From Thiobacter sp. AK1 (GTDB lineage: Bacteria; Pseudomonadota; Gammaproteobacteria; Burkholderiales; Thiobacteraceae), in the NCBI RefSeq assembly GCF_039822265.1, contig NZ_JBAJEX010000007.1, forward strand, positions 1 to 64,000: 64,000 nucleotides of DNA. Direction: 5' to 3'. Below are positions 1-64,000 of the stretch, piece after piece. The notes under the pieces are model-generated. The model ran no database searches. It was not told the DNA's origin and saw only the letters and a program-made list of their open reading frames with translations. The first letter of the stretch is position 1. Each line of letters begins with the position of its first letter. Both the position numbers and the translations under genes were made by a program.

Positions 1-1
1 T

Positions 2-42
2 CCCCTGCCGCAGGGCGGAGCAGGGGCCCCGCGCCAGCGGGG
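2..42 (-). terminator. tandem hairpins downstream of folE2
   Basis: Two perfect inverted repeats follow each other just past the folE2 stop. One pairs CCCCTGC (2-8) with GCAGGGG (20-26). The other pairs CCCCGC (27-32) with GCGGGG (37-42) around a 4-base loop. They could end the dxs-folE2 transcript, but no T-run is visible and the window starts here, so this may only be a stabilising 3' structure. Confidence 0.35.
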
Positions 43-70
43 ATGCGACCCCGAAGGCAGGGACTTCGAG

Positions 71-880
71 TCAGGCCACGCGCTTGGTCTTGTCGCGCTC
101 GATCAGTGCGTAGGCGGAGTGGTTGTGAATGGACTCGAAGTTCTCCGCCTCCACCACATAGGCGTCGATGCGCGGGTCGCGGTTGAGGGCAGCGGCCACG
201 TCGCGCACGATGTCCTCGACGAACTTGGGATTGTCGTAGGCCTTCTCCGTGACCCACTTCTCGTCCGGGCGCTTGAGCAGCCCAAACACTTCGCAGGAGG
301 CCTGCTCCTCCGCGATGCGGATGAGATCCTCGATCCACACGAAGGTATTGGCGCGAGCGGTGATGGTCACGTGCGAGCGCTGGTTGTGGGCGCCGTAGTC
401 GGAAATCTTCTTGGAGCACGGGCACAGGCTGGTGACCGGCACCACCACCTTCATGGTCTGGCGGTACGCCCCGTTCTCGATGGCGCCGATGAAGGTCACT
501 TCGTAATCCATCAGGCTCTGCACGCCGGACACGGGGGCGGTCTTGTTGACGAAATAAGGGAAGGTCATTTCGACATACCCCGACTCCGCTTCCAGGCGCT
601 TCACCATTTCCCGCAGCATGTGTTCGAAATTTTCCACGGAAATCTCCCGCTCGTAGCCGTTGAGGATCTCCAGGAAGCGGGACATGTGCGTGCCCTTGAA
701 GTGGTGAGGCAGGTAGACGTACATGTTGAACACGGCCACCGTGTGCTGTACGCCCGCGCTCCTGTCGGCCACACGAATGGGATGGCGGACGGCTTTCACG
801 CCCACCTTGTCGATGGCGATGTGCCGGGTATCGGCCGTGGCCTGGACATCGGCCATGGGCAAGACTTCGCATTGGTTCAT
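71..880 (-). CDS. folE2: GTP cyclohydrolase FolE2 (type IB)
   Basis: The 269-aa product belongs to the FolE2 family, which converts GTP to 7,8-dihydroneopterin triphosphate at the entry to folate (and, in some organisms, queuosine) synthesis. FolE2 enzymes can work with metals other than zinc and replace the zinc enzyme FolE. Visible family marks are the [12 protein letters not shown] segment, the metal-site region [17 protein letters not shown] in the middle, and the C-terminal [10 protein letters not shown] motif. I chose the ATG giving MNQCEVLP; a longer reading frame upstream runs into dxs and has no family similarity. It follows dxs on the same strand by 40 bp. Two other pteridine genes, a FolM-like reductase (36526-37278) and nudB (56486-56926), lie elsewhere in the window. 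Confidence 0.95.
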
Positions 881-920
881 GGGATCATCCTTCTGCTGAC
901 GGGGCGGGGCCCGGACGGGC

Positions 921-2807
921 TTACGAGTTGACAGTATAAGCGAGCTCAATACCCGAGTAAATAGCTCGGGTATGCTTTTGCACCGCCGCCACCACCCCGG
1001 CCACATCCAGGCCACATTCAGCCAGAAGCTGCGCCGGGTCCCCATGCTCCACGAAGCGGTCCGGCAGACCAAGCTGCAGGACCCGTTTCACAATCCCCTG
1101 TTTTTGCAGCGATTCCAACACCGCGCTGCCGGCGCCGCCCTGGATCACGTTCTCTTCCAGGGTGACCAGCAGATCGTGGCATTGGGCCAGTTCCCGCACC
1201 AGGTCGTCATCCAGCGGTTTGACGAAGCGCATATTAGCCACCGTGGCATCGAGCGCCTCGCCGGCGGTCAGCGCGGGGGCAAGCATGCTGCCGAAGGCAA
1301 GCAGGGCGATTCGGCTGCCATGACGCCGAACCTCCCCCTTGCCCACCGGCAGGGCTTGCATCTGCCGCCGCTCTGGCACGCCTTGCCCTGCGCCACGTGG
1401 ATAGCGCACCGCCGCGGGGCTGTTAAGCAGGTAGGCGGTGTAGAGCATCTGCCGGCATTCGTCCTCGTCGGCGGGGGTGAAGAGGGTCAAATTGGGGATG
1501 CATCGCAGGAAAGAGAGGTCGAAGGCGCCGGCATGGGTGGGCCCGTCCGCCCCGACCAGGCCAGCGCGGTCGATGGCCAGCATCACCGGCAAATTCTGCA
1601 GGGCGATGTCGTGGATGAGCTGGTCGTAGGCCCGCTGCAGGAAGGTGGAGTAAATGGCCACCACCGGTTTCAGACCCTCGCAGGCAAGGCCAGCAGCGAA
1701 AGTGAGGGCATGCTGCTCGGCAATGCCCACATCGAAGAAGCGATCTGGGAAGCGCTCGGAGAAGGCGACCATCCCCGAGCCTTCACGCATGGCCGGGGTG
1801 ATGGCAACCAACCGCGGGTCTTGCTCCGCCATGTCGCACAGCCAGTCCCCGAACACCTGGGTGTAGGTGCGCAGGGCGGCGCCTTTGGCCGCCACGCCCT
1901 GGCGTGGGTTGAAACGCGCCACGCCGTGGTAGAGACAGGGATCGTCCTCGGCGAGCTTATAGCCCTGTCCCTTCTTGGTCACCACATGCAGGAACTGGGG
2001 GCCTTCCAGCCGCCGGATGTTAGACAGGGTGTCGATCAGTACGTCCAGGTCGTGACCGTCGATGGGGCCGACGTAATTGAACCCGAATTCCTCGAACAGG
2101 GTGCCCGGCATCACCATGCCCTTGAAGTGTTCCTCGGCGCGCCGCGCGAATTCGCGGATGGGTGGCATCGCCTTCAGCACCTCGCCGCCGCGGCGACGCA
2201 CCTCGGTGTAGAAACGGCTGGAAAGCAGCCGCGCCAGGTAGTTGGTGAGGGCACCCACATTGGGCGAAATGGACATCTCGTTGTCGTTGAGAATGACCAA
2301 GATGTTGGCATCGGATGCCCCCGCATTGTTGAGCGCCTCGAAGGCCATGCCACCGGTCAGGGCACCGTCCCCGATGATGGCCACCGCGCGCCGCGCCAGC
2401 CCCGCCCGCTTGGCCGCCACCGCCATGCCCAGCGCGGCGGAGATGGACGTGCTGGAATGACCGGTGCCGAAAGTGTCGTAGGGACTTTCCTCGCGCTTCG
2501 GGAAGCCGGCGATGCCGCCATGCTGGCGCAGGGTGGCCATCGCCTCGCGCCGGCCAGTGAGGATCTTGTGGGCATAGCTCTGGTGCCCCACGTCCCAAAC
2601 CAGCCGGTCATCAGGTGTGTTGAACACGTAGTGCAGCGCGATGGTGAGTTCCACCGCGCCAAGGTTGGAGGCGAGATGCCCCCCCGTGCGGGAGACGCTC
2701 TCCACCAGGAATTCGCGCAGCTCGGCGGCCAGGCGCGGCAGCTCTCGGCGATCCAGCTGACGCAGCTCACCGGGATGATCGATACGCCTGAGGAGGGAAT
2801 CGGGCAT
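921..2807 (-). CDS. dxs: 1-deoxy-D-xylulose-5-phosphate synthase
   Basis: The 628-aa product has normal length for DXS, the thiamine-diphosphate enzyme that condenses pyruvate and glyceraldehyde 3-phosphate in the first step of the MEP isoprenoid pathway. The thiamine-diphosphate/magnesium motif starts at GDGALTGG and continues to NDNEMSIS. The transketolase-type pyrimidine-binding domain carries the catalytic glutamate in [16 protein letters not shown], and a C-terminal transketolase domain follows. The N-terminal segment [13 protein letters not shown] is also typical. The ATG lies 2 bp beyond the ispA stop, so the gene is probably translated from the same mRNA as xseB and ispA, which supplies both early and late isoprenoid steps. 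Confidence 0.97.
933..961 (-). promoter_or_regulatory. candidate folE2 promoter inside the dxs 3' end
   Basis: On the minus strand TTTACT (956-961) and TATACT (933-938) are separated by exactly 17 bases, a fair sigma-70 match, about 55 bp upstream of the folE2 ATG. A 7-bp perfect inverted repeat (ACCCGAG / CTCGGGT, 951-971) overlaps the -35 element and could be an operator or an RNA hairpin. This would allow folE2 to be transcribed apart from dxs. Confidence 0.4.
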
Positions 2808-2809
2808 CT

Positions 2810-3721
2810 TCAGAACCGGCGCAACACGATGAAATCGGCGATCTCGCGTAGGCGGCGCGCGCGCTCGGCGAAAGGCGCCAGGGCGGCGACGGCTTCATCG
2901 CGCATCTCCTGTGCCAGGCGGCGCGCTTCGACTAACCCCAGTAGGCTCACGTAGGTGGGCTTGTTCTGCTCGGCATCCTTGCCCGCGGTCTTGCCTAAGG
3001 TAGCCGTGCTCGCTTCCGCGTCCAGCACGTCGTCCACCACCTGGAAGGCCAAGCCGACGAACTTGGCGAAATGGTCCAGCCGGGCGATGTCCACCTCCGC
3101 CAGCCCACCGCACAGGGCCCCCAGCATGACCGAAGCGCGGATCAGGGCGCCGGTCTTGTGCACGTGCATGAATTCCAGCTCCGGCAGCGTGAGGGTCTTG
3201 CCCACGCTGGCCAGATCGATGGCCTGACCGCCGGCCATGCCTCGGGAGCCTGCTGCCACTGCGAGCAAGGCCACCATTTCCAGCTGGCGCTGGGCATCGT
3301 CGGCGAGGGGATATTGGGCCAGAAGCTGGAAGGCCAAGCTTTGCAGGGCATCCCCCACCAAAAGCGCCGTAGCCTCGTCGAATTCCACGTGCACGGTGGG
3401 CTTGCCCCGTCGCAGCACGTCGTCGTCCATGCAAGGCAGGTCGTCGTGCACCAGGGAATAGGCGTGGATCAGTTCCACCGCACAGGCCACCACTTCCAGC
3501 CGGTCGGGATGCGCGCCCGCCACTTCCCCAGCGGCGAAAGCCAGCAGCGGCCGCACCCGCTTGCCACCACCTAGCACGGCATAACGCATGGCCTGATGCA
3601 GGCGCACCGGCGAGATGTCGGAGGCAGGCAGATGGCGCGCCAGTGCCGCCTCCATGCGTGCCTGGAGGCGGTGGGCCCAATCCTCGAAGGCGGGGGAAAC
3701 GATCACGCGGCCGTCGTTCAC
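2810..3721 (-). CDS. ispA: farnesyl (short-chain) diphosphate synthase
   Basis: The 303-aa product is a trans-isoprenyl diphosphate synthase that adds isopentenyl diphosphate to allylic primers. The first aspartate-rich motif is DDLPCMDD (residues 93-100) with the downstream RRGKPT. The second is DDVLD (230-234). The GGGKRVRP segment near residue 51 binds substrate diphosphate. Size and motif spacing fit bacterial farnesyl diphosphate synthase. The start is a GTG that overlaps the xseB stop as GTGA, which implies translational coupling. The C-terminus is a few residues longer than in E. coli IspA; the exact product chain length cannot be told from sequence alone. Confidence 0.93.
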
Positions 3722-3951
3722 TTGGCTAATTCGCCAGAGAAGTTCTCCAGCTCGCCCGACTCGCTCAAGATGCGCACCTGCTGCTCTGCATCCTGCAACT
3801 GCCGCTGACAGAGTTTGAGAAGCTCGCTGCCACGCTTGTAGGCGGCAAGGGAGTCCGCCAGGGAAAGCTGCCCGCTCTCCATGCTGGCGACGATCTTTTC
3901 CAACTCCGCCAGCGCGGCCTCAAAGCTCGGCGCTTTGGGGGCTTTGCTCAT
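3718..3951 (-). CDS. xseB: exodeoxyribonuclease VII small subunit
   Basis: The 77-aa product matches XseB, the small helical subunit of exonuclease VII, which degrades single-stranded DNA together with the XseA catalytic subunit (not in the window). The family pattern FEAALAELEKIVASMESGQLSL with a following SLAAYKRG is clear. Several copies form a coiled coil on XseA. The ATG at 3951 is preferred over the GTG one codon upstream. It is the first gene of the xseB-ispA-dxs operon, a common bacterial order. Confidence 0.95.
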   Translation of the reverse strand: MSKAPKAPSFEAALAELEKIVASMESGQLSLADSLAAYKRGSELLKLCQRQLQDAEQQVRILSESGELENFSGELAK

Positions 3952-4352
3952 CACGCGCCCTACACAAGAAAAGAGGTTAAAGCTACCCCAAGCCAGGGGT
4001 GCCGGTCAATCCGGCCCGCGAGGCGTCGCTTGCCGCCAGCGTGAGGCCAGCGCCCGCATGTATTAGGAATGGCGAGTGCGTGACTGGTTTCCATCATCCT
4101 AAAGAAAGCGCGGCAACGGCCAGGAAAACGAGTCTAATTCGCGGCAATGGCACGCATCCCTCATCTCGGCCATACGTCGCGCGAGCCGAAACCCAAAAAC
4201 GCGGGTGATCACTCACCAACCCGAGTGCCAAAGGTGGTGGACTCATACACGCGCTTGCCCCGGGTCACCAATTCGGACATAATCGTCGCCTTACGGTCCG
4301 GCGGTGCCGGCCGCCCAGGGTTGATCCAACGCGTTCATTCCGTTAGGGGCCT
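3952..4352. other. intergenic region between divergent xseB and Rieske gene
   Basis: This 401-bp stretch separates divergent genes. No reading frame in it looks coding. It holds a promoter candidate for the plus-strand gene (4255-4283) and a short inverted repeat GGTGA/TCACC around 4203-4216. I could not identify a convincing promoter for xseB. Confidence 0.5.
4255..4283 (+). promoter_or_regulatory. candidate promoter for the Rieske oxygenase gene
   Basis: TTGCCC (4255-4260) and CATAAT (4278-4283) are separated by 17 bases. They lie about 70 bp upstream of the ATG at 4353. This is a good sigma-70 layout judged by eye only. Confidence 0.45.
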
Positions 4353-5456
4353 ATGTCCGACCTGTCCACTTCCAGCGCGCTTGAGCGCAATCCCACCCAG
4401 CTTCCCATCGACTGGTATTTCGATCCAAAGATCTACGAGCTGGAGAAAAAGCTCCTGTTCGAGCAGGGGCCGGGCTACGTGGGCCACGCCCTGATGGTGC
4501 CCAATGCTGGCGACTATCAGGTGCTGGACTGGATGAACAGGGGCAAGGTGCTGGTCAACACTGGCCAAGGCATCGAACTGTTGTCCAACGTCTGCCGCCA
4601 TCGCCAGGCCCTCATGCTCAATGGCCGTGGCAACGCGCGCAACATTGTCTGCCCGCTGCATCGCTGGACCTATGACCTCTCGGGTAAGCTGCTCGGCGCG
4701 CCCCAGTTCGCAGGCAACCCCTGCCTGAATCTGGAACGCACGTCCCTTGCCAACTGGAATGGCCTCCTATTCTCCGGTCCGCGGGACGTGGCGCAGGATC
4801 TGGCTGGGCTCGGTGTGGCGGCCCAGCTCAGCTTCGAAGGCTACATGCTGGACCGGGTGCTCATTCAGCCCTATGCCTTTAGCTGGAAGACCTTCATCGA
4901 AGTCTATCTCGAGGACTACCATGTGGTGCCCTTCCACCCGGGCCTCGGCCATTTCGTCAACTGCGATGAACTGAAGTGGGAGTTCGGTGAGTGGTACAGC
5001 GTGCAGACAGTGGGCATTGCCGACGCGCTCGCCAAGCCAGGCACGCCGGTGTACCGCAAGTGGCACGAACAAGTGCTGCGTTATGACGAGGGGCGACTGC
5101 CGAAGTACGGCGCCATTTGGCTCACCTATTACCCCAACATCATGGTGGAGTGGTATCCCCACACGCTGGTGGTGAGCACCGTCTGGCCCACTGGCATCGA
5201 ATCCTGCGTAAACGTGGTGGAGTTCTACTATCCCGAGGACATCGTGCTCTTCGAGCGCGAGTACGTCGAGGCCGAACAAGCCGCCTACCAGGAAACAGCA
5301 GTGGAGGACGAGGAAATCTGCCAGCGCATGCAGGACGGGCGCAAGGCCCTTTGGCTACGCGGCGCCAACGAGGTGGGGCCCTATCAGTCGCCCACCGAGG
5401 ATGGCATGCTGCACTTCCATGAGTTTTTGCGGCGACAGCTCACACCCCATTTGTGA
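4353..5456 (+). CDS. Rieske [2Fe-2S] non-heme iron oxygenase, alpha subunit
   Basis: The 367-aa product has the two-domain layout of ring-hydroxylating and related Rieske oxygenases. Cys81, His83, Cys100 and His103 form the Rieske cluster pattern CxH-16-CxxH. The catalytic domain shows the mononuclear iron ligands in EDYHVVPFH (HxxxxH). A glutamate sits where aromatic dioxygenases usually have the bridging aspartate, as in choline- and carnitine-monooxygenase-like members. No ferredoxin, reductase or beta subunit is adjacent, so electrons must come from proteins encoded elsewhere. The substrate cannot be inferred. It is likely monocistronic with its own promoter. Confidence 0.85.
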   Translation: MSDLSTSSALERNPTQLPIDWYFDPKIYELEKKLLFEQGPGYVGHALMVPNAGDYQVLDWMNRGKVLVNTGQGIELLSNVCRHRQALMLNGRGNARNIVCPLHRWTYDLSGKLLGAPQFAGNPCLNLERTSLANWNGLLFSGPRDVAQDLAGLGVAAQLSFEGYMLDRVLIQPYAFSWKTFIEVYLEDYHVVPFHPGLGHFVNCDELKWEFGEWYSVQTVGIADALAKPGTPVYRKWHEQVLRYDEGRLPKYGAIWLTYYPNIMVEWYPHTLVVSTVWPTGIESCVNVVEFYYPEDIVLFEREYVEAEQAAYQETAVEDEEICQRMQDGRKALWLRGANEVGPYQSPTEDGMLHFHEFLRRQLTPHL

Positions 5457-5599
5457 CCGACCCCATCGCCAAGCCAAAGCGTAAGATCGGCAGCAACTCC
5501 ACGGCAAGGGCGCAAGGGCATGGCTGATGGTCATTGCATCTTTGTAAGCGGTGCGCCCGACACCCGCAGCCTCCTTTCACGCCCAGCGCTGGCCAGCAG

Positions 5600-6478
5600 A
5601 TGAAATCCGGCTGGATGGTGGTCGCGGGCTTGCTGTTTGCGCTCATGGGCGTATTCGTCAAGCTCGGGGCGCGGCATTTCTCGGCGGCAGAACTGGTGTT
5701 CTACCGCTCCCTGGTCGGGCTTCTCATCATCTGGGGCATGGTACGCCGACGGGGCCTAAGTCTGGCTACCCCGCACCTGCGCATGCACGTCTGGCGAGGC
5801 CTGTCCGGTTTCTTCGCGCTAATGCTGTTCTTCTATGCCATCAGCGCCCTGCCGCTGGCCACCGCCATCACCCTCAACTACACCTCGCCCTTGTTCCTTG
5901 CCCTGCTGCTCACCCTGGTTTTGGGCCAGAAACCCGCCTGGTGGCTGATCGCGGCGCTCCTGCTAGGATTCGTGGGTGTCGCGCTCCTGCTCCATCCCCG
6001 CTTCGACGACACCGACTTCCTGGCCCGTCTCATGGGCTTGGCATCGGGGTTCCTCGCCGGGGTGGCCTATCTCAACGTCAAGCAATTGGGCGCGGCGGGC
6101 GAACCGGAATGGCGCGTGGTGTTCTACTTCACCCTGGTGTGTACCGTGGGCGCAGCCTTTTGGATGCTGGCGCATGAGTTCCACGGCATCGACTGGCGCG
6201 ATCTGCCTCTGCTGCTGGGGCTCGGTCTCAGCGCCACGCTGGCACAATTGGCGATGACCCGCGCCTATCGGCTGGGCCACCCGCTGGTGGTAGGCAGTCT
6301 CGCCTACAGCACGGTGGTATTCGCCAGTCTGTTCGGCATTGCCCTGTGGGGCGAGGTGCTTGCGCCCCTGTCGTGGCTGGCCATCGGCCTCATCATCGCC
6401 AGTGGCGCCATCAGTAGCGCCGTTACCAGCCGGCGCTCTATCGCGCAAGACTCACGGAAGTCGCAACACGCTCAGTAA
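5600..6478 (+). CDS. EamA/DMT-superfamily inner-membrane permease
   Basis: The 292-aa product is a ten-helix drug/metabolite transporter family protein made of two EamA repeats. The first repeat runs from MKSGWMVVAGLLFALMG to about residue 140. The second starts near GLASGFLAGVAYLNVKQLG. Hydrophobic segments alternate with short polar loops throughout. The ATG at 5600 is preferred over an upstream in-frame start that adds a polar, Cys-rich leader without family similarity. DMT members export metabolites, amino acids or drugs; the substrate is unknown here. The gene lies 143 bp after the Rieske gene and may or may not share its transcript. Confidence 0.85.
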   Translation: MKSGWMVVAGLLFALMGVFVKLGARHFSAAELVFYRSLVGLLIIWGMVRRRGLSLATPHLRMHVWRGLSGFFALMLFFYAISALPLATAITLNYTSPLFLALLLTLVLGQKPAWWLIAALLLGFVGVALLLHPRFDDTDFLARLMGLASGFLAGVAYLNVKQLGAAGEPEWRVVFYFTLVCTVGAAFWMLAHEFHGIDWRDLPLLLGLGLSATLAQLAMTRAYRLGHPLVVGSLAYSTVVFASLFGIALWGEVLAPLSWLAIGLIIASGAISSAVTSRRSIAQDSRKSQHAQ

Positions 6479-6698
6479 TGGGCGGATGGGTCGCGCGCAA
6501 CCGTAAATCCAAGCCGGGGTGGCCGTGACAAGCAGCGTTTTTGGGTAGTAGCACTCGCTGGGCTCGGCCGCAATGCCGGTTGGGGCGTTCCCCACGCAGT
6601 CGGCGACCATACGACTGCACAGCAATTTTCGTGGGCGCGCACTTGGGCAGGGCGCCACCCATGGGTCACGCCGTTAGCGGGGTCTCGTTAAGTCGCTC

Positions 6699-6728
6699 TT
6701 GCCCGCACTCGAGGGGCGTTCCTACAAT
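6699..6728 (+). promoter_or_regulatory. candidate promoter for the SpoIIAA-like gene
   Basis: TTGCCC (6699-6704) and TACAAT (6723-6728) are separated by 18 bases, 30 bp before the ATG at 6759. The position supports the shorter start of that gene, because the longer frame would begin inside the -35 element. Between 6479 and 6698 nothing else was recognised. Confidence 0.45.
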
Positions 6729-6758
6729 GCACCATCCAATCCGGCCAAGGCAGACACC

Positions 6759-7100
6759 ATGATCAGCATTTCCGTGGACAAAAACGTCGTCATCCTCTCG
6801 GTACTGGGGGAATTCACACTCGACGATTTCAAGCAGTTCGAAGAGCACGTGCTCTACGCCTCCAAACTCGGGCCGGTGAATCTGCTCATCGACCTGCGGG
6901 ACATGGTGGGCTATACGCTGGACGTGGTGTGGGAGGAGCTCAAGTTCTCCCGGGAACACCAGTACGATTTCGACAAGGTCGCAGTCGTGACGGACAACCA
7001 GTGGGTGGCCTGGAGCGCCTGGCTGCAACGCATGTTCGTGGATGCGGACATCGAAGTGTTCGACGATTACGACGAGGCGCGCGCCTGGGTTGCCCAATAG
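6759..7100 (+). CDS. STAS/SpoIIAA-like protein
   Basis: The 113-aa product resembles the SpoIIAA-like (STAS-fold) small proteins found singly in many proteobacteria. The N-terminal strand pattern ISVDKNVVILSVLGEFTLDDF, the LLIDLRDM strand and the tail DDYDEARAWV are typical. The molecular role of this family is not settled; the fold suggests ligand or partner binding. It precedes the protease-FHA pair by 58 bp on the same strand, so it may be the first gene of a three-gene unit. Confidence 0.7.
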   Translation: MISISVDKNVVILSVLGEFTLDDFKQFEEHVLYASKLGPVNLLIDLRDMVGYTLDVVWEELKFSREHQYDFDKVAVVTDNQWVAWSAWLQRMFVDADIEVFDDYDEARAWVAQ

Positions 7101-7158
7101 CCCAGCAGCTGCGCGCGCCGCGCTTGGACCACCCTGGCGCGGCAGGTAGAATGACACG

Positions 7159-8442
7159 ATGCGTTTGACCCCACGCGCCGGCCTGCTCTTCCTGCTACTA
7201 CTGCTTATACCAGCCCTGGTGCCCGTCCGGGCCCAAACCCAGCAGATCTTCAGCCGCTACCAGGACCGCGTGGTGCAGGTGCGTATCCTGGAATCCTCTT
7301 CCGGCGCCAAGGCCGGCGTGGGATCGGGCTTCGTGGTCTCGGCCACCGGTCTCATCGTCACCAATTATCACGTCATTGCCGATCTCATCCACAAGCCGGA
7401 GCTCTATCGCGGCGAGGTGCTCACCGCCACTGGCCTACTCGCCCCCTTGCGACTCGTCAATTTCGACGTGGTGCACGATCTCGCCCTCGTCGCCAGCGAC
7501 ATCGCTTTTCCGCGCCACATGACGCTCGCCACGGGGCCGGTGGCCATTGGCGAGCGCCTCTATTCCATCGGCACGCCCTTGGATCTCGGCTTCACCATCG
7601 TGGAAGGCACGTATAACGGCCTCTTGGCGCATTCCCTTTACGAGAAGGTCCATTTTACCGGCTCCATCAATCCCGGCATGAGCGGCGGTCCCGCCGTGCT
7701 GGCGGATGGACGGGTCGTCGGCGTCAACGTGGCGACCGCCGGCAACCAGGTAAGCTTCCTGGTGCCGGCGCGCTACGTCAGAGAACTATTGGCACGTACC
7801 CCGCGCACGGAAGCACTCGATCCCGAGGCCGCGCGGGCGCTGCTGCGCCGTGACCTCATCGCCAACCAAGCGCGCTACATGGAGCAGCTATTGGGGAGGC
7901 CATTGACCACCACCAGACTGGGCGATTATCGCGTGCCGGGGCACGTGGCGCCATTTCTGCGCTGCTGGGGCGATGCTGAACGAGATCCAACGTATGTTTA
8001 TGAGCAGGTGACACAACAGTGCTCCTCCGAGGACAACATCTACCTCTCGCGTACGCAGCAGACGGGCACGGTGCATTTCCAGCACGTCTTCCTGGCGGGA
8101 CGCAACATCAATCGCTTCCGCTTCTACGCGCTCTATCAGGCGCAGTTCAATCAGCCCTACGAGAAGATTCCGGCTGAGCGGGAGGACGTTTCGCGCTTCG
8201 CCTGCCACACTGACTTCGTGCACCATGGCGGCCTTGATTTCAAGGCCGCGCTGTGCCTGCGCCGCTACAAGAAGCTGCCGGGTCTCTATGATGCCGTGCT
8301 ACGCGCCGCCACGCTGGACCAGAACACGCGGGGCATGGTGACCACCGCGGTACTAGCCGGGGTCAGTGCCGACAATGCGCGCCGCTTCGCCCGCCACTAT
8401 CTGGAGAGTTTCGCGAAGGAGAAAAGGCCGTGGAACCGCTGA
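7159..8442 (+). CDS. secreted trypsin-like serine protease with a novel C-terminal region
   Basis: The 427-aa product starts with a Sec signal peptide (hydrophobic core LLFLLLLLIPALV, likely cleavage after VRA near residue 25). A chymotrypsin-fold protease domain follows. The triad is visible as His71 (NYHVIAD), Asp107 (VVHDLALV) and Ser175 (GMSGGPAV), the pattern of the HtrA/Do group. There is no PDZ domain. Instead about 240 residues with four cysteines follow that I do not recognise. The protein should act in the periplasm or outside the cell. It overlaps the next gene by 13 bp, so the two are translationally coupled. Confidence 0.85.
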   Translation: MRLTPRAGLLFLLLLLIPALVPVRAQTQQIFSRYQDRVVQVRILESSSGAKAGVGSGFVVSATGLIVTNYHVIADLIHKPELYRGEVLTATGLLAPLRLVNFDVVHDLALVASDIAFPRHMTLATGPVAIGERLYSIGTPLDLGFTIVEGTYNGLLAHSLYEKVHFTGSINPGMSGGPAVLADGRVVGVNVATAGNQVSFLVPARYVRELLARTPRTEALDPEAARALLRRDLIANQARYMEQLLGRPLTTTRLGDYRVPGHVAPFLRCWGDAERDPTYVYEQVTQQCSSEDNIYLSRTQQTGTVHFQHVFLAGRNINRFRFYALYQAQFNQPYEKIPAEREDVSRFACHTDFVHHGGLDFKAALCLRRYKKLPGLYDAVLRAATLDQNTRGMVTTAVLAGVSADNARRFARHYLESFAKEKRPWNR

Positions 8443-9398
8443 TGGTGGCGGAGGTGCTGGACAAGTCCGGTCGCGTGCACAGCCGGCTTCGGCTCGAGCA
8501 ATTCCCGGTGCGGATTGGTCGCGCCTACCACAACGACATCATCCTCGACGACGAATTCGTCTCACCGGAGCATGCCCGCATCGAGCTCGACAGTTCCGGC
8601 CAGCCGGTAATAGTGGACCTCGACAGCGACAACGGCACCTATGTACTGCCGAAGCTTGAGCGCATCATGCGCCATCCACTCAGCGGCGAGACCCTGCTAC
8701 GGCTTGGCCACACCCTGATCCGCCTACGCAGCGCCGATTACCAGGTCCCGCCCGCTCGACGCGACAGCCTAGGCCTCAACCGCGCCACGCGCTGGCTCAC
8801 CCAAGGCGTGGGGGCGGCAATTGCCTACGGCATGGCGCTTAGCCTGATCATCCTCGAGCACCACCAGAGCAGTCCCGAAGCGCTCGGCCCGGAACAGATC
8901 CTGCTCGCGACTCTTTCCATGGCCCTAGCGATTCCCCTTTGGGCAGGACTGTGGGCCTTGGCCAGCCGCAGCTTCGCCCACCATGCCTATTTCGTGCCCC
9001 ACCTGGCGATCGCCAGTGCCGCCGTGGCGGCCCTCTTCGTACTGGACACCCTGGGCCAGTACTATGCTTTTGCATTTTCCGCAGGCATTTCGGCGGATGT
9101 GATCTTCGAAGGCGTGACGGTGCTAGTGGTGGCTAGTGCCCTCTATGGCCATCTGCGTTTCGCGACCCTGCTCACGCCGCGCGGGGTGGGCACCACCGCG
9201 CTGGTGTCGGCACTGGTGCTGGTGGGTATGATCTATTTCAGCGACTACGTGGACGCCACGGATTTCAACGACGATCTGCCCTACCCAGGCGAGCTCAAGC
9301 CGCCAGCCTTTGCCTTCGGCAAACCCAAGAGCCCCGCCCGCTTCGTCGAGGACGCCAAAGCCATCCTGCGCACATTGGATGCCGGCCAGTGGGACTGA
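8430..9398 (+). CDS. membrane protein with N-terminal FHA domain
   Basis: The 322-aa product has a forkhead-associated (phosphothreonine-binding) domain in residues 1-95. The binding-site marks are GR at 30-31, SPEH at 45-48 and DNGT at 67-70. From about residue 125 to 275 there are roughly five hydrophobic segments, for example GVGAAIAYGMALSLIIL and TALVSALVLVGMIYF. A Pro/Ala-rich C-terminal tail of about 45 residues follows. FHA domains read phosphorylated partners, so the protein could link a cytoplasmic Ser/Thr kinase signal to the membrane. No kinase or phosphatase is encoded nearby. It is coupled to the upstream protease gene. Confidence 0.82.
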   Translation: MEPLMVAEVLDKSGRVHSRLRLEQFPVRIGRAYHNDIILDDEFVSPEHARIELDSSGQPVIVDLDSDNGTYVLPKLERIMRHPLSGETLLRLGHTLIRLRSADYQVPPARRDSLGLNRATRWLTQGVGAAIAYGMALSLIILEHHQSSPEALGPEQILLATLSMALAIPLWAGLWALASRSFAHHAYFVPHLAIASAAVAALFVLDTLGQYYAFAFSAGISADVIFEGVTVLVVASALYGHLRFATLLTPRGVGTTALVSALVLVGMIYFSDYVDATDFNDDLPYPGELKPPAFAFGKPKSPARFVEDAKAILRTLDAGQWD

Positions 9399-9624
9399 CC
9401 GGTGGCCACGCCAGCCCAACTCGGCGAAGCGTAAGCTGTGGTGGAACCTCTCGAGAGCAGCGCTGCGTTCGCGGCAGCTGGCCGCCCCCAGCGCCGCGCC
9501 GCTGCAAGGGCGGCACCAAAGCGGCGCCTTGAGCAGCTACGACGAGGCTGCCGATCCTAGACATGGACGATCCGAAGAAACCAGGGCGCATTCTGATCTC
9601 CCTCGACGGAAGCGGGACAGCAAA

Positions 9625-9644
9625 TCGCGGCTGCAGCCGCTCCC
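9625..9644 (-). repeat. REP-like hairpin, copy 1
   Basis: The palindrome TCGCGGCTGCAGCCGCTCCC is a REP-like unit of the type GGGAGCGGCT-N2-AGCCGCGA, seen in many proteobacterial intergenic regions. It lies just beyond the stop of the DUF6231-like gene, which is read from the minus strand. A second copy in opposite orientation lies upstream of that gene at 10347. The rest of the 9399-9672 gap shows no gene. Confidence 0.6.
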
Positions 9645-9672
9645 CCAGACGTATCTTCGAGTCACCAGATCG

Positions 9673-10149
9673 TCAGGAAGACAGCCAGGGATACTTGTCC
9701 CACAGCTCCGGGTGGGCCCAGTACTTGGCATTGAACCACTCGGGCGCGGGTTTGTAGGTGAAGAGATCGAAGCGGAATAGGCCGCTTGTCTGCCCATCCC
9801 TCTGCTTTAGTGCCAGACGCTCCATGCCCAGCGCGAAGAAATCGTTCTCGCCCCACTCTCCCAGCACGCAACGCACGTAGAGACGCGGGGTGTGCACGTC
9901 CCGCAGCCGACATAGCAAGCGCACGCCCTCCACCTTTGCGAGCCCTTCCAGCACGTCTATCACATAGACAAGATCGAAGCGCGCGGGCTCGTTGTCCGCC
10001 GGCAGCCAAGGTGGCGCAGCGTGATGGGTCAGCGCGCAACCGGTGGGCAGCGGCCCGGCCAGGCGACCCAGCACCAGCAGGCTACGGGCGCGGCAAGCGG
10101 TCACGAGCGTCGTCAGCTCAAGCGTGTCTTGGGTGGAGGCGTTGGACAT
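9673..10149 (-). CDS. DUF6231-like small protein, methyltransferase-related fold possible
   Basis: The 158-aa product looks like the DUF6231 group from memory, which I cannot verify. An N-terminal segment (SLLVLGRL) is followed by a FDLVYVIDVLEGL strand-loop pattern that resembles the middle of a Rossmann methyltransferase. The glycine-rich SAM loop is missing or degenerate. The C-terminus is rich in aromatic residues (YKPAPEWFNAKYWAHPELWDKYPW). Function is unknown. The gene stands alone between two REP-like hairpins and is transcribed away from parA. Confidence 0.6.
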   Translation of the reverse strand: MSNASTQDTLELTTLVTACRARSLLVLGRLAGPLPTGCALTHHAAPPWLPADNEPARFDLVYVIDVLEGLAKVEGVRLLCRLRDVHTPRLYVRCVLGEWGENDFFALGMERLALKQRDGQTSGLFRFDLFTYKPAPEWFNAKYWAHPELWDKYPWLSS

Positions 10150-10346
10150 TTTCGTATGCTACCCCGCGCACCGGTTTCGGTGCCAGTGACTTGGCAATCG
10201 GCGTCTTCTGCGGAGGTTACTGGCGCGACGCCGTTCCTCGCGGCGGATGGCCCACCGCAGGCGTCTTTACAACGGCCCGTTGGCGCCGCCCCACCAGCAA
10301 GACCTGCCCGAGCGGAAAAAACGAGCGGCCTGTGTCAGCCGGCTTA

Positions 10347-10366
10347 GGGAGCGGCTTTAGCCGCGA
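10347..10366 (+). repeat. REP-like hairpin, copy 2
   Basis: GGGAGCGGCTTTAGCCGCGA can fold into an 8-bp stem with a 2-base loop. It is the same unit as 9625-9644, but in the opposite orientation. Confidence 0.6.
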
Positions 10367-10529
10367 CCATGTCGGGCGTATCCTCACTCTGCGTCTTCCC
10401 TTGGGTGAGGGCGAGGCGAGGAGACGATCGGGGCGCATGCTCTCATCACTTCAGGGCGCGTTAGGCCAGGATCATGAGCGGACTTTGCTACGCCACCACT
10501 TTATGTTCCCGCTGTAACAACTGGATTTG

Positions 10530-10558
10530 TTGCGTGTTTTTTCTCACAGCGCTATGCT
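10530..10558 (+). promoter_or_regulatory. candidate parA promoter
   Basis: TTGCGT (10530-10535) and TATGCT (10553-10558) are separated by 17 bases, 25 bp before the parA ATG at 10584. Confidence 0.5.
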
Positions 10559-10583
10559 GGGGCATGCCACCAGAGGGGGCGCC

Positions 10584-11363
10584 ATGACCGTCATCACTGT
10601 GTTCAATCAGAAAGGCGGGGTAGGCAAAACCACCACCAGCCTCAACCTGGCCGCGGCCATGGCGGCACGCGGACAGCGGCCACTGCTCATCGACCTCGAC
10701 CCGCAGTCCCATCTCACCCATACCCTTGGCATCAGCATAGACCGGAGCGAGGAGAGCATCTATGCCTTTTTCCAGCGCACTCGCACGCTGGCTGAGCTGG
10801 TTCGCCCGGCGCCCGCAGGCATGCGCCTGATCCCTGCCCATCTCGATTTGGCCAAGGCAGACGCGGTGTTTGGCAAGAGCTACAACATCGTCACGCGTCT
10901 TGCCGGCGCGCTGCGCACAGAAACCCTGGAGGACGCACAAGAACCGGTGGTCATCGATTGTAGCCCGATGCTTGGCGTGCTTTCGCTCAATGCCCTGTTC
11001 GCGTGCGAGCTGGTACTGGTGCCCATCTCCGCCGACTTCCTCGCCCTCAACGGCGCACTGAAGGTGGAGAAAACCCTCAAGGCCCTGGAACATGTGCTCA
11101 AGCGCCGGCTGCCCCGACGCTATCTCCTCACCCGTTTCGACCGGCGCCGGCGCATGGCGCGGGAAATTCTCGAAGCGGCGCGCAGGCATTTCGGGCAAGA
11201 AGTCTGCACCACCACCATCTGCGAGGACGTGCGCGTGGCGGAAAGTCCGGCGCTAAGCAAGAATGTGTTCGAACATGCGCCCAACTGCCGCGGCGCCCGC
11301 GACTACCAGGCCTTTCTGGAGGAATTGCTCGCCAGCGACTTCGCGCGCCAGAAGGCGGCGTGA
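10584..11363 (+). CDS. ParA-family ATPase, orphan
   Basis: The 259-aa product is a deviant Walker ATPase of the ParA/Soj/MinD superfamily. The P-loop NQKGGVGKTTTSLNLA lies at residues 8-23 with the signature lysine. Walker B is seen in LLIDLDPQS, and VVIDCSPML follows. The chosen ATG gives the canonical MTVITVFNQKGGVGKT start; an in-frame extension upstream overlaps the predicted promoter. Such ATPases position plasmids, chromosomes or protein clusters. No parB or parS-like repeat lies beside it, so it is more likely a positioning ATPase for another cargo. It converges on the patatin gene with a 5-bp gap. Confidence 0.88.
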   Translation: MTVITVFNQKGGVGKTTTSLNLAAAMAARGQRPLLIDLDPQSHLTHTLGISIDRSEESIYAFFQRTRTLAELVRPAPAGMRLIPAHLDLAKADAVFGKSYNIVTRLAGALRTETLEDAQEPVVIDCSPMLGVLSLNALFACELVLVPISADFLALNGALKVEKTLKALEHVLKRRLPRRYLLTRFDRRRRMAREILEAARRHFGQEVCTTTICEDVRVAESPALSKNVFEHAPNCRGARDYQAFLEELLASDFARQKAA

Positions 11364-11368
11364 GGCCG

Positions 11369-12265
11369 TCAACCCCAGCTCTCCAGCGCCTCGCGAATCT
11401 GCGGCAGGGCCGCCTTCACCGCACGCCGACCTTCCTCGATCGCTTCCCGGCCCCGGTGAAATTCCATCAAGCCAAGATGGGCGAGCCGCGGCGCCACCAC
11501 GGCATCGGGCGGTTCCCCAGCCATGCGACTGCGGGCGATGCGCACCTGCATGATGTTGATGCTGGATGCCACCACGTCCAGCACCGAGGGCAGGGTCTGG
11601 CCATTGCGAGGAATGAATTCCGAAAGGCGCGCCTGCAGCCTGGTGAGCCAGGCGCTCACCTCGCCCTCCCGCGCGCTCTTACGCCGCCGCCGCAGATGGC
11701 GGCCCAGCACATCGACCAAGAGATCCACGGCGATGACCACATCGGCCCCCATGGCGCGCGCCAGCGATACGGGCACCGGATTGACCAACCCGCCATCCAC
11801 CAGCAAATGACCGTCCCGTGCCACCGGCGTGAACAACCCGGGCAGAGCAATGGACGCCCGCACTGCATCCATCGTGGATCCTTCCCGTAGCCACACCTCG
11901 TTGCCACTGGCCAGCTCGGTGGCCACTGCGCCAAAGGGAATGGCCAATGCCTCCACCGGGCGATCCACGAAATTGCGCCGGAAAAAGTCCATCAGCCGTT
12001 CACCCTGGATCAAGCCACCAAAGAATTTCACGTCGAGGAAGGCGATCACGTCCGCCAGGCGCAGGCCCTGGACCCAGTTGGAAAAGCGCTCGATCTCCCC
12101 CGCCGCATAGGCCGCGCCCACCAGCGCACCGATGGACGTGCCGCATACCACGTCCGGCCGGATGCCAGCCTCCTCCAGGGCATGGATGACGCCCACGTGC
12201 GCCCAGCCACGGGCAGAACCGCTACCGAGGGCGAGCCCAATGCGGGGGCCTTGGCTCTGGGACAT
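11369..12265 (-). CDS. patatin-like phospholipase, RssA type
   Basis: The 298-aa product has the patatin catalytic dyad: Ser44 in GTSIG and Asp157 in DGG. The oxyanion glycine-rich loop GSGSARGWAHVGV precedes them. It resembles the RssA/NTE-type hydrolases, which act on lysophospholipids or related esters at the membrane. The ATG at 12265 was chosen over a TTG five codons upstream. The gene begins 7 bp after the stop of the NERD helicase, so the two are likely cotranscribed. Confidence 0.85.
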   Translation of the reverse strand: MSQSQGPRIGLALGSGSARGWAHVGVIHALEEAGIRPDVVCGTSIGALVGAAYAAGEIERFSNWVQGLRLADVIAFLDVKFFGGLIQGERLMDFFRRNFVDRPVEALAIPFGAVATELASGNEVWLREGSTMDAVRASIALPGLFTPVARDGHLLVDGGLVNPVPVSLARAMGADVVIAVDLLVDVLGRHLRRRRKSAREGEVSAWLTRLQARLSEFIPRNGQTLPSVLDVVASSINIMQVRIARSRMAGEPPDAVVAPRLAHLGLMEFHRGREAIEEGRRAVKAALPQIREALESWG

Positions 12266-12272
12266 CAATGGG

Positions 12273-14078
12273 CTACCCAACCAGTCGCGCCACCAGCGGC
12301 GTGGTGCGCGAGTAACTCACGAAAAGCGCGTGGGTGGCACGGGTCATTGCCACATAGGCCAGGCGCACGTCATCGGCCAGGTCATCCCCGGCGAGGGCGC
12401 CCAGGCCTGCCACGGCCACACAGGGGAACTCCAGTCCTTTGCTGTTATGCATACTCAAGAAGCGAACGGCATCCCGATCCATATCGATGCGGTTGCGGTT
12501 TTCTTTCACCAGATCCACAGGGATGTTCTCTTTGTTGCAGATGCGGGCAATGCGTTGGCCGATGGCGTGTTGGGGATACACCACCGCCATCTCATTCCAC
12601 CGATAGCCCTGCTGCCGCCGCTCCTTGAGCCATGCCGCGACCCCATAGGCCTCGCCATCGAAATCCACGCAGGCGCGGACCACCGGCTCCGGGCCTTCTC
12701 GGCCACCCGTTTCCGGCAACACGATGGTTTCGGCACCCTCTTCGAACCCGGGGGTTTGCAAGGCGTCGGCGGCGAAACGGCAGGCGAAACGCAAGATCTG
12801 CGCCGTGTTGCGATAGTTGACCTTGAGCACCGTGGTGCGCCCGGAAGCATCGATCCCCAATTGTCGCCACACTGGGCGCTTCCTGCCTTTGTAGATGGCC
12901 TGGGCGTCGTCATAGACCACCAACAGGGACCGTGTGTCGGGGTGGACCATGCGTGCCGCCAGCGCCAGCCATTCCGGTTCGAAATCGTGCGCTTCGTCTA
13001 TGAGGACCGCCTCGTATTGCCCAGACGGAATCAAGCCTTTGTCCACGGCCTCGATCACGCGCCTCACACCCGCCTGCAAGCGGGCCTCGTAGTCAGGATA
13101 ATCCTGCTCACTTGGCAGGGGCAGGTCGTAGGTTTGCAACATGCGCAAACACCAGGCGTGGAAAGTGGAGACGATCACCTTGTCCTCCACACCCCGGTCC
13201 TGCATGGCGTTCTCGATGCGCCCGGCAATGCCATTACCGTAGCACAGCACGAGAATGGGGCGCGTTGCCACCTTCGCCAGATGCTCGGCACGAAACACCA
13301 GAATCAGCGTCTTGCCCGAACCAGCCACGCCGCGGATGATGCGATGGCCCTCCCCTAGGCTGCGGGCGAGCTGTTCCTGTTGCAAGTCCATCACCGCCAA
13401 AAGGTGATCGTTGCGCCCTGCATCTTCCGTCCTTCCCAGGGGCAGCGCGATCTGCTGCACGCGGATTTCCGGAAACAGGATGGCGCGTATCCGGTCCATC
13501 TGGGGCATGGACAACATGCGGCCCGGACGGCGGAGCACCAGCGCCCCGAGGCGTTCACGAAATGCGTCGGGATCGACGTTTTCGGCCATTTCGTCGCGGC
13601 ACACCACGCGTTCAGGGGCCATGACCTGGCCCAGGTCGGTGGCCTCGAACTGCTTGCGGGTGATATTGGTGAAGACCACGCCAAAACCAAAAGGCAGGTA
13701 CAGCTGGCCCTGATCCGGGCCCTCCGGAACGAGTAGGGAAGGATCTTGCTTGAGCACGTCCACCACACGGTACATGTACTGTCGTACCTGTTCGATGGGA
13801 TTGACATGCTTCACCCGACCGCTGGGGGTAAGCAAGGTCACCTCGAAGCGGTTAACCTCAAGGAGGCTGTCTAGCCGCCAGTCCTTGACCTCCAACACCA
13901 CCAGGCCCCGCGCGGGGTGCAGGATGACGAAATCCGGATGTTGTCCAAAAGGCCCGACAGGCAAGTTGTGCCAAACCAGCGCGTTTTCTTCGAGACAATC
14001 GCGCAGACGCTCGGCGAGCCTCAGTTCGCCGCGGCTATCGAAGCGAGCGCTGCCGAGGGTGGGAATGAGCGTGGCCAT
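12273..14078 (-). CDS. NERD-domain superfamily I DNA helicase (UvrD/Rep-like)
   Basis: The 601-aa product joins an N-terminal nuclease-related NERD domain to an SF1A helicase. The NERD core shows the nuclease pattern Asp49 and Glu63-x-Lys65 (HPDFVILHPARGLVVLEVKDW). The helicase part has Walker A GVAGSGKT, Walker B VLIDEAHDF, motif IV NYRNTAQ, motif V MHNSKGLEFP and motif VI AYVAMTRATHALFV. It is shorter than UvrD and lacks its large inserted subdomains. The substrate is unknown; DNA repair or defence against foreign DNA are both plausible. The patatin gene follows on the same strand. Confidence 0.85.
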   Translation of the reverse strand: MATLIPTLGSARFDSRGELRLAERLRDCLEENALVWHNLPVGPFGQHPDFVILHPARGLVVLEVKDWRLDSLLEVNRFEVTLLTPSGRVKHVNPIEQVRQYMYRVVDVLKQDPSLLVPEGPDQGQLYLPFGFGVVFTNITRKQFEATDLGQVMAPERVVCRDEMAENVDPDAFRERLGALVLRRPGRMLSMPQMDRIRAILFPEIRVQQIALPLGRTEDAGRNDHLLAVMDLQQEQLARSLGEGHRIIRGVAGSGKTLILVFRAEHLAKVATRPILVLCYGNGIAGRIENAMQDRGVEDKVIVSTFHAWCLRMLQTYDLPLPSEQDYPDYEARLQAGVRRVIEAVDKGLIPSGQYEAVLIDEAHDFEPEWLALAARMVHPDTRSLLVVYDDAQAIYKGRKRPVWRQLGIDASGRTTVLKVNYRNTAQILRFACRFAADALQTPGFEEGAETIVLPETGGREGPEPVVRACVDFDGEAYGVAAWLKERRQQGYRWNEMAVVYPQHAIGQRIARICNKENIPVDLVKENRNRIDMDRDAVRFLSMHNSKGLEFPCVAVAGLGALAGDDLADDVRLAYVAMTRATHALFVSYSRTTPLVARLVG

Positions 14079-14109
14079 CGACCGAGCTTTCCGAAACAGG
14101 TGTCCGCTT

Positions 14110-14225
14110 GCGTGTGGGCGTCACGCCGGCGCAGGCGGGAAGCCACGGACCTCTCTATGCTTGGGAGCGTCCTGGATTCCGGCGCTTAGCCCAGCGGCAA
14201 AAAACCAAAAGGGTGTCATGGCCCC
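14110..14225. repeat. decayed copy of the MITE-like element
   Basis: GGCGTCACGCCGGCGCAGG at 14117 onward, the CCTGGATTCCGGCGCTT stretch near 14170 and AAAAGGGTGTCAT near 14209 follow the order of the internal stem and right end of the complete copy at 40212-40364, with many mismatches. The match was made by eye. Confidence 0.3.
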
Positions 14226-14460
14226 GAAGTTGGGAACCACATCATTTCATGACTTGTCTTGGTCCCGACTACCGCCACGGGATCGCCACGCCCTAGTTGT
14301 AACCGTCAACGACATCTGTTTCGGCGCCATGCCGAGGATCTTTAAGGTGCACTTGCCATCCGCGCCCCAGGCGTTGCCGAAGCCAATTCATTCATTGCTC
14401 GAAGAAGGAGGTATCCCCGGCGTCTTTCACGATGCCTTGGTGTTCCCGTTCGATGTCTAG
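14218..14460 (+). CDS. possible 80-aa hypothetical protein
   Basis: An ATG-started frame of 80 codons fills otherwise empty DNA. The C-terminal half (PKPIHSLLEEGGIPGVFHDALVFPFDV in part) has a protein-like composition. I recognise no family and see no strong ribosome binding site. It could be a real small gene, the remnant of a larger one, or chance. Confidence 0.2.
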   Translation: MAPKLGTTSFHDLSWSRLPPRDRHALVVTVNDICFGAMPRIFKVHLPSAPQALPKPIHSLLEEGGIPGVFHDALVFPFDV

Positions 14461-14473
14461 TCATGGCCGGCGC

Positions 14474-15196
14474 TCAATGATTCAACCAGTGGGCACCCAA
14501 CGGCACCAACACCGCCGTCATCAGACCGTTGAGACCCATGGCCAGACCGGAAAAGGCGCCGGCCAGCGGGGAAATCTGGAAAGCGCGCGCGGTGCCGATG
14601 CCATGGGAAGTAAGGCCAATGGCGAAACCCTTGATGGCATCGTCGCGACAGCCCAGCCGCTCGAGCAGCCACACGCCCACCACGGCCCCGAAAATACCGG
14701 TCAAAACCACGAACACCGCAGTGAGACTGGGAATACCGCCGATCTTTTCCGAGATCCCCATGGCGATGGGCATGGTGGCGGACTTGGGTGCGAGGGACAG
14801 CGCCACCTCGCGACTCGCCCCCAGCGCGGTGGCAATGCCATAGGCCGAAGCCGCGGCGAGCGCGGAGCCCGCGACCAGTGTCACCACCAAGGGCAGCCAC
14901 ATGCGGCGCAGACGCTCGAAGTGTTGGTAGAGTGGCACAGCTAGGGCCACCGTCGCCGGCCCCAGCAGAAAATGCACGAACTGAGCGCCGTCGAAATAGA
15001 TTGGGTAGGGCGTGTCGGTGAGGCGCAGCACCAGCATTAAGAGGGCCACCGAAAGCAGCACGGGGTTGGCCAGGGGGTGATGGTCGAGGCGCCGCGATAC
15101 CCAGGTGGCACCCTGGTAGGCGATGAGGGTGAGTGTGAGCCACAGCAGAGGACTCGCGGCGAGATAGACCCATATGTGTCCCAGGCGGCCGCTCAT
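14474..15196 (-). CDS. lrgB: LrgB/YohK-family membrane protein
   Basis: The 240-aa product is an LrgB-family integral membrane protein. Several hydrophobic segments are visible, and the family signature LAPKSATMPIAMGISEKIGG sits in the middle, with the later GLTSHGIGTARAF motif. LrgAB pairs were first described as holin/antiholin modulators. Family members now include the plant plastid glycolate/glycerate transporter PLGG1 (an LrgA-LrgB fusion) and bacterial pyruvate transporters. Its ATG overlaps the lrgA stop by 4 bp (ATGA). The upstream gene in the same direction is glycerate kinase, which favours a carboxylate transport role here. An upstream in-frame extension lies inside lrgA and was not used. 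Confidence 0.92.
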   Translation of the reverse strand: MSGRLGHIWVYLAASPLLWLTLTLIAYQGATWVSRRLDHHPLANPVLLSVALLMLVLRLTDTPYPIYFDGAQFVHFLLGPATVALAVPLYQHFERLRRMWLPLVVTLVAGSALAAASAYGIATALGASREVALSLAPKSATMPIAMGISEKIGGIPSLTAVFVVLTGIFGAVVGVWLLERLGCRDDAIKGFAIGLTSHGIGTARAFQISPLAGAFSGLAMGLNGLMTAVLVPLGAHWLNH

Positions 15197-15552
15197 GGGC
15201 GCGGCTCCTTGTCTTGCTGGCGGCGGTGCAAGGCGCGCAAGACCAGGGCCGTGGCGGTGAGGGTAAGCAGCGTCCCCAGCACCAGGCTTGCCACGATGGG
15301 CAGCCACTCCTCACGCAGGCGCGGCAGATAGAGCATCACCCCGACCCCGCCCGGCACGAACAAAATGGACAGGTGCGAAAGCACGCCGTTGGCCGTGTCG
15401 GACAGCGGTTGCGGCACGCCGCCACGCAAGACCAGCATGGTGAGCAGCAGGGCCATGCCCACGACTGGCCCCGGCACCGGCAACGCCAGCGCCTGCACCA
15501 GGACTTCGCCGGCGAGCTGAAACAGCAGTAGAAGGGTGAGCGCACCGAGCAT
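15193..15552 (-). CDS. lrgA: LrgA/CidA-family membrane protein
   Basis: The 119-aa product has the LrgA/CidA layout of four hydrophobic segments. The family motif LALPVPGPVVGMALLL is near residue 22 and the LFVPGGVGVM segment near residue 65. The C-terminal tail is short and charged. It forms a module with LrgB, to which it is translationally coupled. The 77-aa gene upstream ends 41 bp before it. See lrgB for the transport versus holin interpretation. Confidence 0.92.
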   Translation of the reverse strand: MLGALTLLLLFQLAGEVLVQALALPVPGPVVGMALLLTMLVLRGGVPQPLSDTANGVLSHLSILFVPGGVGVMLYLPRLREEWLPIVASLVLGTLLTLTATALVLRALHRRQQDKEPRP

Positions 15553-15593
15553 GGAGGGCGATGATTTTCAGGGGAGCTAGCGCGACCGCCCGC

Positions 15594-15827
15594 TCACAAT
15601 TGATCCAAGCGCACCCACTCGTTTTCCTTTAGGGCCACCTCATATTGGGCCCAGCGCGCGAATTCCTCCCGTGGCAGGGTGCCGGTGCGGCGACGGTTGG
15701 CCCCGGCGACCACCTTGAAAGTCACGCTGCCATCTTCGTTTTCACGGATGACCTGATACACGGCCCATTTGGCGCCATAAATGCCGTTGCTATAGCAGCG
15801 GCCGTAGCGGATCTCGTCCCCGGACAC
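15594..15827 (-). CDS. 77-aa hypothetical protein between glycerate kinase and lrgA
   Basis: A GTG start with a purine-rich site (AGGGAAA) 7 bp upstream gives a soluble 77-aa protein. Its body reads like a small beta-rich domain: GRCYSNGIYGAKWAVYQVI, then DGSVTFKVVAGANRRRTGTL, then a tryptophan-rich helix (REEFARWAQYEV). There are no cysteines beyond one near the N-terminus, and no membrane segment. I do not recognise the family. It starts 16 bp after the glycerate kinase stop and precedes lrgAB, so it probably belongs to the same operon. Confidence 0.6.
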   Translation of the reverse strand: MSGDEIRYGRCYSNGIYGAKWAVYQVIRENEDGSVTFKVVAGANRRRTGTLPREEFARWAQYEVALKENEWVRLDQL

Positions 15828-15843
15828 GGTGGTTTTCCCTGAA

Positions 15844-16977
15844 TCAATGACAACGGGCGCGGTAGGCCCGTGCAGCCTCTTGCGCCGCGTCGGAGAGCAA
15901 TTGTGCCGCCCGTGCCAGGGCGATCGCAAGCGGTAAGGTTGCGGGTGCAGCCTCAAAACAGCCGTCGAAATGAGCTTGCAAAAGGGGGCGAGCCGCTTCA
16001 TCGATGCGGCCCGAGATGAGTGTCACCGGCACGCCGCGCGCGTGCGCCAGACGGGCCACTTCCAGAGGCAGCTTGCCGTGCAGGGTCTGGGCATCGGAGC
16101 GGCCCTCACCCGTCAGCACCCAGTCGGCAGCCGCCACGGCCTGGGGCAGGCCGACCCGCTCACACACCACCCGCGCCCCGGGTTCCCGTCGCGCGCCGAT
16201 TAGAAGCAACGCATACCCCAAACCACCGGCTGCGCCCGCGCCCGGCTCGCGCGATACCGGCCGCCCGGCCCAGGCATCACATAAAGCCGCAAGACGAGAA
16301 AGCCGCGCATCGAACTCGGCGATCGCTTCGGGCACCACCCCCTTCTGCGGGCCGAAGGTGGCCGTGGCGCCGGCTGGTCCCACGAGAGGATTGTCCACAT
16401 CGGTGAGCGCCGTAAACTCGCAGCGTGCGACACGCGCATCGAGACCCGTGAAGTCCACCCGTTTAAGCCGCGCCAGGCCCGCGGGTGTGGGCGCAAGGGT
16501 TGCCCCCCTATCGTCGAGCAGGCGCACGCCCAAGGCAGTGAGCAACCCGGCTCCTCCGTCGTTCGTGCTCGTGCCGCCCAGGCCGATGAGCAAACGCGTG
16601 AGCCCTGTGTCCAGCGCGTGGCGGATCAGCTCGCCGATGCCGCGCGTGGAACGATGGGCCACGTCGCTGTCCCTGGCGAGCGCCAGCCCGACGACCTGAG
16701 CCGACTCGATCACGGCGATGGGATGATCGCCATCTGGCAGCACGCCCCAGTCTGCCTCGATGGTCCTGCCGTCTGCGCCCGTGACGCGCGTGCGCCGCCG
16801 CTCGCCGCCTCCGGCATGGAGCAAGGCATCGAGCGTGCCCTCCCCGCCGTCGGCAAGGGGAAACAGGCGCAGCTGCGCCGCCGGAAACACGCGGCGCACA
16901 CCGCTCGCCATGGCCTGCGCCGCTTCCAGTGCGGTGAGCGAACCCTTGAAGGAGTCCGGCGCGATGACAATGTTCAC
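15844..16977 (-). CDS. glxK: glycerate 2-kinase
   Basis: The 377-aa product belongs to the GlxK/GarK family of ATP-dependent glycerate kinases that make 2-phosphoglycerate. The opening IVIAPDSFKGSLTALEAAQAM is the family hallmark. LIGLGGTSTNDGGAGLLTALG and LTGEGRSDAQTLHGK provide the other conserved blocks. It uses a GTG start that overlaps the upstream dehydrogenase stop as GTGA, which implies coupled translation. It links hydroxypyruvate or tartronate semialdehyde reduction to central metabolism. Confidence 0.94.
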   Translation of the reverse strand: MNIVIAPDSFKGSLTALEAAQAMASGVRRVFPAAQLRLFPLADGGEGTLDALLHAGGGERRRTRVTGADGRTIEADWGVLPDGDHPIAVIESAQVVGLALARDSDVAHRSTRGIGELIRHALDTGLTRLLIGLGGTSTNDGGAGLLTALGVRLLDDRGATLAPTPAGLARLKRVDFTGLDARVARCEFTALTDVDNPLVGPAGATATFGPQKGVVPEAIAEFDARLSRLAALCDAWAGRPVSREPGAGAAGGLGYALLLIGARREPGARVVCERVGLPQAVAAADWVLTGEGRSDAQTLHGKLPLEVARLAHARGVPVTLISGRIDEAARPLLQAHFDGCFEAAPATLPLAIALARAAQLLSDAAQEAARAYRARCH

Positions 16978-17924
16978 GTCACCACGTTGCGCGGCTCACC
17001 CGCCACGAAGGCCTCGATGTTGTCCACCAGCTGATCGGCCAGCGTCTGCATCGCCTGTCGGCTGGACCAGGCCACGTGGGGGGTGAGGATGAAATTGGGC
17101 AGCTCGAGATCGAGCAGGGGATTGCCCGCGCGTGGAGGTTCCACCGACAGCACGTCGAAGCCCGCCCCCGCGATGGCGCCGCTTTTCAGTGCGTCCACCA
17201 GGGCCGCTTCGTCGACCAATCCCCCGCGCGCGGTGTTGATGAGGATGGCGCTCGGTTTCATCATCAGAAACTCCCGTGCCCCGATGAGATGGCGCGTCTC
17301 GGGGGTGAGCGGCGTGTGTAGGGAAATGACGTCCGCTTCCTTGAGTACCGTCTCGAAGGGCGTGTAACCCGGACGCACACTGGGCGCGCCCTTGTGCTCG
17401 GCGATCAGCACCCCCATGCCGAAGGCCTCGGCGAGCCGGTGCATACCCTTGCCCAGGGAGCCGTAGCCAATGAGCCCCAGCGTGCTGCCGTGCAAGTCGT
17501 GGATGGGACGGGTGAACAGACAGAACTGATCCGCCGTCTCCCACAGCCCTGCGCGCAAGTCTTGCCGCCAGCCCAAGAGGCTACGCCGCAGGGCGAGCAT
17601 CAGCATGAAGGCGTGCTCCGGCACGGTATGCACGGCATAGCCGCGAATGTTGGAAACGACGATACCGTGGCGCTTGCAGTAGTCGAGGTCGATGATGTCG
17701 GTGCCGGTGGCGGCCACGGCGATCATCTGCACACTGGGCGCCTGGGCCAGGATGTCGCCAGAGAGCTTCACCTTGTTGCTGATGACGATGGTCGCATCTT
17801 TCAGCCGGGCCACCACCTCATCCGGCCGCGTCTGGTCGTAATCGATCCATTCATGCGCGAATGACGGCCTGCGCATGTCGGCAATCAGGCTCTTGCGGTC
17901 GAGAAAGACGATTTTGTGTTTCAT
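16974..17924 (-). CDS. D-2-hydroxyacid dehydrogenase, probable hydroxypyruvate/glyoxylate reductase
   Basis: The 316-aa product is an NAD(P)-dependent D-isomer 2-hydroxyacid dehydrogenase. The Rossmann motif GYGSLG is at 153-158, and the acidic residue after the second strand (Glu176) suggests NADH preference. Catalytic Arg233 (NTARGG), Glu262 (SVEPPR) and His283 (TPHVAW) are all present. The ATG at 17924 has AAAGGA 6 bp upstream; an upstream in-frame start is less likely. Coupling to glycerate kinase indicates that it makes D-glycerate from hydroxypyruvate. Confidence 0.9.
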   Translation of the reverse strand: MKHKIVFLDRKSLIADMRRPSFAHEWIDYDQTRPDEVVARLKDATIVISNKVKLSGDILAQAPSVQMIAVAATGTDIIDLDYCKRHGIVVSNIRGYAVHTVPEHAFMLMLALRRSLLGWRQDLRAGLWETADQFCLFTRPIHDLHGSTLGLIGYGSLGKGMHRLAEAFGMGVLIAEHKGAPSVRPGYTPFETVLKEADVISLHTPLTPETRHLIGAREFLMMKPSAILINTARGGLVDEAALVDALKSGAIAGAGFDVLSVEPPRAGNPLLDLELPNFILTPHVAWSSRQAMQTLADQLVDNIEAFVAGEPRNVVT

Positions 17925-17938
17925 GCAGAATCCTTTAG

Positions 17939-17998
17939 CCACGAAGGTCACGAAGAGAAACCCAGAAAGATCTTCGTGAAACTTCGTGTCCTTCGTGG
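17939..17998. repeat. CCACGAAGG-type inverted repeat
   Basis: The left arm CCACGAAGGTCACGAAG (17939-17955) and the right arm CTTCGTGTCCTTCGTGG (17982-17998) pair over 17 bases with one mismatch. Extra CTTCGTG units lie between them. Repeats of this type occur between genes in many proteobacteria. It fills the gap between garR and the dehydrogenase gene and reaches to within 15 bp of the latter's start. Confidence 0.7.
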
Positions 17999-18006
17999 AG
18001 GAATGC

Positions 18007-18885
18007 CTAACGTTCTATGCCCGACGCGCGTTCGACGATCTTCATTACCGCCGCCGAATCCAGCTCCGCGCCGCCGATGCCCATCAGCGCGTTGAGGTGC
18101 TGCATCACCAGCGCCGCGCCCGGTAAGGCGAGGCCCAGCTCCTTGGCCGTCTGCATCACGATGTTCATGTCCTTCTGGTGCAGGCGGGTCTTGAAGCCGG
18201 GCTTGTATTCGTTGTCGAGCATGCGCTTGCCGTGCACCTCCAGGATGCGGCTGCCGGCGAAGCCGCCCATCAGCGCGTCGCGCACCTTGGCGGGATCGAC
18301 GCCGTTCTTGCGGGCGAAGGTCAGCGCCTCGGCGACGGCCTCGATGGTCACCGCCACCACGATCTGGTTGCAGGCCTTGGCCACTTGCCCCGCCCCGTGA
18401 TCGCCCACGTGCACGATGTTCTTGCCCATGGCTTCGAACACCGGCCTCACCCGTTCGAACACCTCGGCCTTGCCGCCCACCATGATGGATAGCGTGCCCT
18501 GGATGGCGCCGATCTCGCCACCAGAAACCGGCGCATCCAGCATGTCGATGCTTTGCTGCGCCAGCTCGGCTGCGAAGCGGCGGGTGGCGGTGGGCGAAAT
18601 GGTGCTCATGTCCACCACGATGCTGCCCGGCTTCGCGCCGTGCACCACGCCGGTATCGCCGAAGAGCACCTGCTCCACGTCCGGCGTGTCAGACACCATG
18701 ACGATGATGATCTCCGCCCGGGATGCGGCATCTGCAGACGAAGGGCACGGCAGGCAGCCGGCGCGCGCCGACTCCTCCATGGATTCGGGACGTCGCCCGT
18801 GGACATACACGGTATGGCCCGCTTTTTTGAGATTGATCGCCATGGGCTTGCCCATGATGCCCATGCCGATAAATGCGATGTTCAT
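18007..18885 (-). CDS. garR: tartronate semialdehyde reductase (2-hydroxy-3-oxopropionate reductase)
   Basis: The 292-aa product belongs to the beta-hydroxyacid dehydrogenase family. It has the Rossmann start IAFIGMGIMGKPMA, the substrate motif DAPVSGGEIGA (117-127) and catalytic Lys170 in GQVAKACNQ. GarR/GlxR reduces tartronate semialdehyde to glycerate; 3-hydroxyisobutyrate dehydrogenase (MmsB) is the close alternative. The neighbouring glycerate kinase favours GarR, while mmsA further upstream in the same block keeps MmsB possible. The ATG is preceded by GGAGGA at good distance. No glyoxylate carboligase gene lies in the window. Confidence 0.85.
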   Translation of the reverse strand: MNIAFIGMGIMGKPMAINLKKAGHTVYVHGRRPESMEESARAGCLPCPSSADAASRAEIIIVMVSDTPDVEQVLFGDTGVVHGAKPGSIVVDMSTISPTATRRFAAELAQQSIDMLDAPVSGGEIGAIQGTLSIMVGGKAEVFERVRPVFEAMGKNIVHVGDHGAGQVAKACNQIVVAVTIEAVAEALTFARKNGVDPAKVRDALMGGFAGSRILEVHGKRMLDNEYKPGFKTRLHQKDMNIVMQTAKELGLALPGAALVMQHLNALMGIGGAELDSAAVMKIVERASGIER

Positions 18886-18914
18886 CGTGCTTTCCTCCGT
18901 TCGCGGTGTTCGAT

Positions 18915-20315
18915 TCAGTTCGGGGTGATCGGTGCCAGCAGGGGCGCCAGGCCGATTATCCGCTCGCACCACTTCGCCACGCCCAGCAGCCGGTCGTCGC
19001 GCAGATAGCCGCCCACCAGCTGCATGCCAAGGGGCAGGCCATGGGGCCCGAAGCCGGACGGCAGCGTCACGGCCGGCAGGCCAGTGAGCGTCCAGATCGT
19101 GCAGAACAGCGGGTCACCCGTGTGTTCCAGCGTGGCCGGCGCCTCGCCGATGGCAGGTGGCGTGATGATTGCATCGTATTGATTCAGGATGGCGCGCATC
19201 TCGCCGTTGAGCTTGAGGCGCTGCGCCAGCGCCTGCTCGATCTCGGCATCGGAAATCGCCAGCCCTTCGTCGATCAGGGCGTTGAGCTGCGGGCTCAGCT
19301 CGGCCCGGTGCGCCGCCTGCAAGGGGCGCAATGCCCGCGCCCCTTCGCCGTACATGATGATGTGGTGCAGGCGATGCGCCTCCTCGAACAGCGGCGGCAG
19401 AGCGACTTCCTCCACCACCGCATCTGCATTGGCGAAGCGCGACGCCAGGGTGAGCAGGTTTTCCCGTTGATAGATTTCTGCCTCGAACCACACCGGCGAA
19501 CGGACCAGGGCGAGGCGCGGTGGCGCCGTGCGCGCGGGCAATTTCTCACCAGGGCTGCACAGCACATGGGGCGCATCCACGCCGGCGGCATCGGCGGGGT
19601 CGAAGCCGGCCAGGCAGCAGGTCAGGCGTGCCGCATCGTCGACACAGCGCGCGAACACGCCCACATGATCCAGGGTCTTGCTGAACTGCAGCACGCCGGC
19701 GCGCGACACCAGTCCGCTCGATGGCTTGAAACCCACCACGCCGCAGAAGGCCGCCGGGCGGATCACGGAACCGTTGGTCTGGGTGCCCAGGGCCGCCGGC
19801 ACGAAGCCCGCCGCCACCGCGGCCGCCGAGCCACTCGAAGAGCCCCCCGGGGTATGGGCCGGGTTCCAGGGATTGCGGGTCACACCTGGGGCATAGAAGG
19901 CGAGCTCAGCGGTCACGGTCTTGCCGAGCACGAAGCCGCCGGCGTCTTCCAATTTGCGCACCACGGCGGCCGAGGTCTGGGGCACCCGCCCGGAATAGAT
20001 CGGAGTGCCGCACGCGGTGGGAATGCCCGCGGTGTCGATGACGTCCTTCACGGCGAGGGGAATGCCGTGCAGGCAATCCTTGCCGTCGGCGCGCAAAGGG
20101 CTTGCGTCGCAGGCGCGGGCCCGCGCCAGCGCTTGATCGGCGTCGAGCCAGGCAAACGCCTTCACCGTGGGCTCGAGGGCAGCGATGCGTTCCAGCAGGG
20201 CGCGGGTATAGGCCTCGCTGGAAAACACCCCCGCGCGCATGGCCGTCCCAGCATCAAGCAACCCGAGTCGGAACAGCTCCGTCACGATGGGCTCCGCGTC
20301 AGCCCCGTCCGGCAT
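18915..20315 (-). CDS. amidase-signature family hydrolase
   Basis: The 466-aa product carries the Ser-cisSer-Lys triad of the amidase signature family: Lys90 (AVKD), Ser159 (GGSSSGS) and Ser183 (TQTNGS). The spacing of 69 and 24 residues equals that of well-studied amidases. Family members cleave a wide range of amides, so the substrate is unknown. It lies in the minus-strand block 29 bp upstream of garR. Its first codons overlap the remnant of a lost dehydrogenase gene, so its present upstream region is probably the product of a deletion. Confidence 0.88.
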   Translation of the reverse strand: MPDGADAEPIVTELFRLGLLDAGTAMRAGVFSSEAYTRALLERIAALEPTVKAFAWLDADQALARARACDASPLRADGKDCLHGIPLAVKDVIDTAGIPTACGTPIYSGRVPQTSAAVVRKLEDAGGFVLGKTVTAELAFYAPGVTRNPWNPAHTPGGSSSGSAAAVAAGFVPAALGTQTNGSVIRPAAFCGVVGFKPSSGLVSRAGVLQFSKTLDHVGVFARCVDDAARLTCCLAGFDPADAAGVDAPHVLCSPGEKLPARTAPPRLALVRSPVWFEAEIYQRENLLTLASRFANADAVVEEVALPPLFEEAHRLHHIIMYGEGARALRPLQAAHRAELSPQLNALIDEGLAISDAEIEQALAQRLKLNGEMRAILNQYDAIITPPAIGEAPATLEHTGDPLFCTIWTLTGLPAVTLPSGFGPHGLPLGMQLVGGYLRDDRLLGVAKWCERIIGLAPLLAPITPN

Positions 20316-20451
20316 CCGGGTTGGGCCGATTCCGCGGCCTCGCGCCAGATCGTGCCGCGTCGTCCACCGCGCCGACGACCTCGAAGTGCGCGCCGAGGGA
20401 GGCGAGCACTGCGTCGAACACTTCGCGCGCGACCAGGATGGCGGGTTTCAT
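20299..20451 (-). pseudogene. remnant of a second D-2-hydroxyacid dehydrogenase gene (N-terminus only)
   Basis: Directly after dctM an ATG opens a 50-codon frame whose first 30 residues (starting MKPAILVAREVFDAVLASLG) look like the N-terminus of GhrB/2-ketogluconate reductase-type dehydrogenases. From about codon 32 the sequence turns into arginine- and proline-rich nonsense, and the frame ends inside the amidase gene. The rest of the enzyme, about 290 residues, is missing. This fits a deletion that joined the dehydrogenase start to the front of the amidase gene. Confidence 0.6.
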
Positions 20452-20457
20452 CGTCCT

Positions 20458-22596
20458 TTATTTGTACAGCTGGGCCGGCAGCCACAGACCGATCTGGGGC
20501 CACAGGTAGAGCAGGGTCATGGACACCAGCACCAGCAGCAGGAAGGGCATGGAGCCGGCGAAGATCTGGCCCAGGGTGACGTTGGGTGGCGCGACACCCT
20601 TCAGGTAGAAGGCCGACGGCGCCATGGGCGGCGACAGGAAGGCCGTTTGCAGGTTGAGCGCCACCAGCAGGCCGAAGAACAGCGGGTCGATGTTGAAATG
20701 CGCCAGCAGCGGCACGAAGATCGGCATGAAGATCACGATGATCTCGGTCCACTCCAGGGGCCAGCCCAGGATGAAGATGATGGTTTGGGTCAGCAGCAGG
20801 AACTGCACCGGCGTCATGTTGAGCGACAGCACCCACTGCTCGACCACCTCCTGTCCGCCCAGGAGCGAGAAGGCGGCGGAATAGAGGCTGGAGCCCACGA
20901 ACAGCCAGCACACCATGGCCGAGGTCTTGGCAGTGAGGAAGACCGCTTCCTTGAGCATGGGCGCGAGCTTCACCTGCCAGATGACGAGCACGGCCCAGAT
21001 CAGGAAGGCAAACATGGAGAGCGTGCCCAGCCACTTGGGCACGGGATGCGTCGTTACCTGCGCCTGATACAAGACGAACCAGACGATGGAGGCGAGAAAC
21101 ACGCCCCACAGCACGATCCAGCTCGGCCACCAGCGTTTGCGCTGTTCCCTGGGCTTCTCCAGCGCCATGTAGATAGCGGCCAGCACGAAGCCGCCCAGCG
21201 CGCCGATGGCCGCGGCCTCGGTGGGCGTGGCCAGGCCGAACACGATGGACCCCAGCACGCCGAGGATCATCACCGCCAGCGGGAAGAAAGAGGTGAGCAG
21301 CATGCGGAACACTTCCAGCCGCGCAAAGTTGAACAGCAGATAGATCACCGCCAGGATGGCAATGCCGGCGCCGAGCACCTTCCAGAACCATTGCGGCGTC
21401 GGGTGGCGGGGCGCGGCCCCGACGGGCGCCGCCTGGGGCGGCTTAGCCACGCCGGGCACGACGGCGGGCGCTTCCGCCACCGCCGGCGGCTCGGCGGGGG
21501 CGGCTTCCTCGGCCGGGGGCTCCGACACGCCGGGCACGGTCTCTTCCGCCGGAGGCTCGGACACGCCGGGCGCGTTGCCCGTATCGCCGTGGTCGAGCGC
21601 CTCGGTGGACACGCCCATCTCCACCAGTCCGGAGGTGTCATAGCTTTCGTCGGGCTTGGTGAGGGCGTTCCAAGTGAGGCCCATGATGAGGATGAAGGCC
21701 AGCGCCGGCAGGCTCGCCACCAGCAGCTCCTTCCACACTTTCGCGCGCGGGATGCCGGGCACGCCGGCGATCACGGCGCGCAGCAGACTGGGCAGCGCGA
21801 GCCTGCCGTAGCGCGAGGCGAGCTCGGTCATGTGCGGCGGCAGCGGCACGGCGCGATCCTGGGCACTGAGACGCGGCGCCCAGTGCGGCTTGATGGTGGC
21901 CATGACCATCACGTACACGATGTACAGGCCGGCCAGCAGCAGGCCCGGGAAAAACGCGCCGGCGTAGAGCTGCACCACCGATACCCCCGCCGTGGCGCCA
22001 TAGACGATGAGCATGATGGATGGCGGGATAAGAATGCCCAAGGTGCCGCCGGCGGCGATGACACCCGCCGACAGCTTGGTGTCGTAGCCGGCGCGCAGCA
22101 TGGCGGGCAGCGCCAGCAGCCCCATCAGGGTCACCACCGCGCCGACGATGCCGGTGGCGGTGGCGAAGATGGCGCAGGTCACCAGCGTGGCCACCGCCAG
22201 CGAGCCGGGAATGCGCGCGGTGGCGACGTGGATGGCGTGGAACAGCTTCTTGATCAGGTTGGCCCGCTCCACCAGGTAGCCCATGAACAGGAACAGCGGC
22301 ACGGCGATGAGCACGTCGCTGGTCATCACCCCGTAGGTGCGTTGCACCGCGAGATCCAGGGTCTGCTGCACCGCGAGGTCAGGGTTGACCGAGTGATAGG
22401 CGTACCAGGAGAACGCCACGCCCATGCCCATCAGGGTGAAGGCGCTGGGGAAGCCCATCATCATCGCCACCACGATCAGGCACAGCATGATGAGGCCGAT
22501 GTGGCCGTTGGTCAGGTGCCCCCAAGGGGTGAAGATCGCGATGGCCAGCAGGATGATGGCCATCAGGGTGAAGCCGAATACGAGTTCCTTCTTCAC
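20458..22596 (-). CDS. dctM: TRAP transporter large permease (DctM) with Pro-rich insertion
   Basis: The 712-aa product is the 4TB12-type membrane subunit of a tripartite ATP-independent periplasmic transporter. It forms the sodium-driven translocation path. Family segments include GMSSDVL-like TSDVLIAVPLFLFMGYLVERA, GILIPPSIMLIVYG and, near the end, FFGLLVALNLQTAFLSPP. It is much longer than the usual 430 residues. Two-thirds of the difference are extra membrane segments; residues about 332-400 form a Pro/Ala/Glu linker containing a 12-residue tandem repeat (PGVSEPPAEE...). A GTG start overlaps the dctQ stop as GTGA. Confidence 0.9.
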   Translation of the reverse strand: MKKELVFGFTLMAIILLAIAIFTPWGHLTNGHIGLIMLCLIVVAMMMGFPSAFTLMGMGVAFSWYAYHSVNPDLAVQQTLDLAVQRTYGVMTSDVLIAVPLFLFMGYLVERANLIKKLFHAIHVATARIPGSLAVATLVTCAIFATATGIVGAVVTLMGLLALPAMLRAGYDTKLSAGVIAAGGTLGILIPPSIMLIVYGATAGVSVVQLYAGAFFPGLLLAGLYIVYVMVMATIKPHWAPRLSAQDRAVPLPPHMTELASRYGRLALPSLLRAVIAGVPGIPRAKVWKELLVASLPALAFILIMGLTWNALTKPDESYDTSGLVEMGVSTEALDHGDTGNAPGVSEPPAEETVPGVSEPPAEEAAPAEPPAVAEAPAVVPGVAKPPQAAPVGAAPRHPTPQWFWKVLGAGIAILAVIYLLFNFARLEVFRMLLTSFFPLAVMILGVLGSIVFGLATPTEAAAIGALGGFVLAAIYMALEKPREQRKRWWPSWIVLWGVFLASIVWFVLYQAQVTTHPVPKWLGTLSMFAFLIWAVLVIWQVKLAPMLKEAVFLTAKTSAMVCWLFVGSSLYSAAFSLLGGQEVVEQWVLSLNMTPVQFLLLTQTIIFILGWPLEWTEIIVIFMPIFVPLLAHFNIDPLFFGLLVALNLQTAFLSPPMAPSAFYLKGVAPPNVTLGQIFAGSMPFLLLVLVSMTLLYLWPQIGLWLPAQLYK

Positions 22597-23180
22597 TCGC
22601 CTGCCTCCGCGCTCGGTTCTTCCTTGACCATGGCCTTGAGTTCCTCCACGTCGATCTCCTCCACGTCCTTGGCGCGACTCGGCCATTTGCCGTCACGCAG
22701 GCAGATCACGCAGCGCAGGATCTCGATCAACCCTTGCAGGAATAGCAGGGCCCCCGCCACGGGAATCACGAACTTGAACGGATACAGCGGCAGCGGCTCG
22801 GGAGAAAAGGTGTTCTCGCGGATGGCCAGCGAGTCGTTGGCGTAAGTCCAGCCCGCCCAGGTAAGCGCGAGCACGCTGGGGATGAAGAAGCCGATATACA
22901 ACGCCAGGTCCACCGCGGCCTGGGTGCGCTCGGAAAACGCGCCGTATAGGATGTCGCCGCGCACATGGCCCTGATGCGCCAGCGTGTAGGCACCCGCCAT
23001 CATGAACAGCACGCCATAGAGCATGATCTGCGCGTCCAGGGCCCAGGCATGGGGATGGTTGAGGATGTAGCGGGAAAACACTTCCCAGGCCACCAGCAGT
23101 GTCAGCATCACGATGGACCAGGCGAAGAAGCGCCCGATGAACGTGGACAGGCGGTCGACCGCCAGCATCAGGTTCTGCAT
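22593..23180 (-). CDS. dctQ: TRAP transporter small permease (DctQ)
   Basis: The 195-aa product is the four-helix small membrane subunit of the TRAP transporter. Hydrophobic segments include FFAWSIVMLTLLVAWEVFSRY near the N-terminus and FKFVIPVAGALLFLQGLIEIL near residue 140. It holds the large subunit and probably contacts the binding protein. The C-terminal tail of about 45 residues is acidic and cytoplasmic-looking. No clear ribosome binding site precedes the ATG. It lies between dctP and dctM and overlaps the latter by 4 bp. Confidence 0.9.
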   Translation of the reverse strand: MQNLMLAVDRLSTFIGRFFAWSIVMLTLLVAWEVFSRYILNHPHAWALDAQIMLYGVLFMMAGAYTLAHQGHVRGDILYGAFSERTQAAVDLALYIGFFIPSVLALTWAGWTYANDSLAIRENTFSPEPLPLYPFKFVIPVAGALLFLQGLIEILRCVICLRDGKWPSRAKDVEEIDVEELKAMVKEEPSAEAGE

Positions 23181-23237
23181 AGGGAGTCACTCATGGGGAA
23201 AAAGCCGCCGGCGGCAGCCGGCGGCAGTTGCGAAGGG

Positions 23238-24386
23238 TCAAGCCTTCTTCTTGGCAAAGTAATGGTTGTAAGCCATCTTGAAGTCCACGTTGGTGTCGTT
23301 CTGCCAGCGTGCGGCGCGGGCGGCGAAGGCGCGCTGGGAGTCCAGAACCTTCTTGAACATCGGGTTCTCCGCGCTCTTGGCCGCGATCACCTTGTCCCAG
23401 GCGGCGAGCTCGGCCTGCAGGATGGCATCCGGCGTCTTGTAGAACTTGACGCCCTGCTTGGTGGCCATCTCCAGGTAGTCCTTGGAGTAGCGGTCGATGG
23501 CCTTCCACGACATGTCGGCGGAAGCGGCCTCGATGGCGTGCTTGATGATGGCCTTGTGCTCGGCGCTGAGAGCATCGTATTTCTTCTTGTTGAAGAGTAC
23601 CTCGAACTGCTCGCTCGCTTGGTGGAAGCTTTGCAGCATGCACACCTTGGCCACGTCCGGAAAGCCCAGCACGCGGTCGGAGGAGGCGTTGTTGAATTCC
23701 GCGGCATCGAGTAGACCACGGTCCATGGCCGGCACGATCTCGCCAGCGGGCAAGGGGTTCACCGCGGCCCCCAGCTCCTTGAAGATCTCCACCGCCAGCC
23801 CCACGGTGCGGTACTTGAGGCCGTGGAAGTCCTGCACCTTGGTCACCGGCTTCTTGAACCAACCCAGCGGCTGGGTGGGCATGGGACCATAGAGCATGGA
23901 CACCACGTCCATGTTCATGGATCTGTAGATCTCGTCCAGCAATTCCTTGCCGCCGCCATAGTAGTGCCAGGCCAGCACCATGTTGGCATCCATGCCGAAG
24001 GCCGGGCCCGACCCCCACAAGGCCACAGCATTGTTCTTGCCGTACCAGTAGGCCACCACGCCATGGCCGCCATCCAGGGTGCCTTTGTTCACCGCGTCCA
24101 GCAGGTCGAAAGCCTTCACCACCGCGCCGGCGGGCAGCACCTCGATCTTGAGTTCGTTGCCGGACATGGCGTTCACCTTGCTGGCGAAGTCCAGGGCGTA
24201 TTCGTGGAAGATGTCCTTGGACGGCCAGGTGCTCTGGAAGCGCAGGGTAATGGGGCCGGCCGCCTTGGCGATCATGGGAAAGCCGAGGGTAGTGGCGCCG
24301 GTGGCGGTTACCGCCGCGGCACCGAGGAATTTGCGGCGGCTCACCTTCTGGGGGCTAGCGGGGGATGGGGTTTCTTTCTTGCTCAT
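23238..24386 (-). CDS. dctP: TRAP substrate-binding protein, TakP-like
   Basis: The 382-aa product begins with a twin-arginine signal (SRRKFLGAAAV) and is exported to the periplasm. The mature part resembles the TakP/TTHA0766 group, whose members bind 2-oxo acids or lactate with a metal ion. Visible group marks are AYWYGKNNAVALWGSGPAFGMDA, GPMPTQPLGWFKKP, KYRTVGLA (carboxylate-binding arginine) and DAAEFNNA (metal-ligand region). AGGAGG precedes the ATG at good distance. Together with lutABC upstream, this suggests uptake of lactate, pyruvate or a similar monocarboxylate. Confidence 0.9.
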   Translation of the reverse strand: MSKKETPSPASPQKVSRRKFLGAAAVTATGATTLGFPMIAKAAGPITLRFQSTWPSKDIFHEYALDFASKVNAMSGNELKIEVLPAGAVVKAFDLLDAVNKGTLDGGHGVVAYWYGKNNAVALWGSGPAFGMDANMVLAWHYYGGGKELLDEIYRSMNMDVVSMLYGPMPTQPLGWFKKPVTKVQDFHGLKYRTVGLAVEIFKELGAAVNPLPAGEIVPAMDRGLLDAAEFNNASSDRVLGFPDVAKVCMLQSFHQASEQFEVLFNKKKYDALSAEHKAIIKHAIEAASADMSWKAIDRYSKDYLEMATKQGVKFYKTPDAILQAELAAWDKVIAAKSAENPMFKKVLDSQRAFAARAARWQNDTNVDFKMAYNHYFAKKKA

Positions 24387-24486
24387 GTCTGCCTCCTGAT
24401 GTGTCTTGTTGAAGGAAAAAAGACCCGGTCACGTTAATACAGCTCGTTCCTGCCAACAACTTGCTAACATTCTTATTTTTGTATCG

Positions 24487-24540
24487 TGAAATTAGTTACT
24501 GACTGGTGATAAAGCGTAGACCTCATGAGGGATAATTTCA
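24487..24540. promoter_or_regulatory. AT-rich inverted repeat upstream of dctP
   Basis: TGAAATTA (24487-24494) and TAATTTCA (24533-24540) form a perfect inverted pair 38 bases apart in the AT-rich gap between mmsA and dctPQM. They may be operator half-sites or a loop-forming pair. I could not place a convincing promoter here. Confidence 0.3.
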
Positions 24541-24556
24541 AGCGCCCCGTTGGCGG

Positions 24557-26050
24557 CTACATGGTCGGCATCACCAAGCCGCCACCGCTCGCACCGGGCT
24601 CGGCCGGCCAGCGGCTGGTGACGGTCTTGGTACGTGTATAGAACCACACGCCTTCCATGCCGTGCATGTGCAGGTCGCCGAACAGGGAGGCCTTCCAGCC
24701 GCCGAAGGAGAAGAAGGCCATGGGCACCGGGATAGGCACGTTGATGCCCACCATGCCCACTTCGATTTCATTCTCGAAGCGCCGCGCCGCCGCGCCGGAA
24801 CGGGTGAAAATCGCCGTGCCGTTGCCGTAGGGATTGCGGTTGATCAGGGCGATGGCCTCGTCGAGGCTGGCCGCGCGCAGCACGATCAGCACCGGCCCGA
24901 AGATTTCCTCGCGGTAGATGTCCATCTCCGGCGTCACCCCGTCGAACAGCGTCGGCCCGACGAAGAAACCGCTTTCCCCGCCCGGCACCCGGATGCCGCG
25001 CCCGTCGAGCACCAGCCGCGCGCCTTCCCGCACCCCGCTGTCGATGAGGCCGACGATGCGGTCGCGATGCGCCGCGGAAATCACCGGCCCCATGTCGATG
25101 CCGGCCTGGTCGCCGCGGCCCACTTTGAGCGCGGCCGCCTTGTCCTTGAGTTTCGCCACCAGGGCATCGCCCACCGCGCCCACCGCCACCACCGCGGAGA
25201 TCGCCATGCAGCGCTGGCCCGCCGAGCCATAGGCCGAGCCGATCAGGGCGTCGGCGGTGAAGTCGAGGTCGGCATCGGGCAGCACCACGGCGTGATTCTT
25301 GGCGCCGCCCAGCGCCTGGACGCGCTTGCCGTTGCGCGCCGCGGTTTCGTAGACGTATTTCGCGACCGGCGTCGAGCCGACGAAAGAAATCGCCCCCACA
25401 CCCGGGTGGTTGAGTAGGGCGTCCACCGCTTCCTTGTCGCCGGGCACCACATTGAGCACGCCGTCCGGCAGCCCCGCCTCCTGGAACAGCTGCGCCATGC
25501 GCAGGCTGCAGGAAGGCACCTTTTCCGAAGGCTTGAGCACGAAAGTGTTGCCGCAGGCGATGGCCACCGGGAACATCCACAGCGGCACCATCACCGGAAA
25601 GTTGAAGGGCGTGATGCCCGCGCACACGCCCACCGGCTGCAGCAGGGAATGGCAGTCCACGCCGCGCCCCACGTCTTCCGCATGCTCCCCCTTGAGCAGA
25701 TGCGGCGCGCCGGCGGCGAATTCGATCACCTCGATGCCGCGCTGCACCGAGCCGGCCGCGTCCGCCAGGGTCTTGCCGTGCTCTTCGGTCGCGAGCTGCA
25801 CCAGCTCGTCCCGGTGCTGTTCCATCAGCTCGCGGAAGCGGGTCAGGATGCGCCCGCGCCGCAGCGGCGTCGTCGCGCGCCAGGCAGGAAAAGCGGCACG
25901 GGCCGCCTGCACCGCGCGATCGACATCGGCGGCGCCGGCGAAAGCGACCTTGCGCACGACCTCGCCCGTGGCCGGGTTGAACACATCGCCGCTGCGGCCG
26001 CTGGTGGCCGGCTCGCGCCTGCCGTCGATCCAGAGTGTCAGTGTTTCCAT
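24557..26050 (-). CDS. mmsA: methylmalonate-semialdehyde dehydrogenase (CoA-acylating)
   Basis: The 497-aa product is an aldehyde dehydrogenase of the MMSDH type. Asn150 lies in PFNFP and the nucleophile Cys281 in GSAGQRCMAIS. The usual general-base glutamate is absent: the segment reads QALGGAKNHAVVLPDAD, a hallmark of CoA-acylating MmsA. Such enzymes convert methylmalonate or malonate semialdehyde to propionyl- or acetyl-CoA. The ATG at 26050 follows GGAAGGA. It lies 81 bp after lutC and upstream of the TRAP genes. Confidence 0.92.
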   Translation of the reverse strand: METLTLWIDGRREPATSGRSGDVFNPATGEVVRKVAFAGAADVDRAVQAARAAFPAWRATTPLRRGRILTRFRELMEQHRDELVQLATEEHGKTLADAAGSVQRGIEVIEFAAGAPHLLKGEHAEDVGRGVDCHSLLQPVGVCAGITPFNFPVMVPLWMFPVAIACGNTFVLKPSEKVPSCSLRMAQLFQEAGLPDGVLNVVPGDKEAVDALLNHPGVGAISFVGSTPVAKYVYETAARNGKRVQALGGAKNHAVVLPDADLDFTADALIGSAYGSAGQRCMAISAVVAVGAVGDALVAKLKDKAAALKVGRGDQAGIDMGPVISAAHRDRIVGLIDSGVREGARLVLDGRGIRVPGGESGFFVGPTLFDGVTPEMDIYREEIFGPVLIVLRAASLDEAIALINRNPYGNGTAIFTRSGAAARRFENEIEVGMVGINVPIPVPMAFFSFGGWKASLFGDLHMHGMEGVWFYTRTKTVTSRWPAEPGASGGGLVMPTM

Positions 26051-26131
26051 AGTCAGTCCTTCCTGCTGCAAAGGAGAAATGGGACCCGGAGACGCAGCCA
26101 CGAAATACCCTGATTCCCGCTTTTGTGCTTC

Positions 26132-26758
26132 TCAATGATCCACCAGGATGATATGCACCCGATAGGGGCCATGGGCGCCCAAGGTCACCGTCTGTTCGAT
26201 GTCCGCCGTGCGCGACGGTCCCGAGATCAGATTCACTGCTCGCGGCCAGCGCGCGGCCTCCCGCCGCAGCAGGGCGAAGGCGTCTTCCAAGGTGTCCACC
26301 AGACGCGAGCTCGCGAGCACGGCAATATGGGTTTCCGGCAGGAGGCTGGTGGTGGCAGGCGTGGTCTCGCCTGAGATCAGCATGAGCGTGCCGGTCTCGG
26401 CGATGCCGGCGAAGGCGCCGGTGAGCCCGATGAGATCAGTAGCTGCTGCTGGGCGACACAGGGCCTGCACACCCGCGCCTGCCCAGTCGAGCCCCTGCCA
26501 CTCCACCCAACATACCAGCCGCGGCGGCAGATCCAGACTGGCCAAATAGCGGGCCACCTCGGTGGGCACGTCCTGTGCGCATGCCACGCGGGCCACCGTG
26601 CTGGCCAGCCGCTGCGCGCACTGCTCGAAACGCGCCACCCTATCCCCATTGGGCGCCGGCCCTGGGCCACGCAGCGGCAGCGCAAGGCTCGTCTCGATCG
26701 GCGTGTCGTCGCGACGCACACGCGCCAGCCGCGCAAGAATCGCCGCCCGCGCGCTCAT
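26132..26758 (-). CDS. lutC: lactate utilization protein C (LUD domain)
   Basis: The 208-aa product is a LutC/YkgG-type LUD-domain protein. The conserved core is seen in TGAFAGIAETGTLML and LPETHIAVLASSRLVDTLEDAF, and the C-terminus has the family ISGPSRTADIEQ motif. LutC works with LutA and LutB in the cytoplasmic iron-sulfur L-lactate oxidation complex. The ATG overlaps the lutB stop by 4 bp. A longer in-frame reading upstream lies within lutB and was not used. Confidence 0.93.
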   Translation of the reverse strand: MSARAAILARLARVRRDDTPIETSLALPLRGPGPAPNGDRVARFEQCAQRLASTVARVACAQDVPTEVARYLASLDLPPRLVCWVEWQGLDWAGAGVQALCRPAAATDLIGLTGAFAGIAETGTLMLISGETTPATTSLLPETHIAVLASSRLVDTLEDAFALLRREAARWPRAVNLISGPSRTADIEQTVTLGAHGPYRVHIILVDH

Positions 26759-28155
26759 GAAGCAGACCTTCGCCGGTAGAGTTCGTGGAAGGTGCGCCCA
26801 CAGGGCGCCGGCACATCGCGGCCTTGGGTGAAGCCGCGCGCGAAAGGCAGCGAGGAGAGCCGCCCCTGTTTGCCGCCCAGAGCGTGCAGCAGGCGCACGG
26901 CCCAGGCGGTGACGCGCCGGTACAGCCAAGGCCGCTGCGCCAACCCCGTCCAAAGGCGAAGCGCGAGTCGCTCCGAAAAAGGCCTAAGCCCCCGCTCCAC
27001 TTGGGCTCGGCGCAGGGCGCGCAAGAGATCCGGCAGGGGAATGTTCACCGGGCATACCTCGGCACAGCGGCCACACAGGGTGGAGGCATTGGGTAGGGGC
27101 AAGGTCTGCTTTAGGCCCACATAGGCAGGCGTGAGCACCGATCCCATGGGGCCCGGATAGACCCAGCCATAGGCATGGCCGCCCACGTTCTGGTACACGG
27201 GGCAGTGATTCATGCAGGCACCGCAGCGAATGCAGCGCAGGATGGGTTCCAGCTCGCCGCCTACCAGGCTGCTGCGGCCATTGTCCAAAAGCACGATGTG
27301 GAAATGCTCGGGCCCGTCGTGGTCGTGTGTATTACGCGTGCCGGTGAGCAAGGAGACATAGTTGGTGATGGGCTGGCCGGTGGCCGAGCGCGGCAACAAC
27401 CGCAAAAGCGTCGCCGCATCCTCGAGGGTGGGCACCACCTTCTCGATGCCGGTGATGGCCACGTGGACGCGCGGCAAGGTGGTGGCCAGCCGGCCATTGC
27501 CTTCGTTGGTGACGATCATCACCGAGCCCGTTTCCGCGATCAGGAAATTCGCGCCGGAGATGCCCATGTCGGCGGAGAGAAAATGCGGCCGGAGGATTTC
27601 CCGGGCTTCGCGCGTGAGCTCGGCAATGCCGGTTTGGCGGGGACGGCCATGATGGCAGGCGAACAGATCGGCGATTTCATCGCGCGTCTTGTGTAGAACC
27701 GGTGCCACGATGTGGGAAGGGGGCTCGTGGGCCAGCTGCAGGATGTACTCGCCCAGATCGGTTTCCACCACCTTTATCCCGGCCGCCTCCAGCGCCTCGT
27801 TGAGCGCCACCTCCTCGCTCACCATGGACTTGGATTTCACCACCTTTTTCACGCCATGGCTGCGGGCAATGTCGCAGACGATACGCCGTGCCGCGGCCGC
27901 GTCCTCGGCCCAGTGCACCACGGCGCCGCGTGCGGTGGCTTCCTGTTCGAACCGTTCAAGCCAGCGATCAAGTTGCGCCAACACCCGGTCGCGAATGGCG
28001 GCGGCATGGGCGCGCACCGCGTCCGGATCATCGAGCTCGCGCAGGGCCTCCCTTCGCCCCTGCACGAAGCGGCACTCCGTGCGGCGCAGCGCCTGCTGCA
28101 GGCGTTCGTTGGCGAGCGCCTCGTGGGCGTTGCGCACGAAGCGCATGGTCTTCAC
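26755..28155 (-). CDS. lutB: lactate utilization protein B (iron-sulfur)
   Basis: The 466-aa product has an N-terminal LUD domain and two [4Fe-4S] motifs near the C-terminus: CIRCGACMNHCP and CGRCAEVCPVNIP. Between them are family blocks such as GWVYPGPMGSVLTP. It is the electron-transfer subunit of L-lactate oxidation to pyruvate. I chose the GTG at 28155, which overlaps the lutA stop as GTGA and gives a start similar to homologs (KTMRFVRNAHEAL). Longer readings would extend deep into lutA. Confidence 0.93.
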   Translation of the reverse strand: MKTMRFVRNAHEALANERLQQALRRTECRFVQGRREALRELDDPDAVRAHAAAIRDRVLAQLDRWLERFEQEATARGAVVHWAEDAAAARRIVCDIARSHGVKKVVKSKSMVSEEVALNEALEAAGIKVVETDLGEYILQLAHEPPSHIVAPVLHKTRDEIADLFACHHGRPRQTGIAELTREAREILRPHFLSADMGISGANFLIAETGSVMIVTNEGNGRLATTLPRVHVAITGIEKVVPTLEDAATLLRLLPRSATGQPITNYVSLLTGTRNTHDHDGPEHFHIVLLDNGRSSLVGGELEPILRCIRCGACMNHCPVYQNVGGHAYGWVYPGPMGSVLTPAYVGLKQTLPLPNASTLCGRCAEVCPVNIPLPDLLRALRRAQVERGLRPFSERLALRLWTGLAQRPWLYRRVTAWAVRLLHALGGKQGRLSSLPFARGFTQGRDVPAPCGRTFHELYRRRSAS

Positions 28156-28895
28156 TTGCACGGCACCACTCCCTGCTCGCCGGCGAGCACCTCTGCCACG
28201 TGCAGCACGCGCGTTACGGTATCGCCCCGCCGCCTGAGTCGGCCCTCGATGTGCATCAGACACCCCAGGTCGCCGCCCACCACGGCGGCAGCACCGCTCG
28301 CCTGGATCGCCGCGCATTTGTGCTCGGCCATGCGCGTGGAGAGTTCGCCAAACTTCACCGAAAAGGTGCCACCAAAGCCGCAGCAGGTCTCGCAGTTTTC
28401 CAGCTCCCGCAAGATCACGCCAGGCATGCGCGCGAGGAGGTTGCGCGGCTGGTTTTTCACGCCCAGCTCGCGCAGGCCCGAACAGGAATCGTGATAGGTG
28501 ATGACACCCCGCCAGGTGCCAGGCGGCCGCTCGAAACGCAGCACCTCAACCAGGAAGCGGGTAAGTTCCCAGGTCCGCGCCGCCAGATCGGTCAGCCGCC
28601 TGCCGGCAGCAACGTCCGCAGGAAACAAGCGCGGATAGTGCACGCGCATCATCGCCGCGCAGGAACCGGAAGGCGCCACCACGTAGTCGCAGTCAGCAAA
28701 GTCTTCCACCCAGCGCAGCGCCAAGCGGCGCGCCGCCGCGAAATCACCGCTGTTGTAGCCTGGCTGGCCACAGCAGGTTTGACCGGCGGGAACCACCACC
28801 TGGCAGCCAGCGGCCTCGAGCAGCCGCAGGGCGGCGAAGCCAATGGATGGCCGCATCAGATCCACCAGACAAGTGACGAACAGTCCTACACGCAC
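28152..28895 (-). CDS. lutA: lactate utilization protein A (CCG domains)
   Basis: The 247-aa product has two cysteine-rich CCG domains, with the motifs GQTCCGQPGYNSGD and CETCCGFGGTFSVKF, and the late GDLGCLMHIEG. LutA/YkgE carries the proposed catalytic iron-sulfur cluster of the lactate dehydrogenase complex. The GTG at 28895 gives the usual start VRVGLFVTCLVD. A GTG 20 codons upstream is possible but would run into the divergent regulator's promoter. It is the first gene of the long minus-strand block and faces the IclR gene. Confidence 0.92.
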   Translation of the reverse strand: MRVGLFVTCLVDLMRPSIGFAALRLLEAAGCQVVVPAGQTCCGQPGYNSGDFAAARRLALRWVEDFADCDYVVAPSGSCAAMMRVHYPRLFPADVAAGRRLTDLAARTWELTRFLVEVLRFERPPGTWRGVITYHDSCSGLRELGVKNQPRNLLARMPGVILRELENCETCCGFGGTFSVKFGELSTRMAEHKCAAIQASGAAAVVGGDLGCLMHIEGRLRRRGDTVTRVLHVAEVLAGEQGVVPCK

Positions 28896-28940
28896 GACGG
28901 CACCGGGAGCGACATTGCTGTCAGTGTAGCCAAAAGGGCC

Positions 28941-28985
28941 TTGGCCCAGAAACACTTTTGCAATAAGATTTCGTCATCCGAAATC
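28941..28985 (+). promoter_or_regulatory. iclR promoter with palindromic operator
   Basis: TTGGCC (28941-28946) and TAAGAT (28964-28969) are separated by 17 bases. A perfect 7-bp palindrome, GATTTCG-TCATC-CGAAATC (28967-28985), overlaps the -10 element and the expected start point. Such a site fits autorepression by the IclR protein and control of the divergent lutABC operon. The assignment was made by eye. Confidence 0.6.
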
Positions 28986-28998
28986 AGCCCTGCCCACC

Positions 28999-29775
28999 AT
29001 GAGCGAGCGCGAAGGCAAGTCTTCCATCCAGGTGATCGACCGCATGATGAATCTGCTCGAGGTCCTGGCCGCGCATCCCCAGCCGGTGAACCTCAAGCAG
29101 CTGGCGACCCTCACCGGTCTGCACCCTTCGAGCGCCCATCGCATCCTCAACGTCATGGTGGAAAAGGGCCTGGTGGCCAAGCAGGAAGCCGGCAGTTATC
29201 GTCTCGGACTCAAGCTGTTGGAACTCGGTAATCTGGTCAAGGCACGGCTGGACATCCGGCGCGAGGCGCTGCCCTACATGCAGCAGTTACACCAGGAGCT
29301 TGGTGAGACGGTGAACCTTAGCCTGCGCCATGGCGACGAGATGGTTTACGTGGAACGCACGGCCAGTGGCCGCGCCATGATGCGCGTGGTGCAGGTGGTG
29401 GGCGCGCGTGCGCCGCTGCACATCACCGCAGTGGGCAAGATCTTCCTGGCCGAGGCCAGCGACGAGGAGGCCCGCGGCTATGCGCGCCGCACCGGGCTGC
29501 CTGCCTACACGCCGCACACCCTCACCAGCGAGGAGGCGCTACTGGAGGAACTCGCCAAGGTGCGCAAGAAGCACATCGCCTTCGACAACGAGGAGGCGGA
29601 GAAGGGCGTGTGCTGCATCGGCGCAGGCATTCGTGATGCGGACGGCAACCTGGTAGCGGGACTGTCCATCTCCGCGCCCGCGGAGCGTTTCGACCGCAAC
29701 TGGGCGCCGCGGGTGAAGGAAACGGCGGATGCCATTTCCGCCGCCCTCGGCTGGCGTCCCCCAGGCCGCCGCTAA
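28999..29775 (+). CDS. IclR-family transcriptional regulator
   Basis: The 258-aa product has an N-terminal winged helix (VIDRMMNLLEVLAAHPQPVNLKQLATLTGLHPSSAHRILN in part, residues 12-55) and a C-terminal IclR effector domain from about residue 85. The effector domain shows GETVNLSLRHGDEMVYVER and the CCIGAGIRDADGNLVAGLSIS block. IclR proteins often control carboxylate or aromatic catabolism and bind small acids. It is divergent from lutABC, 103 bp away, with a palindrome in between. Confidence 0.92.
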   Translation: MSEREGKSSIQVIDRMMNLLEVLAAHPQPVNLKQLATLTGLHPSSAHRILNVMVEKGLVAKQEAGSYRLGLKLLELGNLVKARLDIRREALPYMQQLHQELGETVNLSLRHGDEMVYVERTASGRAMMRVVQVVGARAPLHITAVGKIFLAEASDEEARGYARRTGLPAYTPHTLTSEEALLEELAKVRKKHIAFDNEEAEKGVCCIGAGIRDADGNLVAGLSISAPAERFDRNWAPRVKETADAISAALGWRPPGRR

Positions 29776-29784
29776 AGCGCGCCC

Positions 29785-30201
29785 TCAGCCGATCGGCAGT
29801 TCGCGCCTGCCGCCCGCTTTCTTGGGCAGGGTAAGCTCGAGCACGCCGTCGGCGAAACGGGCACTGGCGCGCTCCGCGTCAATCTCATGGGGTAGGACAA
29901 AGCTGCGGTAGAACAGGTGCTCATGGCGCTCGCGGCAAAGCATGCGTTCCCCTGCGCGGGGGGCGCGTGGGCGCGCCTGGCCGCTGATTTCCACCCGGTT
30001 GCGGTCCACCTTGACATGGATGGCCTCCTTGGCGACCCCGGGCAGCTCCGCGTCGATCACGAAGGCCTCCGGCGTCTCTAGCACGTCCATGTCGATGTGG
30101 CCGAGAGGCTGCTCGGCCGCTTGCACCGGTGGCTCAAATGCTTGCAACAAATCGCTGAAGGCAGGTAGATCGAAAGGTGTGGCAAGACGAACACGGGCCA
30201 T
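29785..30201 (-). CDS. small heat shock protein (Hsp20/alpha-crystallin)
   Basis: The 138-aa product is a cytoplasmic holdase chaperone. The alpha-crystallin domain spans about residues 40-130, with VIDAELPGVAKEAIHVKVD, the RSFVLPHEID segment and the conserved FADGVLELTLPK near the end. The C-terminal I-x-I tail is reduced to ELPIG. AAGGAG precedes the ATG. It ends 10 bp past the convergent iclR stop. No ROSE-type RNA thermometer was evident in the upstream bases. Confidence 0.92.
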   Translation of the reverse strand: MARVRLATPFDLPAFSDLLQAFEPPVQAAEQPLGHIDMDVLETPEAFVIDAELPGVAKEAIHVKVDRNRVEISGQARPRAPRAGERMLCRERHEHLFYRSFVLPHEIDAERASARFADGVLELTLPKKAGGRRELPIG

Positions 30202-30301
30202 GGGACGCTCCTTGCTCGGTTCACTGGAAAAACGTGAAGGCATACACCACAATAGGCGATACCCCTGCCATCAACAAGGTTCATGCACTGGAGGTCATGC
30301 C

Positions 30302-30802
30302 ATGCCTTTGCCCCGCAGCCCCTTGCTCATTGCCTGCCTCGCGCTTTGTGCGGCCACGTCGGCACTTGCCAGCGAGCGCTACAGCGTCCCGCGCATGTCC
30401 ATGGAGCTTGCACGCGACCTTGCCCAACAGGCGGTGGATGCCTGCCGCAGTCGCGGCTACAACGTGAGTGCCGTGGTGGTAGACCGCGACGGCAACCTAC
30501 AGGTGGTGCTGCGCGACAGCCGGGCCAGCCGCTTCACCGTGGAGCTCGCCCGCCGCAAGGCCAATGCCGTCACCTTGGCCGGTGTCAGCGGTTCGGAATT
30601 CCGCCGTGCCCGGCAAGACATTCGCCCCGAGATCAACAGTGTGAGCGAGCTATTGATGCTGGAGGGCGCGGTACCCATCCGCGCCGGCGGGGTCCTGCTG
30701 GGCGCACTAGGTGTCTCGGGCGCCCCGGGCGGCGACAAGGACGAAATCTGCGCCGCAGACGCGGTGACCGCCCTGCAGGACCGGCTGGAGTTCGCCGACT
30801 GA
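30302..30802 (+). CDS. secreted GlcG/HbpS-like (DUF336) protein
   Basis: The 166-aa product has a Sec signal peptide (LLIACLALCAATSALAS, cleavage near residue 23) and a GlcG/HbpS domain. Family marks are MELARDLAQQAVDACRSRGYNVSAVVVDRDGNLQVVLRDSRA in part, and the later GGVLLGALGVSGAPGG block. HbpS binds haem outside the cell in actinobacteria; glcG is often found with glycolate oxidase genes, with unknown function. GGAGGT lies 6 bp before the ATG. The neighbouring small gene downstream may be cotranscribed. Confidence 0.85.
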   Translation: MPLPRSPLLIACLALCAATSALASERYSVPRMSMELARDLAQQAVDACRSRGYNVSAVVVDRDGNLQVVLRDSRASRFTVELARRKANAVTLAGVSGSEFRRARQDIRPEINSVSELLMLEGAVPIRAGGVLLGALGVSGAPGGDKDEICAADAVTALQDRLEFAD

Positions 30803-30862
30803 GCGTGCCCAAGCCAGCGCCCTGCGCACGGGCCCCTTGTGATTCTCGACAGGAGGCTATCC

Positions 30863-31264
30863 ATGGAAGAATCCTTCTGGCGCGACTCGGAAATCGCCCG
30901 CGAACCCTCTCGTCTGCCCGCTGCCACCTACAACCTCACGCGCATCCTGCTTGCCCGTAGTCCCCAGGCCTGCGTGTTCGTACCTATTCGCAGCATGCAG
31001 TATCTGGCGGTGATCGACCGCGAGGAAATCATCTTCGTTGACCGCGAAGGCGCGCGCCAGATCGAGCTCGCGTGGCAACGCTTCGACCCTCACGTGCGCG
31101 AGTCGCTGGAGGATCCCGTACCTTATGAGCGGGTCTATTACCAGGAGAAGGCGCGAGCGACCATGAAGCGCCTGCCGCGCGAATTCCATCTCGCCTTAGA
31201 ACAACTCGCCCGCAAGCAGGTCCACGTGGGCCCGGCCAAAGTGCTCAAGCTCGACCGTTCCTGA
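30863..31264 (+). CDS. 133-aa hypothetical protein
   Basis: AGGAGG lies 6-7 bp before the ATG, which supports translation. The soluble, charged product has no signal peptide. It reads SRLPAATYNLTRILLARSPQ, then VFVPIRSMQYLAVIDREEIIFVD, then a basic helical C-terminus (RLPREFHLALEQLARKQV). I do not recognise a family. It starts 60 bp after the GlcG-like gene on the same strand. Confidence 0.65.
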   Translation: MEESFWRDSEIAREPSRLPAATYNLTRILLARSPQACVFVPIRSMQYLAVIDREEIIFVDREGARQIELAWQRFDPHVRESLEDPVPYERVYYQEKARATMKRLPREFHLALEQLARKQVHVGPAKVLKLDRS

Positions 31265-31282
31265 CCGCCACCCAAGGGCGCA

Positions 31283-32188
31283 TCAGTCGGTAATCCCCCT
31301 CAGACCACGCCGCGCCGTATCCGCGAGCAGTGAGGCGAAGTCTGCATACAAGGTCTTCTCCCGCGCGCGCACCGCGGCGAACAGACGCCCCCACAGCCCA
31401 CGCGCGCCAACCGGCCGCGCCAACACGTAACCCCGCTCCAGATAACTCTCCACCGCCCAACGGGGCAACACCGCGATGCCGCGGCGCGAGGCCACCAGTT
31501 GCAAAATGGCGACAGTAAGCTCCGCCGTGCGCCGCGGCGGGTTCACCCGCGCCGGTTTGAGCACGCGCCGCACCACGTCCAGCATGCGGTCTGGCACCGG
31601 ATAGGTGATGAGGGTCTCGCCGGCGAAATCGCGTGCCGTCAGGTAAGACCGCGCCAGCAGTGCATGGCCGCGCGCCAGTAGTGCCACCATCTCATAGCGG
31701 AACAGGGGGAAATAGGCGATACCCCGCCGCGCGGGGGCCTCGGATACGATCACCAAATCCGCCTGATGGGCAGAAAGCAAGGCCAGCGGATCGGCATGGA
31801 AACCGGGCACGAGATCCTGTTCCACCTCGGGATGACGCTCCCGGTAGGCGTCCATGGCCGGCATCAGCCAGTCATAACAGGTGTGGCATTCGACCGCGAT
31901 GCGCATCTCCCGTGTGCCGCCACCGGCTTTGAGGCGCGCTAAGTCCTGGCGCACTGCATCCACTTCCGGCAGCACGCGCCGGGCAAGCGCGAGTAGCCGC
32001 TCGCCCGCGGGACTCAAACGCAAAGGACGCCGACCTCGCTCCAACAGGGCAAGGTCGAGATAGGCCTCCAGTGCGGCGATCTGGTGCGACAGGGCGGACT
32101 GGGTCAAATTGAGTCGTGCCGCCGCGGCACTGATGCTGCCGGTTTCCGCCAGCGCCGCCAGGGCGCGCAGATGGCGCAGCTCTATCAT
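31283..32188 (-). CDS. metR: LysR-family regulator, MetR-like
   Basis: The 301-aa product has a LysR winged helix (LRALAALAETGSISAAAARLNLTQSALSHQIAALE in part) and a LysR substrate-binding domain. It lies divergent from metE with a 90-bp gap, the classic metR-metE arrangement, where MetR with homocysteine activates metE. DNA-binding and effector regions resemble MetR (IAVECHTCYDWLMP, LLSAHQADLVIVSE). The identity rests partly on this context. Confidence 0.88.
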   Translation of the reverse strand: MIELRHLRALAALAETGSISAAAARLNLTQSALSHQIAALEAYLDLALLERGRRPLRLSPAGERLLALARRVLPEVDAVRQDLARLKAGGGTREMRIAVECHTCYDWLMPAMDAYRERHPEVEQDLVPGFHADPLALLSAHQADLVIVSEAPARRGIAYFPLFRYEMVALLARGHALLARSYLTARDFAGETLITYPVPDRMLDVVRRVLKPARVNPPRRTAELTVAILQLVASRRGIAVLPRWAVESYLERGYVLARPVGARGLWGRLFAAVRAREKTLYADFASLLADTARRGLRGITD

Positions 32189-32200
32189 GAATTTTCCTCA
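32188..32200. promoter_or_regulatory. possible MetR-binding site
   Basis: TGAATTTTCCTCA has the form TGAA-N5-TTCA with one mismatch, the pattern known for MetR boxes in enterobacteria. It touches the metR start codon in the metR-metE gap. Confidence 0.3.
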
Positions 32201-32278
32201 TGTTGAATTGCAAAAGATGCGCTTGCTTCATGAATGGAGCTGGCGCGATTATGGGCGCCTTTGATCGAGGAGCACAAG

Positions 32279-34558
32279 ATGACGACCACGATTCGCACGC
32301 ACATCCTGGGATATCCGCGCATTGGTGCCCGGCGCGAGCTCAAGTTCGCACTGGAATCCCACTGGCGCGGCGAGCGGTCCGCAGCGGAACTGGAAGCCAC
32401 GGCACGGGACCTGCGCGCCGCAAACTGGGCAGAGCAAGCCAAGGCGGGGCTGGATTTCGTCACGGTGGGCGACTTTTCCCTCTATGACCATGTGCTGGAC
32501 CACATCCAGCTTCTGGGCTGCGAGCCGGCCCGGTTCGCCTTCCGCGACGACGAGCCGGAACTTGCACGTTATTTCGCGATGGCGCGCGGCGCGGTGCACT
32601 GCTGTGGGGGCCACGGCCAGGCGCTGGAAATGACCAAATGGTTCGACACCAACTACCACTACCTGGTGCCGGAGTTCACGCCGGATACCAGCTTCCGCCT
32701 GGCATCGCAGCGGCTGTTTGCCCAAGTGGAGGAAGCGCGGCGGCTCGGCCACCGGATCAAGGTCGTGCTGCTTGGACCATTGACTTTTCTCTGGCTGGGC
32801 AAGGAGAAGGCCGCAGACTTCTCCCGCCTGGAACTGATCGGGCGGCTGCTGCCGGTGTATGGACAAATCCTCGCGCAGCTTTCGCAACTGGGTGTGGAAT
32901 GGGTGCAGTTGGATGAGCCCATCCTGGCCACCGAGCTCGCACCTGCATGGCAAGCGGCCTTCGAGCCCGCCTATGCCACCCTGGCAAGCGCCGGACCGAA
33001 ACTGCTGCTCGCGAGCTATTTCGCGCCCATGGCTGAAAACGCGCGCCTGGCCTGCCAACTGCCGGTACACGGTCTGCACGTGGATGGCGTGCGCGGCGCG
33101 GCTGATCTGCCGGCGGTGCTGGACTGGCTGCCGGCCCACAAGGTGCTGTCGGTGGGCATCGTCAATGGACGCAACGTCTGGCGCACGGACCTGGATGCCG
33201 CCTTTGGCCGCCTGCGCCCGGCGGTGGAGCGTCGGCGCGAGCTATGGCTTGCCCCTTCCTGTTCCCTGCTGCATGTGCCGGTCAGCCTGGCCGGCGAGAC
33301 GACACTCGATGCCGAACTACGCGGCTGGCTCGCCTTCGCCCAAGAAAAGCTGGATGAGCTCCAGACGCTTAAGCGTGCGCTGCGCGGCGAGTCGATCGAC
33401 TGGTCGGACGCGCGCCGGCAAGTGGAAGCACGCCGGGCTAGCCCACGCGTGCATCGACCCGAGGTGGGGGCGCGCCTCGCCGCCCTGGGTGAGGAAGCCG
33501 GCTGGCGCGCTTCACCCCACGCCGTGCGCCGCGCCGCCCAGCGTGCTCATCTCAAGCTACCGTTACTCCCTACCACGACCATCGGTTCGTTTCCCCAGAC
33601 CCCAGCGGTGCGCCAGGCCCGCGCCGCCTGGCGCCGCGGGGAGCTCACCGAAGCCGCCTACCGCGCCACCATGGAAGCGGAAATCGCCCATGCCATCCGG
33701 GTACAGGAGACGCTCGGGTTGGATGTACTGGTGCACGGAGAGCCCGAGCGCAACGACATGGTGGAATATTTTGCCGAGCATCTTACGGGCTTCGCCGTCA
33801 CGCAGCACGGCTGGGTACAGTCCTATGGCTCGCGCTGCGTGAAGCCCCCGCTGCTCTACGGCGACGTGGCGCGCCCCACGCCCATTACCCTGCATTGGGC
33901 GCGCCATGCCCAGGGCCTTACCACCAAGCCGGTGAAGGGCATGCTAACCGGACCGGTGACCCTGTTCCAGTGGTCCTTCGTGCGCGACGATCTCCCCCAG
34001 GCCACGGTCTTGCTCCAGCTCGCGCTGGCGATGCGGGACGAAGTGGAAGATTTGGAACGAGCGGGCATCACCATCATTCAGATCGATGAGCCGGCGCTGC
34101 GCGAGGGTCTGCCTTTGCGGCCTGCTGCGCGCGCAGATTATCTTGCCGCTGCCACCCGCGCCTTCCGGCTGTGCGCCGCGGGGGTGGCGGATGCCACCCA
34201 AATCCACACCCACATGTGCTATGCAGAGTTCGCCGACATTCTGCCCGCAATCATCGCCCTCGACGCCGACGTGCTCACCATTGAAGCGAGCCGCTCGGGC
34301 ATGGAATCCGTAAGAGCTTTCGCCGAGGCCGGTTATCCCAATGAGCTGGGGCCAGGCGTGTTTGACGTGCACTCGCCCCATGTGCCGGCGACGGAAGACA
34401 TGGTGCGGCTGCTGGAGTACGCCGCGACGCTGTTTGCTCCGGAGCGACTGTGGGTCAATCCGGATTGCGGCCTCAAGACTCGCAGTTGGGAGGAAGTGGA
34501 GCCGGCGCTCGCCCACATGGTCGCTGCGGCGCGCACGCTGCGCGCCCGGCTCGGCTGA
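32279..34558 (+). CDS. metE: cobalamin-independent methionine synthase
   Basis: The 759-aa product is full-length MetE, which moves the methyl group of 5-methyltetrahydropteroyl-triglutamate to homocysteine. The N-terminal half starts with the family motif HILGYPRIGARRELKFALE. The catalytic C-terminal half has LLPTTTIGSFPQT, the zinc ligands in THMCYAEF, and NPDCGLKTR near the end. GAGGAG lies 8 bp before the ATG. The convergent aminotransferase gene ends only 9 bp away. Confidence 0.96.
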   Translation: MTTTIRTHILGYPRIGARRELKFALESHWRGERSAAELEATARDLRAANWAEQAKAGLDFVTVGDFSLYDHVLDHIQLLGCEPARFAFRDDEPELARYFAMARGAVHCCGGHGQALEMTKWFDTNYHYLVPEFTPDTSFRLASQRLFAQVEEARRLGHRIKVVLLGPLTFLWLGKEKAADFSRLELIGRLLPVYGQILAQLSQLGVEWVQLDEPILATELAPAWQAAFEPAYATLASAGPKLLLASYFAPMAENARLACQLPVHGLHVDGVRGAADLPAVLDWLPAHKVLSVGIVNGRNVWRTDLDAAFGRLRPAVERRRELWLAPSCSLLHVPVSLAGETTLDAELRGWLAFAQEKLDELQTLKRALRGESIDWSDARRQVEARRASPRVHRPEVGARLAALGEEAGWRASPHAVRRAAQRAHLKLPLLPTTTIGSFPQTPAVRQARAAWRRGELTEAAYRATMEAEIAHAIRVQETLGLDVLVHGEPERNDMVEYFAEHLTGFAVTQHGWVQSYGSRCVKPPLLYGDVARPTPITLHWARHAQGLTTKPVKGMLTGPVTLFQWSFVRDDLPQATVLLQLALAMRDEVEDLERAGITIIQIDEPALREGLPLRPAARADYLAAATRAFRLCAAGVADATQIHTHMCYAEFADILPAIIALDADVLTIEASRSGMESVRAFAEAGYPNELGPGVFDVHSPHVPATEDMVRLLEYAATLFAPERLWVNPDCGLKTRSWEEVEPALAHMVAAARTLRARLG

Positions 34559-34567
34559 GGGCGGGCA

Positions 34568-35698
34568 TCAATGGCCCAACACGGCGGCCAGCGCCGAGAG
34601 ACAGCGTTCCACGTTCTCGGTCCGGGCACCGTAGCCCATGAGACCGATGCGCCAGATCTTGCCGGCGAGCTGTCCCATGCCGGCGCCGATCTCCAGGTCG
34701 TATTCCGTGAGCAGGCGCCGCCGCACTTCCGCCTCGTCCACGCCGGCCGGCACCCGGACGGCATTGAGCTGGGGCAGGCGGTAGGGCGCGGCCGGCAGGA
34801 AATCCAGCCCCAGCCGCTCGAGGCCCGCTTTCAGCCTTTCGTGCATGGCGCGGTGGCGCTGCCAAGACTGCTCCACACCTTCCTCGGCCAACAGCACCAG
34901 CGCCTCGTGCAGGGCGTACAGGGCGTTGATGGGTGCGGTGTGGTGATAGGTGCGCCTGCCCGCGCTCCAGTAACCCAGCACCAGGGTGAGATCCATGAAC
35001 CAGCTCTGCCCTGGGTGCTTGCGCTTCTTCACGCTTTCCACCGCCAGCGGGCTGAAGGTGACGGGTGACAAGCCCGGCACGCAGGATAAGCATTTCTGAC
35101 TGCCGGAATAAACCGCATCCAGTCCCCAGTCATCGACCCGCAGCTCCGAGCCGCCCAGGGAAGTGACCGCATCGACCAGGGTGAGGGCGCCCTGGCGCTT
35201 GGCGATCTCCGCTAGGGTCTTGGCATCGGAGACCACACCGGTGGAGGTCTCCGCATGCACGAAGGCCACCACCTTGACCCCGGGATGGTGCTTGAGAGCG
35301 TCTTCCACTTTGTTGGGATCCACCGGCTCACCCCAGGCATCCTCGATCACGATGGGCTCGCCGCGACAGCGCCGCACGTTGTCCACCATGCGTGTGCCGA
35401 ACAGGCCATTGACGCAGACGATCACCTTGTCGCCAGGTTCCACCAGGTTGACGAAGCAGGTTTCCATCCCCACCGAACCCGGGCCGGAGACGGGGAAAGT
35501 GAGCTCGTTTTGGGTAAGGAAAGCCAGGCGCAGCAGGCTCTTGAGTTCCTCCATCATCTCCACGAAGGCGGGGTCCAGGTGCCCGATGATGGGGCGCGCC
35601 AGGGCAGCCAGCACGCGCGGATGAATGTCAGAGGGTCCCGGCCCCATCAGGGTGCGGCGGGGTGGCTCGAAGGAATGAATCGCAGCAGACTTGGTCAT
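34568..35698 (-). CDS. serine-glyoxylate / alanine-glyoxylate aminotransferase
   Basis: The 376-aa product is a class V PLP aminotransferase of the AGXT/SgaA group. The PLP lysine is Lys202 (SGSQKCL). The N-terminal GPGPSDIHPRVLAAL and the later YHHTAPINALYALHEAL are typical. These enzymes convert glyoxylate to glycine and, with serine as donor, give hydroxypyruvate, the substrate for the reductase and kinase at 15844-17924. It stands alone on the minus strand, convergent with metE. Confidence 0.88.
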   Translation of the reverse strand: MTKSAAIHSFEPPRRTLMGPGPSDIHPRVLAALARPIIGHLDPAFVEMMEELKSLLRLAFLTQNELTFPVSGPGSVGMETCFVNLVEPGDKVIVCVNGLFGTRMVDNVRRCRGEPIVIEDAWGEPVDPNKVEDALKHHPGVKVVAFVHAETSTGVVSDAKTLAEIAKRQGALTLVDAVTSLGGSELRVDDWGLDAVYSGSQKCLSCVPGLSPVTFSPLAVESVKKRKHPGQSWFMDLTLVLGYWSAGRRTYHHTAPINALYALHEALVLLAEEGVEQSWQRHRAMHERLKAGLERLGLDFLPAAPYRLPQLNAVRVPAGVDEAEVRRRLLTEYDLEIGAGMGQLAGKIWRIGLMGYGARTENVERCLSALAAVLGH

Positions 35699-35743
35699 GG
35701 TTCTCTACACGGTTTCCTAGGGCGTCGGTTAGGCAAGCTGATA

Positions 35744-36529
35744 TCAATCCACCACCAGCCGATCGTGTCGGTGGCGGGGCGGCATGTGGCGTTGCCCCTC
35801 CTTCATGGGACCCATGAGGGGACGCATGGCGGTGAGCAGATTGGGGAAGAGGCGTGCATGCTCTTTTTCCAGGCCGGCCAGCAATTGCTTCATATGCATG
35901 CGTTCGGTAGGTTTGCTAAAGCAGGCGGGGCAGTTTTCCTGGATCACCGGTAGGCCAGCGTTTCTCGCATAGGCGGCCGTCTGCCGTTCGCGCACATAAA
36001 CGAAAGGGCGGATGACACGCAGGTCGCCGGCATCGATCACATAATGGGCCTGCATGGTGCGCAGCTTGCCGCCGAAGAAGGCGGACATCAGGAAGGTTTC
36101 TGCCAGGTCGTCCAGATGCTGGGCCAGCGCCAGCACGTTGTAGCCTTCCCGTCGCGCGCAGCCGTAGAGCAGCCCCCGCCGCAGGCGGGAACAAAAAGCG
36201 CAGAAGGAGTCGCCCTGCATCGAGGTCTTGGCCTGCTCCACGATGGGAAAGGACTCGTAAAAATAGGGAATGCCCAGCTGCGGCACGTAGTCTTTCAATG
36301 GCGCGGGGTCGAAATCCGGCGACTGGGGATCCACGGTGGCCGCCGCGAGCTCGAAACGAATCGGGGCCTTCTTTTGGAGATGGAGTAACACGTGTAGCAA
36401 GGACAGACTATCCTTGCCGCCGGAAAGCGCCACCAGCACCCGGTCATTGGCGCGGATCATGTCGTAGTCGCCAATGGCGCGGCCGGCCGCGGCCACCAGT
36501 CGCCTAGAGGGCGCCACGACGGCAGTCAC
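35744..36529 (-). CDS. ttcA: tRNA 2-thiocytidine(32) synthetase TtcA
   Basis: The 261-aa product is a PP-loop ATPase that, with an iron-sulfur cluster, thiolates cytidine 32 of tRNAs. The PP-loop SGGKDS is at 36-41. The CxxC pairs are Cys110/Cys113 (CAFC) and Cys200/Cys203 (CPAC). AQHLDDLAETFLM is a further family block. I chose the GTG at 36529, which overlaps the stop of the pteridine reductase gene as GTGA; the predicted protein is about 50 residues shorter than E. coli TtcA, mainly at the ends. Confidence 0.93.
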   Translation of the reverse strand: MTAVVAPSRRLVAAAGRAIGDYDMIRANDRVLVALSGGKDSLSLLHVLLHLQKKAPIRFELAAATVDPQSPDFDPAPLKDYVPQLGIPYFYESFPIVEQAKTSMQGDSFCAFCSRLRRGLLYGCARREGYNVLALAQHLDDLAETFLMSAFFGGKLRTMQAHYVIDAGDLRVIRPFVYVRERQTAAYARNAGLPVIQENCPACFSKPTERMHMKQLLAGLEKEHARLFPNLLTAMRPLMGPMKEGQRHMPPRHRHDRLVVD

Positions 36530-37278
36530 AGGCTGGCGCTCCGGCCGCCGTCCACGGTGAGCATGTGGCCGGTGGTATAGGTCGCATCGAAGATGAGAAA
36601 GCGCACCGCCCGCGCGATGTCTTCTGGCGTGCCTTCCCGTTTGAGTAAGGTGTGGGCGATGATGCGCCGCCGTTCGCTGTCGTCGAAAGTGGGATCGTCC
36701 TCGGGCCAGAGAATGGGCCCGGGACCAATGGCATTCACGCGCACATTGGGGCCCAGTTCGTGCGCGAGGGACTTGGTCAGGGCCACCAGTCCCGCCTTGG
36801 CGATGCTGTACACCACATAGGCCTTCATCGGCCTTTCGGCGTGGATGTCGGCGATATTGACGATGCAGCCATGGGCATGACGCAGCGCATCCGCCGCCGC
36901 CTGCGAAAGAAACAGCGGTGCTTTGAGATTGGTACCGATGAGATCCTGCCAGTTTTCTTCGGTGATGCACCCCACTTCCGTCGGGTAGAAGCTGGAGGCG
37001 TTGTTGATGAGCACGTCCAGTCGCCCAAATTTCGCCAGCGTCTCCTCTACTAGCCGCGGCAGTCCGGCGATGTGGAGCAGGTCCGCCTGGATGAGCCCCG
37101 CACTGTCCGGACGCTTGGCATTGAGCTCGGCGGCGAGCGCCTCGGCCTCGCCGCGCGAGGAGCGATAGTGGATCACCAGGCGACAGCCCGCCTCATGCAG
37201 CATGCGCGAGATCACCGCGCCGACTCGCTTGGCGCCGCCGGTGATGAGAACCACCTTGTCTGCCTGATTATTGCTCAT
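36526..37278 (-). CDS. pteridine reductase (FolM/PTR1-like SDR)
   Basis: The 250-aa product is a short-chain dehydrogenase. The cofactor motif is TGGAKRVG (13-20), the TGxxxRxG form of pteridine reductases. LINNASSFYPT (90-100) is also typical. The catalytic residues are Asp144, Tyr157 and Lys161, with aspartate in place of the usual SDR serine as in PTR1. It probably reduces dihydrofolate, dihydromonapterin or related pterins. The ATG at 37278 avoids a weak upstream extension. It is coupled to ttcA. Confidence 0.86.
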   Translation of the reverse strand: MSNNQADKVVLITGGAKRVGAVISRMLHEAGCRLVIHYRSSRGEAEALAAELNAKRPDSAGLIQADLLHIAGLPRLVEETLAKFGRLDVLINNASSFYPTEVGCITEENWQDLIGTNLKAPLFLSQAAADALRHAHGCIVNIADIHAERPMKAYVVYSIAKAGLVALTKSLAHELGPNVRVNAIGPGPILWPEDDPTFDDSERRRIIAHTLLKREGTPEDIARAVRFLIFDATYTTGHMLTVDGGRSASL

Positions 37279-37338
37279 GCCCTTGCCGTTACCATTACAA
37301 TGTCCTTGCCGCACCTATTGGAACTGACGAAAAAAGGC

Positions 37339-37376
37339 GACAGGCTGCGAGGACCGTGATCCCTGCGCCGGCGAAA
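37339..37376 (+). repeat. fragment of the MITE-like element
   Basis: GACAGGCTGCG (37339-37349) is identical to bases near the left end of the complete copy at 40212-40364. The following CGTGATCCCTGCGCCGGCG is a decayed form of its internal stem. The rest of the element is missing. It lies in the gap between the divergent reductase and methyltransferase genes. Confidence 0.45.
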
Positions 37377-37483
37377 ATGAGGTGTGCCCATCGCCGTTTG
37401 CCCGGGTGCCCGTTTGCGCGATGAAGTCGTGCGCAAGCTGCCTCATCACGGGCGCTGTGCCTTTCGCCTCTGAAATCTATCAC

Positions 37484-38641
37484 ATGTCCGTCCTGCCCGC
37501 TCCCAACCCCGATGCTGCCGCCCACAGCGCGCGCGTGAGCGCCTTCCTGCGCGACGAAATCCAGCGCGCCGGCGGCTGGATCTCCTTCGCCCGCTATATG
37601 GAACTCGCTTTGTACGCGCCGGGGCTGGGCTATTACGCGGCGGGAAGCGTCAAGTTCGGGCCGGCGGGCGATTTCATCACCGCGCCCGAGCTGACCCCCC
37701 TGTTTGGACGGAGCCTCGCTCACTGCTTCGCGGACGTGCTGACCACACTGGGTCAGGCGGCCGATATTGTCGAACTGGGCGCAGGCAGTGGCCGGCTGGC
37801 GGTGGACCTGCTCGCCGAGCTCGACCGGCTGGGCGTTTTGCCGGCACGCTACCTGATCCTGGAACCCTCGGCCGAGCTCAAGGAGCGCAGCCGAGAGCGG
37901 ATCGCGACGCTGCCAGCCCGGCTCGCGGAACGGGTGGGCTGGCTCGACCGCCTGCCCGACACCCTCCAGGGCATCGTCTTCGGCAACGAGGTGCTAGACG
38001 CCCTGCCGGTGCATCTGCTGCTGCGTCAGGGCGCAAGCTTTTTGGAGCGTGGCGTGGTGGTCACACCCCAGGGCTTCGCCTGGCAGGACCGCCCCTGCGA
38101 CGACACGGCGCTCGTCAACGAGGCTGCGGCCCTTGCCTTGCCGGAAGGCTATGTCATCGAACTGCACCGGGCGGCCGGCGCGCTTTTGCGCAGTCTCGCA
38201 GAGCGCCTGGCAGCGGGGCTAATTCTCTTCATCGACTATGGCTTCGGGCGTGCCGAGTATTACCATCCCCAGCGAGCCCAGGGTACGCTCATGGTCCATT
38301 ACCGCCACCACGCCCACGCCGACCCCTTCCTCTGGCCAGGATTGTCAGATCTCACCGCCCATGTGAACTTCACCGCCATCGCCGAGGCCGGCCTCGCAGC
38401 CGGGCTCGAACTGGCGGGCTACACGAGCCAGGCAGCTTTCCTGCTGGATTGCGGCATCACCGATCTACTGGCGCAGATTCCGGTTAGCGACATGGTGCGC
38501 TACGCGCAACAGGCCCAAGCAGTGGGCAAGCTGTTATCGCCGGCGGAGATGGGGGAGCTAATCAAGGTCATCGCCCTAGGCCGCGGGCTTGAGGGCCCGG
38601 TACGTGGTTTCGCACTACGTGATGCGCGTCATCGGCTGTAG
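37484..38641 (+). CDS. MidA/NDUFAF7-type SAM-dependent methyltransferase
   Basis: The 385-aa product belongs to the DUF185/MidA family, whose mitochondrial member NDUFAF7 dimethylates an arginine of respiratory complex I. Family marks are ISFARYMELALYAPGLGYYA, GDFITAPELTPLFG, and the SAM-binding VELGAGSGRLAVDLL. FGNEVLDALPVH and LFIDYGFGRAEYY follow. The ATG at 37484 was chosen over an in-frame extension of low quality. It overlaps the convergent LysR gene by 74 bp at the 3' end. Confidence 0.9.
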   Translation: MSVLPAPNPDAAAHSARVSAFLRDEIQRAGGWISFARYMELALYAPGLGYYAAGSVKFGPAGDFITAPELTPLFGRSLAHCFADVLTTLGQAADIVELGAGSGRLAVDLLAELDRLGVLPARYLILEPSAELKERSRERIATLPARLAERVGWLDRLPDTLQGIVFGNEVLDALPVHLLLRQGASFLERGVVVTPQGFAWQDRPCDDTALVNEAAALALPEGYVIELHRAAGALLRSLAERLAAGLILFIDYGFGRAEYYHPQRAQGTLMVHYRHHAHADPFLWPGLSDLTAHVNFTAIAEAGLAAGLELAGYTSQAAFLLDCGITDLLAQIPVSDMVRYAQQAQAVGKLLSPAEMGELIKVIALGRGLEGPVRGFALRDARHRL

Positions 38642-39509
38642 CAGGGCCTGCCACCATCTCGGCCAATAGGGCCAGAGCCGTGCCGACCAGCCCTTGCCCG
38701 TCTTCCTCCCGATGCACGGCGTAGGCGGGTAGCGGCAAGCGCGGCGCGCTACGCACCACGTGTAGCCGCCCTGCGCTCACCCAGGGTTGTGCCATGCGCC
38801 AGGGCAGATAACAGCTCCCTCCTTCGTGCAACACGAGGTGCACCGCCAGCCAACCCACGTTTACCACCCGCGGCGGCGGCTCGAGCCCGGGAAACGCGGC
38901 GGCCTCCTGCTGATCGAAGCCGGGACCCCAGCGCACGTGAATGTATTCCTGGCCGGGCCGGCGCCGGGGTCGGTCGGACACCAGCACCAGTTCCTCATCC
39001 AACAGATGGCGCACCACCAACCCTGGCGTGTGGGTCGGTGTGTACATGAGGGCGAGGTCGAGACTACCTTCCGTGAGCCGGCCCATGAGGTCCGCCTCGA
39101 AGCCGATCTCGGCCTCCACCGCCACGTCCCCGTGGGTCTTGCGCAAGCGCGCGAGCCACGCCGGCAGCAGTCCTTCCCAGAGGGCGATGCGTGCCCCCAC
39201 ACGCAAGGTGTGGCGGTAGCGTGAAGGCAGACCCACCTCGCGCCAGGCTTGCTCCGCCACCCGCGCCAGCCGTTGCGCATAGGGCAGAAAGCGGCGGCCG
39301 GCGAGGCTGAGACTGGCTCCGGCCCGGTTGCGCTGGAACAATCGCGCGCCCAGGGCCTGCTCGAGACTGCGTATCCGTGCGCTCACCGTGGACTGGGTCA
39401 CGTTGAGCTGGCGCGCCGCCTCCAGGAAGCTGCCCCGCGCCACGATGGCGAGAAACGTGCGCGCCTGCTCCACATCCAGGGACAGGCGCCGCGGCAGTGG
39501 ATCGGTCAT
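38568..39509 (-). CDS. LysR-family transcriptional regulator
   Basis: The 313-aa product has a LysR winged helix (ARTFLAIVARGSFLEAARQLNVTQSTVSARI in part, residues 15-60) and a type 2 periplasmic-binding-like effector domain. AAGG lies 8 bp upstream of the ATG chosen at 39509; an ATG two codons earlier is too close to that site. It is divergent from the DsrC-like gene, 98 bp away, and may control it. The last 74 bp overlap the convergent methyltransferase gene. Confidence 0.88.
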   Translation of the reverse strand: MTDPLPRRLSLDVEQARTFLAIVARGSFLEAARQLNVTQSTVSARIRSLEQALGARLFQRNRAGASLSLAGRRFLPYAQRLARVAEQAWREVGLPSRYRHTLRVGARIALWEGLLPAWLARLRKTHGDVAVEAEIGFEADLMGRLTEGSLDLALMYTPTHTPGLVVRHLLDEELVLVSDRPRRRPGQEYIHVRWGPGFDQQEAAAFPGLEPPPRVVNVGWLAVHLVLHEGGSCYLPWRMAQPWVSAGRLHVVRSAPRLPLPAYAVHREEDGQGLVGTALALLAEMVAGPATADDAHHVVRNHVPGPQARGLGR

Positions 39510-39607
39510 ATGCATCACCTTTTTCGATAGCAACCGGCAAATAATATCGCTTGATTGCATCAAGCGCCGCCATTATGTTCTGGGCTGGATGTTGTTATGG
39601 AGAGCAA

Positions 39608-39940
39608 ATGATGACGACCGAACTGGCTGTGGCCCGTGATAGCGAAGGCTACCTGATAAATCCCGAAGACTGGTCGGAGGAGGTGGCGCAGCAGCTTGCC
39701 CAAGAGGAAGGCATCACCCTCACCGGCGACCACTGGGACGTGCTGCGTTTCATGCGCCAGTACTGGAGCGAACACCAAGTGGCGCCGGACGTGCGCCACG
39801 TCCAGGATTACCTGGCCCAGCACGGCATGGATCGCAAAACCGCGAAGGAACACCTCTACCGGCTATTTCCCTACGGCTACGTGAAACAGGCCTGCAAACT
39901 GGCGGGGATGATCAAGCCCCGCGCGTGGAGCACAGGCTGA
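39608..39940 (+). CDS. DsrC/TusE-family protein lacking the penultimate cysteine
   Basis: The 110-aa product has the DsrC/TusE fold, seen in EGITLTGDHWDVLRFMRQYW and the YRLFPYGYVKQACKLAG block. DsrC carries two C-terminal cysteines; TusE keeps only the penultimate one. Here Cys96 (upstream position) is kept, but the tail ends KPRAWSTG without the penultimate cysteine. It therefore cannot form the classical DsrC disulfide. It might be a sulfur-related regulator or a sulfur carrier using Cys96. GGAG precedes the first of two ATGs. Confidence 0.85.
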   Translation: MMTTELAVARDSEGYLINPEDWSEEVAQQLAQEEGITLTGDHWDVLRFMRQYWSEHQVAPDVRHVQDYLAQHGMDRKTAKEHLYRLFPYGYVKQACKLAGMIKPRAWSTG

Positions 39941-39970
39941 GGCCATTTCCATCGGGAGCGCCCATTGAGC

Positions 39971-40095
39971 TTTACGAAAGTCGTTGCCAGGCTGCGTAAG
40001 TAAACCGTCATTGCCGCGAAAGCGGGAATCCAGCGTATTCTTGGCCCTTTTTCCTAGGTCTCCGCTTTCGCGGGGAAGACACGGGCAAGACACAA
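39971..40095 (+). repeat. MITE-like element, partial copy
   Basis: The left end TTTACGAAAGTCGTTGCCAG and following GGCTGCGTAAGT match the left end of the complete copy. The internal stem (CCGCGAAAGCGG) and the TCTCCGCTTTCGCGGGGA stem follow in the same order. The right terminal repeat is missing or unrecognisable. Confidence 0.7.
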
Positions 40096-40211
40096 GGCGC
40101 CCATCCGTCCTTACCCGTCGCATCGCGAATGGCGCCAAACAGGGTACCGAGATCAATGGAGATGCCCAAGCGCGCCCCGGGGCGCGCCGCCCTGCTTGGG
40201 AGGCTGCGATT

Positions 40212-40364
40212 CTATTGATCGTTACGTAAGTAGTTGACAGGCTGCGTAAGTGAAACGTCATTCCCGCGCAAGCGGGCATCCAGGGTATTCCTCGCCATGT
40301 TCCTGGGTCCCCGCTTTGGCGGGGACGACACAAGGGTGTCACCTACTTACGTAATGCTCAATAG
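40212..40364 (+). repeat. MITE-like element, complete copy with 28-bp terminal inverted repeats
   Basis: The 153-bp unit begins CTATTGATCGTTACGTAAGT and ends with the reverse complement of CTATTGAGCATTACGTAAGT. The two 28-base ends (40212-40239 and 40337-40364) pair with three mismatches. Inside are two further stems, CCCGCGCAAGCGGG (near 40264) and CCCCGCTTTGGCGGGG (near 40309). It encodes no protein, so it would need a transposase in trans. Confidence 0.75.
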
Positions 40365-40528
40365 CTGGGGGAAGCTCCGAGCCAGCGCCGAGTCCGCAAG
40401 CAACATGGCGAGGCCGGGGAGGAAGCAACGAAGGGCACTGTTGGTTTTCACGCTTGCGCCTGCCCAGCCGCCCAAGACGGGCCAGCCGATTTTGGCGCAG
40501 CCACCCGCAATGTCAAAACCCGGTCGCG

Positions 40529-41089
40529 CTAGCGCTGCAGATCGGCGAGTAGGCTGGCCAGGTCGTCGGCATGTTCCTCTTCCATGGCCAGGATACCCTC
40601 CAGCATGCGGCGGGTGGTCGGATCCTTGTCGCCGATGTAGCGGATCATCTCGCCGTAGCTATCGATGGCGATACGTTCGGCCACCAGGTCTTCCTTGATC
40701 ATGTCGATCAGGCTGTCCCCCTCCACGTACTCCGCGTGGCTGCGGGAGGACAAACCATCCGGGTCGAAATTCGGCTCGCCCTTGAGCTGGACGATGCGGG
40801 CGGCGATCTGGTCGGCGTGCATCTGCTCCTCATTGGCATGCTGCAGGAATTCCTGCGCCACGGCATCGGCATTGATGCCGCTGGCCATGAAGTAATGACG
40901 CTTGTAGCGCAGGATACACACCAATTCGGTGGCCAGGGCCTCGTTGAGCAGCTTGATCACAGTCTCACGATCCGCCTGGTAGCCGGGTGTGACCGCGCCG
41001 TCTTCGATGTGCTTGCGAGCGCGCTCGCGCAGGGTCTTGATGTCGGTGAGGAAGGCGCTGTCGCCTTTGCCAGTCTTCTTACTAGCCAT
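40529..41089 (-). CDS. ferritin-like diiron protein (bacterioferritin/Dps-like)
   Basis: The 186-aa product is a four-helix ferritin-like protein. Diiron ligands are visible as Glu in NEALATELVCILRYKRH, ExxH in ANEEQMHAD, Glu in EDLVAERIAI and ExxH in MEEEHADDLAS. About 25 residues of lysine-rich N-terminal tail precede the bundle, as in DNA-binding Dps-type proteins. No haem-ligating methionine could be assigned. It probably stores iron or consumes peroxide. AGGAGG precedes the ATG. The ZIP metal transporter gene lies directly upstream on the same strand. Confidence 0.85.
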   Translation of the reverse strand: MASKKTGKGDSAFLTDIKTLRERARKHIEDGAVTPGYQADRETVIKLLNEALATELVCILRYKRHYFMASGINADAVAQEFLQHANEEQMHADQIAARIVQLKGEPNFDPDGLSSRSHAEYVEGDSLIDMIKEDLVAERIAIDSYGEMIRYIGDKDPTTRRMLEGILAMEEEHADDLASLLADLQR

Positions 41090-41116
41090 GTCGTCCTCCT
41101 GGTTGGGTTGGGATGT

Positions 41117-42046
41117 CTAGCCGAGCGTGGTATCGAGCACCATCATCACCGCGAAGCCTGCCATCAGGCCCAGCGTGGCCGCCGTCTGGTGCCCATTGCG
41201 GTGGGTTTCCGGAATCACTTCGTGAAAGACAACGAAAATCATGGCGCCGGCGGCCAGTCCCAGGCCGATGGGATAGGCTGCCGCCAGGCCACTGGTGAGT
41301 CCGACGCCCACCAGGGCGCCCAGAGGTTCCATGATGCCACTGGCCACCGCGACCCACATCGCCCGCAGGGGCGCAAGCCCTGCCGCCTTGAGCGCCATGG
41401 CCACCGCCAGCCCTTCGGGAATGTCCTGCAAGGCGATCGCGCTGGTGAGCGGCAGTCCCACCGAGAGATCCCCGCGGGAAAACGCCACGCCAATGGCCAT
41501 CCCCTCCGGCAGGTTGTGGAGGGCAATGGCGAACACGAACAGCCACAGCCGCGAGATGCGGTTGCCACCCGCGCCATGCACCCCGAGATGGAGGTGCTCG
41601 TGGGGCATGAAATCGTCGAGCCCCAACATGAGGGCCGCGCCCAGAGCAAGCCCCAGCACCACCAGCGCCGCGCCGGATGCCGCATGCCCCATGACCTGCT
41701 CCCCGGCGGCAAGCCCCGGCAAAATGAGGGAGAAGCTGCTCGCCGCCAACATCATGCCCGCCGCGAGTCCCAACAGAGTGTCTTCCCATCGGCTGGACAA
41801 GCGATTGAGTCCCAGCGCAGGCAACGCGCCCAGCGCCGTGGCCAGAAACCCGGCCGCACCCCCCAAAAGAGCCAGACGCAACACGCCATCGATTTCACCA
41901 ACGGCGGCCCGGTAGAGGCTCGCGCCCGACAACAACAACACCGCCAGGGCACCCACGCTCAAACCCAGCGCGGTATGGGGATGGGCGCGCGCCTGGGCGC
42001 GCCACACGCTGCGCCAGTTGGGCAAGGGATCAATGAGCTCGCTCAT
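41117..42046 (-). CDS. ZIP-family divalent metal transporter
   Basis: The 309-aa product is a ZIP (ZupT/GufA-like) inner-membrane transporter with about eight helices. The metal-site helices show HNLPEGMAIGVAFSRGD and QDIPEGLAVAMAL. The loop between helices 3 and 4 is histidine-bearing (PHEHLHLGVHG). ZIPs bring zinc, iron or manganese into the cytoplasm. The ATG at 42046 was preferred to an in-frame extension toward the insertion sequence. It is 27 bp upstream of the ferritin-like gene, so import and storage may be coupled. The IS insertion lies 53 bp upstream of its start. Confidence 0.9.
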   Translation of the reverse strand: MSELIDPLPNWRSVWRAQARAHPHTALGLSVGALAVLLLSGASLYRAAVGEIDGVLRLALLGGAAGFLATALGALPALGLNRLSSRWEDTLLGLAAGMMLAASSFSLILPGLAAGEQVMGHAASGAALVVLGLALGAALMLGLDDFMPHEHLHLGVHGAGGNRISRLWLFVFAIALHNLPEGMAIGVAFSRGDLSVGLPLTSAIALQDIPEGLAVAMALKAAGLAPLRAMWVAVASGIMEPLGALVGVGLTSGLAAAYPIGLGLAAGAMIFVVFHEVIPETHRNGHQTAATLGLMAGFAVMMVLDTTLG

Positions 42047-42098
42047 GTTCGGTCTCGCGCACACGGGGGCCACTGGCCATGAGCCCCAGCACACCTAA

Positions 42099-43163
42099 CA
42101 GCCCGTTGAAAAAGTGTTCTTCGAACGCATCAGGGGCGCTGATTTCGAAGAAACGAGCCGCCCAGACGCGGCTGGGCAGCGATTGCGACGGGCATTTCGG
42201 CCTGTTTGCAAGCCGTTTTGCCCATTTCGGGCGCACGGATCCCACGGTTTACGCATGATGCGCGTCCCACCAGCCGCCAATGGCGCCCATGCGCACCAGG
42301 TTGTAGGTGGCAAAGCACAGCAGCGCCTGGCCCGTGAGCTTGGCCTGGCCGATCAGCTTGGTCTTGGCCAGACCGGCCACGGTCTTGATCCAGCCAAAGG
42401 CCTCCTCGATGCGCTTGCGCACCTTCAGACGGGTCTTGTCGCCCTCGTGGCGCTTGATGCGGCCATCCACCGCCGAGTGCTTGTCCTTGGCCGCCACGTG
42501 CGGCGTGATCCTGAGCCTTCTGCAGCCTGTGATGAAGTCCTTGGTGTCGTCGCCCTTATCGGCCCCGACCGTGGCGCGCTTGTTCTTGTTGCCCCGGCGC
42601 GCGAGCATCGCCAGCGCCGCTTCGCGCTCTGCGGTGCCGCTGGCATGGGTGATCTCGACATCCACGATCAGCCCGTTGCGGTTTTCCATGAGGATGTGCC
42701 CCATGTGGCACAGGCGGGACTTGTCCCCTGGGGCTTTCTTGAACAGCCGGGCATCGGCGAAGGTGGAGTGATCCCAGACCTTGTCCTCGATGTTCAGGCC
42801 GACGAACCAGCGGTAGAGCAGGTTGTAGTCGATCGCCTCGACCAGCAGCCGCTCGCTGCGGATGGAAAACAGAATCTGCAGCAGCAGGGCCTTCAACAGC
42901 ATCTCCGGCGGCACCGAGGGGCGGCCACGGCGGGCGTAGACCGCTTCGAATTCATTGTCCATGCTCGCCAGCAGCGCATCGACTACGGCGCGCAGCTTGC
43001 GCAGCGGGCGGCCGCCGGCACTCGCTCTTCAAGACTGATGTAGCTGAACATCGCTCCCTGGAAATTCTGATTGCCCCTCATCGTCTTCCTCTGCGTCACT
43101 CTCGGCTGGCTTCAGATGGTAATGCCCCACGCGCGCGTCCGCCAGGGATTTTTCAACGGCCTG
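42099..43163 (-). mobile_element. IS5-family insertion sequence, inactivated
   Basis: The 1065-bp element ends in CAGCCCGTTGAAAAA (left) and the complement of CAGGCCGTTGAAAAA (right), 15-bp repeats with one mismatch. It is flanked by the direct repeat CTAA (42095-42098 and 43164-43167), which fits the YTAR target duplication of IS5. The single transposase gene is broken (see pseudogene). It sits between the ZIP gene and oxyR. Confidence 0.88.
42249..43081 (-). pseudogene. IS5-family transposase, frameshifted and internally deleted
   Basis: The frame opens at the ATG at 43081 (MRGNQNFQGAMFSYISLEER) and is lost after VPAA: one base is missing in a G/C run near 43013-43020. Restoring it gives PLRKLRAVVDALLASMDNEF, which continues without stop to 42249. 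In addition, VWDHSTF is followed directly by ADARLFKKAPGDKSRL. In intact relatives about 80-100 residues, including the first catalytic Asp (TVDGTLIEAW region), lie between these blocks. The enzyme is therefore dead in two ways. Confidence 0.85.
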
Positions 43164-43190
43164 CTAATGGGTAATCTGGGTCAACCTGAT

Positions 43191-43210
43191 CGTCACGTCA
43201 GTACGTGACG
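43191..43210. promoter_or_regulatory. perfect palindrome upstream of oxyR
   Basis: CGTCACGT-CAGT-ACGTGACG is a perfect 8-bp inverted repeat with a 4-base loop, about 110 bp upstream of the oxyR ATG. It may be an operator. AGTACGTGACGCC here is also identical to the left end of the MITE-like copy at 59136, so it could be a remnant of that element. Confidence 0.35.
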
Positions 43211-43281
43211 CCTGTTGGCCGTCTTGCAGTTACGCAAGCTCCAACGCTCCGCCCGAGCTGGGGCAGGCGGGCATCTGCCTG

Positions 43282-43287
43282 TATAAT
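43282..43287 (+). promoter_or_regulatory. -10 element of the oxyR promoter
   Basis: A perfect TATAAT lies 33 bp before the oxyR ATG at 43321. No good -35 hexamer is seen at the right distance, which fits an activator- or OxyR-controlled promoter. Confidence 0.45.
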
Positions 43288-43320
43288 CGATGGACCGCGG
43301 CTTTTCCATCGATATTGCCC

Positions 43321-44250
43321 ATGACCCTGCAAGAACTGCGCTACATCGTCGCGCTGGCCGATACCGGCCATTTCGGCCAGGCCGCCGAAGCCTGTCACGT
43401 CACCCAGTCCACCCTCTCCACACAAGTGAAGAAGCTGGAGGACTACCTTGGCCTGACGCTGTTCGACCGCAGTCTCAAGCGCATCGCACCCACCCCCGTG
43501 GGACGGGCCATCCTGGACAGCGCCCGAGTGATCGTGGCGGAAGCCGACCGCATCCGCGAGCTGGCACGAACCGTGACCGAGGATGTGATGGCCGTGACGC
43601 TAAAGTTGGGGGTGATTCCCACGGTGGGCCCCTATTACCTGCCCCACGCCTTGATTTCGGTGCACAAGGCTTTCCCCCGTCTCAAGCTGGTGTTGCGCGA
43701 GGCGCTCACCGCCAGCCTGCTCGCCAGACTGCGGGAAGGCCATTTCGATGCGGCGCTGCTCGCCTTGCCGGTGGAGGATGAAGGACTCGAGGTATTTCCC
43801 CTCTACCGGGAGCCTTTCCTGGTGGCGCTACCCGCGGGTCACCCCCTTGCGGCACGGGACCAGATCCGTCCCCGGGAGCTTGCGTACCAGCCCCTGCTGC
43901 TGCTGGAGGAAGGCCATTGCCTGCGGGAGCAGGCACTGGAGGTATGCGGCCAGGCAGGCCACCCCACCGAGGACGTGCAAGCCACCAGTCTGGAAATGCT
44001 GCGACAGATGGTCGCCATGGATCTGGGCCTCACCCTCCTGCCCCAGCTCGCCGCAGAAAACGCGCCGCGCGGCGAAAAGCGGCTGATTGCCCTGCGTCCC
44101 TTCGCCCCGCCGGTGCCCACGCGCACCATCGGCCTGGTCTGGCGCCGACGCAGTCCGCGCGTGGAAACCTTGGCTCGGCTTGCCCAGCACTTGACCGACA
44201 CGCTGCCGCCAGGCGTTTGGCCCGCCGGGCGCCGCGAGCGGAAACGCTGA
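43321..44250 (+). CDS. oxyR: hydrogen peroxide sensor OxyR
   Basis: The 309-aa product is a LysR regulator with the OxyR redox pair: Cys200 and Cys209 in EGHCLREQALEVCG, the same spacing as in E. coli. The winged helix is QELRYIVALADTGHFGQAAEACHVTQSTLST in part. It senses peroxide by forming the intramolecular disulfide and activates or represses defence genes. The start gives the conserved MTLQELRY. hrpA starts 1 bp after the stop. Confidence 0.95.
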   Translation: MTLQELRYIVALADTGHFGQAAEACHVTQSTLSTQVKKLEDYLGLTLFDRSLKRIAPTPVGRAILDSARVIVAEADRIRELARTVTEDVMAVTLKLGVIPTVGPYYLPHALISVHKAFPRLKLVLREALTASLLARLREGHFDAALLALPVEDEGLEVFPLYREPFLVALPAGHPLAARDQIRPRELAYQPLLLLEEGHCLREQALEVCGQAGHPTEDVQATSLEMLRQMVAMDLGLTLLPQLAAENAPRGEKRLIALRPFAPPVPTRTIGLVWRRRSPRVETLARLAQHLTDTLPPGVWPAGRRERKR

Positions 44251-44251
44251 C

Positions 44252-47200
44252 ATGACACGCTCACCCGAGGTGCGCCAGAAGCGGATGGCGCGCGTGCCCC
44301 CTATCGTCTATCCGGAGGAACTGCCTATCGCCGCCCAGCGCGAGGAGATTGCCCGTGCCATCGCCGCCCATCAGGTGGTCATCGTCGCGGGCGAAACGGG
44401 CTCGGGCAAGACCACGCAACTGCCCAAGATCTGTCTGGAGCTGGGCCGCGGCCTCGACGGCGTGATCGGCTGCACCCAACCGCGGCGCATCGCCGCCCGC
44501 TCCGTAGCGGCGCGCATCGCGCGGGAACTGGGTACGCCGCTGGGCGACGTGGTGGGATACAAGGTGCGTTTCCAGGAAAGCGGAAGCGGCGAGAACCTGA
44601 TCCGAGTGATGACGGATGGCATCCTGCTCGCCGAGACCCAATCCGATCCCCTGCTCGCGCGCTACGACACCCTCATCATCGACGAGGCCCACGAGCGCAG
44701 TCTCAACATCGATTTCCTCCTGGGCTATCTCAAGCGCCTGCTTAGCCCGCGTCCCGATCTCAAAATCATCATCACCTCCGCCACCATCAACACCGAGCGC
44801 TTCTCGCGCCACTTCGGTGATGCGCCGGTGATCGAGGTCTCGGGACGCCTCTATCCGGTGGAGATCCGCTACCGGCCAGTACGCAGCGAGGACGAAGATG
44901 CCAAGGAGCGGGATCTGGAACAGGCCATCGTCGATGCCGTGGATGAGGTAGCGCGCCTGTCCCGCGATGGAGACATCTTGGTGTTCCTGCCAGGCGAGCG
45001 AGAGATTCGCGATACCGCCGAACTTTTGCGCAAGCACCATCCGCCAGGCGTCGAGATTTTGCCCCTCTACGCGCGCCAATCACGGGAGGAACAGGACCGC
45101 GTGTTCGCGCCCCATGGCGCGCGCCGCATCGTCCTGGCCACCAACGTCGCCGAGACGTCCCTCACCGTGCCGGGCATCCGCTACGTGATCGACCCCGGAC
45201 TGGCGCGGGTGAAGCGCTACTCCTACCGCAACAAGGTGGACCAACTCCTGATCGAACCCATTTCCCAGGCCTCCGCCAATCAGCGCGCCGGCCGCTGCGG
45301 GCGTGTGGCGTCCGGCGTCTGCGTGCGCCTCTATTCCGAGGCCGAGTTCCAGGCGCGGCCGCTCTTCAACGATCCTGAAATCCTGCGCACCTCGCTGGCG
45401 GGCACCATCCTGCGCATGGAGGCGCTTGGTCTCGGCGCAGTGGAGGATTTCCCTTTCCTGGATCCCCCCACCGGCCGCATGATTGCCGACGGCTATGGGT
45501 TACTCCACGAGCTGGGTGCGGTTGATGAGCAGCGCCGGCTCACTCGCATCGGCGCCGAACTGGCCAAGCTGCCCGTGGATCCCCGCATCGGCCGCATGCT
45601 CCTCGCCGCTCGGCAAGAGCACTGTCTTGAGGAAGTACTCATCATCGCTTCCGCCCTTTCCGTGCAAGATCCACGTATCCGTCCCATGGGCCAGGAGAGC
45701 GCGGCGGACGACCGCCACCGCCAGTTCGCCGATCCGCGCTCGGACTTCATGGGTTTGCTCAAGATCTGGGCCTTCTTCGAAGAGGCGCGTCTCCACAAGA
45801 AATCCAACCGCAAGCTGGTGGAACAGTGTCATGCCCATTTCCTTTCCTATCTCAGGCTGCGGGAATGGCATGACCTGCACGGCCAGCTCGCCGGTCTGGT
45901 GGCGGAAATGGGGATGCGGCCCAACACCACGCCCGCCACTTTCGAGCAGATCCACCGCGCCCTGCTCGCGGGTCTCATCGGCAACGTGGGTGTGAAGACC
46001 GAGGAAGGTCACTACCAGGGCGCACGCGACATCAAGTTCCACATCCACCCCGCTTCCGTGCTGCACCGCAAGGGCGCCAAATGGGTGATGGCAGCTGAGC
46101 TCACGGAAACCGGCAAGCTCTACGCCCGCTCCGTGGCAAAGATCGAACCGGAATGGGTGGAAGAGGTGGGTGCGCACCTGGTGAAGCACCATTATTTCGA
46201 TCCGCACTGGGAAAAACGCGGCGCACAGGTGATGGCCTTCGAGCGCACCACGCTCTACGGCCTGACACTCACCCCCCGGCGGCGCGTGCATTATGGCCGC
46301 ATCGACCCAAAGACGGCGCGGGAAATCTTCATCCGCGCGGCCCTGGTGGCAGGTGAGTACGACACGCAGGCACATTTCTTCCTGCACAATCAAAAACTGC
46401 TGGAGGAGATCCGCGAACTGGAACACAAATCTCGCCGCCAGGACGTGCTGGTGGACGAAGAACGCATGTTCGCCTTCTACGACACGCGCATTCCCCAGGA
46501 CATCGTCAACGGCCAGGGATTCGAGAAATGGCGACGCGAGGCGGAGCGGGACAAGCCCCGCCTGCTATACATGACGCGCGAGGACCTCATGCGCCATGGC
46601 GCCGAGGACGTGACAGAAGAGTTGTTTCCGGCGAGCCTAAAGGTTAAGGGCGTGCCCTGCGCCTTAAGCTATCGTTTCGAACCGGGTCATCCCCTCGATG
46701 GCGTCACCCTGACCGTGCCGCTCGCGCTGCTCAACCGCGTGGACGAAGCGCGCTGCGAATGGCTCGTGCCGGGCATGATCCGGGAAAAACTCACCACCCT
46801 CATCAAGGGTCTGCCCAAGCGGCTGCGCGCCGCCTGTGTGCCGGTGCCGGAATTCGTGACGGCTTTTCTCGACGCCACAGTCGCGCCCTGGGCGGAACAA
46901 GGAAGTCCGCCAGCGCTCATCAATGCCCTCAACGCTTTCATCCAGAAGCGTACTGGCCTCACCGCCACTCGCGCCGACTGGCATCCGGAGGCGCTGCCCG
47001 CCCATCTGCGCATGAATTTCCGCGTCATCGACGAAGCCGGCGCAGAGCTTGCCTGCGGCCGCGATCTCGCCGAACTCAAGCACAAGCTGGGTCAGGCGGC
47101 GCAGCTCACTTTCGCCCTGTCCACCGCCAGCCAGCATGAGCGCGTGGGCCTCACCGAGTGGAACTTCGGCGATCTGCCGGAACGCATCCAGTTCACCCGG

Positions 47201-47992
47201 GGCGGACAGAGCCTGGTGGGCTACCCCGCACTCCTCGACGAAGGCGCATCGGTCGCCCTGCGTCTTTTGGATACGCCGGAAGCCGCCGCGCGCGAGACGC
47301 GCAAGGGCGTGCGTCGCCTGTTGTGGCTCGCCCTGCGGGAACAGATGAAGCAGTGGGAAAAGAATCTGCCCGGCTTCACCCAGATCGCCCTGCAGGCGCG
47401 GAGCGTGATGACGCCGGACGAACTGCGCGTCGATCTCACCACTGCCCTTGCCGACCGAGCCTTCATCGGCGACGATCCCCTGCCGCGCAACGAAAAGGAA
47501 TTCGCCCGCCAGCGTGACCGGGCCAAGACGCGGCTGCCTGCAGTGGCCCAGGGCCTGGCGCGGCTGGCCGGTGAAATCTTCGCCGAATATGCCGCACTGA
47601 ACCAGCGCCTGGCGGGGCGTCTGCCCGCACCCCTGGTGCAAGATGTGCGGCTGCAGCTCGCTCACCTGGTGCGCCGCCACATGTTCACGGAAACGCCCTG
47701 GGAACAGCTCGCACACTTCCCGCGCTATCTGCGCGCCATCGGCCAGCGCATCGACAAATACCCGGGCCATGCCGAGCGCGACGCACGCCACGCCGCGGAT
47801 CTCAAGACCTGGTGGCAGCGCTACCAAGAACGCCTGGAGGCACAGCGCAAAACGGGCCGCATCGACCCGCGCCTGATGGCCTTCCGCTGGATGTTGGAAG
47901 AGATGCGTGTCTCCCTCTGGGCCCAGGGTCTGAAGACACCCTATCCCGTTTCCTGGAAGCGTCTGGAAAAGGCCTGGCACGACATGGCGTAA
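44252..47992 (+). CDS. hrpA: ATP-dependent RNA helicase HrpA
   Basis: The 1246-aa product is a full-length DEAH-box helicase of the HrpA family, which acts on ribosomes or mRNA. Motif I is GETGSGKTTQLPK, motif II DEAHERSLNIDF, motif III SATINTERF, and motif VI QRAGRCGRV. The helicase-associated and OB-like domains follow. The long C-terminal half is specific to HrpA. It is one base beyond oxyR and probably cotranscribed. Confidence 0.95.
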   Translation: MTRSPEVRQKRMARVPPIVYPEELPIAAQREEIARAIAAHQVVIVAGETGSGKTTQLPKICLELGRGLDGVIGCTQPRRIAARSVAARIARELGTPLGDVVGYKVRFQESGSGENLIRVMTDGILLAETQSDPLLARYDTLIIDEAHERSLNIDFLLGYLKRLLSPRPDLKIIITSATINTERFSRHFGDAPVIEVSGRLYPVEIRYRPVRSEDEDAKERDLEQAIVDAVDEVARLSRDGDILVFLPGEREIRDTAELLRKHHPPGVEILPLYARQSREEQDRVFAPHGARRIVLATNVAETSLTVPGIRYVIDPGLARVKRYSYRNKVDQLLIEPISQASANQRAGRCGRVASGVCVRLYSEAEFQARPLFNDPEILRTSLAGTILRMEALGLGAVEDFPFLDPPTGRMIADGYGLLHELGAVDEQRRLTRIGAELAKLPVDPRIGRMLLAARQEHCLEEVLIIASALSVQDPRIRPMGQESAADDRHRQFADPRSDFMGLLKIWAFFEEARLHKKSNRKLVEQCHAHFLSYLRLREWHDLHGQLAGLVAEMGMRPNTTPATFEQIHRALLAGLIGNVGVKTEEGHYQGARDIKFHIHPASVLHRKGAKWVMAAELTETGKLYARSVAKIEPEWVEEVGAHLVKHHYFDPHWEKRGAQVMAFERTTLYGLTLTPRRRVHYGRIDPKTAREIFIRAALVAGEYDTQAHFFLHNQKLLEEIRELEHKSRRQDVLVDEERMFAFYDTRIPQDIVNGQGFEKWRREAERDKPRLLYMTREDLMRHGAEDVTEELFPASLKVKGVPCALSYRFEPGHPLDGVTLTVPLALLNRVDEARCEWLVPGMIREKLTTLIKGLPKRLRAACVPVPEFVTAFLDATVAPWAEQGSPPALINALNAFIQKRTGLTATRADWHPEALPAHLRMNFRVIDEAGAELACGRDLAELKHKLGQAAQLTFALSTASQHERVGLTEWNFGDLPERIQFTRGGQSLVGYPALLDEGASVALRLLDTPEAAARETRKGVRRLLWLALREQMKQWEKNLPGFTQIALQARSVMTPDELRVDLTTALADRAFIGDDPLPRNEKEFARQRDRAKTRLPAVAQGLARLAGEIFAEYAALNQRLAGRLPAPLVQDVRLQLAHLVRRHMFTETPWEQLAHFPRYLRAIGQRIDKYPGHAERDARHAADLKTWWQRYQERLEAQRKTGRIDPRLMAFRWMLEEMRVSLWAQGLKTPYPVSWKRLEKAWHDMA

Positions 47993-48057
47993 GGCTTGGC
48001 GCGCTGCGCCACTTTGCCACGTGAGCGAGACTTCGGGCGGGAAACATATTTCACGGC

Positions 48058-48090
48058 TGTTTCCCGGGTCTCGCTTCTGCGGGGACAACG
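48058..48090 (+). repeat. fragment of the MITE-like element
   Basis: The bases from TGTTTCCCGGGTCTCGCTTC onward to GCGGGGACAAC follow the right-hand internal stem of the complete copy (TGTTCCTGGGTCCCCGCTTT...GCGGGGACGAC) with several mismatches. The ends are missing. It lies between hrpA and the PhoX-like gene. Confidence 0.45.
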
Positions 48091-48138
48091 GCGCATGTCA
48101 CGCGGACGGCACCCTCAGCGCGTGCATCGCAGCAGCGC

Positions 48139-50046
48139 TCAAAAACCTGGCAAGCCGCCGATGTACCCCACCTGCGCTTCCAATCGCCAGTGTGGCACGC
48201 CGTGTCGGTTGCGCCCCCACTTCTCCGCGGCACGGGTAAGCAGCCGGTCTTTCAAGTCCTGGCTCATCCCCTTTGCCCAGTCGCCACCCTGATGTTGATC
48301 ATTGGCCAGAATATAGGCGTGGCCGTTCAGGTTTTCGATCACTTTGAGCCCTGTGGCTTCGGCTCCGGCGGGCAGACTCAGGATGCGCGCGAGTTTTTTC
48401 GTGTCCACGTTATATGCCCAGACAAAGTTGTTCACGTGCATGGTGGAGTCCTCACCGATGAACAACGTGCGCATGCGTTCGGAAAAGAACAGGTTATCGG
48501 GATTGGCGATCGCCTCCGGATCGGCAGTGTTGCCCAGGTTGTCCACCGCGATGGATCGCCCCAGGAGCGCAGGCTCTACGTAGGCGCGCACCGGTACATA
48601 TTCAGAATCGATCGGTTGGCCTTCGCTATCCTTCTGCCCAACAGCCAGCTCGAAGGTATAGGTGGCCCCCGCCAGATTCTCTTTGAGGCGGATGTGATCC
48701 ACCGGCCCGCCGTCATTGGCCTTCATCGAACCTTGGATGGCACTCACGGCATAGTAGAGTTTCTTGCCGACATGATCGATCGCCACGCCTTCCCCTTTGC
48801 TGAACTCCGTGGTCGCGCCAAGATAGGCCGCGTAGCGCCGGGTTTCCAGGAAGGCCGCTGCCTGCTCCATTCCCGGTTTGAGTTTGAGCCAGACCGTTTC
48901 GGCGGAGCCGGCACGGATGGGCACGAAGCCGGGTTGCTCGCTCATGGCAATTTCGAAGATGTCTTCTGCTTTGATGCCTGATTCGATCAATGCCCTGATT
49001 TCCCCATGGCTGGCCGTCCCCAGCCGGATCCACTGGATATTGGCGCTGCCACCATCGGCGCCGTCGGGGGCAGTCTGCAGCCATTTCGCCGCGTAGAGCG
49101 TGCCACCGGCACCCGGGTCGTTTCGCCGCTGCCCGACGAACATGAACAGGCCCACGTAGGTCCCATCGTCACCGTAAAACGCCGTGCGCCCATCCTTGGC
49201 GAATTGCGCCATTTCCCAGCTCCCGCGGCCCATCTGATAATGCTTGACGACGCGCTGGCTGCCATCGCTTCCCAGCGCAAGCTCCACGTGATAGCCGTAA
49301 CGGTAAGGATTGGCTTGCTTTTGCCCGCGGAAATAGACCTCGTTCATCGCCTTTAGGCCAGCCTGGGTTTTCTTGTAGCCCTTCTCCGTCGGCAGGAAGA
49401 ACAGATCGTAGTCTTCTTCGCCCGCGAGATGCGTATTCCACGGCGTTTGCGAAGCGTTGCAGAAAATCCAGCCTCCTTCGACCGATGACAAATCCACCGG
49501 CCATTGTTTCTTCAGCGCCAGATGGCCGCTCTTGCGGTCTTGCGTTAGCTCGGAGACGGTCATCGGCATCGGCATGCGCGCATACCAATCCTGCGCCTTC
49601 CTGGCCTCTCGCCCATCGGTCAGCACGTCGTCGTACTCCCAGTTTGTGGTGAGGAACAGCTTGCCGCCAACAGTGAGCAGGGTATTGCCATCCGGGGTCT
49701 CGGCAAGCGCTCGATCGCCCGTCGGCTCGAGCACGGGGTTCATCTGGAAATCATAGATTTGCCCGGCGGCATACTTGCGACCCTTGACCGACGAGACGAG
49801 ATCGGTGTTCTTGAACAGCGTCACATAGGTGAGTGGATACGCGCGGGACTTGCCGTTGGCGAACTTGATTTGCGCCACCGACCGGGTGTAGGTGATGAGC
49901 CTTTCGTCGTCCGTCTGCGGGGCGGGTGTGTGGGAGAATTCCACCGCTACGGGACGCGCGCCGCCCGCAGCGATGCCCGCCGGTGCCGTCATCGCAAACA
50001 GCACGCTAAGCAGGGCGGAAGCCAGTGGTGGGTTGCGGCTGATCAT
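48139..50046 (-). CDS. PhoX/DUF839-family secreted phosphatase-like protein
   Basis: The 635-aa product belongs to the PhoX/DUF839 beta-propeller family. PhoX members are calcium-iron alkaline phosphatases. Family segments include NPDNLFFSERMRTLFIGEDS and FVWAYNVDTKKLARIL near the C-terminus, and KGEGVAIDHVGKKLYYAVS in the middle. The N-terminus is an ordinary Sec signal (ALLSVLFAMTAPAGIAAGG) without the twin arginine usual for PhoX. GGAGGA precedes the ATG. A candidate Pho box lies about 150 bp upstream. The substrate remains an inference. Confidence 0.8.
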   Translation of the reverse strand: MISRNPPLASALLSVLFAMTAPAGIAAGGARPVAVEFSHTPAPQTDDERLITYTRSVAQIKFANGKSRAYPLTYVTLFKNTDLVSSVKGRKYAAGQIYDFQMNPVLEPTGDRALAETPDGNTLLTVGGKLFLTTNWEYDDVLTDGREARKAQDWYARMPMPMTVSELTQDRKSGHLALKKQWPVDLSSVEGGWIFCNASQTPWNTHLAGEEDYDLFFLPTEKGYKKTQAGLKAMNEVYFRGQKQANPYRYGYHVELALGSDGSQRVVKHYQMGRGSWEMAQFAKDGRTAFYGDDGTYVGLFMFVGQRRNDPGAGGTLYAAKWLQTAPDGADGGSANIQWIRLGTASHGEIRALIESGIKAEDIFEIAMSEQPGFVPIRAGSAETVWLKLKPGMEQAAAFLETRRYAAYLGATTEFSKGEGVAIDHVGKKLYYAVSAIQGSMKANDGGPVDHIRLKENLAGATYTFELAVGQKDSEGQPIDSEYVPVRAYVEPALLGRSIAVDNLGNTADPEAIANPDNLFFSERMRTLFIGEDSTMHVNNFVWAYNVDTKKLARILSLPAGAEATGLKVIENLNGHAYILANDQHQGGDWAKGMSQDLKDRLLTRAAEKWGRNRHGVPHWRLEAQVGYIGGLPGF

Positions 50047-50198
50047 AAAATCCTCCAGGGAAAGCAGATTTGCCACCGTCCCCGTGCGCAACATGGCGGT
50101 CATCAGCATGCCAGGAAGGCCGGGACGCACCTCCTGCCCGCAACGTCCACGACTCGGAACAATCGTCTGCGGCAGGCAGAACATCTTGCTGCCTTCTC

Positions 50199-50216
50199 GT
50201 GACAGGCCCATGACGC
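50199..50216 (-). promoter_or_regulatory. candidate Pho box
   Basis: On the minus strand GCGTCAT-N4-CTGTCAC resembles the PhoB direct repeat CTGTCAT-N4-CTGTCAT with three mismatches over both halves. It lies upstream of the PhoX-like gene, in the gap after sfsA. No strong -10 element was found at the expected place. Confidence 0.3.
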
Positions 50217-50254
50217 ATGCTGGGGATCGACCGTGGTCCCCGTTGGGCAAGGTT

Positions 50255-50959
50255 TCACGGGCAGCGTACCGGCACGGGCGTGGTGAGCACGATGCCCTCG
50301 GTGCTCACCTGGGCGCGGCAAGCGAAGGCCTCCACGCCAGCAGCCAGCACTTCACGCAGGGCGCGGCCGTAGGCCGGATCGATGTCGTCGGCCGGACGCA
50401 CTTCCTGCACGTCCGCCCGCTGGACACAAAAGAAGATCACGCCGCGGTTGCCCAGCGCGACCAGGCGGGCCAGATCGCGCAGGTGCTTTTCGCCGCGGCG
50501 GGTGACCGCGTCCGGAAACAGAGCGACGCCCGCCCCCCTCTTGGCGGTGACGTTCTTCACTTCCACGTAGCAGTCGGGCAGCCCCGGGCCGCTCAAAAGC
50601 AGATCGATGCGGGAGCCTTGGCATCGCACCTCGCGCCGGAACTGGGTATAGCCCGCAAGCCCGGCGGGACAACCTGCGCGAATGGCTTCCTCCACCAGGC
50701 GGTTGCTCCGACCAGTGTGAACGCCCACTAAGACACCCGGTGCCGCTTCGACAAGTTCCAACGTGTAGGCGAGGCGACGCGCGGGGTTGTCGGCGCGCGA
50801 TAGCCAAACGCGGAGCCCCGGCGTCTGGCAGCCGAGCATGGAGCCGGTGTTGGGACAATGGGCGGTGACGGTTTCGCCGGAATCCAGACGGACGTCGGCG
50901 AAGAAGCGCTGGTAGCGCGCAATCAGCGTGCCCGGCAGCAGGCGCGTTGCGAAACGCAT
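50255..50959 (-). CDS. sfsA: SfsA-family protein (sugar fermentation stimulation protein homolog)
   Basis: The 234-aa product matches SfsA along its length: the start RFATRLLPGTLIARYQRFFADV, the block TAHCPNTGSMLGC, GVHTGRSNRLVEEAI, and the nuclease-like core IDLLLSG...CYVEVKNVT. The fold is related to OB and PD-(D/E)XK nuclease domains. The cellular role is poorly defined; in E. coli it affects maltose metabolism genes. It is codirectional with the ankyrin gene 38 bp upstream. Confidence 0.93.
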   Translation of the reverse strand: MRFATRLLPGTLIARYQRFFADVRLDSGETVTAHCPNTGSMLGCQTPGLRVWLSRADNPARRLAYTLELVEAAPGVLVGVHTGRSNRLVEEAIRAGCPAGLAGYTQFRREVRCQGSRIDLLLSGPGLPDCYVEVKNVTAKRGAGVALFPDAVTRRGEKHLRDLARLVALGNRGVIFFCVQRADVQEVRPADDIDPAYGRALREVLAAGVEAFACRAQVSTEGIVLTTPVPVRCP

Positions 50960-50997
50960 AGAACACCGCAGCGCCTACATGCGCCACGGCAGGCGGC

Positions 50998-51576
50998 TCA
51001 TTTCTTCTGCGGCTTCAAGAAGGTGATCACGTTACTGTTGGGTGCATTGCGCGAGCCGCATTCTGCTCCGCCCTGCTGCCAGTCGAGGAGGGATTCCGCC
51101 TCATGCAGCAGGTTGATCACCTCGATGTAATCCTTGTCCTTGACCATCATCAACGCGGTGCGGCCACCCTCGTTACGCGCCTTGACATCGGCACCGGCCT
51201 TGATCAACACGTCCACCACTTCCGCCTCGCCGGCGCCCGCGGCCAACATGAGGGGACGCACGCCATAAAAGATCTGGTGTTCGATGTCGGAACCAGCTTC
51301 CAGCAGCACCCGCACCACGTCGGCGAAGCCGCGGTCCAGATCCGGGTTGTAACAGGCGTGCATCAGGGCCGTGTAACCCCGCTCGTCTTCCGCCTTGACG
51401 TCCGCACCCGCAGCCAGCAGGTCACGCACGATCTGCACATGCCCAACACGCGCCGCCGCCATCAGCGGCGTGAGTCCACCGTCGCCCACCGTGTTGACCT
51501 CGGCACCCGCCGCGATCAATGCCTGCACCCGGCTCACGTCGCCGGCCTCGATTGCCTGGAACAACTCTTCCGTCAT
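50998..51576 (-). CDS. ankyrin-repeat protein
   Basis: The 192-aa product is made almost entirely of about five ankyrin repeats (for example GLTPLMAAARVGHVQIVRDLLAAGADV, at about 34-60). It has no signal peptide. Ankyrin domains mediate protein binding; the partner is unknown. GAGGA precedes the ATG at 51576; a longer reading upstream crosses the divergent fmdB promoter and is rejected. The C-terminus ends in a basic tail. Confidence 0.85.
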   Translation of the reverse strand: MTEELFQAIEAGDVSRVQALIAAGAEVNTVGDGGLTPLMAAARVGHVQIVRDLLAAGADVKAEDERGYTALMHACYNPDLDRGFADVVRVLLEAGSDIEHQIFYGVRPLMLAAGAGEAEVVDVLIKAGADVKARNEGGRTALMMVKDKDYIEVINLLHEAESLLDWQQGGAECGSRNAPNSNVITFLKPQKK

Positions 51577-51794
51577 GGGAAAATCCTCATCGGGTTGCAC
51601 TCGAATCCGGCCAAAAAACCTTCGCCGGTTCAGGGAATTACCTGATTGCCATTGTATCAGAGGCAGCGTCAGCGCAAGTAACGATCCCGGTATTGCGCCG
51701 ACTGCGACCCGGGTGTCGCATGAAGGGCTTGTGTTTGGCCGCCTCGCCCCCATCTTGCGCGCGGACGGGCTCCGCCCGCGACGCAATTTGGCTG

Positions 51795-51800
51795 TATAAT
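51795..51800 (+). promoter_or_regulatory. -10 element of the fmdB promoter
   Basis: TATAAT lies 27 bp before the fmdB start, in the gap between the divergent ankyrin gene and fmdB. The -35 region is not clear. Confidence 0.45.
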
Positions 51801-51826
51801 TCAAAGAGTTGTTTTAGGAGGGCATG

Positions 51827-52084
51827 ATGCCGATCTACGAATACCGTTGCAGCAGCTGCGGCTTCCAGAAGGAATACCTGCAGAAGATGAGCGATGCGCC
51901 GCTCACCACCTGCCCCGAGTGTGGCAAGGAGACCTTCGCCAAGATGCTCTCGGCCGCGGGCTTCCAGCTCAAGGGTAGTGGCTGGTATGCCACCGACTTC
52001 AAGGGTGGCAATGCCGCGCCCAAGAAGGAAGAGACGCCCGCACCGGCCTGCGGCGCTGGCGCCTGCCCGGCCTGTCAGGCCTAA
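51827..52084 (+). CDS. FmdB-family zinc-ribbon protein
   Basis: The 85-aa product has the FmdB putative regulator domain: MPIYEYRCSSCG with the second pair TTCPECG, a zinc-binding four-cysteine ribbon. A Gly-rich middle and a cysteine-rich end (ACGAGACPACQA) follow. The second ATG is preferred, because the first lies only 1 bp from the AGGAGG site. The gene is usually found just upstream of a DUF502 gene and aspS, as here. Its function is not established. Confidence 0.9.
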   Translation: MPIYEYRCSSCGFQKEYLQKMSDAPLTTCPECGKETFAKMLSAAGFQLKGSGWYATDFKGGNAAPKKEETPAPACGAGACPACQA

Positions 52085-52100
52085 AGACGCCAGGAGATGC

Positions 52101-52137
52101 AGGCGGACCGGCCTCGCGCGGGTCCGCCTCATTTTTT
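52101..52137 (+). terminator. intrinsic terminator between fmdB and the DUF502 gene
   Basis: AGGCGGACC (52101-52109) pairs perfectly with GGTCCGCCT (52121-52129) and is followed by CA and six Ts (52132-52137). This is a canonical rho-independent terminator. It ends 3 bp before the next gene's ATG and leaves no room for a ribosome binding site or promoter between them. Confidence 0.8.
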
Positions 52138-52140
52138 GCC

Positions 52141-52773
52141 ATGCGCACCCGACCCCTGAAACGCTATTTCGTCACCGGCCTGCTCATCTGGGTACCCCTG
52201 GTCATCACCGTATGGGTGATCAGCTTCCTCATCGGCACCTTGGATGGTGTGCTAGACCTGCTGCCGGAACGCTACCGGCCCGATGCCTGGCTGGGCACAC
52301 ATATTCCGGGCCTGGGCGCCATCGTCGTGCTCGCAGTGATTTTGCTTACGGGCATGGTCACCGCCAACTATTTCGGTCGCCAGCTGCTTGCCCTATGGGA
52401 GAACCTGCTGGCACGCATCCCGGTGGTGAAATCCATCTACAGCAGCGTCAAGCAGGTGAGCGACACCCTGTTCTCAGGCCAGGGCGAAGCCTTCCGCAAG
52501 GTGCTGCTGGTACGCTATCCCCACCCCGACGCCTGGTCGCTCGCCTTCCAAACCAACGTCCCGGCGCAAGTGCGTGCGGCCCTGGGGGAAGACTACGTGG
52601 GAGTGTTCATTCCCACCACGCCCAGTCCGGTGAACGGCTTCTACTTCTACGTGAGAAAGAGCGAAACCTGCGACGTGTCCATCAGCGTGGATCTTGCGCT
52701 CAAGTACATCGTCTCCATGGGGGCCGTGGCCACCCCTACGCGGGAGAAAGCCGCCACCTATCCCGGCAACTGA
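52141..52773 (+). CDS. DUF502-family membrane protein
   Basis: The 210-aa product has two N-terminal hydrophobic segments (YFVTGLLIWVPLVITVWVISFLIG and LGAIVVLAVILLTGMVTANYFG in part) and a soluble C-terminal domain typical of DUF502 (ARIPVVKSIYSSVKQV, then FIPTTPSPVNGFYF). Function is unknown. It lies in the conserved fmdB-DUF502-aspS order. Its ATG has no Shine-Dalgarno sequence because the fmdB terminator ends 3 bp before it; it may be read by a leaderless or read-through mRNA. Confidence 0.88.
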   Translation: MRTRPLKRYFVTGLLIWVPLVITVWVISFLIGTLDGVLDLLPERYRPDAWLGTHIPGLGAIVVLAVILLTGMVTANYFGRQLLALWENLLARIPVVKSIYSSVKQVSDTLFSGQGEAFRKVLLVRYPHPDAWSLAFQTNVPAQVRAALGEDYVGVFIPTTPSPVNGFYFYVRKSETCDVSISVDLALKYIVSMGAVATPTREKAATYPGN

Positions 52774-52827
52774 GGCCGGCGCGACCCCAGCACTTCGCTG
52801 CCGACTTTTACTGGTACGGAAAGACGC

Positions 52828-52833
52828 TATACT
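52828..52833 (+). promoter_or_regulatory. -10 element of the fadL-like gene
   Basis: TATACT lies 28 bp upstream of the ATG at 52861. A T-rich run (CTTTTAC) sits at about -35. GGAG precedes the start codon. Confidence 0.4.
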
Positions 52834-52860
52834 TCCGGCCTTTTTGTGCCCGGAGTTTCC

Positions 52861-54213
52861 ATGCGTGCTTTCTCGCTTCCCAAAAACCGCGCCCTGCATC
52901 TCCTATCTCCCCTCCTGAGCGCATGGCTGCTGAGCGGGGCCGCCCCCGCTTGCGCCACGAATGGCATGAACATGGAAGGCTACGGTGCCGTGGCCACAGG
53001 GCTGGGCGGCGCCTCCCAGGCCTACGACAACGGTACCGCGGCGATGATGAACAACCCCGCCACGCTCGCCCTGATGCACGAGGAGCATCGGGCGGATCTC
53101 GCCTATGGTTTCCTCGGCCCGACGGTGGAGGCCCGCCATGGTGGCCTGTCGGCCCGCTCCAAGGCGGATGCCTTTTCCATGCCGGCCTTCGGCTGGATGA
53201 AAAAGCGCGGCGCGCTGGCCCTAGGCTTCGGCGTCTACGGCCAGGGCGGCATGGGTACGGAATACGGCGGCGATACCTTCATGAGCGCCGGCAGCGGGCT
53301 CACCACCCGCAGCGAGCTGTCGGTGGGCCGGGTGATCTTTCCCCTGGCCTACACCGTCTCGCCCAAGCTTGCCCTCGGCGCCACCCTGGATTTCGTGTGG
53401 ATGGGTCTGGATCTGCAAATGGCCATGAACGGCAACCAAATGCAGGCCATGGGCTCCCTTGGCCAAGGCAGCGTGGCTGGCGCCCTCGCCTCGTCGCTGG
53501 GAAGCCTTGGTCCAAACGACGTGGCCTATTTCAACTTCTCCAATGACAATCGCTTCACCGGCCAGGCGCGTGGCTATGGAGTAGGAGGCAAGCTGGGCCT
53601 GGTGTATGAACTCGCGCCGCGGCTCAAGCTCGGTGCGAGCTGGCACAGCCAGACCGCAGTGTCGGACATGACCTCGAACCGGGCGGAGATCCGCCTGATC
53701 AATACCAGTGGCACCACGACCCTGCCCGGCAAGATTCGCATCCATGATTTTCAGTGGCCCGAAACCTTGAGCGTGGGGCTGGCCTGGCAGCCGCGCCCCG
53801 ACTGGCTACTGGTGGCCGACTGGAAGCGTTTGCAATGGGCGCGGGTGATGAAGGATTTCCGCATGCGCTTCGAAGCCGACGCGGGCGGCGATCTGGAGCT
53901 TACCCTCAACCAAAATTGGAAAAACCAAAACGTGTGGATGCTCGGCGCAGCCTGGCAGAGGACGCCACACTGGACCCTGCGTGCGGGAGTCAACCTCGCG
54001 GCCAATCCAGTGCCGGACGCCCTCATGCATCCGCTGTTTCCCGCCATCGTGCGCAATCACGCCACGCTGGGCGTCGGCTACGCCATCGACCGGGCGCAGA
54101 CTCTCGATTTCGGGCTGGCCCATGGCTTTAGCGTCGAAGCCACCAATGCCGCCGGCGTCACCGTGAATCATCGCCAGACCAATTGGCAGTTGATGTACGG
54201 TCGCCGCTATTGA
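52861..54213 (+). CDS. FadL/OmpP1/TodX-family outer-membrane transport protein
   Basis: The 450-aa product is an outer-membrane beta-barrel for hydrophobic compounds. A signal peptide ([19 protein letters not shown]) is followed by the FadL N-terminal plug [18 protein letters not shown] and the [10 protein letters not shown] motif. The barrel ends in an aromatic strand ([10 protein letters not shown]). Family members carry fatty acids or aromatic hydrocarbons. It stands between DUF502 and aspS, which are usually neighbours. An upstream GTG extension was not used. Confidence 0.88.
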
Positions 54214-54237
54214 CGGGCCCCGGCCAAGGGGTTTCGG

Positions 54238-54243
54238 TATAAT
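54238..54243 (+). promoter_or_regulatory. -10 element of the aspS promoter
   Basis: TATAAT lies 50 bp before the aspS ATG in the short gap after the fadL-like gene. The -35 element is unclear, since TTGACG lies too far upstream (22 bases). Confidence 0.4.
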
Positions 54244-54292
54244 TTGCGGTTTTTCGCCGCGCCATTTGCGCAGCACCTCGAGGAAGCCCCCC

Positions 54293-56086
54293 ATGCGTAC
54301 TCATTACTGCGGCCACGTCAATCTCGACCACCTAGATCAGACCGTCACCCTGTGCGGCTGGGCCCATCGTCGGCGCGATCACGGCGGCGTGATCTTCATC
54401 GACCTACGCGACCGCGAGGGCCTGGTGCAGGTGGTATGCGACCCTGCCCAAAGCGGTGCCGAGCCGGATACCTTCGCCATTGCGGAAAAGGTCCGCAACG
54501 AATACGTGCTTCAGGTCACTGGCCGCGTGCGCCGGCGGCCGGAGGGTACGGTCAATCCCCATCTGCCCACGGGAGCGATCGAAGTGGTGGCAACACGGCT
54601 TGCCATCCTCAATCCCTGCGCGCCGCTGCCCTTCCAGCTGGACGAGGAACCATCGGAGAACGTGCGCCTCACCTACCGCTATCTGGATCTACGGCGTGAG
54701 CCCATGCAGAAGAATCTGCTGCTGCGCTACCGCGTGGCCAGGGCCATGCGCGACTACCTGGACCGTCATGGCTTCGTGGAAATCGAGACGCCCATGCTGA
54801 CGCGCTCCACGCCGGAGGGTGCGCGTGACTACCTGGTGCCCGCGCGCCTGCACCCGGGCATGTTCTATGCGCTACCCCAGTCGCCGCAGTTGTTCAAGCA
54901 GCTGCTCATGGTGTCGGGTTTCGAGCGCTACTTCCAAATCACCAAGTGCTTTCGCGACGAGGACCTGCGTGCCGACCGCCAGCCCGAATTCACCCAGGTG
55001 GACCTGGAAATGTCCTTCGTGGAAGAGGAAGACGTGATGCAGCTAGTCGAAGGCATGATCCGCGAAACTTTCCAGCGCGTGCTCGGCGTGGAATTGGCCA
55101 ATCCCTTCCCGCGTCTGTCCTGGCAAGAAGCCATGAGCCGCTACGGTTCGGACAAGCCGGATCTGCGCGTGCCCCTGGAGCTCACCGAGCTCACGGACGT
55201 GATGAAGAACGTGGAATTCAAGGTATTCGCGGGGCCAGCCAACATGCTGGGAGGGCGCGTCGCGGCGCTAAACGTCCCGGGCGGCGCGGACAAGCTCTCC
55301 CGCAGCGAGATCGATGCCGCCACGGAGTTCGTGAAGATCTACGGCGCCAAGGGCCTGGCCTGGATCAAGGTCAACGATAAGGCCAAGGGTCGCGAGGGGC
55401 TGCAGTCGCCGATCGTGAAAAACCTGCACGATGCAGCACTCGCCGCCATCTTGGAACGCACCGGCGCGCAAGACGGTGATCTAATCTTCTTCGGCGCCGA
55501 CAAGGCCAAGATCGTGAACGACGCGCTGGGTGCGCTGCGTACCAAGCTGGGCCACGAGAAGGGCTATGCCAGCAACGCATGGAAGCCCCTCTGGGTGGTG
55601 GATTTCCCGGCGTTCGAATACGACGAGGAGGAAAAGCGCTGGGTCGCTCTGCACCATCCTTTCACCGCGCCCAAACCCGGCCACGAGGACCGCCTGGCCA
55701 GCGATCCTGGCAGCTGCCTGTCGCGCGCCTACGACATGGTGTTGAACGGCTGGGAAGTGGGCGGCGGCTCGATCCGCATCCACCGCGAGGACATTCAGGA
55801 GAAGGTATTCGCCGCGCTGGGCATCGGCATCGAGGAGCGACGCAACAAGTTCGGCTTTTTGCTGGACGCGCTGCAATACGGCGCCCCGCCCCATGGGGGA
55901 TTGGCCTTTGGCCTGGACCGGCTGGTGGCCATCATGGCCGGCGCAGAGTCCATCCGCGACGTGATCGCCTTCCCCAAGACGCAGAAGGGCAACGACCTGA
56001 TGACCCAGGCGCCCAACACCGTGGACGAAAAACAGCTGCGCGAGCTGAACATCCGCCTGCGTCAGGTGGACACGAAAAGCGCCTGA
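54293..56086 (+). CDS. aspS: aspartyl-tRNA synthetase
   Basis: The 597-aa product is a bacterial-type class II AspRS with the N-terminal OB fold ([27 protein letters not shown] in part), motif 2 in [16 protein letters not shown], the GAD domain insertion in the middle, and motif 3 [13 protein letters not shown] near the end. It charges tRNA-Asp; whether it also charges tRNA-Asn cannot be told by eye. GAGGAAG precedes the ATG. Confidence 0.97.
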
Positions 56087-56103
56087 ACGCCCGGTACATC
56101 AGG

Positions 56104-56118
56104 TTCCCGGCTCGGGAA
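56104..56118 (+). terminator. short hairpin after aspS
   Basis: TTCCCG-GCT-CGGGAA forms a perfect 6-bp stem with a 3-base loop, 18 bp after the aspS stop, followed by GATCGTTT. It is at best a weak terminator. Confidence 0.3.
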
Positions 56119-56164
56119 GATCGTTTGTGAGCGCGTCCCGGCCTTGGAAGTGAAGGGCCCAAGT

Positions 56165-56479
56165 ATGGAATGGTTCTACCTGTTCGCCGCCGGCATCTTC
56201 GAAATCGTCTGGGCCGTGAGCCAGAAATACTCAGAAGGCTTCACCCGCGCGCTGCCCACCGGGATTACCCTGGTCACCGCCAGCGCGAGCTTCGTCCTCC
56301 TCGGCCTGGCGATGAAGCAGTTACACCTGGGCACGGCCTATGCCGTGTGGACCGGCATCGGCATCGTCGGTACTGCGCTTTTGGGCATTCTGCTCTTCCA
56401 TGAACCCGCCACCCCCCTGCGCCTGCTGTTCATCGGCCTCATCCTGATTGGTATCATCGGCCTCAAGCTGTCCTACTGA
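56165..56479 (+). CDS. SMR-family exporter, SugE/Gdx type
   Basis: The 104-aa product has four helices and the SugE/Gdx layout. The essential glutamate lies in AGIFEIVWAVSQKYSEGF. SugE/Gdx proteins export guanidinium in exchange for protons; quaternary ammonium export is the alternative. The start gives MEWFYLF; upstream in-frame codons were not used. No guanidine riboswitch motif could be recognised in the 78-bp leader. The gene lies between aspS and nudB. Confidence 0.88.
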   Translation: MEWFYLFAAGIFEIVWAVSQKYSEGFTRALPTGITLVTASASFVLLGLAMKQLHLGTAYAVWTGIGIVGTALLGILLFHEPATPLRLLFIGLILIGIIGLKLSY

Positions 56480-56485
56480 CCTGCC

Positions 56486-56926
56486 GTGAACCCAAACTAC
56501 AAGCTCCCGGAGTCCGTGCTGGTCGTCATCCACACCCGCGACGGCCAGGTGCTGCTGCTGGAACGTGCCGACCATCCCGGCTACTGGCAGTCCGTCACTG
56601 GCAGCCGCAATCCTGGCGAGTCTCTGCGCCAGACAGCGGTGCGTGAGGTGGCCGAGGAAACCGGGCTGGATGCCAGTCGCTATCCCCTCACCGACTGGAA
56701 CCTGGAAAACGTGTATGAAATCTATCCCGAGTGGCGGCACCGTTATGCCCCAGGTATAACCCACAACACCGAGCACGTGTTCGGCCTGGAGCTGCCGCAA
56801 CCCCTGCCAGTGCGTGTGTCGGCGCGGGAACACCTGGGCTATCAGTGGTTGCCCTGGCAGCAAGCGGCGCAGAAATGCTTCTCGCCGAGCAATGCGGAAG
56901 CCATCCGCCGGCTGTCGCAACGCTAG
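56486..56926 (+). CDS. nudB: dihydroneopterin triphosphate pyrophosphatase NudB
   Basis: The 146-aa product is a Nudix hydrolase with the box G-x5-E-x7-REVAEETGL (GSRNPGESLRQTAVREVAEE). The N-terminal KLPESVLVVIHT and the SVTGS segment match NudB, which removes pyrophosphate from dihydroneopterin triphosphate, the product of FolE2. It starts with GTG 6 bp after the SMR gene. The aspS-nudB order is common in betaproteobacteria. Confidence 0.9.
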   Translation: MNPNYKLPESVLVVIHTRDGQVLLLERADHPGYWQSVTGSRNPGESLRQTAVREVAEETGLDASRYPLTDWNLENVYEIYPEWRHRYAPGITHNTEHVFGLELPQPLPVRVSAREHLGYQWLPWQQAAQKCFSPSNAEAIRRLSQR

Positions 56927-56930
56927 CATC

Positions 56931-57680
56931 ATGTCGGACATCATCCACATCACCACCTACAACATCCACAAAGGCTTCTCCCAGTTCAATGCGCGCATGG
57001 TGCTGCACGAGTTGAAGGAAGAGCTGCGCCGCGTGCACACCGACATCGCCTTCCTGCAAGAGGTCTTGGGCGAGCACCGCGCCTATGCCGAGCGCCACAA
57101 CTGGCCCACGCCCTCCCAATACGAATACCTAGCCGATTCCGTCTGGCCGGAATACGCCTACGGCAAGAATGCGGTCTATTCGGAAGGGCACCACGGCAAC
57201 GCCATCCTGTCGCGCTTTGCCATCCTCAACTGGGAGAACATCGACATTTCGGCCCATCCCCTGGAGCGCCGGGGGTTGCTCCACTGCGAGATCGCCGTGC
57301 CGGGCTGGACGGAGCCGCTATATTGCGTCAACGTCCACCTGGGACTAGGCCAGCGTGGCCGCAACAAGCAGCTGGCGGTCATCCGTGACCGCATCCAAGC
57401 CGTGGTACCGCCACATGCGCCCCTCATCATCGCCGGCGACTTCAACGACTGGCGCGGCACCGCAGGGGAATTCCTGGCGCGCACCCTACACGTGCAGGAA
57501 GTGTTCGAACATCTGCACGGCGCGCCGGCACGCAGCTACCCCGCCTCCCTGCCCCTCTTGCGTTTGGATCGCATCTATTTCCGCGGCCTGAAGGTGAAAG
57601 GTGCGCAGGTCTATCATGGCCGTCCCTGGTCGCGCATTTCCGACCACGCCGTGCTCACCGCGGCCATGAGCCGCGCCTGA
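56931..57680 (+). CDS. endonuclease/exonuclease/phosphatase family protein
   Basis: The 249-aa product has the EEP fold: TTYNIHKGFSQFN, FLQEV with the metal-binding glutamate, VNVHLGLGQRGR, GDFNDWRG and SDHAVLTA at the end. Such genes commonly precede clsB, and a role in phospholipid or nucleic-acid phosphodiester cleavage is possible. The ATG is 4 bp after nudB; a longer frame inside nudB is rejected. Confidence 0.9.
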   Translation: MSDIIHITTYNIHKGFSQFNARMVLHELKEELRRVHTDIAFLQEVLGEHRAYAERHNWPTPSQYEYLADSVWPEYAYGKNAVYSEGHHGNAILSRFAILNWENIDISAHPLERRGLLHCEIAVPGWTEPLYCVNVHLGLGQRGRNKQLAVIRDRIQAVVPPHAPLIIAGDFNDWRGTAGEFLARTLHVQEVFEHLHGAPARSYPASLPLLRLDRIYFRGLKVKGAQVYHGRPWSRISDHAVLTAAMSRA

Positions 57681-57702
57681 TGGCCGCACCCCGGCGCCAC
57701 CG

Positions 57703-58902
57703 ATGAAGCGCTTCGTCGCCGGCAACCGCCTCACCCTGCTGAAAAACGGCACCGCATACTTCCCGGCGCTGGACGCCGCGCTGGATGCGGCGCGTGAACA
57801 CGCCTACCTGGAGACCTACATCTACCGCGACGACGCCGCGGGGCGACGCATCGCCGCCGCCCTGATGCGCGCGGCGCGCCGCGGCGTGGCCACGCATCTC
57901 ATGCTAGATGGTTTCGGGTCGAAACCGCTCCCCATCGCCCTGCTCAATGAAATGCGCGCCGCCGGCGTGCAGGTGCTCATCTATCGTCCCGAGGCGAGCC
58001 CCTGGCGTCTGCGCCGCCACCGCCTGCGGCGGCTGCACCGCAAGCTCGCCGTGGTGGACGGCGCCGTGGGTTTCGTGGGGGGCATCAACATCCTCGACGA
58101 TGCCGATCCCGCCGACGGCCCGCCCCAATACGATTACGCGGTGGCGGTGGAAGGGCCGCTGGTGGGAGACATTCTGGCCGCCATGCGCAGCCTTTGGCAT
58201 CGGGTGGCTTTCACCCAGCTGCGTCATCTGCCGCGCCGGGACCGCGCCCCGGTGCCCACGCCGGAAGCCGCCGGCACGATACGTGCCCGCTTCCTGGTGC
58301 GCGACAATCTGCGCCACCGGCGCGACATCGAACGCGCCTACCTACGCGCCATCGGCAAGGCACGCGAAGAAATTCTGCTCGCCAACGCCTATTTCCTGCC
58401 CGGAACGCGCTTCCGCCATGCCCTACTGCGCGCCGCCGCACGCGGCGTGCGTGTGGTGCTGTTGGTGCAGGGCACCACCGATCATCCCTTCGTCAACTTC
58501 GCCGCCCAAGCCCTCCATGGCCGGTTACTCGAGGCAGGAGTGGAAATCCACGCTTACACCAAGAGCATGCTACACGCGAAGGTCGCGGTGATCGACGGCG
58601 TGTGGGCCACCGTGGGCTCCTCCAACATCGATCCCTTCAGCCTGGTGCTGTCACGGGAAGCAAACGTGGTGGTATACGACCGTGAGTTCAGCACCGCTTT
58701 GCGCGCCGACATGCTGGCGGAAATTGCCACCGGCGCGGTGCGCGTGACCATGGAGGACTGGGCCGCCGTACCCCTGTGGCGGCGGCTCGTCATGTGGCTG
58801 GCCTATGGCCTGGCGCGGATGATGATGGGCTGGGTCAACTACGCCCACAACGACCCGCCACCGATCAGCGCCGGGCCAGGATCCGCACCAAAAGGACGTT
58901 GA
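57703..58902 (+). CDS. clsB: cardiolipin synthase B
   Basis: The 399-aa product is a phospholipase D-superfamily enzyme with two HKD motifs: His112-Lys114-Asp119 (HRKLAVVD) and His291-Lys293-Asp298 (HAKVAVID), each followed by a GGxN or GSSNID segment. It lacks N-terminal membrane helices, like ClsB. It joins phosphatidylglycerol or phosphatidylethanolamine to cardiolipin. It follows the EEP gene by 22 bp. Confidence 0.92.
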   Translation: MKRFVAGNRLTLLKNGTAYFPALDAALDAAREHAYLETYIYRDDAAGRRIAAALMRAARRGVATHLMLDGFGSKPLPIALLNEMRAAGVQVLIYRPEASPWRLRRHRLRRLHRKLAVVDGAVGFVGGINILDDADPADGPPQYDYAVAVEGPLVGDILAAMRSLWHRVAFTQLRHLPRRDRAPVPTPEAAGTIRARFLVRDNLRHRRDIERAYLRAIGKAREEILLANAYFLPGTRFRHALLRAAARGVRVVLLVQGTTDHPFVNFAAQALHGRLLEAGVEIHAYTKSMLHAKVAVIDGVWATVGSSNIDPFSLVLSREANVVVYDREFSTALRADMLAEIATGAVRVTMEDWAAVPLWRRLVMWLAYGLARMMMGWVNYAHNDPPPISAGPGSAPKGR

Positions 58903-59059
58903 TCAAACCGAGGATGGAACCTGCCCAAAGCGCGGCCCATGGCCAGATGTCGGGGCCAAGCAGGCGGGTGATGGCCTGGCGGCTGAGAAAGCCCACCACC
59001 AGCGCCAGCAGGATCCAGGCGAAAAAGGCGATGGCCGCCTTGAGATGGGTGGATAACAT
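58865..59059 (-). CDS. 64-aa predicted two-helix membrane protein
   Basis: The product has two hydrophobic segments (AAIAFFAWILLALVVGFLS and PWAALWAGSILGLINVLLV) separated by a short loop, with an arginine-rich end. I do not recognise a family. The final 38 bp overlap clsB on the opposite strand. No clear ribosome binding site is seen, and a GTG four codons upstream is an alternative start. Confidence 0.5.
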   Translation of the reverse strand: MLSTHLKAAIAFFAWILLALVVGFLSRQAITRLLGPDIWPWAALWAGSILGLINVLLVRILARR

Positions 59060-59135
59060 GGCGTTGCGCACCAGGTTGTTATGGTTGTCTGTTCGCTATT
59101 GTCCCGGCGGCGAGCCGTGTTTTCAACCCAGATTT

Positions 59136-59273
59136 CAAGTACGTGACGCCTTGCGCCGTCCCCGCGCAAGCGGGGACCCGGGAAGACGGCTAGGACCCTT
59201 CTGGATGCCCGCTTTCGCGGGCATGACGGACCACTTATGGAGCCTGTCACCTACTTTTGTAACCCTCGATAAT
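59136..59273 (-). repeat. MITE-like element, inverted near-complete copy
   Basis: Read from the minus strand, the element begins at 59273. It shares 22 of 28 terminal bases with the complete copy (ends AAAAGTAGGTGACAGG), then CCCGCGAAAGCGGGCATCCAG and the second stem CCCCGCTTGCGCGGGG. The far end is a shortened AAGTACGTGACGCC. It lies between the 64-aa gene and the M42 peptidase gene. Confidence 0.7.
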
Positions 59274-59300
59274 GGCTAAGCCGGGTTCAACCCAAGGCCG

Positions 59301-60479
59301 CTATCGCTTTGGGCCTGCGTCGCTTTGGGTGAGCAGCGCATCGTATTTCGCCCGGATCGCCGCCAAGCGAGTGCGCACCTCACGCCAGGGGTCACACCAG
59401 GAAAGCCCCGGCTCCAACAAGGCGGCACACAAAAGGCGCATGCCCGCCACGTCGTCCCGATGCACGAACTCCGGCGCGGGGCCGAGGGGAGCCCGGCAGT
59501 CCGGCCCGCCTTGCAAGCCCTGGTTGTGGTAATTGCCCAGCGGCACCGCCAGGGCCAACGTGGGCAAGCCCCAGGCCACGGCGGCGGAGCCTTCGCAACT
59601 GCCGCCATCCATCAACCGGCGCTGATGCCGGCCCGGCAGGCGCTTGGCGGCAAGCTCGGCTACCACCTGGGTCGGACCGGCGGAGAAGGGCGTGCGGCGG
59701 TCGCCCAGCCGCACGATGGGCCCCTTGCCCAGTTCGGCACCCGGCAGAGTACGCGAAGCTTCTAGACTCACGGCCACCACGGGTCGCGCTGCGTTAGCCA
59801 GCCATCCCAGCTGGAGATGCGCCACGGTCCCCACCAGCCCCACCTCCTCGGCACGGGACAGCAGGCCTAGAAAGGGCGGACGGCGCCGCGCGCGAAAGGC
59901 CTCCAAGGCGGTGGCGAGCACGCAGAATACACCCACTAGGTCGTCCGCTGCGCGGGCGTACAGGCGCGCGCCGCTGCGCCAGACGGGTTTGCGGAAGCGG
60001 AACGCCCCATAGACCGTCTGCGCGCGAGGCCGCCACGCGGGCGTGTCGAGATGCACCTCGGCCGTGTCGATGGCAAGGCCGTGCTTACCCAGCCTGACCC
60101 GACGCAGCACGCCGGTGACCTCGCCGCCGGTGTCATCCGCGAGCCACACCGGTGCACCGGTGAGGTGGCGCGTGGGCGAGCCGCCATGCCAGCGCACCCG
60201 CAACACGCCGGGCGCCAGCCAACGCACGCCGTGGAAACCGGGATGATCCATGTGGGCGATGAACAAACGCACCGGCTCGCGACTACGCGTGGCGAGCAGG
60301 CGCTGGTAACCGGCAGGCGATGCCGCCCCCACCACCAGATTGCCCAGCGGATCGAGGAAGTGAGGCACCCCGGCTGCGCGCAACAGATCCTGGGCAAAGG
60401 CACGCACCCGCGCCTCGCGAAAGGGCGCGGTGGGTTGGGCCATGAGCGCCATCAGCAAATCGTGGTCATCAGGTGTCAT
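59301..60479 (-). CDS. M42-like zinc aminopeptidase
   Basis: The 392-aa product resembles the M42/M20 clan of cocatalytic metallopeptidases. Likely metal ligands are His76/Asp78 (AHMDHPG), the aspartates in ARAADDLVG, the glutamates in [10 protein letters not shown], Glu in VSLEASR and the late YHNQG histidine. The inserted domain after LTGAPV is typical of M42. The protein is probably cytoplasmic. Its stop is 12 bp from no other gene; it starts 4 bp inside the end of the HerA-like gene. Confidence 0.82.
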
Positions 60480-61942
60480 CGCGATTTGCGTCCGAGAAGC
60501 GAGCCCAGCACGCCGCGCACGATCTCCCGGCCAATCTGGCTGCCGATGGCACGCGCCGCGCTCTTGGCCAGGGCCTCCACCACCCCCTGACGGCGGCCGC
60601 CGCCCAGCACCTCGCCCAGCACGCCGCCCAACTCTGGCGCTTTGGCGGCAGGGGGCGCTGCGGCCTGCTCCGCACGCGCCTTGAGCACTTCGTAGGCCGA
60701 TTCACGATCCACGCTCTGCTCGTACACCCCAGCGACGAGGGAGTGTTGCATCAACTGTTGGCGGGTCGCCGCGTCGATGGGCCCGATCCGTCCGTGCGGT
60801 GGCAGGATGAAGGCACGCTCGGTGACGGTGGGCCGACCTTTCTCGTCCAGGTTCGAGATGAGTGCCTCACCCACGGCCAGCTCGGTGATGGCACGTTCCG
60901 CGTCGAAGCGGGGATTCGGACGCATGGTGCTGGCGGCGGCCTTCACCGCTTTCTGGTCGCGCGGCGTGTAGGCGCGCAGCGCATGCTGGATGCGATTACC
61001 GAGCTGGCCCAGCACGCGCTCCGGAATGTCCAGTGGATTCTGGGTGACGAAGAACACGCCCACGCCTTTGGAGCGGATCAGCCGCACCACCTGTTCGATC
61101 TTGTCGAGCAGCGCCTCCGGGGCGTCCTCGAACAACAGATGCGCCTCGTCGAAAAAGAACACCAGGCGGGGCCTATCCGGGTCGCCCACTTCCGGCAGCT
61201 TCTCGAACAGCTCTGCCAGCAGCCACAACAGGAAGGTGGCATAAACCTTGGGCGCCTGCATCAGGCGCTCCGCGGCCAGGATGTTGACGATGCCGCGACC
61301 TTGGGCGTCGGTCTGCATGAGATCGGCCAGGTCGAGCGCCGGCTCGCCGAAAAATTGCGCCGCGCCTTGGGATTCCAAGCCCATGAGCGCCCGCTGGATG
61401 GCGCCGATGGAAGCCGCGGAGACGTTGCCAAATTGCGTGGTGAATTCGCGGGCATGTTCCCCCACGTACTGCACCATGGCGCGCAGGTCCTTGAGATCCA
61501 ACAGCAGTAGGCCGTTGTCGTCGGCGATCTTGAACACCAGGGTGAGCACCCCTGCCTGCGTCTCGTTTAGATTGAGCATGCGGCTTAAAAGCAGCGGGCC
61601 CATCTCGGAGACAGTGGCGCGCACGGGATGACCGAGTGCCCCGAACACGTCCCAGAAGGTGACGGGCGAGGCCTCGAAGGCCCACTCGCCCAGGCGGAGC
61701 ATATCGATGCGCGCCTGGATCGTGGGCGTGGGTTTTCCCGGCTGGCTGATGCCGGATAGGTCGCCCTTGATGTCGGACAGGAACACCGGCACGCCGATGC
61801 GACTGAAATTCTCCGCCAGCACCTGCAGGGTGACGGTCTTGCCGGTCCCAGTGGCGCCCGTGATGAGCCCATGGCGGTTGGCCATTCTAGGTAGGAGAAA
61901 AACCTCGCTTTCGCCTTTCGCGATGAGCATCGATTCGCTCAT
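60476..61942 (-). CDS. HerA/DUF853-family ATPase (YjgR-like)
   Basis: The 488-aa product has the HerA-FtsK-type ATPase core. Walker A is GATGTGKT (29-36), the following DIKGDLSG is a family mark, and Walker B is [12 protein letters not shown] near residue 270. [20 protein letters not shown] contains the arginine-finger region. The C-terminal tail is Ala/Gly-rich. The cellular function of YjgR is unknown. The ATG at 61942 excludes an upstream reading that crosses the divergent yebC. It overlaps the M42 gene by 4 bp. Confidence 0.9.
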
Positions 61943-62017
61943 GAACCCCTCGAATCTCGATAAAAACAGCCCCCGATGGTACCATGTCGCCCATCGTGAA
62001 CGAGGAATACAGGCACC

Positions 62018-62740
62018 ATGGCAGGTCATTCCAAATGGGCAAACATCCAGCACCGCAAGGGTCGCCAAGACGCCCGGCGGGGCAAGATCTTCACCAAACT
62101 GATCAAGGAAATCACTGTAGCCGCGCGCCTGGGCGGAGGTGATCCCAACTTCAATCCCCGCTTGCGCTTGGCCATCGAGCGGGCGAAAGCCGAGAACATG
62201 CCCGCGGAAAACATCGAACGTGCCATCAAGCGCGGCACCGGCGAGCTGGAAGGGGTGAACTATGAGGAAGTGCGCTATGAGGGTTACGGTCCCGGCGGCG
62301 CAGCCGTGATCGTGGACTGCATGACCGACAACCGCACCCGCACCGTGGCCGATGTGCGCCATGCTTTCAGCAAGCATGGCGGCAACCTGGGCACGGATGG
62401 TTCGGTCGCCTTCCTGTTCAAGCACTGTGGGCAGATCGTGTTTCCCCCCGGCACCTCCGAAGATAAGGTGATGGAAGCCGCGATCGAGGCCGGCGCCGAA
62501 GACGTGATCAGCAACGACGATGGCAGCATCGAGGTCATCACCGCGCCCAACGATTTCGCGCAGGTGAAAGCGGCGCTTGAAAAAGCTGGGCTTACGCCCG
62601 CATTCGCCGAAATCACCTTCAAGCCCACCACGGAGACCGAACTCAAGGGCGAAGACGCGGTGAAGATGCAAAAGCTCCTCGATGCCCTGGAAAGTCTCGA
62701 CGACGTGCAGGAAGTCTATACCTCTGCGGTGATGGAGTGA
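62018..62740 (+). CDS. yebC: YebC/PmpR-family (TACO1-like) protein
   Basis: The 240-aa product matches YebC over its length: the start [24 protein letters not shown] in part, the [23 protein letters not shown] block, and a C-terminal acidic domain. Family members assist translation of proline stretches and are also described as regulators. GAGGAA precedes the ATG. It is 10 bp upstream of ruvC, a very common arrangement. Confidence 0.96.
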
Positions 62741-62750
62741 GCCACAGGCC

Positions 62751-63278
62751 ATGCGCATCCTAGGCATCGATCCCGGGCTGCGCATCACCGGCTTCGGTGT
62801 CATCGCGCAGGCCGGCGGCCAGCTTGCCTACGTCACCAGTGGCTTTATCCGCACGCCGGAAGCCACGCTGCCCGTGCGGCTCAAGACCATCCTCGACCAT
62901 CTCACAGAAATCATCCTGGAACACCGGCCGGAGGCGGTAGCGGTGGAGCAGGTGTTCGTCAACGTCAACCCCAAGTCCACCCTGCTTTTGGGCCAGGCCC
63001 GCGGCGCCGCCATCTGCGCCGCAGTGGCGCAGGGCCTGCCGGTGGCGGAATACACCGCGCTGCAGGTGAAGCAGGCAGTGGTGGGCAACGGGCACGCAGA
63101 AAAGGAGCAGGTGCAGGACATGGTCAGACGTCTGCTTGCCCTGCCCGGCACGCCCTCGCCGGATGCCGCCGATGCCCTGGCTTGCGCGATCTGCCATGCC
63201 CATGGCGGCCAGGGGCTGGGAGGCTTGGCGGGCAACGGCTGGCGCATGCGCAACGGACGCCTGGTGGGACGGCTGTAA
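62751..63278 (+). CDS. ruvC: Holliday junction resolvase RuvC
   Basis: The 175-aa product has all four catalytic acids at the E. coli positions: Asp7, Glu66, Asp138 and Asp141. The start [17 protein letters not shown] and [13 protein letters not shown] are typical. It cuts Holliday junctions with the RuvAB motor (not in the window). The stop codon overlaps the start of the next gene as TAATG. Confidence 0.97.
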
Positions 63279-64000
63279 TGGCGGCACGCGAGCCCACGCT
63301 GGCAGCCCTACCCAACCCGTTTTTGCGCTATTTCCTGGCGACGCGGCCGGCCTTCCTCACCATCACTCTGGTGGGCGCCCTGCTGGGTATCGCCTGCGTC
63401 GTGCATGACGGCATCACGCTCAAGCCTCTCCTCGTGTTCGTCACCTTGTTCGCCGCCCTCGTTACCCATGCCGGCATGAACGTGCTCAACGACTACTACG
63501 ATGCCCTAAGCGGATGCGATGCCCGCAACGTGGATCGCATCTATCCTTACACTGGCGGCAGTCGCTTCATCCAGAACGGAGTGCTCACGCTGCGCGCCAC
63601 CGCGGCCTTTGGCTTTGCCCTGCTCATAGCGGTGATCCCCGCCGGGCTGTGGCTCGCCTGGCATGCCGGCCCAGGGCTGCTGGCCATCGGCGCTTTCGGG
63701 CTGTTCCTCGGCTGGGCCTATTCCGCCGACCCGCTGCGCTTGAACGGCCGCGGCTTGGGCGAGCTGTGCGTAGCCCTGGGCTATTTGCTCGTCGTGGTGG
63801 GGAGCGATTTCGTTGAGCGGCCTGGCTTCGCGACGCTGCCCTGGGTGGCGGGTACGCCTTACGCCCTGCTGGTGACGGCCATCCTCTACGTGAACCAGTT
63901 CCCCGACCGCGCCGCCGATGCCGCCAGCGGCAAGCGCCACTGGGTCGTGCGCCTGTCGCCATCGGTCGCGGCACGCGGCTATGGCGTGTTTTTGCTTTTG
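63278..64000 (+). CDS. UbiA-family prenyltransferase, partial (3' end beyond window)
   Basis: The visible 241 residues form the first two-thirds or more of an integral-membrane aromatic prenyltransferase. The first aspartate-rich motif is N71-D72-YY-D75 (VLNDYYDALSGCD). A second is NQFPD-RAA-D (206-214) followed by SGKR. YSADPLRLNGRGLGE resembles the MenA-type signature. Such enzymes attach isoprenoid chains to quinone precursors or haem; MenA-like or another UbiA subtype cannot be settled. It overlaps the ruvC stop by one base. Confidence 0.85.
   Translation, partial: MAAREPTLAALPNPFLRYFLATRPAFLTITLVGALLGIACVVHDGITLKPLLVFVTLFAALVTHAGMNVLNDYYDALSGCDARNVDRIYPYTGGSRFIQNGVLTLRATAAFGFALLIAVIPAGLWLAWHAGPGLLAIGAFGLFLGWAYSADPLRLNGRGLGELCVALGYLLVVVGSDFVERPGFATLPWVAGTPYALLVTAILYVNQFPDRAADAASGKRHWVVRLSPSVAARGYGVFLLL

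Follow-up and report, generated by a model that had tools for sequence, protein, structure and literature searches.

A conserved gene pair for an exported trypsin-like protease and an FHA-domain membrane protein in Pseudomonadota

The comparison of loci across Pseudomonadota confirmed that two adjoining genes of Thiobacter sp. AK1, coding for a secreted serine protease and for an FHA-domain membrane protein, constitute a conserved two-gene module. In the window, i.e. the whole stretch of 64,000 nucleotides that was analysed, the protease ORF (7159..8442, forward strand) codes for a secreted, trypsin-like protein of 427 residues (PF13365) without a detected PDZ domain, and the gene of its partner (8430..9398, forward strand, GTG start) for a protein of 322 residues that combines an FHA domain with five membrane helices. 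The 13-nt overlap of the two genes (8430..8442, forward strand) suggests translational coupling. An earlier note, made from the sequence alone, had described a protease lacking PDZ whose gene overlaps that of an FHA domain on a five-helix anchor, and all of these features were recovered, namely, the Trypsin_2 match, the FHA match (PF00498), the five hydrophobic segments and the overlap. We tentatively propose, while rating the proposal slightly below an even chance, that the pair represents one membrane-spanning unit, in which the partner would control the exported protease from inside to outside, with the FHA domain as an optional phospho-input.

The comparison covered 63 loci, of which 53 were retrieved with their flanks (the window, L035-L054 and L097-L128) and 10 are further loci of family f199 (L160-L162 and L164-L170). 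Since the contig of L128 stops at the protease, this locus was excluded from the adjacency, residue and tree counts. At every one of the 62 testable loci, the protease gene is directly followed, on the same strand, by that of the membrane partner. This includes the 20 loci of the order besides the window, where the FHA gene directly follows the protease gene on the same strand in every case (20/20), with an overlap of 13 nt at 14 of them and of 4 nt at four. Two of these loci, L047 and L049, show intergenic gaps of 107 and 95 nt, respectively, with the start used, and longer ORFs would overlap. Among the 53 flanked loci, the window counted, the FHA-protein profile detected the partner at 51, and the two that it missed are L117, where the next gene codes for the membrane part without FHA, and L128 at its contig edge. 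For 52 of these 53 loci, the partner falls into a single blast cluster and is encoded on the same strand throughout. The partner is also present, though truncated by the contig end, at L061 of genome G499, which came from the class-genome search and lies outside the flanked loci, and at eight out of eight further named loci, five of them on contigs that had already been counted. These eight belong to proteobacterial, mostly betaproteobacterial, genome bins and to Leeia oryzae DSM 17879 (L096, pair present). In a comparison with the sister species, where dS is near 1, the mature protease has a dN/dS of 0.13 and the FHA protein one of 0.23. These ratios, together with the constant adjacency, indicate that the pairing is more than a chance arrangement. 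The conservation across betaproteobacteria that the earlier note had wished to see checked extends far beyond this group.

Genome counts from the protease and profile searches being lower bounds, the whole-protease query found a near full-length relative in at least 21 of 200 order genomes, the window's included, with E values of 6e-62 or better, and the next-best genome of the order gave a protease match of only 3e-18. With a profile of the C-terminal domain of the protease, at least 24 carriers were recovered among 369 genomes of the class and at least 14 among 299 of the phylum, five of these 14 lying outside the class. With the membrane part of the partner alone as a profile, exactly the same 21 of the 200 order genomes were found as with the protease; as this profile was built from 20 of those 21 genomes, the informative figure is 0 of the 179 others. 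In the class sample, it detected 15 genomes, all within the 24 with the C-terminal domain, and none of the 345 others. The nine class genomes that it missed comprise eight with an adjoining partner, recognised with the FHA-protein profile or by inspection, and G342, where the contig edge intervenes. Furthermore, G113 harbours a second, diverged copy, in which the protease and membrane matches again stand side by side. Among plasmid records, no match to the C-terminal domain of the window's protease was obtained at E 0.01. A literature search, in which subscription papers were mostly outside reach, returned no description of the protease–FHA pair, and the accessible passages of two papers deal with other trypsin or FHA systems (PMC7159879, PMC8195603).

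The protease starts with a probable Sec signal peptide (7159..7233, forward strand; residues 1-25, cut after VRA), as read from its sequence. It is followed by the protease domain (7246..7800, forward strand), which matches Trypsin_2 (PF13365) over residues 55-189 with an E value of 4e-22. His71 (7369-7371), Asp107 (7477-7479) and Ser175 (7681-7683), which we take by motif to form the catalytic triad, are invariant in 62 out of 62 proteases. No PDZ match was obtained in the whole protease at E values up to 1, nor in the C-terminal parts of 21 members at E values up to 0.1. The closest solved relatives in the PDB are HtrA proteases, and to this extent the HtrA-type assignment of the earlier note stands; as a label for the protease, it was tried and set aside, as no PDZ match was obtained and the scores lie below the HtrA family cut-offs.

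The remainder of the protease (7801..8439, forward strand; residues 215-427) forms a C-terminal domain with four cysteines, Cys269, Cys288, Cys349 and Cys366. The earlier note had reported about 240 residues of cysteine-bearing sequence belonging to no recognised family; the cysteines and the lack of a family were borne out, and the length was corrected to 213 residues. All four Cys are invariant in the 62 proteases, the C-terminal region holds exactly four Cys in 61 of them, and the protease domain holds none. No Pfam match was found for the window's domain at E values up to 0.1, and the corresponding domains of 21 members gave only four single-member matches (E 0.037-0.09); a PDB sequence search with the domain returned no match either. 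An AlphaFold model, which rests on nine sequences, consists of a beta sheet and helices, with a mean pLDDT of 78.5 for the best of five models and 58.5 or less for the other four. In Foldseek, this model best matched PsbP proteins (E 7e-5, TM 0.38), the TM of the best rows being about 0.3-0.4. In VIA-align, Z reached 9.7 with a chain of the Tle4-Tli4 complex, 9.3 with the immunity protein TplEi, 8.7 with PsbP and Apa, and 6.5 with the PknH ectodomain. Since best Z values of 7 to 8 are typical in this tool for models without a clear match, membership of the domain in the PsbP/Mog1/LpqN/PknH-ectodomain fold group is a lead. Judging by the strand limits of the model, the cysteines would face each other across two hairpins, as the predicted disulfides Cys269-Cys288 and Cys349-Cys366.

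With regard to the partner, its five membrane helices (8799..9239, forward strand) span about residues 124-142, 157-175, 187-205, 220-238 and 252-270, and precede a predicted periplasmic tail (9240..9395, forward strand; residues 271-322) with a short helix near its end in the model. Five hydrophobic segments were read from hydropathy in 18 of 21 partner homologues, and one of the other three (L054) is truncated by its contig. The loops between helices 2 and 3 and between helices 4 and 5 are basic with almost no acidic residues, those between helices 1 and 2 and between helices 3 and 4 have few basic residues, and acidic residues outnumber basic ones in the tail of most of the 21 homologues. 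These charges point to a topology with the FHA domain in the cytoplasm and the tail in the periplasm. The model of the partner shows five long helices and the short tail helix with a mean pLDDT of 79.9. For the fold of the membrane part, the best PDB match has an E value of 0.55, so no fold is named, and the missing match does not in itself indicate a new one. In the tail, 46 of 62 partners retain Leu289 and 49 retain Phe305.

The FHA domain (8508..8708, forward strand), predicted to be cytoplasmic, matches PF00498 over residues 27-93 (E 1e-13; 51.8 bits for a cut-off of 20.7). Gly30, Arg31, Ser45, His48, Asn68 and Gly69 are all present, and we take the Gly-Arg, Ser, His and Asn-Gly, by motif, to be the phosphothreonine contact set of FHA domains. 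Over 51 partners, the Gly is present in 51, the Arg in 46, the Ser in 21, the His in 46 and the Asn in 48, and the full six-residue set in 20, including the window's. The phosphate-contact Ser is thus lost in 30 of the 51, being replaced by Ala (19), Cys (6) or Asp/Glu/Arg (5). Such a loss would suit a phospho-independent scaffold, in which the FHA fold would simply bind proteins and thereby position the protease within the envelope, with no phosphorylation involved. The same may be said of a YscD-type cytoplasmic profile, which at E 0.01 matches 19 of 21 members, as many as the FHA profile itself. The strong retention of Arg and Asn, and the persistence of the full contact set, argue against this explanation, which we regard as rather unlikely.

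The distribution of kinases bears on this question as well. As the earlier note had suggested, the genome was searched for Ser/Thr kinases, and contains two above the Pfam cut-off, next to which three PP2C phosphatases and another two FHA proteins are encoded. Both things on which that note had staked its proposal are therefore in place, the conserved pair and the kinases in the genome. One kinase gene adjoins two PP2C and two FHA genes and the other a single PP2C gene. The latter kinase and its PP2C are preceded by yicC and followed by rph and rdgB, without the pair. At L097 and L098, the order on one strand is kinase-PP2C-rph-rdgB-protease-FHA, i.e. the order around the second kinase with the pair added, which makes this kinase a candidate partner. 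L100 displays PP2C-rph-rdgB-protease-FHA up to the contig end, and at L122 the protease and FHA genes are followed by a CHASE2 kinase, a PP2C and an FHA-like gene, so that at four loci the pair has a kinase gene, a PP2C gene or both as neighbours, a distribution that also speaks against the scaffold. At L099, a kinase lies 5.4 kb off on the opposite strand. In the 53 genomes used for this statistic (G499 excluded; some kinase counts may be lower bounds), three same-strand kinases were seen within 3 kb of the pair for 0.33 expected (p 0.005). As L097, L098 and L100 cluster on the tree, they count as one of two independent lineages with kinase linkage, which brings p to about 0.045 and leaves the linkage statistically weak.

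Genomes with the module are not enriched in kinases among the 200 order genomes (20/21 vs 151/179, p 0.32), nor in relatives of the window genome's PP2C (14/21 vs 93/179 at about E 1e-60; 94 at E 1e-59). No Pkinase match was found in three of 54 module genomes, namely, G169, whose FHA Ser is changed to Ala, G347, which has no FHA domain, and G458, whose FHA domain is damaged; the last two belong to family f199. This lack of enrichment, and the persistence of the module in genomes without a Pkinase match, are what a scaffold would predict. The link between phosphorylation inside and proteolysis outside, put forward in the earlier note, accordingly finds some backing in the kinase and PP2C genes beside four loci, and none in the enrichment figures or in the Ser kept by only 21 of 51 partners.

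Family f199 possesses the pair in 12 out of 12 genomes. The FHA domain is missing from six of its 12 partners, two of which have a lysine-rich N-terminus in its place, and the remaining six lack the Ser; despite the FHA loss, the triad, the cysteines, the membrane part and the tail are all retained. A quick protease tree groups the family and requires three changes between FHA-bearing and FHA-less partners. Seven of the 12 genomes gave no Pkinase match and five gave partial ones (40-53 bits, over the cut-off), none being full-length, whereas the other module genomes with Pkinase matches have a best E value of 1.6e-34 or better. Partial matches occur in three of the six genomes without FHA and in two of the six with it, so FHA loss does not track kinase matches inside the family. 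The Ser is kept in 0/12 partners of f199 vs 21/50 elsewhere (p 0.005), a figure that concerns one family and still contains relatedness. The confinement of the observed FHA losses to one kinase-poor family is a further point against the scaffold. Eroded FHA domains are also found at L047 and L049, and the genomes concerned have at least 12 kinase matches.

These FHA-less genomes also weigh on the opposite direction of signalling, in which the protease or its C-terminal domain would sense the envelope and cut or move the tail, upon which the FHA domain would release or recruit a cytoplasmic phosphoprotein, proteolysis being the input and FHA the output. Such an outside-in sensor is in keeping with the resemblance of the C-terminal model to binding and sensor folds, the PknH ectodomain among them, and with a broadly conserved tail, predicted on the same side of the membrane as the protease. 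The PknH alignment, however, has a Z in the range common for the tool, and six genomes keep the protease, the membrane part and the tail without FHA, so that the FHA domain cannot be the sole output. We consider this direction distinctly unlikely, as an output domain would hardly be lost where everything else is retained, which favours control from inside to outside.

Under this inside-to-outside control, we read the protease, the membrane part and the tail as the core, and the FHA domain as a removable input. The five helices and the periplasmic tail would hold and control the exported protease, probably by way of its disulfide-stabilised C-terminal domain. Where intact, the FHA domain would bind a phosphothreonine protein, which may be the kinase itself, and this state would be relayed through the membrane part to the exported protease. 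Physical contact between the products of the pair, the gating and its direction, and the kinase partner are what we infer from the data above. The correlation of distances, used as a test of specific contact with L054 and the FHA-less rows left out, gave similar values for all domain pairs of both proteins (0.34-0.59) and singles out none. A more far-reaching version, which we put forward as doubtful, would have Ser/Thr phosphorylation in the cytoplasm, read by FHA, control the periplasmic protease through the five-helix relay and the disulfide-stabilised domain. In an older operon, kinase and PP2C would have shared one transcript with the pair (kinase-PP2C-rph-rdgB-protease-FHA), lineages that shed the full-length kinase would have lost the FHA input and retained the protease core, and the whole would represent a novel type of transmembrane signalling unit.

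Upstream of the pair, a SpoIIAA-like gene (6759..7100, forward strand; PF11964, 95.4 bits for a cut-off of 25) ends 58 bp before the protease ORF, as the earlier note had seen. The note had also offered its product as a possible partner, a suggestion that did not survive comparison. In the fetched flanks, such a gene is near the pair at one of the 20 other order loci, that of the same-genus genome G050, and not at the 19 remaining ones. Relatives in the sister genus are 66-71% identical, and in G095, G135 and G173 they lie on other contigs than the pair (66-69% identical). As a third component, the gene was rejected, being linked only in this genus; it is a neighbour and not a conserved partner. 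That the three genes form one partner-switching module, to which the 58-bp spacing and the linkage in both examined genomes of the genus would lend themselves, is highly improbable and largely refuted by the relatives that lie apart from the pair.

To our knowledge, only a few outputs in the envelope have been described for Ser/Thr kinases of Gram-negative bacteria, and the module offers one that can be tested. It is a widespread unit of two genes that features a defined exported enzyme and an unclassified four-cysteine domain, for which species with a full, damaged or absent FHA domain provide a natural series. For annotators, it would give a reason to treat a trypsin-like peptidase and an FHA domain protein as one system.

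Several known systems share parts of this architecture. The FHA proteins of kinase/PP2C clusters (e.g. L033) likewise possess an FHA domain, which in the window has the full contact set, whereas the partner described here has five membrane helices and a periplasmic tail, and its FHA domain is sometimes lost. TagH of the T6SS also carries an FHA domain, but the window's protein scores 17.8 bits for a TIGR03354 cut-off of 120.25. As for the C-terminal domain, its model aligns structurally with PsbP/Mog1/LpqN, PknH-ectodomain and T6SS immunity folds, and differs from the PsbP/Mog1/LpqN group in lacking a sequence match, in its four invariant cysteines and in its fusion to a protease. MarP is a mycobacterial serine protease tied to several membrane helices; the window's protease weakly matches its model NF033740 (54.3 bits for a cut-off of 250), but here the membrane part has a gene of its own and in most cases carries an FHA domain. 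With HtrA, DegP and DegS (S1C), the protease shares the exported trypsin-like domain, and its top NCBIfam and PDB matches are of the HtrA type. It scores, however, 62.9 bits for a TIGR02037 cut-off of 416.2, likewise falls below other HtrA models, has no PDZ match, ends in a four-cysteine domain and comes with a constant membrane partner gene. DegS likewise couples the periplasm to a membrane signal, and in its action the protease of this module may resemble other envelope proteases that are under membrane control.

Downstream of the protease-FHA pair, the window carries a DUF6231 gene on the reverse strand (9676-10149), followed by a gene for a ParA-like ATPase on the forward strand (10527-11363), the latter keeping its position and strand at four other loci of the order that hold the pair (L035-L038). 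On the upstream side, at two loci from another lineage (L101 and L103), genes that we read as purM and perM precede the pair instead of rph-rdgB, and at L101 a gene read as hda is also found among them, these names being assigned by reading only.

With regard to the pair itself, the gene downstream of the protease at L168 and L169, two loci of family f199, encodes a lysine-rich N-terminus in place of the FHA domain, while the same membrane part is retained. Furthermore, one genome harbours a diverged extra copy of the pair (G113:C52:4053-6403), in which the protease match is partial, with the membrane part near.

Elsewhere in the window genome, a Ser/Thr kinase cluster (locus L033, G000:C1:400000-410000; 2454-7932 within it) comprises the kinase, a small gene whose product reads as lipoprotein-like, and two genes each for FHA proteins and PP2C, which are arranged as two similar FHA-PP2C sets. 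A second kinase-PP2C pair of this genome (L034:3793-8091) is flanked by yicC and rph-rdgB, and its PP2C has relatives, at an E-value of 1e-59 or better, in about half of 200 genomes of the order.
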